36,678 bases of DNA from a virus, in the IMG/VR virus record IMGVR_UViG_3300047276_000087, positions 1 through 36,678 of that record; one strand, written 5' to 3'. Shown here in pieces: positions 1 to 36,678 of this stretch (the stretch's first letter is position 1; every line of letters starts with the position of its first letter). Under the pieces are notes generated by a model. The model ran no database searches. It saw only the letters and a program-made list of their open reading frames with translations, and was not told the DNA's origin. Position numbers and translations under genes: made by a program.

Positions 1-7
1 CGTGTTG

Positions 8-754
8 TTAAATGTTTTTGTTTCTAGCCGCGCGGCAGGCTTGTAGCATTTTTAATGCCAATTCAACGTTGTATTTTCCTTCACGATAGGCCGTTCGTAT
101 TGCTAGCCCTTTTAAATAAGCCTCATGTGCATCTTCTTTGGTATCAAAGTAACCCAAATGAAATGGCTTTGATGCAAAACCTAGTTGAGCATGCCATTTG
201 TTGTACTTATAGAACCATGTCACTCCTGTTAGCCCACTTGAATTACTTGCGCTAGTTTTACGGCTTTTAGTGTGAGCAGGCAATGCGCTTTGTTTCTTCT
301 TTTCTCTAAGTTGCGTACGTAATAGTATTTGTTCTGCATTCCACCACTTGTCAGCGGCTTGTTCTGGATTGTCTTTCCAGTATTTCAACCATCGTTCTTT
401 ATTGGCTATGCCTCCCATCATGGTATCGACTGGCATGCCACCTCTAGCAATGTTCCAACCTATGCGGTTAGTTGGTCTTAGCAATCCTTCTATGTGTTCG
501 CAGTATTCTCGGGTGTCGGCAACCAAAACAACTTCATAAATTAAATCGCTATATTTTCTAATGGCGCTGTTAATTATTTTGCAATTTTTATCTTGCATCC
601 GTTTGGATGCACTTTTATGGCCGCCCCATCTATCTCGCGCCATTTTATGAGTAATGCCAACATATCCTTCTTTGGTTATATCTTTGTGATGCGGCCTATG
701 TATCCAGTAAACAACCGATGTGCCTTTTGGTTGAAGATGTTCATTTTTATACAT
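8..754 (-). CDS. GIY-YIG endonuclease with C-terminal AP2 DNA-binding domain (homing endonuclease-like)
   Basis: About 248 aa. An N-terminal GIY-YIG nuclease core is visible: VYWI at about residues 15-18, EGYVGIT at 29-35, arginines near 41, glutamates at 86-89 and an Asn in WNIARGG near 101. A Lys/Trp-rich linker leads to an AP2 domain at about 172-225 (GLTGVTWF, KWHAQL, HLGYFDTKEDAHEAY). The nuclease would nick DNA while AP2 adds sequence recognition, the usual architecture of phage homing endonucleases. An upstream in-frame ATG at 940 exists, but that stretch lies inside the HNH gene. The ATG at 754, two bases after the HNH stop, gives a clean coupled start. No strong ribosome binding site is seen. 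The stop codon (bases 8-10) directly follows the 7-base repeat at the window end. Family assignment is good; homing activity is inferred. Confidence 0.8.
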   Translation of the reverse strand: MYKNEHLQPKGTSVVYWIHRPHHKDITKEGYVGITHKMARDRWGGHKSASKRMQDKNCKIINSAIRKYSDLIYEVVLVADTREYCEHIEGLLRPTNRIGWNIARGGMPVDTMMGGIANKERWLKYWKDNPEQAADKWWNAEQILLRTQLREKKKQSALPAHTKSRKTSASNSSGLTGVTWFYKYNKWHAQLGFASKPFHLGYFDTKEDAHEAYLKGLAIRTAYREGKYNVELALKMLQACRAARNKNI

Positions 755-756
755 GT

Positions 757-1212
757 CTATATGCTTGGGTCGGTCGTACCCATCACCCTTGAGTAGTCTG
801 CGCTTGAATAGTCCCTGTTCGGTGTCCCATAGGCTCTGTAGATGCCTTTCTGCTCTAGTTGTGTCTTTTCTGAGTGATGTGCTGTGCATAGGCTCTGGAA
901 TCTGTTGATGAAGAAGGCTTGTTCGCTTATCTGTGCCCATGGGAATACGTGGTCGACTACCTTTGCGGGTGTAATGATTCCTTCGGCTTGGCAGGCACAG
1001 CAGATAGGGTTTCTACTTAACTGTATTTGTCTGAGGGTTAGCCACTGACGGGTGTTGTACATGTCATTGAATGCCTTGCGTTCTTTGTTGTACTTCTGAT
1101 TGAACCGTTGCTCGTCCCGTCCCCCGTGTTGAATGCAGTACTGGTTGTACTTGCTCTTACTGTTTTTGCATCCAAGGTGTGTGCATGTCAAGCGTTGAGG
1201 TATTGATGGCAT
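757..1212 (-). CDS. HNH endonuclease
   Basis: 151 aa from the ATG at 1212. The N-terminus has the short Cys/His knuckle typical of phage HNH proteins (C10, C15, C26, H29). The core follows: NTRQWLTLR near 53-61, CxxC at 71-74, TPAKVVDHVFPW at 81-92 with the DH pair at 87-88, and LCTAHHSEKT at 108-117. The family normally begins with MPxxPxRxC, so 1212 is preferred over the in-frame ATG at 1347 (which overlaps an upstream stop as TGATG) and a TTG at 1353. In HK97-like phages an HNH protein beside cos assists terminase cleavage. Here the gene is close to the window end that joins the terminase side, so a packaging role is plausible but inferred. Confidence 0.85.
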   Translation of the reverse strand: MPSIPQRLTCTHLGCKNSKSKYNQYCIQHGGRDEQRFNQKYNKERKAFNDMYNTRQWLTLRQIQLSRNPICCACQAEGIITPAKVVDHVFPWAQISEQAFFINRFQSLCTAHHSEKTQLEQKGIYRAYGTPNRDYSSADYSRVMGTTDPSI

Positions 1213-1346
1213 ATTGCTTTCAGGAATAGGACAAGCCAAGATGGTGATGCCCACCATTCTCAGCCATCTTGATATAAGACTACTGCACCCATAAGGTCTA
1301 GGTTCTATTTCCAGAGCGTCTATTTTCCGCTGACTAAACGGCCACA

Positions 1347-1589
1347 TCACCAATTTTGCTCTGTTCCTGTGATACCCCTAGCAAGTTCACGCGCTGGCTT
1401 GTCAGTAAGCGCATCGCTTTTCTCGATAGCCACCGCGACATGGTGCATTGTTTTGTCATCAGCAATCGGTACTGAAACGCAAAAAGGCCACTTCCTACTG
1501 CGCTCTGATGTTGCACCATCAGTCCCTTTCAGGATTAACGCATGAGGAAGTAGCCTCAAAGTCTTGTGGTGCAACACTTGACGCTTCAA
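1347..1589 (-). CDS. Uncertain small ORF, possibly frame-disrupted
   Basis: I do not recognise this product. The C-terminal two thirds (from about KWPFCVSVPIADD to the end) has protein-like composition and ends in a TGATG overlap with an in-frame ATG of the HNH frame. The first part, however, overlaps the upstream zinc-ribbon gene by about 70 bp in another frame. A different ORF (ATG at 1519) starts with a TGATG overlap on the zinc-ribbon stop behind a good AAAGGG ribosome binding site, but its later sequence looks random. One extra base in the A/T run at 1481-1485 would join that well-placed start to the protein-like C-terminus (about 57 aa). The gene is therefore probably real, with a broken or mis-called frame. 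Confidence 0.35.
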   Translation of the reverse strand: MKRQVLHHKTLRLLPHALILKGTDGATSERSRKWPFCVSVPIADDKTMHHVAVAIEKSDALTDKPARELARGITGTEQNW

Positions 1590-1713
1590 TTATATCATTT
1601 TGATAAACCGCGTCAAATATTTGATAGCGACCGCAACTGTGACAATGCCAAGCCTCTCGGTTATTTGTCAGTTGATGTTGGGCTACTTTTCCACCGCATT
1701 GGCATATTCTCAT
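1519..1713 (-). CDS. Small zinc-ribbon protein
   Basis: 64 aa. Cys4, Cys6, Cys24 and Cys27 (CQCGG and CHSCGRY) form a likely zinc-binding ribbon near the N-terminus, followed by an acidic tail. Such proteins are common among phage early genes and bind nucleic acid or protein partners. No specific function can be assigned. The start is the ATG at 1713, and only a weak AAGA element precedes it. It sits in the leftmost early operon, 35 bp after the DUF5856-like gene. Confidence 0.55.
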   Translation of the reverse strand: MRICQCGGKVAQHQLTNNREAWHCHSCGRYQIFDAVYQNDIIEASSVAPQDFEATSSCVNPERD

Positions 1714-1748
1714 CTTGTCTTATCTTGTGAAGCCTACAGAGCATAGGC

Positions 1749-2237
1749 TTATTTCAGGAACTTCAACTTATAAACTGTGTGGTTCAGCAATGTGGCGATG
1801 CTGTCGATTTCGTTCTGTATCTCGCTGTCCTGTGGCATTTGGTCGCGGTAATCGCGCACGTAGTTGCGCAGGCTCACCATGTAAGCCAGTGGGTCATCAC
1901 CATTGCCGTTTCCAAACATTGATGGGTAAGGCTCAATGATTGTTTCGTAGGCGCCTTGGATTGATTCGACCAGGCTGTCTACCAGTTCAGGGATTTCATC
2001 ATAGTATGCGTTCAGCGCCACATGTTGGCTGTACGATGTCGTTTTGAAGTGCATCAAGTGCGTCAGTGTTGCGGAGTGAAGCAATGTGCTGACAAATGTG
2101 CCGACTATTGGGTCCATGATTGATTCCTTAAAACCTGCCGCATGAGCCGCTTGGCCCACTTGAATTGCCTTTTGTTTGGTATCAAACGGCCCTTTCGACC
2201 CCCAATACCATCCATCTGATTTTTTGCTGACTGGCAT
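1749..2237 (-). CDS. DUF5856-like helical protein with an N-terminal WYWGSKGPF module
   Basis: 162 aa in two parts. Residues 1-38 form a basic module (KSDGWYWGSKGPFDTKQKA) of a type I know as a short stand-alone phage protein. Residues 41-162 resemble the DUF5856 family of small helical, ferritin-like phage proteins: histidines at about 54, 60 and 63 and the signature YYDEIPELVDSLVESIQG at about 78-95, then a long C-terminal helix ending in LNHTVYKLKFLK. Met41 could be a second start producing the DUF5856 part alone. The function of either module is unknown to me. Family recognition is moderate to good. Confidence 0.7.
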   Translation of the reverse strand: MPVSKKSDGWYWGSKGPFDTKQKAIQVGQAAHAAGFKESIMDPIVGTFVSTLLHSATLTHLMHFKTTSYSQHVALNAYYDEIPELVDSLVESIQGAYETIIEPYPSMFGNGNGDDPLAYMVSLRNYVRDYRDQMPQDSEIQNEIDSIATLLNHTVYKLKFLK

Positions 2238-2240
2238 ACG

Positions 2241-2519
2241 CTATCCTTTTTGATATTGTCTGCGTTTGCAAGATTTGATGCAACCGCAATTTGGCTCGAC
2301 TTTCCACTCGGGTGTTTCACCCCATTTTCTCAGTGATGTGGCCAATATCTCGCGCATCATCTTACAAGGTTCTTCAAGTAGTAATCGCTCACGGCATCCG
2401 AAGCATTTGAATGAATAGATGCCATGGTATTGCTTGTTCTTTGAGGCTTCACAGTCGCGGCAGTTTGGTGTCGCTGTATGTGTACTTCCAGACTTGCTTT
2501 CGTCCGCGTGATTGGTCAT
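2241..2519 (-). CDS. Small cysteine-rich protein, probably zinc-binding
   Basis: 92 aa. It has two Cys pairs near the N-terminus (CRDCEAS, then CFGCRERL) that look like a zinc ribbon, then a helical segment (MMREILATSLRKWGETPEW) and a C-terminal CGCIKSCKRR. It overlaps the upstream winged-helix gene by about 70 bp in another frame; both reading frames look protein-like. An AGGTG element stands about 5 bases before the ATG at 2519. The stop lies 3 bp before the next gene starts. Function unknown; a nucleic-acid-binding early protein is the likeliest guess. Confidence 0.6.
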   Translation of the reverse strand: MTNHADESKSGSTHTATPNCRDCEASKNKQYHGIYSFKCFGCRERLLLEEPCKMMREILATSLRKWGETPEWKVEPNCGCIKSCKRRQYQKG

Positions 2520-2685
2520 TCTGCACCTGCTCTCTTGTCATGTAGCGTTGTTTCATGAAGTAGCACAGGGCCATGGAGATTTGGCTTGCCTTGAGGTCGG
2601 GCTGTGCCTGGCGAATCTCTGTGAGTGTCATTGGCCGCTGTGTTAACTGAAAGATGTCCCGTACTTTTGTTGCCGCGTTTGCCAT
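2449..2685 (-). CDS. Small winged helix-turn-helix protein
   Basis: 78 aa from the ATG at 2685. Pattern: KVRDIFQL, then MTLTEIRQAQPDLKASQISMAL (helix-turn-helix), then a strand/wing (MTREQV, GRKQVWKYTY). This is the layout of small wHTH regulators found in phages of this group. GGGG eight bases upstream favours 2685 over the in-frame ATG at 2697. It is the first gene after the methyltransferase and may regulate the left operon; that role is inferred. Confidence 0.65.
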   Translation of the reverse strand: MANAATKVRDIFQLTQRPMTLTEIRQAQPDLKASQISMALCYFMKQRYMTREQVQNDQSRGRKQVWKYTYSDTKLPRL

Positions 2686-2717
2686 TAAATGCCCCATATA
2701 TCAGATGGAGTATTATA

Positions 2718-3707
2718 TCAAGCGCTTAGGATTCGCCAAGCGGTTGCGGCACAGAGTGGGACTTGTCCATTACCAATGGCTTTAATTCTGTCCACCCTAG
2801 CGGCCACCCCATCAGCCACTCGACCCACGTCGGGTTCAGTTGTCCAGTCACAGTCTCCGTCCCCATACCATTTAACACCGCGTTTGGTAATGCGTCCAAA
2901 GCCCGACTCTTGCCGTCTTTGCGTATTAAAGATTCCGTCCTGTATCCGCCTTTGCAATCTCGAGTCGTCGGTGTTGGAAACATTTTGTCCAAGTTGAATA
3001 CTGCCGCAGTCGAATTGTTCTGATGATTCTCTCTCCACCTCTTTGTGGCTTTGTGAGCATCTTGGCACGTCGGTGTTGGCCAATTCTTCATGTTGCTCAC
3101 TTGATCTCTTAAATTCGCAGGCTTGCTCCTGCCTGGTCGCGCTTGAGTCGCTTCTTTGTGTAATGCTTTGGCTGATTTTGGAGGCAATTTGTCCATTGTT
3201 GTGGGGGTCGCCCACTTGTCGTCCGACAATCCAAATCCTGTCCCTCTGATGCTTTGCTCCAACGTCTGCCGCTCCCAACACTCCCCATTTCGCATCAAAC
3301 CCCATTGAGGCCAGGTCTCCGAGAACTCGTCCAAGCCCCCTAGAAGTGAGCATTGGTGAGTTTTCCACGAAGACGAATCGGGGTCGTACTTCGTGAATGA
3401 TGCGCGCCATTTGTCCCCACATTCCGCTTCGTTCTCCATCAATTCCTGCGCCTTTTCCTGCGGCTGAGATGTCTTGGCAAGGAAATCCTCCAGATACAAC
3501 ATCAACAATTTGTCGCCAAGGTTTTCCGTCAAAGGTTTGTACGTCATCCCAAATCGGGAAAGGCGGGAGAACTTTGTCATTTTGTCTGGCGCACAGTACG
3601 CTTGCGGGATAGGGTTCCCACTCAACTGCACAGACTGTTCTCCATCCGAGGAGATGTCCCCCAAGTATTCCTCCACCAGCACCTGCGAATAAAGCCAACT
3701 CATTCAT
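2718..3707 (-). CDS. dcm: DNA (cytosine-5) methyltransferase
   Basis: 329 aa from the ATG at 3707, which has a good AAAGGCGG ribosome binding site and overlaps the stop of the upstream small gene. Conserved C5-methyltransferase motifs are in order: motif I (ALFAGAGGGILGG, 5-17), motif IV with catalytic Cys77 (GGFPCQDIS), motif VI (ENSP at 115-118, where ENV is usual), motif VIII (QRDRIWIVG, 154-162), a long target-recognition region, then motifs IX (RVDRI) and X (AIGNGQVP). It transfers methyl from S-adenosylmethionine to cytosine, probably protecting phage DNA from host restriction. No cognate endonuclease is seen nearby. Almost the whole gene also carries a second open frame (2726-3703). 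Confidence 0.92.
   Translation of the reverse strand: MNELALFAGAGGGILGGHLLGWRTVCAVEWEPYPASVLCARQNDKVLPPFPIWDDVQTFDGKPWRQIVDVVSGGFPCQDISAAGKGAGIDGERSGMWGQMARIIHEVRPRFVFVENSPMLTSRGLGRVLGDLASMGFDAKWGVLGAADVGAKHQRDRIWIVGRQVGDPHNNGQIASKISQSITQRSDSSATRQEQACEFKRSSEQHEELANTDVPRCSQSHKEVERESSEQFDCGSIQLGQNVSNTDDSRLQRRIQDGIFNTQRRQESGFGRITKRGVKWYGDGDCDWTTEPDVGRVADGVAARVDRIKAIGNGQVPLCAATAWRILSA
2726..3703 (-). CDS. Long ORF nested in dcm (+1 frame), WPTP-type protein family
   Basis: 325 codons, same strand as dcm, read one base later. Its ATG at 3703 is 4 bases after the dcm ATG, so both share one ribosome binding site; an internal ATG at about residue 53 (MTYKPLTENLG) is another possible start. The translation is not random. 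It has LYLEDFLAKTSQ, SWKTHQCSLL, EFSETWPQWGLMRNGECW, repeated WATPTT/WPTPTC/FPTPTT elements and a C-terminal LNPTWVEWLMGWPLGWTELK. I recognise this set of motifs from phage proteins found at C5-methyltransferase loci. The terminal motif is the frame-shifted reading of dcm motif IX (GRVADGVAARVDRI), so the two proteins constrain each other. Whether the frame is translated cannot be shown here. Confidence 0.45.
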   Translation of the reverse strand: MSWLYSQVLVEEYLGDISSDGEQSVQLSGNPIPQAYCAPDKMTKFSRLSRFGMTYKPLTENLGDKLLMLYLEDFLAKTSQPQEKAQELMENEAECGDKWRASFTKYDPDSSSWKTHQCSLLGGLDEFSETWPQWGLMRNGECWERQTLEQSIRGTGFGLSDDKWATPTTMDKLPPKSAKALHKEATQARPGRSKPANLRDQVSNMKNWPTPTCQDAHKATKRWRENHQNNSTAAVFNLDKMFPTPTTRDCKGGYRTESLIRKDGKSRALDALPNAVLNGMGTETVTGQLNPTWVEWLMGWPLGWTELKPLVMDKSHSVPQPLGES

Positions 3708-3853
3708 ACACCGCCTTTCACGAACACGCATGTTTGTTGATGGACCTTGCCTTTGGAGTCTGTGTAGGTTTCGCCGCATCCTGCCATCCATTCAACTAGG
3801 ATAAGTGCGCCAAGTGCGCCGATGACGATTGCGATGAGTGAGTCTTTAATCAT
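3704..3853 (-). CDS. Small single-pass membrane protein (49 aa)
   Basis: Begins MIKDSLIAIVIGALGALILV, a clear N-terminal membrane segment, followed by EWMAGCGETYTDSKGK and a short Cys-containing tail ending CVFVKGGV. A strong ribosome binding site (AAAAAGGAA) lies 6 bases before the ATG at 3853. Its stop overlaps the dcm start (ATGA). It is the first gene after the promoter at 3898-3926, so it leads the dcm operon. WMAGCGE could mimic a lipobox, but this is weak. Function unknown. Confidence 0.75.
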   Translation of the reverse strand: MIKDSLIAIVIGALGALILVEWMAGCGETYTDSKGKVHQQTCVFVKGGV

Positions 3854-3897
3854 GATTCGTTCCTTTTTGCATATATGGCGATGTTGCCACGAATAGT

Positions 3898-3926
3898 ATT
3901 ATATAGCCAATTTGGGCATTTAGCAA
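3898..3926 (-). promoter_or_regulatory. Sigma70-type promoter for the dcm operon
   Basis: On the minus strand, TTGCTA (-35, at 3926-3921) and TATAAT (-10, perfect, at 3903-3898) are separated by exactly 17 bases. The predicted start near 3890 leaves a leader of about 37 bases before the first gene at 3853. The -35 element overlaps the T-run of the terminator just upstream, so termination and re-initiation are packed back to back. Confidence 0.75.
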
Positions 3927-3954
3927 AAAAAAGGGAACACTTTTCAGCATTCCC
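3925..3954 (-). terminator. Rho-independent terminator
   Basis: Minus-strand hairpin with 9-base arms (GGGAATGCT and AGTGTTCCC, with two G-T pairs) closing a GAAA tetraloop, followed by eight T residues. It lies about 45 bp downstream of the small membrane gene at 3999-4148 and ends the recombination/SSB operon. Confidence 0.85.
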
Positions 3955-3998
3955 TGTATCAAAAGTGCAATGGCAACCACACTCTTGGTCATTTTGCT

Positions 3999-4148
3999 CT
4001 ATTTAAACCACAAATAGAAGCCATGGATTATCCCAATAGGGAAAAATATTGCGCCGGCCAGTAGGAAGCCCCACAACCCCTGTGCAAAGCACGTCAGGAT
4101 GTGGGTCAGCCATGCCGCGAAGCAGATGAGTCCGATTAGTGCCGGCAT
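3999..4148 (-). CDS. Small hydrophobic membrane protein (49 aa)
   Basis: Begins MPALIGLICFAAWLTHIL and continues with a second hydrophobic stretch (GLWGFLLAGAIFFPIGIIHG), so two transmembrane helices are likely. The ATG at 4148 lies one base past the ssb stop, giving coupled translation; a longer in-frame ORF runs back through ssb but is a shadow. It is the last gene before the terminator at 3925-3954. Function unknown. Confidence 0.6.
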   Translation of the reverse strand: MPALIGLICFAAWLTHILTCFAQGLWGFLLAGAIFFPIGIIHGFYLWFK

Positions 4149-4149
4149 G

Positions 4150-4557
4150 TCAGAAGGGGATGTCATCATCCATGTTGTCAAAGCCTGATGCCTCTGCAAC
4201 TTCTTTGGACTTAGGCTTGCTTTCGCCCTCGGTTTTGCCGGACAGCATTTCCATCTTGTCGCCAATGATTTTGGTCGTGTAGCGGTCCACGCCATCTTTG
4301 GAGTACTTTTCTGTCTTCATCTTGCCTTCAATGTAGACCTTTGAGCCTTTTTTGAGGTATTCGCCTGCTATCTCAGCCAGTTTGCCAAAAAATGCAATGT
4401 TGACCCATTCTGTGACTTCTTTGGACTCGCCTGATTTGTCCTTGTAGCGTTCGCTGATTGCGATGCTGAAATTGCAGACTGCTTTGCCATCGGGCATGAA
4501 TCGCATCTCTGGGTCGCGCCCCAAGTTGCCAATGCCAATAAATTTATTGACTGCCAT
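4150..4557 (-). CDS. ssb: Single-stranded DNA-binding protein
   Basis: 135 aa. The OB-fold is clear: [19 protein letters not shown] at the N-terminus, [47 protein letters not shown] and the DRYTTKII strand near 92-98. A short linker leads to the acidic tip MDDDIPF, which in bacterial SSB recruits partner proteins. It coats single-stranded DNA during replication and recombination, next to the exonuclease and annealing protein genes. The start at 4557 is 2 bp after the exonuclease stop. Confidence 0.95.
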
Positions 4558-4559
4558 AT

Positions 4560-5015
4560 TTACTCTCCTAGTTTCATGATTAAGGTTTTGACTTCATCCA
4601 AGAACTTCTCGGTTTCAGTCTTCATTTCAGCAATGAGGGCTTCATCGCGTTCTGTCCGCACAATCAGCAGTTGGTTGCGCTTGGGCAGTCTTGGGTCGTA
4701 GGATATGAAGTCGCACCATTGGCGCCCCGTTACCCACAGTTGGCATTGGATTTGTTTGTAGTATTCGCTTGGCACTTTGTTTTCAAACAAGTAGTCCAAG
4801 TGCGTGGTAGTGTTTGGGCACTTCACTTCGATGAGTCCCTCATGGCCAACCAGTCGGTCAGGTGATACGCCAACCCATTCAATTTCGGGATGTAGGACAA
4901 ATCCCACCTTGTCCACAAATTGATTAGTTGCGGCTTCGTACTCGATGCAGGCAAATTGTTCCTGCTCAATGCCCCACTGCATGGCCGCGTTTGCGTAAGA
5001 CTCGCCTGCGGTCAT
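4560..5015 (-). CDS. YqaJ/lambda-exonuclease-type nuclease, C-terminal part (frame-shifted)
   Basis: 151 codons carrying most of the YqaJ-type nuclease core: [17 protein letters not shown], the SPD motif (GVSPDRLVG) and the catalytic ExK (LIEVKCPN), then [16 protein letters not shown] with the conserved glutamines. The family's N-terminus is encoded one frame earlier by 4966-5205; the junction is at about 5020. The ATG at 5015 is probably internal rather than a true start. The residue after SPD is Arg where I expect Gly, which may mean decay. The intact enzyme would resect 5' ends for the Sak3 annealing protein encoded upstream. Joined, the two parts give about 214 aa, a normal family length. 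Confidence 0.75.
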
Positions 5016-5205
5016 TGTGCCTTTCGGCCACCAGTCTGACCTTGTATTTGTAGCGTCCGACCGCTTCGGCGTTGCCCTTTCCTTTGCTCATGACTTCTGC
5101 GATGTTGCTTGCAGTGACATGGCCAAGTCGCGCCTGTTTCCATTCGTCTGAGCCTTGCTCAATGTTGATGTAGGGCTGGTCAATGTAAGTTAATGAATCA
5201 ATCAT
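4966..5205 (-). CDS. YqaJ/lambda-exonuclease-type nuclease, N-terminal part (frame-shifted)
   Basis: 79 codons starting at the ATG at 5205, which has an AGGGGG ribosome binding site and overlaps the upstream stop. Residues 15-65 are typical of YqaJ recombinases: INIEQGSDEWKQARLGHVTAS, IAEVMSKGKG and YKYKVRLVAER. Homology stops at VAER, after which the frame gives basic nonsense until the stop at 4966. The homologous continuation lies in the +1 frame. This could be a mutation, a base-calling error or programmed +1 slippage at the AGG codon at 5022-5020. Confidence 0.7.
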   Translation of the reverse strand: MIDSLTYIDQPYINIEQGSDEWKQARLGHVTASNIAEVMSKGKGNAEAVGRYKYKVRLVAERHNDRRRVLRKRGHAVGH

Positions 5206-5588
5206 TCTTGCCCCCTAAATTTCAATCCATGCAAGGCCATTGCTTCTTTGACAAATTGCAATCCTTTTACGCCTAGATTTGGAATCCGCCTTAATTCGCG
5301 CTCAGTCCAGTTGCACAGGTCTTGTTTCATCAAGATTTGTTCTGATACCAAGCAACGCTGATACCTAATTGGCAAATCAAGGTCTTTAATGTCAGAGTTT
5401 TGGTATTTGTGTTGCATTTCTTGTTCTTTTTGCCACTCCCGCAAAATGCGTTCACGATGCTCTAGCATTTCTACCGCCATTCGATAAGCGGTTTGTGCTG
5501 TGGAAAATGGATTTGTGATGCCCATTTTTTCAATTTGGGCTTGCATTGCAATAACCGCAAAGTGGTCTAAAAGTTCTGTTTTAGTCAT
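5202..5588 (-). CDS. Phage protein with RNA polymerase alpha-CTD-like domain
   Basis: 128 aa from the ATG at 5588 (GAGGT eight bases upstream; coupled to the preceding gene by ATGA). Residues 1-45 resemble a common small phage module (LLDHFAVIAMQAQ, AQTAYRMAVEMLEHRE). Residues 65-124 match the C-terminal domain of bacterial RNA polymerase alpha: IKDLDLPIRYQRCL, DLCNWTERELRRIPNLGVKGL, VKEAMALHGLK. Counterparts of R265, N294, G296 and K298 are kept, while N268 and S299 are changed. It is a helix-hairpin-helix DNA-binding fold and could touch UP-element-like DNA or polymerase partners. A simple HhH DNA-binding role is the alternative. Sits between the annealing protein and exonuclease genes. Confidence 0.75.
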   Translation of the reverse strand: MTKTELLDHFAVIAMQAQIEKMGITNPFSTAQTAYRMAVEMLEHRERILREWQKEQEMQHKYQNSDIKDLDLPIRYQRCLVSEQILMKQDLCNWTERELRRIPNLGVKGLQFVKEAMALHGLKFRGQE

Positions 5589-5677
5589 GCGAAGTACCTC
5601 ACCCATGCGTAGACCACGTATGCCCAATAAATTCCAAGAAGCATTACTATGATGCTGTAGATTACTTTGTTGCTCAT
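5585..5677 (-). CDS. Micro-protein, single membrane segment (30 aa)
   Basis: Encodes MSNKVIYSIIVMLLGIYW followed by AYVVYAWVRYFA: one hydrophobic helix with a short basic tail. GGAGG lies 4 bases before the ATG. Both ends use 4-base ATGA overlaps with the neighbouring genes, which argues that it is translated. Function unknown. Confidence 0.65.
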   Translation of the reverse strand: MSNKVIYSIIVMLLGIYWAYVVYAWVRYFA

Positions 5678-6297
5678 GCCGCCTCCATCAGTTGGGTTTT
5701 GCGTGCGTCTTTGGCCGCTTCCAGTTGGCGCATGACTTCTTGGTTGCCTTTGGCCATTTTGACTACACCGAAGTAGACGTTCTTTAGGTCTTCCAGTGAT
5801 GCCGCTTGCGTAATGGCGTTCAGCATCGGCTCTGTGTCGATTGGCTCAGGCTCAACCTCTGGCAGGTCCTCTCCGCTGTATATGTACAGTCCCAGTCCGA
5901 ACATGGCCAAGTTTTTGACCAGGCATCGCATCAGGGTTTTGTTTATATCAAACATGGAATAAGCATCGACTGTCTTTTCCACCTGTTGCTTGGTTTTCCA
6001 ATCCCGCACGCTGTAGGCGTAAGGTTCGTTTTTCATGGCTTTGTTTTTGCCATCCATTACCGGCAACCACATTTCATGTGTTTCACCGTTGGCTGTTACT
6101 TTGGTGTAGACCATCGCGCCGGCAGATGACTCAAAGTAGGGCAGTCCTGCGGGGCTTTTCAGAATCTCGTATGTTGCGTCAGGGCAGGCTTGTTTGAATG
6201 TGTCCCATGCCCACGCCCATGATAAGTATGTCAACCCTTCTTTTTTTTCTGTGTGTTCATTGACATTGATTGCGCGGATTTCGTTGAATGTTTTCAT
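5674..6297 (-). CDS. Sak3-type single-strand annealing protein (DUF1071)
   Basis: 207 aa. Residues 20-145 show the DUF1071/Sak3 signature: LTYLSWAWAWDTFKQ, a conserved THEMWLPVMDGKNKAMK, and SMFDINKTLMRCLVKNLAMFGLGLYIYSGEDLPE. These proteins anneal complementary single strands and act with a 5' exonuclease (the YqaJ gene downstream) and SSB, both in this operon. The C-terminal 50 residues form a charged helical tail. The start overlaps the preceding stop (ATGA). Confidence 0.88.
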   Translation of the reverse strand: MKTFNEIRAINVNEHTEKKEGLTYLSWAWAWDTFKQACPDATYEILKSPAGLPYFESSAGAMVYTKVTANGETHEMWLPVMDGKNKAMKNEPYAYSVRDWKTKQQVEKTVDAYSMFDINKTLMRCLVKNLAMFGLGLYIYSGEDLPEVEPEPIDTEPMLNAITQAASLEDLKNVYFGVVKMAKGNQEVMRQLEAAKDARKTQLMEAA

Positions 6298-6590
6298 GAT
6301 TGACCCATTTCCTCTTTTGCAAGTTGTTTTGCTATGTCTGTGCAGTAATCTAAAACTGCCGCCATGATGACTAGTCCAATCGCCTGCGCGTCTTCTTTTG
6401 CGACGGCTTCAGCCAGTTCTTTTTTCCACGGTTCAAGGTCTACGTCAAATAGCGCATCCAAGAAGGTTTCGTAGTTGGTGGGGTTCCAATCAGTTTGCAG
6501 ATGGCGTTCTGTGCGCATCTCGAATTCATGGTCGAACTCGTCTGATTCGTGTTTGCGGCTGTCTAGCCATTGGTCATATACTCTACTCAT
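6294..6590 (-). CDS. Hypothetical acidic helical protein, first gene of the left early operon
   Basis: 98 aa from the ATG at 6590, chosen because AAGGGAG stands 6 bases upstream; the longer reading to 6710 would run through the divergent promoter region. The protein is acidic and helical (ESDEFDHEFEMRTERHLQ, then LDALFDVDLEPWKKELAEAVAKED) and ends with an apparently amphipathic helix. I do not recognise the family. It is coupled to the annealing protein gene and may accompany it. Confidence 0.6.
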   Translation of the reverse strand: MSRVYDQWLDSRKHESDEFDHEFEMRTERHLQTDWNPTNYETFLDALFDVDLEPWKKELAEAVAKEDAQAIGLVIMAAVLDYCTDIAKQLAKEEMGQS

Positions 6591-6612
6591 ACTTACTCCC
6601 TTTTTTGAACAT

Positions 6613-6639
6613 AGCACCGATTGTGCTGAATGTATTATA
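6613..6639. promoter_or_regulatory. Divergent control region: shared -10 and palindromic operator candidate
   Basis: The 67 bp between the divergent starts (6590 minus, 6658 plus) hold a near-symmetric GTATTATAC that reads TATAAT on the minus strand (6639-6634) and TATTAT on the plus strand. Only weak -35 elements are seen on either side. At 6613-6627 an inverted repeat AGCAC-CGATT-GTGCT covers the expected minus-strand start site, a classic place for a repressor. It could instead be a leader hairpin. Confidence 0.45.
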
Positions 6640-6657
6640 CACATTTCAAGGCAAAGT

Positions 6658-7023
6658 ATGATAGAAAATAAAATAAATTTAACGGTCCCCTTTCCCCCTA
6701 GCGTTAACACTTATTGGGGGTTTCGGGGGTCGCGCCGGTTCCTGACTTCTCGGGCTACCGTGTTCAAGGGCATCGTGGCGGCTGAATTTGCCCGTTGTGG
6801 CCATGACGGGCTTGGTGAGTCGCGCCTGGCTGTGACAATCAAACTGTACCCGCCTGACCGCAGGGTCCGAGACATTGACAATGTGGTCAAGTCCACCCTT
6901 GATGCCCTGTGCCAAGCCGGTGTTTTTGCCGATGATGGGCAGATTGATATGCTTCATGTCACCCGTGAAAATGTCGTCAAGTGGGGTGCGGCTGAAATAT
7001 TTATCGAATCGCTTGGCAAATAA
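6658..7023 (+). CDS. rusA: RusA-like Holliday junction resolvase
   Basis: 121 aa from the ATG at 6658 (AAGG seven bases upstream). VPFPPSVNTYW at residues 10-20 and the active-site region VRDIDNVVKSTLDAL carry Asp72, Asp74 and Lys78, with Asp93 in ADDGQID; these match the catalytic Asp70, Asp72, Asp91 and Lys76 of E. coli RusA. The dimeric enzyme cuts four-way junctions made by recombination and replication. It is the first gene of the plus-strand operon, divergent from the annealing/exonuclease operon. An in-frame extension back to 6475 overlaps the divergent gene and is rejected. Confidence 0.9.
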   Translation: MIENKINLTVPFPPSVNTYWGFRGSRRFLTSRATVFKGIVAAEFARCGHDGLGESRLAVTIKLYPPDRRVRDIDNVVKSTLDALCQAGVFADDGQIDMLHVTRENVVKWGAAEIFIESLGK

Positions 7024-7138
7024 TACATTTATGCTGTAGACTTGCAAAAACACGGCTAGGGTAGCCCCCGAAAAGACGATTCGTTACCGTCCTGCCATAT
7101 GTGTTTCAGTAACGGCAACCGATAACGTAAGGTTAAAT
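7024..7138 (+). promoter_or_regulatory. 115-bp intergenic region with hairpin and two inverted GTAACG hexamers
   Basis: No gene is seen here. It holds a short perfect hairpin GGCTA-GGG-TAGCC (7054-7066) without a T-run, and the hexamer CGTTAC at 7082-7087 facing GTAACG at 7109-7114. The same hexamer is concentrated in the downstream initiator gene. It may be a regulatory or initiator-binding site. Confidence 0.35.
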
Positions 7139-7363
7139 ATGGCTACTCTTAGTCTCAAAAAGGCAAAACAACTTGCCGTTGAAAAACCCACTGAAGATTT
7201 AATTGGCAAATATGCCGTCATGCGTCAGGCTAGGAATGTCCGAAGCATGAGATTTACCGTATGTCACGACAAAATTGATATTGCTTTTAAAGAAGCATAT
7301 CGTTTAAGTCAGGCCAATCCGACCGAAAGATTTTTGGTTATTTCAATTTTAGGCGAGGCTTGA
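7139..7363 (+). CDS. Hypothetical small basic protein
   Basis: 74 aa, ATG at 7139 with AAGG six bases upstream. N-terminal basic helix (LSLKKAKQLAVEK), then MRQARNVRSMRFTVCHDKID and a C-terminal helix-strand. The family is unknown to me. It ends 1 bp before the initiator gene, so it may be a replication accessory protein; that is inference from position only. Confidence 0.6.
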   Translation: MATLSLKKAKQLAVEKPTEDLIGKYAVMRQARNVRSMRFTVCHDKIDIAFKEAYRLSQANPTERFLVISILGEA

Positions 7364-7364
7364 T

Positions 7365-8150
7365 ATGGCTGGCGATTGGATAAAACTTCAAAAAGATACG
7401 CCAGACAAACCGGAAGTGCTTGCGATTGCATCTAGGATGGACTTAGACCCTGACGCGGTTGTTGGAAAACTTGTAAGAATTTGGTCTTGGTTTGATACGC
7501 ATACAGTTGACGGTAACGCCTTGAGCGTTACTTTTTCGTTACTAGACCGTTTGGCTGGCGTTACAGGTTTTGCAGAACAAATGACTTTTGTTGGTTGGCT
7601 TAATCAAGATGGGCATGTACTTACCCTGCCAAACTTTGAATATCACAATGGTGAAACCGCAAAAAAGCGTGCTTTGGGTAAAAACAGGCAAAACAAACAC
7701 AGGAGTAATGATGAAAGTAACGCAAATAGTAACGCATCAAGCGTGACAAAAGCGTTACCAGAGAAGAGAAGAGAAGAGAAGAGAAGAATTGAAGATAAAG
7801 AGAAGGCAACTGGCGTTGCTTGTCCTGATTTTGTTGACCATCAAGTTTGGGCTGATTTCCTGTCAATCAGAAAAGCAAAGAAGGCGCCCATGACCGAGAC
7901 TGCTTTAAAGGGCATCGAGCGTGAAGCCAAGAAAGCCGGTTGGTCTTTGGAGAAGGCTATCTCTGAATGCGTGACCAGGGGTTGGCAGTCGTTTAAGGCT
8001 GACTGGGTTAAGGAGAAGATGTCTGTGTCTGAACAACGACAGAAAACCATGCACGATTTGACTCGCGGCATGGCAACCCCTAAAACACCGTTCTGGGCTA
8101 AACCTGATACCTTGGAGGCTGACCATGTGGAAAGCAAGCGACTTTTGTGA
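7365..8150 (+). CDS. Phage replication initiator (lambda O-like organisation)
   Basis: 261 aa. Residues 1-90 resemble the winged-helix N-terminal domain of phage replication proteins (GDWIKLQKDTPDKPEVLAIA, VVGKLVRIWSWFDTHT, LDRLAGVTGFAEQM, VGWL, LTLPNFEYHNG). A low-complexity basic linker follows (SNANSNASSVTKALPEKRRE, about 115-140), then a C-terminal domain (VWADFLSIRKAKKAPMTETA, WSLEKAISECVTRGWQSFKADW) typical of such initiators. It would bind the origin and recruit the helicase with the P-like protein downstream. The linker-coding DNA contains repeats that may be the origin itself. The end overlaps the next gene by 26 bp. Confidence 0.8.
   Translation: MAGDWIKLQKDTPDKPEVLAIASRMDLDPDAVVGKLVRIWSWFDTHTVDGNALSVTFSLLDRLAGVTGFAEQMTFVGWLNQDGHVLTLPNFEYHNGETAKKRALGKNRQNKHRSNDESNANSNASSVTKALPEKRREEKRRIEDKEKATGVACPDFVDHQVWADFLSIRKAKKAPMTETALKGIEREAKKAGWSLEKAISECVTRGWQSFKADWVKEKMSVSEQRQKTMHDLTRGMATPKTPFWAKPDTLEADHVESKRLL
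7513..7795 (+). repeat. GTAACG/CGTTAC repeat cluster and purine tract (candidate origin)
   Basis: Seven copies of one hexamer in either orientation lie within 250 bp of the initiator gene: 7513, 7526, 7537, 7559, 7717, 7729 and 7753. They are followed at about 7761-7788 by an almost pure GAGAA purine repeat. Outliers occur at 7082, 7109 and 8402. Iterons followed by a purine/AT-rich tract inside the O-like gene is the lambda ori arrangement. Part of the pattern could reflect the codons for Val-Thr and Ser-Asn repeats. Confidence 0.45.
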
Positions 8151-8514
8151 TGCCGACTCAGGCTTTGATTACATCTTTGGGGTCATGAACGCGATATACG
8201 GTTCTCGGTTTGTCAGTCATTGGCAGGACATTGACCCTGCTCTTGTCAGACAAATTTGGAAAGAGCAGTTAGGCGTGTTCCTGACCTATAAGCCAAGCCT
8301 TGACCATGCCATCAAGCATTTGGATGCGGACTTCCCGCCCAGTGCCATCAAGTTTAGGCAGTATTGCAATGCCGGTCCTCAAATCCCTGTAAAACCATTA
8401 CCGTTACTTGAAAGGAAGCCCACCCTGCATGAGCAGATGCAGACCACCAAGGCCAAGGCCGAAGCCCTGGCTCGACTTGCTGAACTTAAATCTCAATACT
8501 CAAGGAAATCATGA
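8125..8514 (+). CDS. Helicase loader-like protein (lambda P-like)
   Basis: 129 aa. GFDYIFGVMNAIYGSRFVSH, PALVRQIWKEQLGVFL, IKHLDADFPPSAIKFRQYC at about 65-85 match the pattern of phage replication protein P relatives (a short FPPS.xxF motif after helical repeats). It would deliver host DnaB helicase to the initiator at the origin. The C-terminus is a Lys/Ala-rich helix. Position directly after the O-like gene, with a 26-bp overlap, supports the role. Confidence 0.7.
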   Translation: MWKASDFCDADSGFDYIFGVMNAIYGSRFVSHWQDIDPALVRQIWKEQLGVFLTYKPSLDHAIKHLDADFPPSAIKFRQYCNAGPQIPVKPLPLLERKPTLHEQMQTTKAKAEALARLAELKSQYSRKS

Positions 8515-8726
8515 TGAAACAATCATTCAAACTTTCATACTGCGACTACATTGCAAATATCATTCAAAAATCCCTCATGCAATTTGACCAAGAGAACCTG
8601 CTTGACAAGATTGGCCGCATCCGGCTTGACCTTGACCTTGACGGCGTGTTTCAGACCACCGTCAAGACAATCGACATTGTTGATATGCAGGGTAAAGCAT
8701 ATCGTGTGACCGTTCAGGAGTTGTGA
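8511..8726 (+). CDS. Hypothetical small protein
   Basis: 71 aa beginning ATG ATG at 8511/8514; AAGGAA lies just upstream, and the first ATG overlaps the previous stop. Helical N-terminus (YCDYIANIIQKSLMQFDQEN) followed by a strand-rich C-terminus (GRIRLDLDLDGVFQTTVKTI). I do not recognise the family. Confidence 0.55.
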   Translation: MMKQSFKLSYCDYIANIIQKSLMQFDQENLLDKIGRIRLDLDLDGVFQTTVKTIDIVDMQGKAYRVTVQEL

Positions 8727-8917
8727 TGTTTGACCCAATCAGTCTAGGACAATCCACCCCTGTTCACCAACTTAAATTCTGCAATGGCTGTGACTGCGAG
8801 AAACCACCCGAGGGCGGCATCCAAGTCAACGCCAAGTGGTTGTGTCAGATTTGTTGGAATCGCAAAATTAGCGGTCGCAATCTTAAACAAAATCGCGTAA
8901 ATAGGACTGCCAAATGA
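8726..8917 (+). CDS. Small Cys-rich, zinc-finger-like protein
   Basis: 63 aa from the ATG at 8726, in a TGATG overlap with the upstream stop. CNGCDCEKPPEGG and WLCQICWNRK give two CxxC pairs, a likely zinc ribbon, followed by a basic tail (GRNLKQNRVNR) suitable for nucleic-acid binding. Function unknown. Confidence 0.6.
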   Translation: MFDPISLGQSTPVHQLKFCNGCDCEKPPEGGIQVNAKWLCQICWNRKISGRNLKQNRVNRTAK

Positions 8918-9249
8918 CAGAACAAGACATTAGCCCTTTTAAGGCTCTTGATTTCATACGCGACAACGCCGCTGAATACGCGCAGGCCAAGGCCAACGTG
9001 GTCTATATGACCGAGTATCGCAAGACCGTTAAGGCCATGCTTATGGCATCGTCTAGTGAAAAAACGGAATCGGCCAAGGAAACCTATGCGTACTCACATC
9101 CTGACTACAAAGCCCATCTGAAGGCCCTAGAAGCCGCTGTATGCGAGTCTGAGAGGCTTAGATGGCTCATGGTAGGGGCAGAGGCAAAAATCTCTGTGTG
9201 GCGCAGTTTAGAGTCATCCAATCGTGCAGAAGGAAGGTCGACATCATGA
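8914..9249 (+). CDS. Conserved phage protein of unknown function
   Basis: 111 aa, mostly helical: ALDFIRDNAAEYAQAKANVV, YRKTVKAMLMASSSEKTESA, YAYSHPDYKAHLKALEAAV, LRWLMVGAEAKISVWRSLES. I recognise this as a recurrent phage early-region family (the SAKE-YAYSHPDY segment is characteristic) with no known role. Starts by a 4-base overlap with the gene before. Confidence 0.65.
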   Translation: MTEQDISPFKALDFIRDNAAEYAQAKANVVYMTEYRKTVKAMLMASSSEKTESAKETYAYSHPDYKAHLKALEAAVCESERLRWLMVGAEAKISVWRSLESSNRAEGRSTS

Positions 9250-9413
9250 AATATTTTGGAAATACACCGCCATCTAAGGAAACAGTTTTAAAAATGGCCA
9301 ACTTGTATCACGATGCTTGGATAGGCCGTGACCAGTCTTTGATGTGGTATTACTTGCTTGCTTGGGCAAATTATAAGGATTGGGTCAAATACGAGTGGAG
9401 TGCCAAAGAATGA
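9246..9413 (+). CDS. Hypothetical small protein (55 aa)
   Basis: ATG at 9246 with AAGGAAGG upstream and an ATGA overlap with the previous stop. The sequence is aromatic-rich (LYHDAWIGRDQSLMWYYLLA, KDWVKYEW). A longer reading to 9162 is a shadow of the previous gene. No family recognised. Confidence 0.55.
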   Translation: MKYFGNTPPSKETVLKMANLYHDAWIGRDQSLMWYYLLAWANYKDWVKYEWSAKE

Positions 9414-9505
9414 ACTGGCCTTTTCCACCCTTTCCTAATCCCAAAGATAGGGGCAATCGGCGCCCTAAATTTAATCCTGACAATTTTGAGGAGTCTCCAC
9501 TATGA
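9410..9505 (+). CDS. Proline-rich micro-protein (31 aa)
   Basis: Encodes MNWPFPPFPNPKDRGNRRPK and ends PDNFEESPL. Both ends overlap neighbouring genes by 4 bases (ATGA), and the product has a non-random Pro/aromatic N-terminus followed by a basic and then acidic segment. No domain is recognised. Translation is plausible but unproven. Confidence 0.5.
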   Translation: MNWPFPPFPNPKDRGNRRPKFNPDNFEESPL

Positions 9506-9870
9506 CCAAAGACGAAGCATTACGCCTTGCATTGGAGGCGTTGGAAGTAAACGACCTTCCATTGGACGAAAAAACTGTTTCTGAATGGGAATTAAAAACA
9601 GACGCCGCCATCACCGCCATTAAAGCCGCACTAGAAGCGAAGGATGAGCCTGTGGCAGAAGTAACAAGCGAAACAGGTGCAGAAATCACAATGTCTTGGT
9701 GGCATGAACCTGCTTTGCCAATTGGCACAAAACTCTACACCACTCCACCACAGCGCACATGGGTAGGGCTGACGGATGAGGATTACATAAAGGCTCTTGA
9801 GTTGTGTGACTTTGACAAGGATGCGGCTTTTGAGTTTTTTGAAACCAAACTCAAGGAAAAGAACACATGA
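9502..9870 (+). CDS. Conserved phage protein (DEALRLALEALE family)
   Basis: 122 aa. The pattern is N-terminal helix MTKDEALRLALEALE, then AAITAIKAALEAKDEPVAEV, a linker, then LPIGTKLYTTPPQRTWVGL and an acidic helical end. This modular family recurs in phages of Betaproteobacteria and varies in the middle; the role is unknown. GAGGAG about 8 bases before the ATG gives a good ribosome binding site. Confidence 0.65.
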   Translation: MTKDEALRLALEALEVNDLPLDEKTVSEWELKTDAAITAIKAALEAKDEPVAEVTSETGAEITMSWWHEPALPIGTKLYTTPPQRTWVGLTDEDYIKALELCDFDKDAAFEFFETKLKEKNT

Positions 9871-10064
9871 CTAAAGCAACATTTCTTAGTTCATACGAAA
9901 CTTGGGTAGTAACTTGCCCAAAACATGGAGAGCATAACCATGTAATTTCAAGCACTGTAAAAGGATATGAAGGTCAATGGTGTCAATTATGTTGGCTTGA
10001 AATGCTTGGCAAACCATTGCCAGCAGTGTTTAAGCGTGTGCCTTATGAAGAGAAAAACACATGA
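9867..10064 (+). CDS. Small zinc-binding-like protein
   Basis: 65 aa. CPKHGEHNH and WCQLCWLEMLG supply Cys/His pairs arranged like a zinc ribbon. Start and stop are both coupled to neighbours by ATGA overlaps. Function unknown. Confidence 0.55.
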   Translation: MTKATFLSSYETWVVTCPKHGEHNHVISSTVKGYEGQWCQLCWLEMLGKPLPAVFKRVPYEEKNT

Positions 10065-10294
10065 ACATTTTTGTTTATACAAAAAAAGCCTGCTCCAACT
10101 GCGTGGCGGCCAAGCAATTGCTTAAGTCTAAAAATCTGCCATTTATCGAGCAGAGCATGGATGACACAGAAGTGCGCCGCGCCTTTGAGTTTGCTTATCC
10201 AAATGTGCGGGGCCTGCCTCAGATTTTTATTGATGACCAACGTGTCGGAGGTCTTACCGGCCTGCAAGCGGCACTCAAGCAGTTAAATGTATGA
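10061..10294 (+). CDS. Glutaredoxin
   Basis: 77 aa, a full thioredoxin-fold mini-protein: MNIFVYTKKACSNC with the active-site pair Cys11/Cys14, the cis-proline loop GLPQIFID around Pro53, and the GG motif (RVGGLTGLQ) that binds glutathione. Phage glutaredoxins usually supply electrons to ribonucleotide reductase or modulate host redox; no reductase gene is present here, so it would serve the host enzyme. Confidence 0.88.
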   Translation: MNIFVYTKKACSNCVAAKQLLKSKNLPFIEQSMDDTEVRRAFEFAYPNVRGLPQIFIDDQRVGGLTGLQAALKQLNV

Positions 10295-10746
10295 GAAAAC
10301 AAACCAGACGCAAGATTTGGAAATTGATTAATCCCATCAACCATGCAATCCTGGGCGCCGGCATCACGCAGGACCATTTGCTTGACAAACTCAGACTGAC
10401 TGAACTTGCCGCTTTGGATGCCATGACCAAGGGTTTGGGTACGGTTCAAGACTGGCAGGAATTGGTCGACATGATGAACATATCTGAGTGCATGGCCATG
10501 GAGGGCATCGGGCCGGAAGTCCTACCCCACTGCAAACAGGCACAGAACGCACTAGAACGGGCGGCATTGCGTTATCAGGAGACTTACCGAATGGGACTAT
10601 GCGGAGAAGGAATTAAAGCCTTGCGCGAGGTTTTTGAGTACCACGACTTACAGCGCAAAAGCATCCCGCGAAGCACATACGAAAAAATGATTATTAAAAC
10701 CAAACAGCGCATTCAAAGTCGCGCCAAGGAAGTTGTTGTTTTATGA
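10291..10746 (+). CDS. Conserved phage protein of unknown function
   Basis: 151 aa. It begins with a basic stretch (RKQTRRKIWKLINPINHAIL) and has LDKLRLTELAALDAMTKG, MEGIGPEVLPHCKQAQ, ALRYQETYRMGLCGEGIKAL and EYHDLQRKSIPRSTYEKMI. I know this family from many betaproteobacterial and gammaproteobacterial phages next to replication genes, without assigned role. All-helical; a DNA-binding role is possible. Confidence 0.65.
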   Translation: MRKQTRRKIWKLINPINHAILGAGITQDHLLDKLRLTELAALDAMTKGLGTVQDWQELVDMMNISECMAMEGIGPEVLPHCKQAQNALERAALRYQETYRMGLCGEGIKALREVFEYHDLQRKSIPRSTYEKMIIKTKQRIQSRAKEVVVL

Positions 10747-11258
10747 CCGACCATAACAAACGGTATTTGCGGTTAAGCCTAACGGTCACCGAACTGGATA
10801 TTTGCATGTACATCGGCAAGATGCGGTACACCATCACCAGTCAGCACCGCCCAGAAGGTAAGCAAGATTTAAGTCAAAACGGCTTGCAGATGTGTATTGA
10901 CGGCGTTATCACCGAGTATGCTGTGGCCAAGACGCTTAACCTTAACTTTGACTTTAACTGCGATTTCCGCAAGTTTGGGGCTGATTTGGTCACATCAGAC
11001 GGACGCACCATTGATGTCAAAAGCACCTACACGGCAGGAGGTCCGCTTAACGCTGTGAAGTGGTCTGTCGAAAAGCCATGCGACGTTTTTGTCTTGACCG
11101 AAATTCATCCATCTCACGTTCGGATTGTCGGATGGATTGGGCGAGGCAAGTTTCTGCGACCTGAGAATTTGAAGGACGTTGGTCGCGGGGAGTTTTATTC
11201 GGTTCCACAGACTTATCTGAACGCATTTGATGAAAAATACTACAAAGAAGCATTATGA
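10743..11258 (+). CDS. Putative PD-(D/E)XK nuclease-fold protein
   Basis: 171 aa. The middle has the order expected of this fold: a helix with Glu58 (GVITEYAVAKTL), then GADLV with Asp81, then TIDVKST with Asp91 and Lys93. The C-terminus is strand-rich (VFVLTEIHPSHVRIVGWIGR). This is consistent with a small phage nuclease acting on replication or packaging intermediates. The assignment rests on motif spacing only. Confidence 0.55.
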   Translation: MTDHNKRYLRLSLTVTELDICMYIGKMRYTITSQHRPEGKQDLSQNGLQMCIDGVITEYAVAKTLNLNFDFNCDFRKFGADLVTSDGRTIDVKSTYTAGGPLNAVKWSVEKPCDVFVLTEIHPSHVRIVGWIGRGKFLRPENLKDVGRGEFYSVPQTYLNAFDEKYYKEAL

Positions 11259-11508
11259 CCAAGTTGCCCGTATTGGCTGTATTTTGTGTCACTACCTCGA
11301 CCTTGGTCAATCCCCATGCGAGATCCACCATATCCGAAGGTTTGGAGGACGGCGAGACAATGCCCCAGTCATTGGTTTATGCCCAGAACATCATCGCGGT
11401 AACACGGGCGTCCATGGGCTTGGCCACAAAGGATTTGAGAAGCACTACGGCATCAGTGAGCATGAGTTGCTCGACTTGACCACCGAAGCCCTTACGCGAA
11501 TATCCTAG
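11230..11508 (+). CDS. Ref-like HNH nuclease (RecA-dependent nuclease family)
   Basis: 92 aa from the ATG at 11230. Cys17/Cys20 (GCILC), CEIHHIRR with His33/His34, LCPEHHRGNTG with Cys51 and His54/55, and VHGLGHKGFEKHYG reproduce the zinc-HNH layout of the P1 Ref family, in which nicking at D-loops depends on RecA. It overlaps the PD-(D/E)XK-like gene by 29 bp and, at its 3' end, the convergent endolysin gene by 17 bp. Confidence 0.75.
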   Translation: MKNTTKKHYDQVARIGCILCHYLDLGQSPCEIHHIRRFGGRRDNAPVIGLCPEHHRGNTGVHGLGHKGFEKHYGISEHELLDLTTEALTRIS

Positions 11509-11920
11509 TGCCTTGCTTATCAATAATCAAAGCCTGCTTGCGAGGCGCACGTGCCGGCTCATTCGGTACGCTGATGTGAGTCCACCTATCGAATTCGCGA
11601 ATCACTTGGTCGTAAGGTAAATCCGAAGCAATTACAGCACGCACCACCTCGTCAGGACTCATACCGGGGACGCGAATATCAGCCGCACAACCGACCCGGT
11701 GCTGAGAGGTGTCCTTACTCCCCACGGCATCGTTTACCGCCTTAGAACGGAACGCAGAGTTGACCATAATCGGCTTGCCGCCAAGAACGGTTTTGAGGCT
11801 TTCCAAGAATTCAGCCAGTCTTTGAATATTTGCTTTTTCACTTTCATTTGGAATGTTCTCCAGTTCCCGATGGTCCGTGTGCGTTAATTCTTCGAGAGTG
11901 AAATGCTCAGTCAGATTCAT
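11492..11920 (-). CDS. Endolysin: M15-type peptidase
   Basis: 142 aa. FTLEELTHTDHRE at the N-terminus, MVNSAFRSKAVNDAVG, then the zinc site SQHRVGCAADI (His74, Asp81) and WTHISV (His115). Family M15 enzymes cut peptide cross-links in peptidoglycan. It is the last gene of the late operon and lies directly after the holin gene with an ATGA overlap, a standard lysis pair. No signal peptide, so it needs the holin for export. Confidence 0.88.
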   Translation of the reverse strand: MNLTEHFTLEELTHTDHRELENIPNESEKANIQRLAEFLESLKTVLGGKPIMVNSAFRSKAVNDAVGSKDTSQHRVGCAADIRVPGMSPDEVVRAVIASDLPYDQVIREFDRWTHISVPNEPARAPRKQALIIDKQGTRIFA

Positions 11921-12324
11921 TTTTTAACCCTTTCCGCAATTTTTTCCATAGTCCTGCCGCCAAAGTAAAACGACATTACCAACATGCCCCATTGACCCAA
12001 CAGTTCGACATACGCACCACGAGTCTCGTATTCAAACATCGAAGCAATAGCAAACCCAGAATACGCCACCAAAAGGAATATGAGCGTCATAGGGCGAATG
12101 TTTTTAGACAACCAAGAGTCAGATGCCATATCGGCCTGAACTCGTGCTGTCAGATTGTTTTGCTCAGTCTCATACAGTTTTGTTTCGTTAGCCAACTTTG
12201 CCAGTTCGCCATCCTGAGCCATTTTCGCCAGTTCAAACTGCGCTTTCGCCTTCGCTTCTGGGTCCGGAATTAACTTGTCGATCAGTTTCCCGCCTATATT
12301 CAAAATCGCATCTAATCCCATCAT
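11917..12324 (-). CDS. Holin, 3TM family
   Basis: 135 aa from the ATG at 12324; AAAGGGG precedes it by 7 bases. The N-terminal half is an amphipathic, charged helix (AKAKAQFELAKMAQDGELAK), followed by the conserved SWLSKNIRPMTLIFLLVAYS and a second hydrophobic segment (LLGQWGMLVMSFYFGGRTME) typical of the GTA/3TM holin superfamily. It forms inner-membrane lesions that release the endolysin encoded next. Confidence 0.82.
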   Translation of the reverse strand: MMGLDAILNIGGKLIDKLIPDPEAKAKAQFELAKMAQDGELAKLANETKLYETEQNNLTARVQADMASDSWLSKNIRPMTLIFLLVAYSGFAIASMFEYETRGAYVELLGQWGMLVMSFYFGGRTMEKIAERVKK

Positions 12325-12499
12325 TTTTTTCCCCTTTCGGTTTATCAGTTGTTTCGTCTTGGTTGAGTTTGATACCACTTAGGAATCCAATCATGCCGCC
12401 AATTAGGGTGCTGAATGCTGGTGAAATCATTTTGAAGATTTCCGCATTGTCGACCTCCTTCGCCCATAGCCCCAACATAAAGGCGATTACCATGGCCAA
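12233..12499 (-). CDS. Small membrane protein of the lysis cassette, frame disrupted at both ends
   Basis: The core AMVIAFMLGLWAKEVDNAEI and FSTLIGGMIGFLSGIKLNQD gives two membrane helices. The open frame continues upstream of 12499 without an ATG (it encodes KLVYTVTICVTLTLCFSVLA, a better first helix) until a TAA. A coupled ATG at 12593 (MTWDARYYVKHQR) lies in the other frame, offset by one base. Downstream, the frame runs 92 bp into the holin gene; one more A in the run at 12324-12330 would end it as KGEKK in an ATGA overlap. The real gene is thus probably about 12321-12593 with two single-base frame problems. It is likely an accessory holin or antiholin-like protein. Confidence 0.5.
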   Translation of the reverse strand: MAMVIAFMLGLWAKEVDNAEIFKMISPAFSTLIGGMIGFLSGIKLNQDETTDKPKGEKNDGIRCDFEYRRETDRQVNSGPRSEGESAV

Positions 12500-12589
12500 T
12501 ACGGAGAAACATAGGGTGAGCGTTACGCAAATGGTTACCGTGTAAACCAGTTTGTCTTTGGTGTTTTACATAATATCTAGCGTCCCAAG

Positions 12590-12829
12590 TCATACAAATT
12601 TGTCAAACCGCCTTACGTTATTGAAGACTTCCAGTTCAATCGTGTGCTGTCTTGCGCGTTTGTTATATAACTCGAGGTCGTATGCTTCCACCGCTTCCCG
12701 AACCTTTTCCGCTTTGATTTCTTGTCGATATTCAAATTCTAGCCGTTCCATTCGCTTTTCGAAAGCGATTGCCTTAACGTCATATTCTTTGGGGAAAACG
12801 AATGGATACCATTTGTGCAACTGAATCAT
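12590..12829 (-). CDS. Hypothetical coiled-coil protein
   Basis: 79 aa. After WYPFVFPKEYDVKAIAFEKR the protein is a long charged helix (MERLEFEYRQEIKAEKVREA, VEAYDLELYNKRARQ), a likely coiled coil. Both ends have ATGA overlaps with neighbours. It lies among lysis genes, but no Rz signature or membrane segment is seen. Function unknown. Confidence 0.6.
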   Translation of the reverse strand: MIQLHKWYPFVFPKEYDVKAIAFEKRMERLEFEYRQEIKAEKVREAVEAYDLELYNKRARQHTIELEVFNNVRRFDKFV

Positions 12830-13113
12830 TTGGTTTCTTTTGACATCAGAATTTGATACAACAATGTAATTTTTTGTCGTATCTCTGCGCTGTCAGAAGT
12901 TCCTGCCCATTGGGGCAAGTTATTCCAAATAATTAGTAATTGTTCTTTGTTGCACTTTTCGCCATTAAAGTACAACCATCGGCTTAAATTGTAATGACGT
13001 TCAGACGGATTGTGCAACATCATTGCTGTTGCATAAAAGTCTTGGACATTGCACCCGCTTTGTGCAGATGCAACCAAAGTCAAAGTCAACAAGACGACCA
13101 ATAAATAACGCAT
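12826..13113 (-). CDS. Secreted small protein with signal peptide
   Basis: 95 aa. MRYLLVVLLTLTLVASAQSG is a signal peptide with cleavage expected after ASA. The mature part is rich in Trp and has three cysteines in the protein as a whole (CNVQDFYATAMMLHNPSERH, WLYFNGEKCNKEQLLIIWNN). I recognise it as a recurrent phage family of the lysis region. A periplasmic role is inferred. The stop overlaps the next gene's start. Confidence 0.65.
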   Translation of the reverse strand: MRYLLVVLLTLTLVASAQSGCNVQDFYATAMMLHNPSERHYNLSRWLYFNGEKCNKEQLLIIWNNLPQWAGTSDSAEIRQKITLLYQILMSKETK

Positions 13114-13131
13114 GGTCGTCTGTTTTCAACA

Positions 13132-13305
13132 TTATTTTGTTAAAAACGTAAATACAAGCCCTGCCATCATTGCGATTAACGCGCCACTGGCTTTAATTAG
13201 GATTTGTTCAAGTCGTTTTAAACGAGCATTAATTTGCTCGTAACGTAAGGCGCAAAGTGCCTCATGACTATTCAGTCGTGCTTCCGTCTCGTTGATTGTC
13301 GCCAT
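13132..13305 (-). CDS. XhlA-like hemolysin/holin accessory protein (57 aa)
   Basis: MATINETEARLNSHEALCAL, a coiled-coil segment (RYEQINARLKRLEQILIK) and one C-terminal membrane helix (ASGALIAMMAGLVFTFLTK). This matches small XhlA-type proteins that attach to the membrane and help holins. It starts inside the 3' end of the glycosyltransferase gene (38-bp overlap). Confidence 0.65.
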   Translation of the reverse strand: MATINETEARLNSHEALCALRYEQINARLKRLEQILIKASGALIAMMAGLVFTFLTK

Positions 13306-14359
13306 TCATAGCCTCTTTGTTTTTCAATAACAATTCGTCATTGGGTGCAAATTTTAAGGCTTCTTCATTGAGTTGTCTTGCTTCGTCTTTTTTACCAAGA
13401 TTCCAAGCGGCAATGGCGGCATACATATATGGTTTTTCGCCCCATGCGGATGGGTCCATTGTGTAAACCAATTCTTTGTTTTTGATGTCCAACGCTTTCA
13501 TTGCGCTGTAATAACTCAAATTCCAGTCCTGTTGCATATATGCAAAAACTGATAGGTCAATCCACGGCTCACGGCTTGTTGGGCATTCAATTGTGGCCAT
13601 GTGATACCACTTGTTTGCCTCATATGTTTGACCAAGATGCTCATAAGACTTGCCTAGCAGACGCATCGCATAACCGCGTTCTGTATTCCATGTTGCGCCT
13701 GGCAATGCCAAGTAACGATTGAGGGCTGTAATAGCCTCTGCCCACCGAGCATAAAACGTCAATTCGCGTGCGTGATAAAACGCATTGCGCGGACAAATTG
13801 GGTCTTCCTTGACTGCCAGTTCAAGCAACGGCATATATTGACCGCGTGACTTTGTGTTGTCTGGCAGGTGTTTGACCAACAACATATCTGTTTGCGCATA
13901 AATCTCTGTAATGCGTCCGTCTGGTCGTGGATATTCATGGACAGGGTGATGCCAGTGGTATCCGTGTCTGTGGTGGATTTTTTCGTACATAAATGAGATA
14001 CCACAGCCCCAGTCAAATTGATAGCGCAGGCGCGTTGTGTTCTCTTGCCAAACTCGTTCAATCTCTGCACGCCACCCGTCCATAAGCACTTCATCTAAAT
14101 CAAGTGAAATGCAAACGTCAAAGTCGCGGGGAATTAGTGCAAGTGCCGTATCACGTGCTTTATCAAACCGCCAAGGATTAATACATATTTCCTGCACAAC
14201 TGCGCCATTTTCAATTGCGCGTGCAACTGTTGCGTCAGTTGACCCTGTGTCTGCTATCAAAACAAGGTCGGCATCCCTGGCTGATTCGCAAAAACGATTT
14301 ACAAATTGTTCCTCGTTTTTGCTGATTGCGTAAACGGCTATCTTTAATTGTCTTGTCAT
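13268..14359 (-). CDS. Family 2 glycosyltransferase with TPR-like C-terminus
   Basis: 363 aa. The GT-A domain has AISKNEEQFV (11-20), IADTGSTDATV (35-45) and the metal-binding LDLDEVLMDG (86-95). Histidine-rich segments (HHRHGYHWHHPVHEYPRPDG) follow. From about residue 195 on, helical repeats resemble tetratricopeptide repeats (AFYHARELTFYARWAEAITA, YAMRLLGKSYEHLGQTYEAN, WNLGKKDEARQLNEEALKFA). It would transfer a sugar from a nucleotide donor to an unknown acceptor: the tail fibre, a virion protein or host envelope are options. Encoded between tail fibre and lysis genes, which favours a late, virion- or surface-directed role. Confidence 0.82.
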   Translation of the reverse strand: MTRQLKIAVYAISKNEEQFVNRFCESARDADLVLIADTGSTDATVARAIENGAVVQEICINPWRFDKARDTALALIPRDFDVCISLDLDEVLMDGWRAEIERVWQENTTRLRYQFDWGCGISFMYEKIHHRHGYHWHHPVHEYPRPDGRITEIYAQTDMLLVKHLPDNTKSRGQYMPLLELAVKEDPICPRNAFYHARELTFYARWAEAITALNRYLALPGATWNTERGYAMRLLGKSYEHLGQTYEANKWYHMATIECPTSREPWIDLSVFAYMQQDWNLSYYSAMKALDIKNKELVYTMDPSAWGEKPYMYAAIAAWNLGKKDEARQLNEEALKFAPNDELLLKNKEAMNGDNQRDGSTTE

Positions 14360-14366
14360 ATATTTT

Positions 14367-14519
14367 TTATTGTGCGGGTGTTGGCGGTAACTGCGCTTCG
14401 GCTTGGCCTTTAATTTTTACCACTAAGTTCCATGCGCCTGTTTTGGTAGGCAAATCGCCTAGCACCTGAAGAATTGCATTTGTTTCTTCAACAGTTAGCG
14501 TTAGTGTAATGTCTTGCAT
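14367..14519 (-). CDS. Conserved small phage protein (50 aa)
   Basis: MQDITLTLTVEETNAILQVL followed by GDLPTKTGAWNLVVKIKGQA and a Pro-rich end. The family is common in tail-fibre/lysis regions of phages infecting Proteobacteria; the role is unknown. AGGAAA lies 5 bases before the ATG. The stop is 7 bp before the glycosyltransferase ATG, which has no ribosome binding site of its own, so translation may be coupled. Confidence 0.7.
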   Translation of the reverse strand: MQDITLTLTVEETNAILQVLGDLPTKTGAWNLVVKIKGQAEAQLPPTPAQ

Positions 14520-14566
14520 TTTCGTTTCCTTATGTTGCCACTAAATTCAGGTAGTGGCTTCCTGTT

Positions 14567-14863
14567 TTACCAAGGCGTCCCAGAAGCGGTGACTGGATTC
14601 TTCTGCGCCTCAATCTGAGCCGCCAAAGCCGCTTCAGTAGCAGTCTTGTCAACACCATTAGCCCACACCCAACCCAATACTGTTTCTTGAGTTAGTTGGT
14701 CATAAGGAATGTTGACTGTGCCATCTGCCCATGAGCAAGTTGAATAGATGGATGCTGTGTGTTCACCATCTACTGCATTAGCCGACCAGTGGGCGCAGAA
14801 AATAAATCCTGTTGCAATGTCGTAGTCTGTTTGACTTACCTGCCAAGTTGTTGTCGTAGTCAT
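14567..14863 (-). CDS. Conserved tail-fibre-associated protein (DUF7936-like)
   Basis: 98 aa. It has the family pattern TTWQVSQTDYD, GFIFCAHWSANAVDGEHTAS, IPYDQLTQETVLGWVWANGV, AALAAQIEAQKNPVTASGTPW. I associate it with genes immediately downstream of tail fibres in phages of this type, as here (15 bp after the fibre). A fibre assembly or capping role is possible but unproven. Confidence 0.65.
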   Translation of the reverse strand: MTTTTTWQVSQTDYDIATGFIFCAHWSANAVDGEHTASIYSTCSWADGTVNIPYDQLTQETVLGWVWANGVDKTATEAALAAQIEAQKNPVTASGTPW

Positions 14864-14878
14864 AATTTACCTTTCAGT

Positions 14879-17800
14879 TTAAGCGATGCCTGCATCTGCA
14901 AGGCGTTTACGAAGTGATTGAATTTCAGCAACAAGGTCAGCAATGACTTCTGGTGTGCTTGCTTGCATAGATTGGTAAACAGGATTTCCATTTTCATCAA
15001 CAGCATCTTTTTCACCTGATACGCTATGCTCATAAACTTCTTGGAATTTGTGTGCCAAGAAACCACGAGTGCGTAACCCGTTTGAATTCCATGTGTATTC
15101 AACAGGCTCAAGAGCATCAAGTCGCTCACCATGACCAGTTACAGCACCAATAACAGTCTTTAAACGATAGTCAGAAGATGTTGCATATACTAAAACAGCT
15201 CCGTTATAGTAAATTTCACCTCTAGTAGTTCCACCAGAACCAGAAGTAAATCTTGCTAAATATGTGTTTGTTGTATTTGAAGCATTACTAACAAAGATTG
15301 TGGGTTGTGTGTTATCAGTATTTCCAAAAGCAGCCGCAATTTGAGAACCACCAGCAACACCAAACTTTTCTGAACCTACAACTGGGAATGTTGTTGAACC
15401 AATAAAGAAATTACCCGCAGAGGTTATTCTGGCTCGTTCTGAACCGCCTGCTGCAATGGCGACATTGTTTGTGCCAACGCCATAAATGCCGTTTGTAAAA
15501 CTACCACCTCCAGCAAAAAAAATTCCGCTAGTTGAGGCTGTAAAAATATTTCCAACGGCTACTGTCAAATTACCACTTGCATCCAAAGTCATTGCTTGGG
15601 TAAAAGTAATGGCAGTTCCTGCTGTGCCTGATGGGGCTGTGTAAAAACGGAAATCACTTCCACCTTCGCCAACAGAAAATCTAGCCGCAGTAGTCGTAGT
15701 GGCGTATTTCCAGCCTGCGTTGTAATAAGCATTCTTTGTTGTGTGCGCTTCGTTGTTGCCTATTGTTATTCCATAGGCAGATTGAATTGTTGGTAATGAA
15801 GAAGCACTCGGAGTAACTCCCAAGCCTAGATTGCCTGATGTGTCTAGGCGCATACGCTCTATGCCATTGGTAAAGAACGTCATTGGGTAAGCGCCAGCAG
15901 ACCAAAGAACCGCAGAGTAAGCGGTAGTTCCAAAGGTGCTACCCGCACTATTTTCACGACCTATGTAAAAGTCACCACCAGTATTGTTTGCAACATAGTA
16001 AGCAGCGTTTGTTCCTGTGTCAGACTTAACTTGAGCAACCGCAGTTGCAGCCCTAACATCTAACTTATAAGAAGGCGAACTTGTACCAATACCTAACCCT
16101 GTTGAGGTGAGGCGCATACCTTCTGTGCCATCTATGCTAAATGCAATAGGATAACCATTACCAGCACCTAATTTACCAGTCCAAATGTTTACTGTTGAGG
16201 CGGTTGTATCAACATAAAATCTAGCGTTGTAACCATTAGATGCCGCAGAAACAACTGTTAACCCAGAACTAATTCCGTTACCAATAATTTCAGCATTCCC
16301 AATACTTTGTGCCGCACCGCCTACAGCAAAAGTAGTCCCGTTAAAAGTAAGCGCAGAGCCACTTGTCAGAACCTTTGAACCATTGAGATAGGTTACTCCG
16401 TTGGCTGTGCCGTATGACAAGGTTTCGCTTGTAGTAATGCTTGTGTTGGCAGCCGTAAGGGTTGTGCCGTTAAATGTCAGATTGGCAGAACCAGCAAACG
16501 CACCCGCATTGTTGTATTGCACTTGCGTAGTTAGACCGCCAATAGCGGGTGTGCTTCCAGTTGGGCCTGTGCTACCAGTTGGACCAGTTGGTCCGGCAAC
16601 AGTCGAAGCCGCGCCTGTTGGACCAGTTGGACCAGTAATTGATGTGCCATTTGCGCCAGTAGGTCCTGTCGGTCCGACATTTCCTTGTACGCCTTGAATT
16701 CCCTGTACGCCCTGCGGTCCAGTTGGGCCAACAACCGTACTGTCAGCACCCGTTGGACCAGTTGGACCAGTAGGTCCTGCAACAGTTGATGCCGCACCAG
16801 TTGCGCCTGTCGGTCCAGTAGGTCCTACAACCGTGCTATCTGCGCCCGTAGGCCCTGTTGGGCCTGTCGGTCCAACCGCGCCATTTGTGCCGTTTGCGCC
16901 CGTAGGTCCAGTTGGTCCAACTTCGCCCTGTATGCCCTGTATTCCTTGAATTCCCTGTGGGCCTGTAGGTCCAACATTTCCTTGATTTCCTGTAGGTCCT
17001 GTAGGCCCTGTTGGGCCAACATTTCCTTGCGCGCCTGTTGGTCCAACATCGCCTTGACTTCCTGTAGGTCCTGCAACGCCTGTAGGTCCTGTAGGTCCTG
17101 CAACCGTTGAATCAGCACCAGTTGGACCTGTTGGCCCTGTTGCGCCTGTTGGTCCAACAACGCCAACGGATTGCAACACAACAATTAAATTGTGATTGTT
17201 TGCAAAACCAGTTGTACCTGTGCCGCTAGAAGTTACCAAAGTAACGGGACAAGTAACCGATGTGTTAGGTATTGTTGTCGGGTCAGCGGTCAATATCCAT
17301 TTTTGATAGTTGTTTGAATTGCTTGCATCTTGCAAAACAACCGCATCGCCACTTTTTAAGAATGACAAAAACAAATCAACATCGATGCCGTTACTTGTTA
17401 AATGACTAAAAACAAGGTCGGTTGCTGAAATTTGTGTAGCGTTATTCCAATACACATGGCCCGCAGTTGGCGTACCTGATGTTTGGTTTGTATCCGCCTG
17501 GTATTGATAATAAGATGAAGATTGACCATCAGCACCCGTAGCGCCTGTAGGACCTGTTGGCCCTGCTACTGTTGAATCTGCGCCAGTCGGACCAGTCGGA
17601 CCAGATGCACCTGTGGGTCCAGTAATTTCATTGCCTTGCGCACCAGTCGGACCCGTCGGACCAGTAATACTGTTTCCCTGTGTACCAGTGGGTCCGGTCG
17701 GTCCAACAGCGCCAACTTCGCCTTGAATACCTTGTACGCCTTGTGGACCAGTTGGGCCAGCGACAGTTGATGCGCTACCTTGCGCACCCGTTGGTCCAGT

Positions 17801-18304
17801 CGGACCTGCCACCGTAGAATCTGCACCTGTGGGTCCAGTTGGTCCAACGTTGCCCTGACTGCCAGTAGGTCCAACGCTTCCAGTTGCGCCAACATTCCCA
17901 GTAGGTCCAGTTGCGCCAATATTTCCTTGTGCGCCAGTGGGTCCAACTTCTCCCTGTATTCCTTGAATTCCTTGAACGCCCTGTGGTCCGGTGGGTCCAA
18001 TATTTCCAATTCCACCTTGTGAACCAGTGGGTCCAGTTGCGCCTGTTGGTCCGGCAACAGTGGATGGTGAACCCGTTGGACCCGTTGGTCCAGTTACCGA
18101 TGCACCAGTCGGCCCCGTTGGTCCTTGGACCGTACTAGGCGCACCAGTTGGGCCTGTTGGACCAGTTGGACCGCTACCCTGGGGACCCGTTGGACCTGTC
18201 GCGCCACTGATTGCTCTATCAACCCGCAAGTCAATGCGTGGCTGTGGCGTTACCTGTAAATTTACATTGTTGCCGTCAATGACATTGACTTTAATGTTAC
18301 TCAT
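14879..18304 (-). CDS. Collagen-like tail fibre with C-terminal S74 chaperone
   Basis: 1141 aa. After a short N-terminal tail-binding part (about 1-28), Gly-Pro-Thr triplets form two collagen-like blocks at about residues 28-260 and 380-583, split by a globular insert of about 120 residues. A beta-rich region with peptides of the type found in trimeric fibres follows ([23 protein letters not shown]). Residues from about 1043 to the end are a Peptidase_S74 intramolecular chaperone ([26 protein letters not shown], a final coiled coil). The Ser before Asp is the expected self-cleavage point after trimerisation. It is the likely host-receptor fibre. The start overlaps the previous stop by 4 bp. 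Confidence 0.9.
16550..17160 (-). repeat. Collagen-coding tandem repeat block 2
   Basis: Degenerate 9-base units coding for Gly-Pro-Thr or Gly-Xaa-Gln triplets in the tail fibre gene (GGTCCAGTTGG-like on the plus strand). Such arrays expand and contract easily, so length may vary between isolates or in assembly. Confidence 0.8.
17525..18200 (-). repeat. Collagen-coding tandem repeat block 1
   Basis: Same type of 9-base degenerate repeats as block 2, coding for the first collagen-like stalk of the fibre. Several longer segments, such as the one coding for [19 protein letters not shown], occur in both blocks, suggesting internal duplication. Confidence 0.8.
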
Positions 18305-18789
18305 AGGACGATTACTCCATCGCTACGCACCAAGAACAACAAGAAAATAATTGAATCGTCAGGAGGTGTTGAGCCAACTTGCGGAAAACTTACTTTAACG
18401 CGACCAGAATATCCAACTGGGTCTGCGGCGTTGATTTCCAATTCGGGGTCGGTACTCATCAGCGACCAGGCGCTTGCATCAATGACCAATGTGCATGAAC
18501 CTGCGGCTGAAACAATATTGGTAATTGTCAGCGGAATCGCAGGCGGCGTAGGCGTGTAATCAGCAATATCAAATGTAAGGCCGTTACGCGTGTCAACAAT
18601 GTTTGAGAGTTGGCGGCGAACAATTTGCGCGTTAATAGTTGCGCCAGTCAGGTCAATGGGGTCGCCAGTAACAGAATTTGTGAATGTCAAATTCCAATAG
18701 GTTTGTTGGTCCCACACCAATTCACCCGCAAGAATGGGGTTATCAAAACCGCTTACTTGCGCAAGAGTATTCTTATTAAAGATGGCCAT
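18301..18789 (-). CDS. Putative tail/fibre-attachment protein
   Basis: 162 aa, beta-rich: [68 protein letters not shown] and a hydrophobic end ([17 protein letters not shown]). This resembles small proteins with an Ig-like or BppU-like fold that sit between the tail tip and fibre genes. It may connect the collagen fibre to the tail tip. Inferred from fold character and position. Confidence 0.55.
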
Positions 18790-18817
18790 AGCCGTTCCCT
18801 AAACTTAGTTAGAACAT

Positions 18818-18832
18818 CCGTGATTCTCACGG
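18818..18832. promoter_or_regulatory. Perfect hairpin between tip and fibre genes
   Basis: CCGTGA and TCACGG separated by 3 bases, in the 83-bp gap between the tail tip gene and the next gene. No T-run follows on either strand, so it is not a standard terminator; it may protect or process the mRNA. Confidence 0.4.
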
Positions 18833-18872
18833 GCTAGTGGTGTCTTGTCTTTTAATTATTCTAATCGTCAAT

Positions 18873-21800
18873 TCAGATTTTGGGAATCTGTTTTTTTAAT
18901 TCTTCAACTTGCGCTGACAGTTCTTGAATGGCCTTGGTCAGTACCGCAATGTATGAGGGATAATGAATAGTTTTAAAACCTTTTTCTTCACCAACTTGCC
19001 AATCTTTTTCAAAATAAACCAAAGATGAATCATCGCCAATCAAGGTTTCAACTTCATCGGCAATAAATCCATAACCCTTTTGATGTCTTGGGTCCGCTTT
19101 TAGTTTGTAAGAAACGGGGCGCAATTGTTTAACAAAAGCCAAACCCAAATCACTATCGGCAATTTCCTCTTTAAGACGAATATCCGATGGACTAGTTGTT
19201 TGCACTCCAAAAGTAACAGTATTTCCTGAACCAGAAGTGCCCACATAAGCACCGGCAATACCGGTAGATGATGAGCCTAAAAGATTGATTCCTGAGCCTG
19301 CGGCGTTTGCTGTTCCTGAATTTGTCGGAAAAATACGCGCCCATGATGAAGCAACTAATCCATCCATTCGAGCAGTGTCGTAGGCTTGTCCTGTTGTTGA
19401 CAGTGGCGTATAGCCCAAAGCAGTTGTGACAGTTGAACTTGTAATAGATACCGCGCCCCATGTACCGTTACCGCGCATCACATCGGTTACTGTTCCTGTG
19501 GGGATTGGGAAAGTGTAGGCATCCCACTTGAAAGGACCGTTACACCATACGCCTGGTCCGCTTGCGGAAATACCATAAACACCTGCGCCTGTACCGTTTG
19601 ACAAACCAAACACGCCAACACCGGCAGTGCCGTTGCCATAACCTTTTACGCCTACGCCGCTAGTTCCACTTGCGTTGCCTTCAATGCCGGCAAATGGACC
19701 GCTACCAAACACGCCTGTACCACCTGAACCAAACGACACGCCACGGACACCATAAGCATTGTTATCGCCATAGCCATAAACACCCGCAGTTGAAATCGTG
19801 GGGTTATATGGTGCGTTGTCTGCAAATGCAATGATGCCGTATCTTTGAGCGTATGTAACATTGGCTGTGACTGCGGCAGTGCCTGCAATTGTTGTGACTG
19901 CACCATTGAACTTGGCCGAGCCAGTAATTTCAATGTTACTTGCGCCAATCAAGTTGCCCCTAAAAATACCGTTGTTAAAAAATACGTCACCAGTGCTTTG
20001 CTGAATGTAATAGCCAAGCGTTCCGTATGTTGCAGGATTGCCGTATGTAGGAGGTGTTGAGCCGTTCCAGTTGTCAGAGCGAATGTCTTGGAAAATGCTT
20101 GCGGCTACGGGTCCGGTCCATGCCGTACTATTTGCAGGCACGCTGTTTACTGTGACGCTGTTGCTGTTGTATTGGCCTTGGATGTACCACATGACTTGAC
20201 CAACAGAAACAGTAGGCGCAGTCAAAGACCATCCTGTTGGGGCCGTTGCGCCGCTTGTTGGCGTTGTGAATGTTGGAGCCGCACTTGATTGGCTTTGGAC
20301 TTTGTAGGCAGTTATAAAACTGATGCCAGCCGTTCCTGCTGTGCCAGTAGGCGCCCAAACAAATGCAGAACTGTTTGTGCTTTTTTGTGATGAAGCAATT
20401 TCATTGCCGACGGTATAAGTAAAGTAGTAAGTGCCGGCAGGCAATACTTGATTGGCAAATGTGTATGTTGTGCCATTAGCCACTGGTACATTGTTTGGCG
20501 ATGTGGCTGTGTTAAGAGCCTTATAGGAGAGCGGGTCTGCCGGTGTTGTTGTGTAGTACAACGTGCCAAATGTCACGCGGCCTGTTGTTGGAATTGAGAC
20601 TTGCACATCAAAACTAGGCACTGCATCCGATGGGCGTGATGCCGTAACTGTAGGTGCGCTTAATGCTGAAAAATAAACAGGCGATGCCAAATTGCTGTTG
20701 GGCGCAGGTGTAAATTGCGTAATGTTTGCATCGTCATAAACCTGTGCGTTGTACTCATTAAGTTCCAATCGGGCGCCTAAACTGCCATCAGGCAAGGACG
20801 CTTCGTTCACTTTCATGACTCGGAACAGTTTGGCGTTCCATCCATAGTCGCTATTTGTGACGCTCACCACATTGCCTGCATCGACTTGGATGCCGTAGTA
20901 CGTTGTGTTAAACGAAACAATCAAGTCCTCACGGGCTTGTTCTAGCAATCGGTTGGCCAAGTATTGCGCCTGGACAGAATCGTTTACCAAGTCATAAGTG
21001 ATTGAGTATTTGTTGACCGGCTCATTAGGGTACAGCAGGCCGCTAGGTGTTTGCAGGTTTACAAATGAAGCCTGGTCACGGTTTGACTTAAATGGGAATC
21101 GGGCTTCGACTTGATTGATTGACGATGTAATATCTGTCGCACTCAGCCGGATGTCGCCAATGATGTTGTTGTCAGTGAATGCATAAGCGGCTGTTTCTGA
21201 CTTGTTAATCACCACCGACCATTGGCCCAATGCCGCGCTGTATGTCATCCAAGAATCACAAGCCGACATGATGCGGTCAATGTTTGACAGCACTGTTTGG
21301 CCTGCGTCTAGCACGCCGTTGATTCGATATCGTGCCTGCGTGACGGGTGAGCCGCCTCCGGCAGGTGTGTAGGTAATCAATGCGTCTGAATATGTATTCA
21401 GCGTTGCCACGCAGATTGTGTCAACAGATGATGGGGGAATCGCGCCACCATAGGCTGTGTTTGTGATGTAGTCCAACCATACGTCACCAGGCTTGGCCAC
21501 GCTTGCGCCGTTGGGGTAATGGCTGACGTGAAACGTGATTGGGTTTAATGATGTAGTGTCTGCATCGCGGTTATAGACAAGTTTGACAATGGCAAAAGCC
21601 AAGTTGTTCATTTGCCTGTTGCTACTGGGCCATCTTTGTGCGCTTGCAATGTCTACGCCGCCCATCACGGTGCTTGGTGCAGATGCGCCGTTTGCAGATG
21701 TAATCACGCCTGCATTGGATGATGTGTACAGGTTAATATAAAGATTGCCACTAATCTTTGTGTCCACATTGCCGGCTTCATCGGTCAGGCTTATAACTTT

Positions 21801-22205
21801 GGTGCGGTCTGTGGAGTCAAATGTAATCAAACGGTCGCCATAATACATTTCGGCGGTGTCAAAGTTAAACACGCCTGCCGCAGTTCCTAGTGTTGAATTT
21901 GCTTGGCTAATGCTTGAGATTGCCAAGACGTAATACATTGTCTTTTGGTCAGTCGTCAGCACCGCATCCACAAATGTGCCGCCCATGTAGGCATCGCCGT
22001 ACACCACTGGGATTGCGTTTACTGCGCTTGGGGGCACTTGCTGACGCACACCCATGTCTTGCTGAGTCTCGGGGTTTTCGGCAAAGATGCGGGTCACCAC
22101 TTGCGACAGGGCAAAACTGACGGCAAAGGTTGCCGCTGTGACAGATGTGAAAATTCCCGCTTCTACAAGCGAAGCCGCCGCCGCCGCAATAAGTGTACTG
22201 ACCAT
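18873..22205 (-). CDS. Tail tip / host-specificity protein (J-like) with S74 chaperone
   Basis: 1110 aa. A hydrophobic Ala-rich N-terminus (STLIAAAAASLVEAGIF) is followed by VPPSAVNAIPVVYGDAYMGG and a large domain of the lambda J / tail-hub type (RWPSSNRQMNNLAFAIVKLV, KPGDVWLDYITNTAYGG, ARYRINGVLDAGQTVLSNID, SCDSWMTYSAALGQW). Fibronectin-like parts come next, then beta repeats, and from about residue 1003 an S74 domain (SPSDIRLKEEIADSD, KGYGFIADEVETLIG, a coiled-coil end). It forms the end of the tail and contacts the host. An S74 domain on a J-like protein, with another on the neighbouring fibre, gives two self-cleaving chaperones in one tail. Confidence 0.85.
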   Translation of the reverse strand: MVSTLIAAAAASLVEAGIFTSVTAATFAVSFALSQVVTRIFAENPETQQDMGVRQQVPPSAVNAIPVVYGDAYMGGTFVDAVLTTDQKTMYYVLAISSISQANSTLGTAAGVFNFDTAEMYYGDRLITFDSTDRTKVISLTDEAGNVDTKISGNLYINLYTSSNAGVITSANGASAPSTVMGGVDIASAQRWPSSNRQMNNLAFAIVKLVYNRDADTTSLNPITFHVSHYPNGASVAKPGDVWLDYITNTAYGGAIPPSSVDTICVATLNTYSDALITYTPAGGGSPVTQARYRINGVLDAGQTVLSNIDRIMSACDSWMTYSAALGQWSVVINKSETAAYAFTDNNIIGDIRLSATDITSSINQVEARFPFKSNRDQASFVNLQTPSGLLYPNEPVNKYSITYDLVNDSVQAQYLANRLLEQAREDLIVSFNTTYYGIQVDAGNVVSVTNSDYGWNAKLFRVMKVNEASLPDGSLGARLELNEYNAQVYDDANITQFTPAPNSNLASPVYFSALSAPTVTASRPSDAVPSFDVQVSIPTTGRVTFGTLYYTTTPADPLSYKALNTATSPNNVPVANGTTYTFANQVLPAGTYYFTYTVGNEIASSQKSTNSSAFVWAPTGTAGTAGISFITAYKVQSQSSAAPTFTTPTSGATAPTGWSLTAPTVSVGQVMWYIQGQYNSNSVTVNSVPANSTAWTGPVAASIFQDIRSDNWNGSTPPTYGNPATYGTLGYYIQQSTGDVFFNNGIFRGNLIGASNIEITGSAKFNGAVTTIAGTAAVTANVTYAQRYGIIAFADNAPYNPTISTAGVYGYGDNNAYGVRGVSFGSGGTGVFGSGPFAGIEGNASGTSGVGVKGYGNGTAGVGVFGLSNGTGAGVYGISASGPGVWCNGPFKWDAYTFPIPTGTVTDVMRGNGTWGAVSITSSTVTTALGYTPLSTTGQAYDTARMDGLVASSWARIFPTNSGTANAAGSGINLLGSSSTGIAGAYVGTSGSGNTVTFGVQTTSPSDIRLKEEIADSDLGLAFVKQLRPVSYKLKADPRHQKGYGFIADEVETLIGDDSSLVYFEKDWQVGEEKGFKTIHYPSYIAVLTKAIQELSAQVEELKKQIPKI

Positions 22206-22207
22206 TT

Positions 22208-22654
22208 TTATTCCCTAACGAAAGTTGCGCCTAGTGGTTTGTAGCCACGGCGCGTGTAATCAATCAACGGCCCGTTTGCTGAGATTGATGTGCATACCAA
22301 ATCAATATCGCCGATTTCCAACATCTTTTGAGCACGTTCGTCAAATGCTTTCCAAAGCCTACCGCCTACTGTACCGTTTCTATACTCTGGCTCAACCCAC
22401 CAAAGCAATTCATTTAATTCTTTTACTTTGGGTGACCAAATGTTAGAAGTTTTGTAAGCCACGATTGCACCTCTAAGATGCGAGTCCACAAAAATAAAGC
22501 CACGGCCTTGGATGATGCTAAACAATAGTTCTTCAACATACCGAGGAAAATGATTGCTTTGTTCGCCAAGTTTTTTAATAGGGTTTTCATAAGCATAGGA
22601 CTCCACAATTTCTAAAAGTCTTGGAATGTCATATCTTGTCGCTAGTCTTATCAT
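22208..22654 (-). CDS. GNAT-family N-acetyltransferase
   Basis: 148 aa. MIRLATRYDIPRLLEIVESY (first strand/helix), RGAIVAYKT, and the acetyl-CoA loop WWVEPEYRNGTVGGRLWKAF (R/Q-x-x-G-x-G/A type) with FDERAQKMLEIGDIDLVCTS after it. It would move an acetyl group from acetyl-CoA to an unknown amine. The gene lies 2 bp from the tail tip gene and overlaps the DUF1833-like gene before it, so it is made with tail proteins. Similar enzymes sit here in related phages; a substrate in the virion or host is unknown. Confidence 0.8.
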   Translation of the reverse strand: MIRLATRYDIPRLLEIVESYAYENPIKKLGEQSNHFPRYVEELLFSIIQGRGFIFVDSHLRGAIVAYKTSNIWSPKVKELNELLWWVEPEYRNGTVGGRLWKAFDERAQKMLEIGDIDLVCTSISANGPLIDYTRRGYKPLGATFVRE

Positions 22655-23307
22655 GGTGCGTCACCACCTCCACCGCTATTGTCCAAGGTAGTTGTTGTTT
22701 CGCTTGACTGTGTCTGCGTCTTTGGAGGCGCCCCGAAGTCAAAGTATGTATTTGAAATCTCAGAGACGCGGTTCATTGATGTCTCGCTTGTCCCGTAGAT
22801 AAACTGCCAGTTGCTCTTATTGGTCCGAACGCCCGACAAGCGGTTTTCCAAGATGCGGCGCATCGATGAGCATGAGATTGAGCAGGTCGCCACCCGCGTG
22901 CGCATTTCAGAATTGAAGTCTTCGGTAATCGCTACGCTGTTAATAATGCCTTGGTAGCGTTTAAAAAATTGCGTAGTGGGCGTTGTGATGATTTGGTTGT
23001 TTGAGTCAAAAAATCCACGCCACACTTCCACCAGTGAGCCTTTGATGTCGTTTGACAGAATAACTGCAATATTGGCCGGCACGATGCCTGTCAACGATAT
23101 GGTCATGTCATCCGAGGTTGCTTTAATGTCTCGCTGTATGTCGCTGACATTAAGTAATGCGCCAAGATTTGAAAAGGTATTGCCGCCCACAGTGATTGGG
23201 GCCGCCGCATTACAGAATGTGTAAACCGTACCGGCTGTGCCGACTGTCAGTTTGACAAATTCGGCATGGTTAATCTGTGAGCCTGTTACGGCATTTATCG
23301 TGGTCAT
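22651..23307 (-). CDS. Distal tail protein (DUF1833/baseplate hub-like)
   Basis: 218 aa. Strand-rich: HAEFVKLTVGTAGTVYTFCN, YNLG-type turns, SDIQRDIKATSDDMTISLTG, LVEVWRGFFDSNNQII, CSISCSSMRRILENRLSGVR, SNWQFIYGTSETSMNRVSEI. This fits the DUF1833/hub family encoded between tape measure and tip genes in siphophages. It ends in a Gly-rich tail (SGGGGDAP). Structural role at the tail tip is inferred from family and place. Confidence 0.7.
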   Translation of the reverse strand: MTTINAVTGSQINHAEFVKLTVGTAGTVYTFCNAAAPITVGGNTFSNLGALLNVSDIQRDIKATSDDMTISLTGIVPANIAVILSNDIKGSLVEVWRGFFDSNNQIITTPTTQFFKRYQGIINSVAITEDFNSEMRTRVATCSISCSSMRRILENRLSGVRTNKSNWQFIYGTSETSMNRVSEISNTYFDFGAPPKTQTQSSETTTTLDNSGGGGDAP

Positions 23308-23900
23308 GTGATGTACTCTCTAAAAACAAATGGCGCATCCCATTGCACAAATGCGCCGCTAGTCATTGGGTTCAAAGTATATGTCGGGCATGACTCAGCC
23401 ACAACAGTAAATGTGCATTGATTTCCCATGTACACCGTTGTTCCAGATGCGGGTGTGCCAATCAAGGGCCTGTGGATGCTCACAGATGAGCCTGCGGAGT
23501 CCGCTGTCACCTTGTAGGTGTATCCACTTACCATGATGAAATCGCCGGCCTTGAACGTGCCATTGGAGGTCAGTGCAAGGGTTTGTGTGTTTGCCGCCGG
23601 TGTGCCATTCAATGTGGCCGCTGTTGCCGTTCCCTGCATGACCGTAAACCATGACAGGTTGGAACTGGTCATCACAATCGTTTCGGGCAATTGACGGTCT
23701 TTGTTGTCGATGGCTTGAATGATTGCACGTACCTGTGGGTAATACAGGTAGGCATGAGGCTGAATCGTGAACACCCATGGCACTGCGGTCAAATATTGCG
23801 CCACGGTGATGTAGCCTGACCTTGCCACTTGCTGTCCAACCATGCGGCGGTTGTTCACCTGCATGGATTGCTGTATCTCAAAAATGGTTTGAAAACTCAT
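23304..23900 (-). CDS. Tail protein
   Basis: 198 aa. FTIQPHAYLYYPQVRAIIQA and IDNKDRQLPETIVMTSSNLSW near the centre, then a beta-rich region (GDFIMVSGYTYKVTADSAGS). I recognise it as a tail component always next to the tape measure gene in this phage group; the distal tail protein role (connecting the tube to the hub) is likely. The start overlaps the tape measure stop. Confidence 0.6.
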   Translation of the reverse strand: MSFQTIFEIQQSMQVNNRRMVGQQVARSGYITVAQYLTAVPWVFTIQPHAYLYYPQVRAIIQAIDNKDRQLPETIVMTSSNLSWFTVMQGTATAATLNGTPAANTQTLALTSNGTFKAGDFIMVSGYTYKVTADSAGSSVSIHRPLIGTPASGTTVYMGNQCTFTVVAESCPTYTLNPMTSGAFVQWDAPFVFREYIT

Positions 23901-25867
23901 GCTCGACCTCGATTCACTGCCAATGATTTACCGGCGTATTGATTTGCCGCCCAGACAGCATTGGGGCTTGCCAACAATCTGTCTTCAAATGATTTGGTAT
24001 CAATAGCGTTAATGTAATTGTTTGTCACCATGGTTGTGCCGCCCATATTGCTCAGTGCATGGTTGGGAATAATATTTCCTGCGGTGCGTGGTACAAACAG
24101 TTCGGGTCCGCGTTCACCCACAATGCTTGGTTGGCCAACAGCAGGTGAGCCGCCGTCTGCATAGCCTGGTACGCCAGTCATGGCCGCAGGCTGATATGGA
24201 TTCGCACGCATTCCAAACATAGCGCCAAACATCGAACTCAAAAAGTTGGATGCCGCCGCTTTCATCTGAATGGCAATCATGTCTTGAATGATGCTCTTGG
24301 CCAAGTCTTTGAAGCCTAGTTTGCCAGTCTTTACAAAGCGGTCAATGGCTGATTCCATATTGCCCATCAGTGAGTCAAATGCTTTGGCGCCTTGCTCGAG
24401 TTCTGTTGGCATATCGCGCAAAAATCTATTTGCGGCTTTACCAAATCCTTCATAAAAACCGCCTTCACGTTGCGCTTTAATAGCATCATTTTGTGCTTGA
24501 GCATAACGCCTTGTTGCATCTGCCAATTCATTTTCGCGTTGAATTAATTGTTCTTTAGCATCGGCATCCAAAAGATTGTTGCGGTTAATCTCTTGAATTG
24601 CATCTAGACGTTTTTGTTCTGCCAAAAATAAATCTTTTGTTAATTGAATATCCTCTGGACGCATGTCTCGCAAAAGAATGTCAATAGACAATAATTGTTC
24701 TTTAATTGCTAACAATCCTTGCTCTTTTTCAATGCGTTTCGCTTCATTTGTATATGCGGCCACTTGTTGGCCTTCAATATCAAATAAAAGTTTGGCGTAT
24801 TTTTGTGCTTCGCGGTTTAAATCCGCAATCATTTTTAATCGTCTACGTTCGGCTTCCTCGGCATCTTTGTCACGGGCCTTGGTTACTTGCCTGCCTGGGG
24901 TAGACGCGGGGGCGCCTGAGTCAACTGACTTTGGGCTAAAAATATCTAATGTAAATAAGTCCAGTTTAGCCCTATCGCGTTCTGCTCGTTCTGTTGCCTC
25001 TTTATAGATTTTCCCAATCTCAGCAAAGTCGCCACGGAACAAAGCCATGGCCGCTTGCCCCAGTGCTTTGAAATCCTCAATCAAAGTTTTAACAACAAAA
25101 CCGACGTGCCCTGCGGCCAATGCAATTGTTTCAAATACCGCTTTGAATATTTCGCCAAAGGTGTTTCCTTCTTTGTTTAATTCTTTGAAGTAATCTATTG
25201 TTGTGACCAGTTTGGGACCGGCTTCTGTGGCCAATAGCAACATGTAATTGCGTGTGCGCTGTTGCAACAAGTCGTAGACATCGGCGGCCTTTTGGATTGC
25301 TTCCTCTTGCTCTTTTGTGAGCGTGTTGGCCTTGTCCATGTCTTCTGCAAGAGCAACAAAGTCAACGCCCTTAGCGGCCCTGCCAAAGATTTCAAAGGCT
25401 TTTGCATTGCGCGTGACGGAGTCTTCCATTGAACCAAGGTTTTTCACGACCTTGTTCAGCAGTTGTTCCTCGGACATTTTCCCAAGGTCTTGCAGGCTAA
25501 TGCCCAACATGGTTGCAGTTTTCTGCGCCTGCAATGAGCCGCCAGCCGCATCGTCAATAAATTTTGTGAACGATGCAAGCAGTTTGCCGGAGTCATTAGC
25601 CTTGCCGCCTGCGTTGGCCAGAGCATTGGAAAGTTTAAGGACTGTGCCAATTGCTACTTCATTGGCTTTTGCAACATCGGCTAAGTCATCTGCATACTGG
25701 AGTGCGGCGGCAGTGGCGGCCACCAAAGCAGTTGCGCCAATCTTTCCCGCCTTTTCTGCGGCTTGGCTGAACTGCTCAAGTTTTTTACCGGCGGCTTCTA
25801 TGCCTTTGGTGAACTCCGCAGAATCTAAGCCTAGAACTACGCCAAGGCGGGCAATCATATTAGCCAT
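23897..25867 (-). CDS. Tail tape measure protein
   Basis: 656 aa. N-terminus LGVVLGLDSAEFTKGIEAAG and helices typical of tape measures; a hydrophobic Ala-rich stretch near 45-60; long charged coiled-coil segments in the middle (RRLKMIADLNREAQKYAKLL, LADATRRYAQAQNDAIKAQR); and a C-terminal FKDLAKSIIQDMIAIQMKAA and GERGPELFVPR motif usual for this family. It sets tail length and passes into the host. The length predicts a fairly short siphovirus tail. Confidence 0.88.
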   Translation of the reverse strand: MANMIARLGVVLGLDSAEFTKGIEAAGKKLEQFSQAAEKAGKIGATALVAATAAALQYADDLADVAKANEVAIGTVLKLSNALANAGGKANDSGKLLASFTKFIDDAAGGSLQAQKTATMLGISLQDLGKMSEEQLLNKVVKNLGSMEDSVTRNAKAFEIFGRAAKGVDFVALAEDMDKANTLTKEQEEAIQKAADVYDLLQQRTRNYMLLLATEAGPKLVTTIDYFKELNKEGNTFGEIFKAVFETIALAAGHVGFVVKTLIEDFKALGQAAMALFRGDFAEIGKIYKEATERAERDRAKLDLFTLDIFSPKSVDSGAPASTPGRQVTKARDKDAEEAERRRLKMIADLNREAQKYAKLLFDIEGQQVAAYTNEAKRIEKEQGLLAIKEQLLSIDILLRDMRPEDIQLTKDLFLAEQKRLDAIQEINRNNLLDADAKEQLIQRENELADATRRYAQAQNDAIKAQREGGFYEGFGKAANRFLRDMPTELEQGAKAFDSLMGNMESAIDRFVKTGKLGFKDLAKSIIQDMIAIQMKAAASNFLSSMFGAMFGMRANPYQPAAMTGVPGYADGGSPAVGQPSIVGERGPELFVPRTAGNIIPNHALSNMGGTTMVTNNYINAIDTKSFEDRLLASPNAVWAANQYAGKSLAVNRGRA

Positions 25868-26225
25868 GTTTTACCTCAAACAATTTTTTATCAAACCCTT
25901 GTGCCTGTGTCATAAACATCAAAAGGCTGTTGTTAACAGCCGCCTGTTTACTGCTTTCGGGCAACGGCGGATAGATGTAATCATAAGCACTTCCAAGGAC
26001 ATTGGCTAGTTTATACGGCGGTGAGTTTGCCGGCCTCATATAGTTAAACACTCCGTTTGTCAGAGTCGCTATTTGAGTCAGCAGTCCGTAGTTTCCAACC
26101 AGTCCATCGGCATACATCGTTTGGATGTTTACCATGGTTACATCATCGATGTCTTGTATTGTTTCTAAGGTATGCCCGTTGAAAATCATTGCGGCTAGGC
26201 ATTGCTTTTTCAACGAGCCAATTAG
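25860..26225 (-). CDS. Tail assembly chaperone frameshift extension (T-like)
   Basis: About 121 residues expected as the -1 frameshift continuation of the 26222-26704 gene; the lone TTG start at 26213 is unlikely to be used. The product starts near LIGSLKKQCLAAMIFNGH and continues with TIQDIDDVTMVNIQTMYADG and LANVLGSAYDYIYPPLPE. In lambda the G-T fusion binds the tape measure protein and tube subunits during tail assembly. The fusion here would be about 281 aa. The 3' end overlaps the tape measure gene by 8 bp. Confidence 0.75.
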   Translation of the reverse strand, partial: LIGSLKKQCLAAMIFNGHTLETIQDIDDVTMVNIQTMYADGLVGNYGLLTQIATLTNGVFNYMRPANSPPYKLANVLGSAYDYIYPPLPESSKQAAVNNSLLMFMTQAQGFDKKLFEVKHG

Positions 26226-26704
26226 TTTCCCCGCGCTTCCTTATATGTCGGGCTAATCACTTCACCAATTTTATCGACTATCTGCATCTGTACTGAAATT
26301 GGGAACTCGTCTTCAATGTCTTGATACGTCAAGTCGTCTAGTGTTGCGCCTTCCATTGCGGGAATAAGCAACTTAAAAAATTCTGTAATTCGGGCTTCTG
26401 TAATGGCTTTGTTTTTAGCCGCCTCTCGCATGGACCGGCCTTGGACTAGGATGTCGTCATCAGTAAAAACAAAGTCATCATTCTGATTGTCTTTAAATTC
26501 CAACAGTGGCTTTGTAATACTGTCGTAGATAACATTCACAGCCTGCTCGTCAGGCTCGGAGACTTTTTTGTAGATAGCGTCCGATTCTGCAACCAGTGGG
26601 ATGCGGACTTTAAATGTATGACCGCCAAGTTCAAAAGAACGGGTCAATAAGTTTTTTCTATTTGCTTGGTATTTTTCACCAAACGCACTTGCGAATTTCG
26701 TCAT
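26222..26704 (-). CDS. Tail assembly chaperone (G-like)
   Basis: 160 aa. RSFELGGHTFKVRIPLVAES near the N-terminus, then a helical, acidic protein (FKDNQNDDFVFTDDDILVQG, LDDLTYQDIEDEFPISVQMQ). It sits between the tail tube and tape measure genes, the standard place for G. A slippery heptamer just before the stop allows a fused product. The start overlaps the stop of the gp10-like gene. Confidence 0.75.
   Translation of the reverse strand: MTKFASAFGEKYQANRKNLLTRSFELGGHTFKVRIPLVAESDAIYKKVSEPDEQAVNVIYDSITKPLLEFKDNQNDDFVFTDDDILVQGRSMREAAKNKAITEARITEFFKLLIPAMEGATLDDLTYQDIEDEFPISVQMQIVDKIGEVISPTYKEARGN
26225..26231 (-). promoter_or_regulatory. Programmed -1 frameshift site GGGAAAC
   Basis: In the chaperone frame the last codons are CGG GGA AAC TAA, so G GGA AAC is an in-phase X XXY YYZ heptamer, one base different from lambda's GGGAAAG in G-T. 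The -1 frame is open from here to 25860. Confidence 0.8.
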
Positions 26705-27249
26705 TTCTGTTTTGCCTTGTATTGATTTAACCGCCTGCCGATAATCTCTCCAAGCCTCTTAGCGGTGTCGGGGGCCTGTGATTCCATCGCGGGTCTTAAA
26801 AATGGATGTGCGCTGTTGTGTGCAGAGCCAAACTCTTGCGCCACGGCACGCGCATCGCTTTTTATGCCCATGAAATTTTCTACGTTATCAACGCCCATCT
26901 TTTTAAGATTGCGTCTTGCTCTGAGAAGTCCTCTGCCTTCACTCATTTGGGCAAGTTTCTTGCCGGAGGCTGTTGTGACGGCGGCAATGACTGTATCGGT
27001 TTCGGTAATGTACTTGGACCGTCTATCGCGGCGTGTGGGGCGCCTGGCTTCCACTTGAAGGGATAATTTTAAGCCACCCGTGTCGACAGGTGCGTTGGCC
27101 ACGGCTTGACTTAGGACGGGCTTCATAGCCTCGCGTACTGCGGGGACTAAAATTTTGCTCGTGGCTTTCTTATCGCCAATCTCCTCGGCCAACTCATTGA
27201 ATGCGGCAAGCACCTCTTTCAATCCATCGATTTTGAAAGATGCTTGCAT
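26701..27249 (-). CDS. HK97 gp10-like tail completion protein
   Basis: 182 aa. IDGLKEVLAAFNELAEEIGD, VPAVREAMKPVLSQAVANAP and VDTGGLKLSLQVEARRPTRR (the PVDTGxLxxS motif at about 55-65), then FGSAHNSAHPFLRPAMESQA near 140-155. These are hallmarks of the HK97 gp10 / tail-completion family that shapes the head-proximal tail end. Its position after the tail tube, rather than before it, is a slight departure from HK97 order. Confidence 0.8.
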   Translation of the reverse strand: MQASFKIDGLKEVLAAFNELAEEIGDKKATSKILVPAVREAMKPVLSQAVANAPVDTGGLKLSLQVEARRPTRRDRRSKYITETDTVIAAVTTASGKKLAQMSEGRGLLRARRNLKKMGVDNVENFMGIKSDARAVAQEFGSAHNSAHPFLRPAMESQAPDTAKRLGEIIGRRLNQYKAKQK

Positions 27250-27252
27250 GGT

Positions 27253-27477
27253 TTAACCCGCCTTGATGATTTTATGGAAGATTAGGTGATTGACTTGCAG
27301 GGCGTAATCAACGACTTCCTCGGGAGTCATTTTGTCCGCGTGGTGCTGTGCGATTTGATGCGCAAGTGTGACCGCAGTCATGCGCTGTTGAGAGAAGCCA
27401 AACCAGTCTTTGCGTTCACTGGCTTGGCTCACAAGGAAACCCAACAAATCGTTCGTGTCTTTTATTGTAGTAGTCAT
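27253..27477 (-). CDS. Hypothetical small protein in tail module
   Basis: 74 aa. Helical (DTNDLLGFLVSQASERKDWF, TAVTLAHQIAQHHADKMTPE, EVVDYALQVNHLIFHKIIK). No known family recognised. It lies between another small ORF and the gp10-like gene, with 2-3 bp gaps, so it is a genuine operon member. It could be a small chaperone for the tube or the gp10-like protein. Confidence 0.6.
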   Translation of the reverse strand: MTTTIKDTNDLLGFLVSQASERKDWFGFSQQRMTAVTLAHQIAQHHADKMTPEEVVDYALQVNHLIFHKIIKAG

Positions 27478-27480
27478 TTT

Positions 27481-27678
27481 TTATTCTTTTGTCTTTTTGG
27501 GTTGGGCGTATGGGAAGTACGTTGCCAAAAACTGCAAGGCAGTTTGTTCTTCAGAACCTTCAGTAGCGCCGGCCAAGGCTTCAGCGACTTCTTTGGGGTC
27601 CAACTCCATGCCCCTGACCGCAAGGTCAAAGGGCAGGTAGGTAGTCGTCAGTAAAGTTACCGCGTCTTTAATCGTCAT
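27481..27678 (-). CDS. Hypothetical small protein in tail module
   Basis: 65 aa: MTIKDAVTLLTTTYLPFDLA, then a short acidic helix (LDPKEVAEALAGATEGSEEQ) and a hydrophobic patch (ALQFLATYFPYAQ) before a basic end. Starts 2 bp after the tail tube stop. Function unknown. Confidence 0.6.
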   Translation of the reverse strand: MTIKDAVTLLTTTYLPFDLAVRGMELDPKEVAEALAGATEGSEEQTALQFLATYFPYAQPKKTKE

Positions 27679-27680
27679 GA

Positions 27681-28175
27681 TTAAACGCTGTTTGACCAGC
27701 CGTATTGATTGCCACGTGGGTGGATTGTGAACGTCACCTTGGCTTCAGCGCCTGGGGCTGAGTCAATGGTCCACTGGCTTACACGGCCATTAAACGCGTA
27801 GTTCACAATACCTGTGCCATCTGTGGCAGAGATAACAAAGGTGCGGTCAATCGTGCCGTTATAAGCATCAGCGCGAAGCAACAACAATACTGTGTCGCTA
27901 GGATTCCAAGCGGCAGTAATGCTCATGCTAGTTGGTGCAGACTGAACGGGAATCTTGTCAGATTGACGGGCGCCTGCAACGCCGAAAGATGCTACGGCAT
28001 CATCTTGGCCAAATGCAGGGATGGCTTCCACAGGAACCAAGTTGCCAGAAACTGCCAAGGCAGAAACGGAAGCATAGGTTGACAATGCAGAAGTAGCCAA
28101 TGCGGTTGGGTTTGCGCCTGGCTGTGCGTATAGCGTTGCACTAAAGCCGGGCAAAATTTTACTTGGTAAAGCCAT
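27681..28175 (-). CDS. Major tail protein (tail tube)
   Basis: 164 aa. LPGFSATLYAQPGANPTALA, SMSITAAWNPSDTVLLLLRA, RTFVISATDGTGIVNYAFNG, RVSQWTIDSAPGAEAKVTFT. This single beta-sandwich layout and length fit the HK97/lambda-type tube protein, present in many copies. Its position after the tail terminator gene supports the call. AAAGGAAAC stands before the ATG. Confidence 0.78.
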   Translation of the reverse strand: MALPSKILPGFSATLYAQPGANPTALATSALSTYASVSALAVSGNLVPVEAIPAFGQDDAVASFGVAGARQSDKIPVQSAPTSMSITAAWNPSDTVLLLLRADAYNGTIDRTFVISATDGTGIVNYAFNGRVSQWTIDSAPGAEAKVTFTIHPRGNQYGWSNSV

Positions 28176-28210
28176 TTTGAGTTTCCTTTAAAGAGTTGAA
28201 CAATCGTGTC

Positions 28211-28633
28211 TTATGTTGGAATATCTATTGTGCAATCAATAAAGATTTGCGCCAACTTATTCTCATTGTCGTAACTGTTATACAGCCACTGGCAATCTGC
28301 TTTAGCAATATAAAAACCACCATCGCTAGGGTTTCCCAACATACCGCTATAACCATGTAGCGATTGTAGTACTTGATTTGAAATTGTGAAACCGTCTTCA
28401 ATCTGTTGGGTGAAGATACTTATCTGAAACACCGGTCTGTCGATACCTTTGACCGACTGATAGTTTCCCGTGTAAACCTCTTGGTGCACGTTTCTGAGCA
28501 TCCATGTAATGAACTTAGGCTGTGTTGCAAAATTGCGATTGAAGGCCGCGTAGACGGGTACAGGCGCGACAATTCCTGACAGTTGGTACTGGATTGCTTT
28601 GCCGTAATTAACAACATTGGTTTGTGCGGTCAT
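28211..28633 (-). CDS. Tail terminator-like protein
   Basis: 140 aa, aromatic-rich and mixed alpha/beta: VVNYGKAIQYQLSGIVAPVP, HQEVYTGNYQSVKGIDRPVF, QISIFTQQIEDGFTISNQVL, QSLHGYSGMLG. The pattern (N-terminal helix, then VFQISIF strand) matches DUF3168/gpU-type terminators that cap the tail at the head end. It sits between the head-closure and tube genes as expected. Confidence 0.65.
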   Translation of the reverse strand: MTAQTNVVNYGKAIQYQLSGIVAPVPVYAAFNRNFATQPKFITWMLRNVHQEVYTGNYQSVKGIDRPVFQISIFTQQIEDGFTISNQVLQSLHGYSGMLGNPSDGGFYIAKADCQWLYNSYDNENKLAQIFIDCTIDIPT

Positions 28634-28974
28634 ACAGCCACCACAGGGTCATTGCGCACGCACAGGAACTTGACCGTCATGCGGTCGTCCGATTCGCGCA
28701 CGCTGTCTACACGCCAGTCAAAGTTTTTCCAGTTAATGGAATACAGATTCTGGTTGTCCACAATCTCACGGGTGTTCGGGGTGTAGTTCAAAGTAAATTC
28801 CACAATGTCCGAATACACACGGTATTTTTCAGTGATGCGCAGATTGTTGGCCACAGAATGCACACGCGCACGCGTATCAAACCACTTTGTGATAGTCGTG
28901 GATTGCTCACCAAAGGTACTTTTCCCAAAGGTCAGCCGATTCACTCGTATGTTTTCAAAGCGTGCAATTGCCAT
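28630..28974 (-). CDS. Head-closure / head-tail adaptor-like protein
   Basis: 114 aa, nearly all beta: ARFENIRVNRLTFGKSTFGE, KWFDTRARVHSVANNLRITE, YRVYSDIVEFTLNYTPNTRE, SINWKNFDWRVDSVRESDDR. This fits the SPP1 gp16 / HK97 gp7-type stopper family by size and place (after the connector). The start is 1 bp before the upstream stop ends, coupled. Functional call is positional. Confidence 0.6.
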   Translation of the reverse strand: MAIARFENIRVNRLTFGKSTFGEQSTTITKWFDTRARVHSVANNLRITEKYRVYSDIVEFTLNYTPNTREIVDNQNLYSINWKNFDWRVDSVRESDDRMTVKFLCVRNDPVVAV

Positions 28975-29637
28975 TTACATCACCAGTGGTTTGTAAGGAC
29001 GAAGCAAGGCGGCAACACCAAACGGCACTTCATGCAGTCTGCCGTCAGTCGTGTTTGACCTGTTGTTATACAGGTGTGTCAACAGCATCAGCGCCGCTTG
29101 TTTAATCACAGGGTATGTGGATAAAAAAGCAGAGTTCTGGGTGTAGGTGACAACGATTGGATTGGCTACAGTCTGATTCAACGTGTTTGGAATAGTGTTG
29201 AGAATGACACGATTCCCCGTTGGGTCGTATAAGTAGTTGCTTGAGGCAATCAACACTGGGACTGTATTTGAGGTCGAGTAAAACTCCACCGCGTCAATCG
29301 TCACGCCGACTTTGTTGTTAGCGTTTACCGCCACCTCGGGCAAGTCCAGAAACACCGAAGTGTTGTACAGGCCGAAGTTTGTGTAGTAGACCTTGTAAGT
29401 CGTTGGATAGATTGCCGCACCAATATAGTCTTCAATGGCCATGCGTGTGGCCAGTTCAAGTGACTGCAAATATGAATCTTGACTCTCGTCTTGAAACAAA
29501 TTCAACTGTTGCGTGATTTCATCCAAGGTCAACCATGGCGTAACTACGTCACGGTCAACTTGCTCGAATTTGGCGTAGTTGTACGGATTCCGTTGGTCGG
29601 AATAAAAAGGCGCGAGTGTTTGGTTCTCAACTGCCAT
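28975..29637 (-). CDS. Head-tail connector, gp6-like
   Basis: 220 aa. PWLTLDEITQQLNLFQDESQ (motif of gp6-like connectors), YLQSLELATRMAIEDYIGAA, a long beta insertion, and a C-terminal helix (YPVIKQAALMLLTHLYNNRS followed by a terminal LLRPYKPLVM). Gp6 proteins form a ring under the portal. Gene order (capsid, gp6, closure, terminator) agrees. The HLYNNR and LLxPYK ends are distinctive. Confidence 0.85.
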   Translation of the reverse strand: MAVENQTLAPFYSDQRNPYNYAKFEQVDRDVVTPWLTLDEITQQLNLFQDESQDSYLQSLELATRMAIEDYIGAAIYPTTYKVYYTNFGLYNTSVFLDLPEVAVNANNKVGVTIDAVEFYSTSNTVPVLIASSNYLYDPTGNRVILNTIPNTLNQTVANPIVVTYTQNSAFLSTYPVIKQAALMLLTHLYNNRSNTTDGRLHEVPFGVAALLRPYKPLVM

Positions 29638-29647
29638 TTTTTACCCC

Positions 29648-30664
29648 TTAAGCCGCGCTTGCACGTACACCGGCAAATGGGTCGCGGACAGTACTTGCTA
29701 CACGCTTCTCTGCATACAGTGTCACAAAGCCTGGGGCTGTCTGTTCAAACACTTGTACGGTCATTTCCTCGACATCAGCAATAGTCAAGAAGCGGTCCCA
29801 GTTTGCCAAGTAAATTGGGTAGTCTGTGGACAGGTAAGAGTTAGGAATGACGGGCCATCCAAAGATTGAACCGACTGCGCCGCCTTCGCCTGGCTCACCC
29901 AACTCCAAGAACAATGGCAAGCCTTGGCTGTCTTTCAACTGACGCAAGGTTTGAATCATTGCGGGAGTCATGTGCCATGCGGTTGTGGGCAATGCCCAGT
30001 ACTGTGCGGGCAATGAATTGGCAATGTTGGTGATTTTGTTATAGGTCGGTGTTACGCCACCCAAGGATGTTGTCACCAAGGTGTGGATGCCGTTTGTAAT
30101 GGCTGTACCGCTTGTACCGTAGGCCGCAGAGCCACTCAGGTATGTATCCAAGCCACGCAAGCCGTATGTGCCGCCTGTGGTGGTTGTGGTTGAGCCTGAT
30201 TGGTCATTGTTCGTGGCCATGGAAGCGCCTTCCTGTTGGCTGAACTCTAAAGTAAGGTCAGTTAACAGGGCTTCTTTCAAACCGTTGATATCGTCCATCG
30301 CGGCGATACGGATTGGCAGTTGGGCGTTGATGATTCGTGTTGGCATAACCCAGTAGGCGGTCGCTGTGTTGGGCGAGCCGGAGTCGGGCGTTGCATTTGG
30401 GTTCCAAGGGTTTGCGCTTGTCGCGTTACCGGTCTTGGCCACAAATTGAATTGCAGAAGTATTAGGGGCTTTGATGTTGCGTGAACCCATGCGGAACGGG
30501 TTGGCATAACGTAGTGTTGAAAAAGCATCATCAAAATAAGTGCGACCGCCAATGCCATCGCCAGACCCTGTAAGTGTTGATGCCTCGCGTAGGTCAATCG
30601 TTACCTTGCCGCCTTCAGTAAGGGCTTGCTTGATGCCGTCTAGGATTTTTTGGTTTGCACTCAT
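29648..30664 (-). CDS. Second major capsid protein paralogue (HK97 fold, no delta domain)
   Basis: 338 aa. From residue 26 it aligns by eye with the longer capsid protein upstream: EASTLTGSGDGIGGRT (27-42), MDDINGLKEALLTDLTLEFS, ATNNDQSGSTTTTTGGTYGL, LPAQYWALPTTAWHMTPAMI, FEQTAPGFVTLYAEKRVAST, VRDPFAGVR. It lacks about 80 residues of N-terminal coiled coil (the scaffolding delta domain). The two are clearly tandem duplicates that have diverged. It may fill pentons, mix into hexamers or serve as a decoration-like shell component. AAGGAATT precedes the ATG; a hairpin terminator lies just upstream. Confidence 0.88.
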   Translation of the reverse strand: MSANQKILDGIKQALTEGGKVTIDLREASTLTGSGDGIGGRTYFDDAFSTLRYANPFRMGSRNIKAPNTSAIQFVAKTGNATSANPWNPNATPDSGSPNTATAYWVMPTRIINAQLPIRIAAMDDINGLKEALLTDLTLEFSQQEGASMATNNDQSGSTTTTTGGTYGLRGLDTYLSGSAAYGTSGTAITNGIHTLVTTSLGGVTPTYNKITNIANSLPAQYWALPTTAWHMTPAMIQTLRQLKDSQGLPLFLELGEPGEGGAVGSIFGWPVIPNSYLSTDYPIYLANWDRFLTIADVEEMTVQVFEQTAPGFVTLYAEKRVASTVRDPFAGVRASAA

Positions 30665-30678
30665 TTTGATAATTCCTT

Positions 30679-30713
30679 AAAAATTAAAAGACAGGGAGCC
30701 TAAGCCCCCCGTC
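30679..30713 (-). terminator. Terminator/attenuator between the two capsid genes
   Basis: Minus-strand hairpin with 9-base arms (GACGGGGGG and CTCCCTGTC, two G-T pairs) and a 6-base loop, then TTTTAATTTTT. It lies 15 bases after the first capsid gene and before the ribosome binding site of the second, so it would lower expression of the second copy and all genes downstream. Confidence 0.75.
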
Positions 30714-30727
30714 ATTTTTTTCGCTAA

Positions 30728-32071
30728 TTAAGCGCCTGTCGCTGTGGAGCGATAGCGAATGATTGCGTTGGGGTCGACCACGCTTGAGCAGAGGCGTTTT
30801 TCACCAAAAAATGTGATAAAGCCTGGTTGTGTTTGCTCGTAGCGACGGAGGACCATAGACAATCTGTCTACGATTGTATGACCCCGAGAAAAATCTCCGA
30901 AGTACATTGGGAACAATGAAGTTGTTCCGGCAGAACCACCGGCAGATGTAGGTGCAGAGCAGTACGAGTTAACGTACACATCAAAGCCCAACAATTTACC
31001 GACGATACCGTCATAGACCAATGGAGACATACGCTCGAATACAGGCGTACCGTTGTTGTCAACCAAACCACGGATGCCGGCGAGCATCAAGGGGTTGATA
31101 ACAAAGCAGTTGCTTGTAGACCAGTATTGCTGTGGCAAAGAGTGAATGAATTGAATCAAGTCAATGTATTTCACGTTGTTTGCAGAAGCAAAACCGTTGG
31201 TTGTTGTCTGGTCATAAGTAGCGATGCTGTGCAAGCCATCGGTACTAGCAGTACCAGAAGAACCGAACGCGGCGGCAGAGATAGTGCCACCAGTGTAGGT
31301 TGCATTAGAACCAGGATATGAATTCAAACCGCGCAAGCCTGACGTGCCACCGTATGCAGTGGTAGTTGAGCCGGACTGGTCGTTATTCAAAATCATGCTA
31401 AGGCCTTCACTCTGTGAAAATTCTTGGAGCATGTCGTCAACGACGTTGGCCTCTAAACCATCGATGTCGTCCAAAGCCGCAGTACGGATTGGGAACTGAA
31501 CGTTGATGTCTTGCATATTCAATTGCCAAATAGATGTGGCTTCGGTTGTAGCCGCACCATTGTTTTGAATTGCATAGCCCCAAGCCGCACCTGCGTTGCC
31601 GGTCTTAGCGCGGAACTGATAGGTAGAACCGTCAGTAGCCACGTTACGGGACACGCCGCGCATAGGGTTAAGCAAACGCAGTTTGTGGAACACTGGGTCG
31701 TAGGCTGTACGGCCACCGATGCCTGCGCCAGAGCCTGTCAATGTTGAGGCTTCGGTCAAGTAGGCTTGGTGTTGTTCTTCAGATTCCCACAACTTCAGTT
31801 CTGTGTGAACGCGGTTGTTGCCTTTTGCGAAACCAGCGAGTTGCTCTTTCACACGGCGGTTCACATCACCACGCAAAGTTTTTGCAGGTGGGCGAATGAT
31901 TTCAGGGACGTTGATTGCAGATACTTTGGCTTCCAAAGCGGCAAACTTTTCAGTCAACTCGGCTTTAGCAGTTTCCACAGTAGTTGCGACTTCGGCTTTC
32001 ACCGCTTCAATTTTGGATTCGTTAGACACGGCAATCGCGTCAACTTTTTCCAGGACTTTATCCATAGACAT
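30728..32071 (-). CDS. Major capsid protein with N-terminal delta domain (HK97 fold)
   Basis: 447 aa from the ATG at 32071 (AAAGGAAAT upstream); an extension to 32146 overlaps the protease gene. Residues 1-55 form a coiled coil (KVLEKVDAIAVSNESKIEAV, AELTEKFAALEAKVSAI), the delta scaffolding domain normally removed by the protease. The shell domain begins near 105: EASTLTGSGAGIGGRT, then LDDIDGLEANVVDDMLQEFS, ILNNDQSGSTTTAYGGTSGL, HSLPQQYWSTSNCFVINPLM, RYEQTQPGFITFFGEKRLCS. It builds the icosahedral head. A terminator after the gene fits high expression of this one. Confidence 0.92.
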   Translation of the reverse strand: MSMDKVLEKVDAIAVSNESKIEAVKAEVATTVETAKAELTEKFAALEAKVSAINVPEIIRPPAKTLRGDVNRRVKEQLAGFAKGNNRVHTELKLWESEEQHQAYLTEASTLTGSGAGIGGRTAYDPVFHKLRLLNPMRGVSRNVATDGSTYQFRAKTGNAGAAWGYAIQNNGAATTEATSIWQLNMQDINVQFPIRTAALDDIDGLEANVVDDMLQEFSQSEGLSMILNNDQSGSTTTAYGGTSGLRGLNSYPGSNATYTGGTISAAAFGSSGTASTDGLHSIATYDQTTTNGFASANNVKYIDLIQFIHSLPQQYWSTSNCFVINPLMLAGIRGLVDNNGTPVFERMSPLVYDGIVGKLLGFDVYVNSYCSAPTSAGGSAGTTSLFPMYFGDFSRGHTIVDRLSMVLRRYEQTQPGFITFFGEKRLCSSVVDPNAIIRYRSTATGA

Positions 32072-32084
32072 TTTAAATTTCCTT

Positions 32085-32906
32085 TTAAATGCGTTTTTCA
32101 AGTGCCTTTGCCAACTCGCGTGCTTCAAAAGCGGCAAGCAATGCATCGGCTTCGTTTACCACCGCATCAGACTCACTCTGAGTTGGGGTTACTTCAACGG
32201 GTTTTGGGGCATCACGCTGTTCCAAGACACGTTTGAAGATACTAGATGCGGTGGTCGCATCCTTTTTGTTAAGGCCAGCATCACGCAAAGCCTTTTCCAA
32301 AACTCGTGGATTCACATGGCCTTCAGCATCAAATGCTTCCAGTTTCTGAATCTCTGCATTGGGGTTATTTGGGTACATCACGACAGACACTTCGCGCAAG
32401 CCGCCTTTAATGATTTGGAAGTATGCTTTTTCATAATCGAAATCAGGGTTAGACCACATCGTGCCGTCTGGACCATTCTCAAATGGATTGCCGTCTTCGT
32501 CAACCCAACGGGCTTCCTCGGCATAAGCGCCAACAGAAACGCCGCCAAACATTTTGGGGGATTCTTTGAGGATTTGGTAGAGGTCGTTGCCGCCAACAGT
32601 GTTTGTGTAGAGGCGACCCTTTGCGGTCATGCCTTCATCATCCATCACAAACTCTGTCCACTCACCCATGGGCATGCCAAGGTCGTTGTGGTTAAGGAAC
32701 ATTGGGAGAGGTTTATCACTGCTGTTGAACTCAGTCACCCAGTCCATGAAACCTTCAGGTTGGTAGTTGAACTTTCGTCCGTCTTCCCCGCTTCTTGCGT
32801 TCCAGGTTGTCACTCGGGCTTCCATCATTCCCGATGGATTCTGTGACTCGTTTTCGCTTGCCGCTAGTTGGACTTGCGCTTCGCAAATTAGCGTTAAATT
32901 CTTCAT
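32085..32906 (-). CDS. Prohead maturation protease
   Basis: 273 aa. A U35-type HK97 protease: MPMFLNHND-like segment with His73 (PMFLNHNDLGMPMGEWTEF), catalytic Ser124 (MFGGVSVGAYAEEARWV), and LREVSVVMYPNNPNAEI near 170-185. The C-terminal quarter is a charged helical tail (DAVVNEADALLAAFEARELA). It cuts the delta domain during head maturation. The gene sits between portal and capsid, in the standard place. Confidence 0.9.
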   Translation of the reverse strand: MKNLTLICEAQVQLAASENESQNPSGMMEARVTTWNARSGEDGRKFNYQPEGFMDWVTEFNSSDKPLPMFLNHNDLGMPMGEWTEFVMDDEGMTAKGRLYTNTVGGNDLYQILKESPKMFGGVSVGAYAEEARWVDEDGNPFENGPDGTMWSNPDFDYEKAYFQIIKGGLREVSVVMYPNNPNAEIQKLEAFDAEGHVNPRVLEKALRDAGLNKKDATTASSIFKRVLEQRDAPKPVEVTPTQSESDAVVNEADALLAAFEARELAKALEKRI

Positions 32907-33036
32907 TTATCACCCCATTGTGGATAGATTGATTGTCGTCTCTTATCTTGTGGGGCTTCTCTATTGTGGCGAGTGTAACATCACTTGACTTTATTTGTGA
33001 AGTCAAATGTGCAAGCATTTTTTTCAAATGATTCAT
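32755..33036 (-). CDS. Doubtful small ORF between portal and protease genes
   Basis: 93 codons; the ATG overlaps the portal stop (TAATG). The first 43 codons fill the 130-bp gap (MNHLKKMLAHLTSQIKSSDV, TLATIEKPHKIRDDNQS), and the rest overlaps the protease gene in another frame with a basic, repetitive product. It could encode a short leader peptide or nothing. No family recognised. Confidence 0.25.
   Translation of the reverse strand: MNHLKKMLAHLTSQIKSSDVTLATIEKPHKIRDDNQSIHNGVINEEFNANLRSASPTSGKRKRVTESIGNDGSPSDNLERKKRGRRTKVQLPT
32985..33006. promoter_or_regulatory. Inverted repeat upstream of the protease gene
   Basis: TTGACTT and AAGTCAA arms around an 8-base loop in the portal-protease gap. 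No T-run follows on the minus strand. It may be an mRNA processing or stability element; no convincing -10 box goes with TTGACT. Confidence 0.35.
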
Positions 33037-34430
33037 TAGGTTGTGCCTATGTTCATTTTTCGCTTCTGTCCACCACCGCCGCCGCCCGTGTCTTGAGGAG
33101 ACGTTCCCTTGAGAGGCTCATTGGATGAGCCACCAAATTGTAATTCATCGCCGCCTTCAATGGTTGCCATGTTCAAATACTGACGGGCTTCGTTGGGAGT
33201 CATGATGCCAGATTTGACTGCCGCTGTCACAAAGTTCATTTGGTCAAGCGGGGCGCCCTTCAAGAAATCCTTGGTATCAAAGCGCACGCACAGGTTGGGG
33301 TAGCCTTTGAACAGGTGCTGTTTCAACTTCTGCTCAAGGCTAATCACCGTTGGGTACATCACGGTTTTGTAGAACTCATCCAACATGGTCTGAGTGTTAT
33401 TATATTTTTGGTCAGCAATGCCAAGCATCGCAGGAGGTACACCAAACAAGCCGCAGATGCGCTTCATGGTTTGTGTCTTCAAGTTCGCCGCATCAGCATC
33501 CTGCAAGTTGAGCATGCTGATTGATTCATAGGTCATGCCTTGGTCAAGCAACATGCCTTGGCCGGACTTGGAAGGGTCTGTTGCCCGACTGCCGGTCATT
33601 TGATTCCATGTTTCTTTAATCCGCGCCGCAATCTCTTTGTACTTTGCGTCAGGAATTACTTGGTCGGTCTTGAAAATGCCAGACGGTTTAGCACCGTTCT
33701 GCATAATAAAGTTGGCGTAGATGTCGATGTCTTGGTCCAATGCAATCAACTCTGTGGCCAAGATGCCCTTGTTGAAACCGGACGAGCCTTGCCATGCCGC
33801 TTCCTTAATGTGCATCACTTCGTGCGCATCTAGGGGCGTGTCTTTGCTGAAACCATAGGAAGGCGAACTCAGCACGTAGGAAGGGTAGTTGCCTTTGGTC
33901 AGTTTGACCGTAATCAGTGTGGCATCCAAGTTGAACATTTCAATTGGAGTCTGCACTGGGTCCTTTTGGTCTTTTCGCCACCACAGGGTGAACGACTCAC
34001 CGGCAAGGTCTTGCCACATCATCCACTGATACCAAAACTCATATTGACTTTGGAAGTTATTGGGCGATTGAAGCAGGTCCAAGACTTGTTTGGCCTTGGC
34101 TTTGTCGCGTGCGCCAACATTGGGGTCCATCACCGCATCGGTAAATGAGCCGTCTTTGTTTTTGGACATGATGGAGATGCCGCACTGGGACAATGCGCGA
34201 GCCTTCACGCCAACGCATCCCATGACCGTGGAGTTGCGGGTCAAAGCCGACATGTCCAGTACGCGACCGGCTGTCGTGGTGCTTGATGTCGTTACATACA
34301 GTAATTGCTGTGAGGGCTGTTGTTTGTTCTGCCCCATGATGACTTGGTTGCCCAATTGCAGTTGGCCAAGCACAGCATTCGACTCGTTTTGAACGCCTTT
34401 TTTTCTGCTGAAAACATCCAAAATGCCCAT
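33036..34430 (-). CDS. Portal protein (HK97 family)
   Basis: 464 aa. STVMGCVGVKARALSQCGIS (stem-adjacent helix), YEFWYQWMMWQDLAGESFTL, EVMHIKEAAW near 205-214, GILATELIALDQDIDIYANF, LLDQGMTYESISMLNLQDAD, and the wing/crown motif CGLFGVPPAMLGIADQKYNN (about 325-345). The C-terminus is Gly-rich and basic. The dodecameric portal is the DNA gate at one head vertex and docks the terminase encoded just upstream. Confidence 0.93.
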   Translation of the reverse strand: MGILDVFSRKKGVQNESNAVLGQLQLGNQVIMGQNKQQPSQQLLYVTTSSTTTAGRVLDMSALTRNSTVMGCVGVKARALSQCGISIMSKNKDGSFTDAVMDPNVGARDKAKAKQVLDLLQSPNNFQSQYEFWYQWMMWQDLAGESFTLWWRKDQKDPVQTPIEMFNLDATLITVKLTKGNYPSYVLSSPSYGFSKDTPLDAHEVMHIKEAAWQGSSGFNKGILATELIALDQDIDIYANFIMQNGAKPSGIFKTDQVIPDAKYKEIAARIKETWNQMTGSRATDPSKSGQGMLLDQGMTYESISMLNLQDADAANLKTQTMKRICGLFGVPPAMLGIADQKYNNTQTMLDEFYKTVMYPTVISLEQKLKQHLFKGYPNLCVRFDTKDFLKGAPLDQMNFVTAAVKSGIMTPNEARQYLNMATIEGGDELQFGGSSNEPLKGTSPQDTGGGGGGQKRKMNIGTT

Positions 34431-34460
34431 GTTTTTCTCCTAAATTTCCGCAATGCTACA

Positions 34461-36131
34461 TCAAAATGAACGAAATCCAAAACTATCGCTGACGAATGGA
34501 TTGTCCAAAGAGCAGTGGGCGGCAATAATCATGGAGATGATGCCGTCAACCTTTGCGGCTTTGTCGGCTTCGTTCTTTCGCACCTTGATGTTGCCGTTGA
34601 CATCGGTGTAGCATTCGCAGTTTCCAAGTTGCCATCCAATAAAAGGATTGCCGTCATGCTTGATTTGTTTGTTCAGAATCAACTTCTCAATGTATTTACT
34701 TGGATTGTTCAGCACTGCCATGCCCTGTCCCACTTTTTTCACGGGCAAGCCGGCATCGTGTAGCCTGGCCACCAGACTGGCGGCGTTATATGCATCATAC
34801 CCAACTTCTTTAACGTTGTATTTTTGACACTGCTGATTGATGATGTAGTCCGATATTTCACGGTCGTCCATCACGTTGCCTTCGGTCAGTTTAAGTATTC
34901 CGCTTTTGATTGCCACTTGAAAAATGTCCAAGTAGTGCTTGGGAATAAAGGTAAGACTTTCCTCGGGGAGAAAGAATTGCCATTCGACTTCATAGTCTAG
35001 TTCCCCGAATCGTTTGAGGGTGCAGACCGAATTCAAGTCGCGGGTTGCCGCCAAGTCGAATCCAATAAACACGGCTTCGGGGTCTTTGCGCGGCTCTACT
35101 ATGATTGCCTTGGGGTCGTCCCAGTGTGCGCGGTCAAGCCATGCGGCGTTTGCCGATACCCATACGTTTAGGGTTTTGCACAGGAATTCGTTGAGGGCGG
35201 CAGGCTTATGCTTGGCTTCCTCGGCCCTGTTTGCAATGGCATCCTCGTAGACCGAGATTCCATGCATCGGGTTGGCCTTGGCCCAGTTCACGGGGTCGCG
35301 CCAGTCGTCTCCCAAGTCTAGGCCGTACAGCAGGCCAAACCATCGGGGGTTGTCAGTTGCCTCGCCACGAAGCATCGACTGATACATGGACAAGTCCTCA
35401 TAAAACTTTGTGTCCTTCGTGAACGAGGCGGTCGTAATATACACTCTCAGCGGGTTTTGTCTAGCCACCATACCCGAGTGCAGAACCTCAATGCTGTTGC
35501 GGTCCACAATCTGCGCGGCCTCATCCACCACCACTGCCGATGGGTTTTTGCCGTCACCCGTCTTTTTGGTGTCGCGGCTCAGTGCCTTGAACATGGACTG
35601 CGAGTCGCCTCGTTTGCCAATCGTGTATTTGGTCGGAGTGAACAGTTCTGCCAGTTCCTTGGGCATGCATTCCACAAAGCCTTTGGCCGCATCAAACACA
35701 ATGGTCGCCTGCTCTCTGTTTGTGGCCAAGGTAAACACCTCGGGGCCGGCTTCGCCAAATAGCAGTTCGTATAGCGTCAGCACCGCAGTTAGTGTGGACT
35801 TACCTGCTTTCCTCGGAATGAACAGAATCACGTCTGTCACCATTCGCTTGGAAATATCCTTCTTACTTCTAAACCCGTATATGGCGCATATCAGCAGGAT
35901 TTGGAATGGCTCAAGCACCACCGCCTGCCCTGCCTGGGGGCCTTTCGTGTGTTTCAGCGTGGCGGCAAATTGCAGGACATGGTCAGGCGCCCGACTGTCG
36001 AATACCCATTCCCATTCCTTGTTTTCAAGTTGATTGATGAATCGTTGGCAAGCCAGTCTCACATCGTTGCAGACGTTTATCTCGCCCTTTGCCACCGCAT
36101 GGGCGTATGCCACCCCGTCTTGGTAGTTCAT
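34461..36131 (-). CDS. terL: Terminase large subunit
   Basis: 556 aa. ATPase domain: Walker A PRKAGKST at 106-113, Walker B SAVVVDEAA near 195-205, coupling motif VYITTASFT near 230. Nuclease domain: IGFDLAATRDLNSVC near 350 (first catalytic Asp), KEVGYDAYNAASLV near 440 and DGIISMIIAA near the end. This is the HK97-type (Terminase_1) family, which usually makes cohesive ends. It pumps DNA through the portal. Overlaps the small subunit gene by 4 bp. Confidence 0.95.
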   Translation of the reverse strand: MNYQDGVAYAHAVAKGEINVCNDVRLACQRFINQLENKEWEWVFDSRAPDHVLQFAATLKHTKGPQAGQAVVLEPFQILLICAIYGFRSKKDISKRMVTDVILFIPRKAGKSTLTAVLTLYELLFGEAGPEVFTLATNREQATIVFDAAKGFVECMPKELAELFTPTKYTIGKRGDSQSMFKALSRDTKKTGDGKNPSAVVVDEAAQIVDRNSIEVLHSGMVARQNPLRVYITTASFTKDTKFYEDLSMYQSMLRGEATDNPRWFGLLYGLDLGDDWRDPVNWAKANPMHGISVYEDAIANRAEEAKHKPAALNEFLCKTLNVWVSANAAWLDRAHWDDPKAIIVEPRKDPEAVFIGFDLAATRDLNSVCTLKRFGELDYEVEWQFFLPEESLTFIPKHYLDIFQVAIKSGILKLTEGNVMDDREISDYIINQQCQKYNVKEVGYDAYNAASLVARLHDAGLPVKKVGQGMAVLNNPSKYIEKLILNKQIKHDGNPFIGWQLGNCECYTDVNGNIKVRKNEADKAAKVDGIISMIIAAHCSLDNPFVSDSFGFRSF

Positions 36132-36598
36132 CCTGCAAACGGTCCTTTGAGGAATTGCGCCACTGGGCTGTCGTCTTCAGTCTTTCCTGCTGACAACCGG
36201 CTTCTAGGAGTTAACCCTAGTTCGTTCATCAGTTGGATGATTAGCGTCATGGTCTTGTTTCGCACCGACAGGTAGGGGTTGGGCCCAACCGTCTTGCCAT
36301 CGTTGAACTTGGTCACGATGCCGCCCACCTTGATGGCTGTGGTGCATTTGACGTAGGTGTCGATGTGGTCGGCCAGCATCGCCAAGGTGTGTTTGTCTTG
36401 GTCATTCCCAATGCCGTAGACGTTGTACAAGAATTCCGAGGTTTCCTCAATGAATCTCAACTTGTCCCAGGCTTCGGGGTTGTCCACCCACTCGGCTTTT
36501 GGGATTCTCTTTTTTAAGTTGTCCGGAAGCATCTTGGGCATTCCCCTGCGTGGGGTCGTCCCGTCAACTAAGTGAAGTTCTGGTGGTTTTTGGTTCAT
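36128..36598 (-). CDS. terS: Terminase small subunit (P27 family)
   Basis: 156 aa. GMPKMLPDNLKKRIPKAEWV at the N-terminus, AMLADHIDTYVKCTTAIKVG in the centre and VGPNPYLSVRNKTMTLIIQL / MNELGLTPRSRLS near the end, a signature of P27-like small subunits. It recognises the packaging site, usually next to its own gene; here only 80 bp remain upstream before the window ends. Confidence 0.88.
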   Translation of the reverse strand: MNQKPPELHLVDGTTPRRGMPKMLPDNLKKRIPKAEWVDNPEAWDKLRFIEETSEFLYNVYGIGNDQDKHTLAMLADHIDTYVKCTTAIKVGGIVTKFNDGKTVGPNPYLSVRNKTMTLIIQLMNELGLTPRSRLSAGKTEDDSPVAQFLKGPFAG

Positions 36599-36603
36599 AT
36601 CTT

Positions 36604-36632
36604 ATGGTAATGTATTACCCCCCTACCGTCAA
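36604..36632 (-). promoter_or_regulatory. Candidate late promoter with palindrome
   Basis: On the minus strand TTGACG (36632-36627) and TACCAT (36609-36604) are 17 bases apart. The start would fall at or just before the small terminase ATG at 36598, giving an almost leaderless transcript. A perfect inverted repeat GGTAAT-AC-ATTACC (36606-36619) overlaps the -10 box and could be a regulator site. The -10 is only a 4/6 match. Confidence 0.45.
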
Positions 36633-36678
36633 ATTGCTTTGCGGGACAGTGGGGGCCTTGTTTTGCTGTTTCGTGTTG

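Follow-up and report, generated by a model that had tools for sequence, protein, structure and literature searches.

Why would a small tailed phage encode two major capsid proteins side by side? According to a 2026 review, a single capsid gene serves for both hexons and pentons in phages of ~40 kb such as HK97 and P22, and distinct penton proteins are rare, large genomes like that of T4 affording them more easily (PMC13185644). The window, meaning here the whole 36,678-base virus record (IMGVR_UViG_3300047276_000087), carries at its right end a minus-strand run of head genes that includes two HK97-fold capsid genes in tandem, MCP1 and MCP2. The explanation we favour, and consider somewhat better than an even bet, is that they form an old hexon/penton pair in which MCP1 makes the hexamers and brings the scaffold and MCP2 is a dedicated penton protein.

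Two capsid paralogues in one head-gene run

All on the minus strand, the genes follow one another as small terminase (36128..36598; PHROG_83, 2.1e-15), large terminase (34461..36131; PF20441, PF03354), portal (33036..34430; PF04860, 2.6e-60), a Peptidase_S78 prohead protease expected to cut off the delta domain (32085..32906; PF04586, 2.4e-08; PHROG_3244), MCP1 (30728..32071, 447 aa), MCP2 (29648..30664, 338 aa), a head-tail adaptor immediately 3' of MCP2 (28975..29637; PF05135; PHROG_40), and connector and tail genes. The MCP1 start at 32071 is conserved and has its own ribosome-binding sequence; the longest open reading frame would begin at 32146.

Both proteins exceed the curated cut-off of 24.2 bits for PF05065 Phage_capsid (MCP1, 100.5 bits, 1.5e-28; MCP2, 70.3 bits, 2.3e-19), and both match the PHROG_10 major head protein. 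They are 42% identical over 339 aligned columns (BLASTP, E = 3e-71), and across the family MCP1-MCP2 pairs share ~42-51% identity. Confidence in the predicted structures is moderate (mean pLDDT 69.8 for MCP1 and 79.3 for MCP2), and the top Foldseek matches of both are the capsids of RcGTA (6tb9) and HK97 (prob 1.00). Model and family alignment agree that MCP2 retains all HK97-fold elements, namely the N-arm, E-loop, spine helix, P-hairpin and A-domain. A sequence-only reading had proposed tandem HK97-fold capsid paralogues at 29,648 to 32,071 with a delta domain in one of them; BLASTP, Pfam, PHROG and the models confirm this, and the four shared motifs that it named all lie within the BLASTP alignment.

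The pair is constant among relatives

The family consists of widespread small tailed phages of about 37-39 kb from freshwater and marine sources. Viral contigs and prokaryote genomes were searched with MCP1 and MCP2, as single sequences and as profiles, and with one divergent MCP2. This gave at least 284 family loci including the isolate P19250A, most searches contributing their best 80 matches; loci were recruited via one of the two capsid genes, and a distant single-copy lineage could be missed. Several loci share one contig, so the independent number is below the locus count; the first 241 loci contain 146 distinct protein pairs.

Both genes were readable in 258 sampled loci, and in every one MCP1 precedes MCP2 (258/258). 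In the remaining loci a contig end cuts one gene or the frame of one gene is broken, and a single small genome-contig locus has the tail end of MCP1 only. Apparent single-capsid loci were rejected on these grounds. One observation named beforehand as speaking against the pair was that close relatives had lost one of the copies or that it had decayed in them; no sampled locus long enough for both genes lacks either. Pseudomonas phage D14E and its kin, whose capsid protein is a distant relative, served for comparison; a single capsid gene is present in 81 of 81 of their loci.

The pair is also retained in six distinct pairs in which a gene lies between MCP1 and MCP2. The inserted genes include an HNH endonuclease (L232, L233) and a small protein of ~103 aa whose family was not recognised (L203, L205-L207). 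In L225 the intervening open reading frame looks GIY-YIG-like by eye only, and a Pfam search of it gave no match, leaving that reading unsupported. The apparently long gaps between the capsid genes of L131 and L134 proved to be an artefact of start choice that arises from an insert in the MCP2 E-loop, described below.

An old split under purifying selection

A maximum-likelihood tree built from 104 proteins places the 49 MCP2 representatives together in one clade, apart from every MCP1 (SH-aLRT 97, stem of 1.32 changes per column), from which it follows that the duplication is old. MCP1 makes up one side of a weakly supported branch (46), and the outgroup attaches by long branches; the position of the root is therefore uncertain, while the old split between the two families is not in doubt. 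Between the window and its relatives dN/dS is 0.06-0.16 for MCP1 and 0.02-0.15 for MCP2, values that are rough because dS is near or beyond saturation and that indicate purifying selection on both genes.

Tandem paralogues often stem from recent duplication, and MCP2 might itself be such a duplicate, recent or already decaying and lacking a role of its own. We find this scarcely credible, since the MCP2s form a single old clade, are universal in the sample, have low dN/dS and stay paired with MCP1 despite insertions between the genes; survey, tree and dN/dS together led us to reject it.

A delta domain in one protein only

MCP1 residues 1-88 (31808..32071, minus strand) make up a delta domain that is mostly helical in the model, with a long helix at 3-52 and a second at 66-83. 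By model and family alignment it is absent from MCP2 save for its last short helix. The sequence-only reading had put the N-terminal deficit of MCP2 at about 80 residues, and the family alignment bears this out: MCP2 is without MCP1 residues 1-67 and 84-96, a gap that includes the long helix, and its short N-terminal helix is the counterpart of MCP1 68-83. No cleavage site could be mapped in MCP2 from the family alignment, and the short N-terminal helix is retained there. The asymmetry is constant over 242 complete MCP1s (435-462 aa) and 257 complete MCP2s (337-413 aa), the delta domain being present in 0/257 of the latter; the longest MCP2s, up to 413 aa, owe their length to an internal insert of 72 aa. 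In HK97 gp5 the delta domain serves as scaffold, and on this basis we assign a putative scaffold role to that of MCP1. With a predicted N-terminal helical delta domain and an S78 protease gene upstream, MCP1 fits the self-scaffolding HK97 type, and open reading frames, Pfam and PHROG revealed no separate scaffold gene in the head-gene run.

Since two complete HK97 folds are present, MCP2 could be imagined to make, or compete for, an alternative particle of another size or T number, as do phage satellites with capsid proteins. We regard this as very improbable, as MCP2 lacks a scaffold domain, the head-gene run has no recognised separate scaffold gene to replace it, and MCP2 is universal in the sampled family.

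Within the mature fold, the N-arm is the part most similar between MCP1 and MCP2 (consensus identity 0.69 in the family alignment). Divergence among the aligned parts peaks in the second half of the A-domain, where consensus identity is 0.32 and 12 aa are deleted: a loop at MCP1 residues 372-383 (30923..30958, minus strand; family alignment) is missing in MCP2. In HK97-fold capsids the A-domain points to the capsomer centre. The divergence and the missing loop would be compatible with a different capsomer symmetry for MCP2, although they do not prove it.

The same region bears on the suggestion that MCP2 mixes with MCP1 inside hexamers, which would thin out the delta domains beneath the shell, instead of forming pentons. 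A common fold and about 42-51% identity make such mixing plausible, and a subunit without a scaffold would need MCP1 neighbours. However, the two proteins are least alike in the later half of the A-domain, with its 12-aa loop, which is the part expected to touch neighbours of the same capsomer. Together with the exchange of MCP2 alleles discussed below, this makes mixed hexamers rather unlikely in our view, albeit the strongest of the rival readings.

A conserved hairpin and weaker codon bias

Between the two genes lies a hairpin resembling an intrinsic terminator (30690..30713, minus strand), with 10 pairs, 7 of them G-C; on the minus strand, from 30713 to 30690, it reads GACGGGGGGCTTAGGCTCCCTGTC and is followed by TTTTAATTTTT. 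Under a strict definition, a hairpin with a T-run occurs in 94% of 113 different family intergenic regions and in 5.5% of dinucleotide shuffles. A looser definition finds it in 112/112 regions, the shuffle control applying to the strict definition only. The stem sequences vary widely across the family and the hairpin persists. Terminator-like sites in the scanned stretch are not above chance (23 found versus 25.6 expected), so that the argument stands on the conservation of this one site. The single capsid gene of D14E is also trailed by a strong hairpin, but without a T-run.

MCP1 has the strongest codon bias (ENC 41.4), followed by the tail tube gene (42.3) and MCP2 (45.5), most other head genes lying at 47-55, and the bias of MCP1 exceeds that of MCP2 in 82/106 genomes. 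Taken together, the hairpin and the weaker codon bias suggest that MCP2 is probably made in smaller amounts. The hairpin may act as an attenuator that lowers MCP2 copy number, and both signs would be compatible with MCP2 being a virion protein that is expressed well yet present in fewer copies than MCP1. A terminator 3' of a capsid gene would, on the other hand, lower all downstream genes and not MCP2 alone, which, like the hairpin of D14E, counts against a penton model.

Few copies would suffice if MCP2 were confined to the surroundings of the portal vertex, or if it were no capsomer of its own but an accessory or cement protein of the shell, and its gene stands directly upstream of that for the head-tail adaptor. 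Such a role is improbable nonetheless, given that MCP2 keeps every HK97-fold element, which would be superfluous for a cement protein, and that its codon bias exceeds that of most neighbours.

A proposed division into hexons and pentons

The conserved pair, the scaffold in MCP1 only and the conserved hairpin between the genes suggest that MCP2 is a lower-copy, specialised part of the shell, most likely its corners. In the hexon/penton division that we favour, abundant MCP1 would form the hexamers and its delta domain would scaffold the procapsid, after which the S78 protease would cut that domain away. MCP2 would be held to a minor product by the terminator-like hairpin just upstream, and without the scaffold helix it would be expected to be unable to build shells alone. 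Its pentamers would occupy the eleven vertices that lack the portal. T=7 is the usual head at about this genome size, and such a head would contain about 55 MCP2 to 360 MCP1.

The sequence-only reading had suggested that the duplicate may be specialised for pentons, or may co-assemble with the help of the first protein's scaffold. The old single origin, the low dN/dS and the signs of reduced expression support this in part, being in keeping with a minor, specialised shell protein dependent on the MCP1 delta domain. The dependence of MCP2 on the MCP1 scaffold, its location at pentons, the T=7 head and with it the copy ratio are what we infer. The hexon/penton division is better supported than mixed hexamers, a role at the portal vertex or as an accessory protein, or alternative particles.

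MCP2 is exchanged among close relatives

Compared with the close relatives L082, L083 and L085, the window is 92-93% identical in the portal, 95% in MCP1, 90% in the adaptor and 90% in the tail tube, but only 63-64% in MCP2. Over the flanking head genes of these three loci identity ranges from 81 to 95%, against 63-64% for MCP2. DNA identity to L082 and L084 is lowered inside the MCP2 gene, over roughly 30506-29756. By these alignments, MCP2 has been swapped as a single gene among close relatives. Across 106 genomes MCP2 distances track those of MCP1 best (0.43), the correlation between portal and adaptor being higher (0.68).

That 64%-identical MCP2 alleles interchange beside a near-identical MCP1 is easier to picture if MCP2 forms pentamers by itself than if it mixes at random into hexamers. 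The hexon/penton division also meets a difficulty here, as exchange beside a 95%-identical MCP1 is unexpected if the hexon-penton contact is tightly co-adapted.

In 22 MCP2s (L131, L134, L247, L257 and 18 other loci) and in no MCP1, the 72-aa insert follows residue 83 (30416..30418, minus strand), at the tip of the E-loop as placed by the model. Searches with it against Pfam, annotated phages and PDB sequences gave no match. We tentatively suggest that MCP2 might be an exchangeable vertex module, a penton swapped singly whose E-loop tip bears an extra domain in one sub-group, which would make the vertices rather than the faces the part of the capsid surface that varies; we hold this to be possible and no likelier than that.

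Comparison with known systems

Hexon/penton pairs are already known, and the capsid pair described here is notable for the small size of the genome. In T4, gp23 forms the hexons and gp24 the eleven pentameric vertices, with 55 copies against 960 of gp23 (PMC3012670, PMC5694885). Both systems have two conserved paralogous HK97-fold shell proteins, of which the second is minor in T4 and would be minor here. T4 differs in its several times larger genome, prolate head, separate scaffold proteins and cleaved propeptides on both gp23 and gp24, whereas in this family MCP1 alone has the scaffold fused to it. Kinship with gp23/gp24 was not found by sequence: profiles run against PDB sequences matched the GTA capsid and one cf-PICI major head protein but did not match gp24.

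The capsid protein of the Rhodobacter capsulatus GTA (Rcc01687), which forms both hexamers and pentamers, is the closest solved structure by sequence to MCP1 and MCP2. By fold, GTA and HK97 gp5 rank at the top, and the order portal-protease-capsid is common to both and to the window. HK97 also uses one capsid protein for hexamers and pentamers (PMC13185644).

By gene order and hairpin, the closest arrangement found is that of mycobacteriophage PRodriguez, where portal and protease are followed by a large capsid protein, a strong hairpin and a smaller capsid protein. In this unrelated phage of the same layout, the hairpin between the annotated capsid hexamer and pentamer genes (L368:13248-13351) has -54.8 kcal/mol. 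PRodriguez differs in its 70-kb genome and in its protein families (PHROG_777 and PHROG_779, against PHROG_10 for MCP1 and MCP2); its two capsid proteins had no detectable sequence similarity when compared with each other, and their hexamer and pentamer names are annotation only. An annotated hexamer/pentamer pair also occurs in Gordonia cluster DR (PMC9413003).

Within the family, Methylophilaceae phage P19250A has both genes (57.6% identity for MCP1 and 54.8% for MCP2), the second annotated as 'hypothetical', and the OM43 phage Venkman is a relative of P19250A (PMC8163748). No published report of the MCP1/MCP2 double capsid was found in the search, which covered openly available papers. If the penton role is true, a common aquatic family of ~37-39 kb with a constant paralogue pair would be an exception to the one-gene pattern. 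With P19250A and Venkman as cultured members, the family is also a clean system in which to test the action of a delta domain carried by only some subunits.

Elsewhere in the window, a glycosyltransferase-like gene with TPR repeats (13268-14359; PHROG_13126) adjoins two long tail-fibre-like genes (14879-18304 and 18873-22205), the first of which matches collagen-like tail proteins. The left part of the genome carries a DNA methyltransferase gene (2718-3791; PHROG_363).
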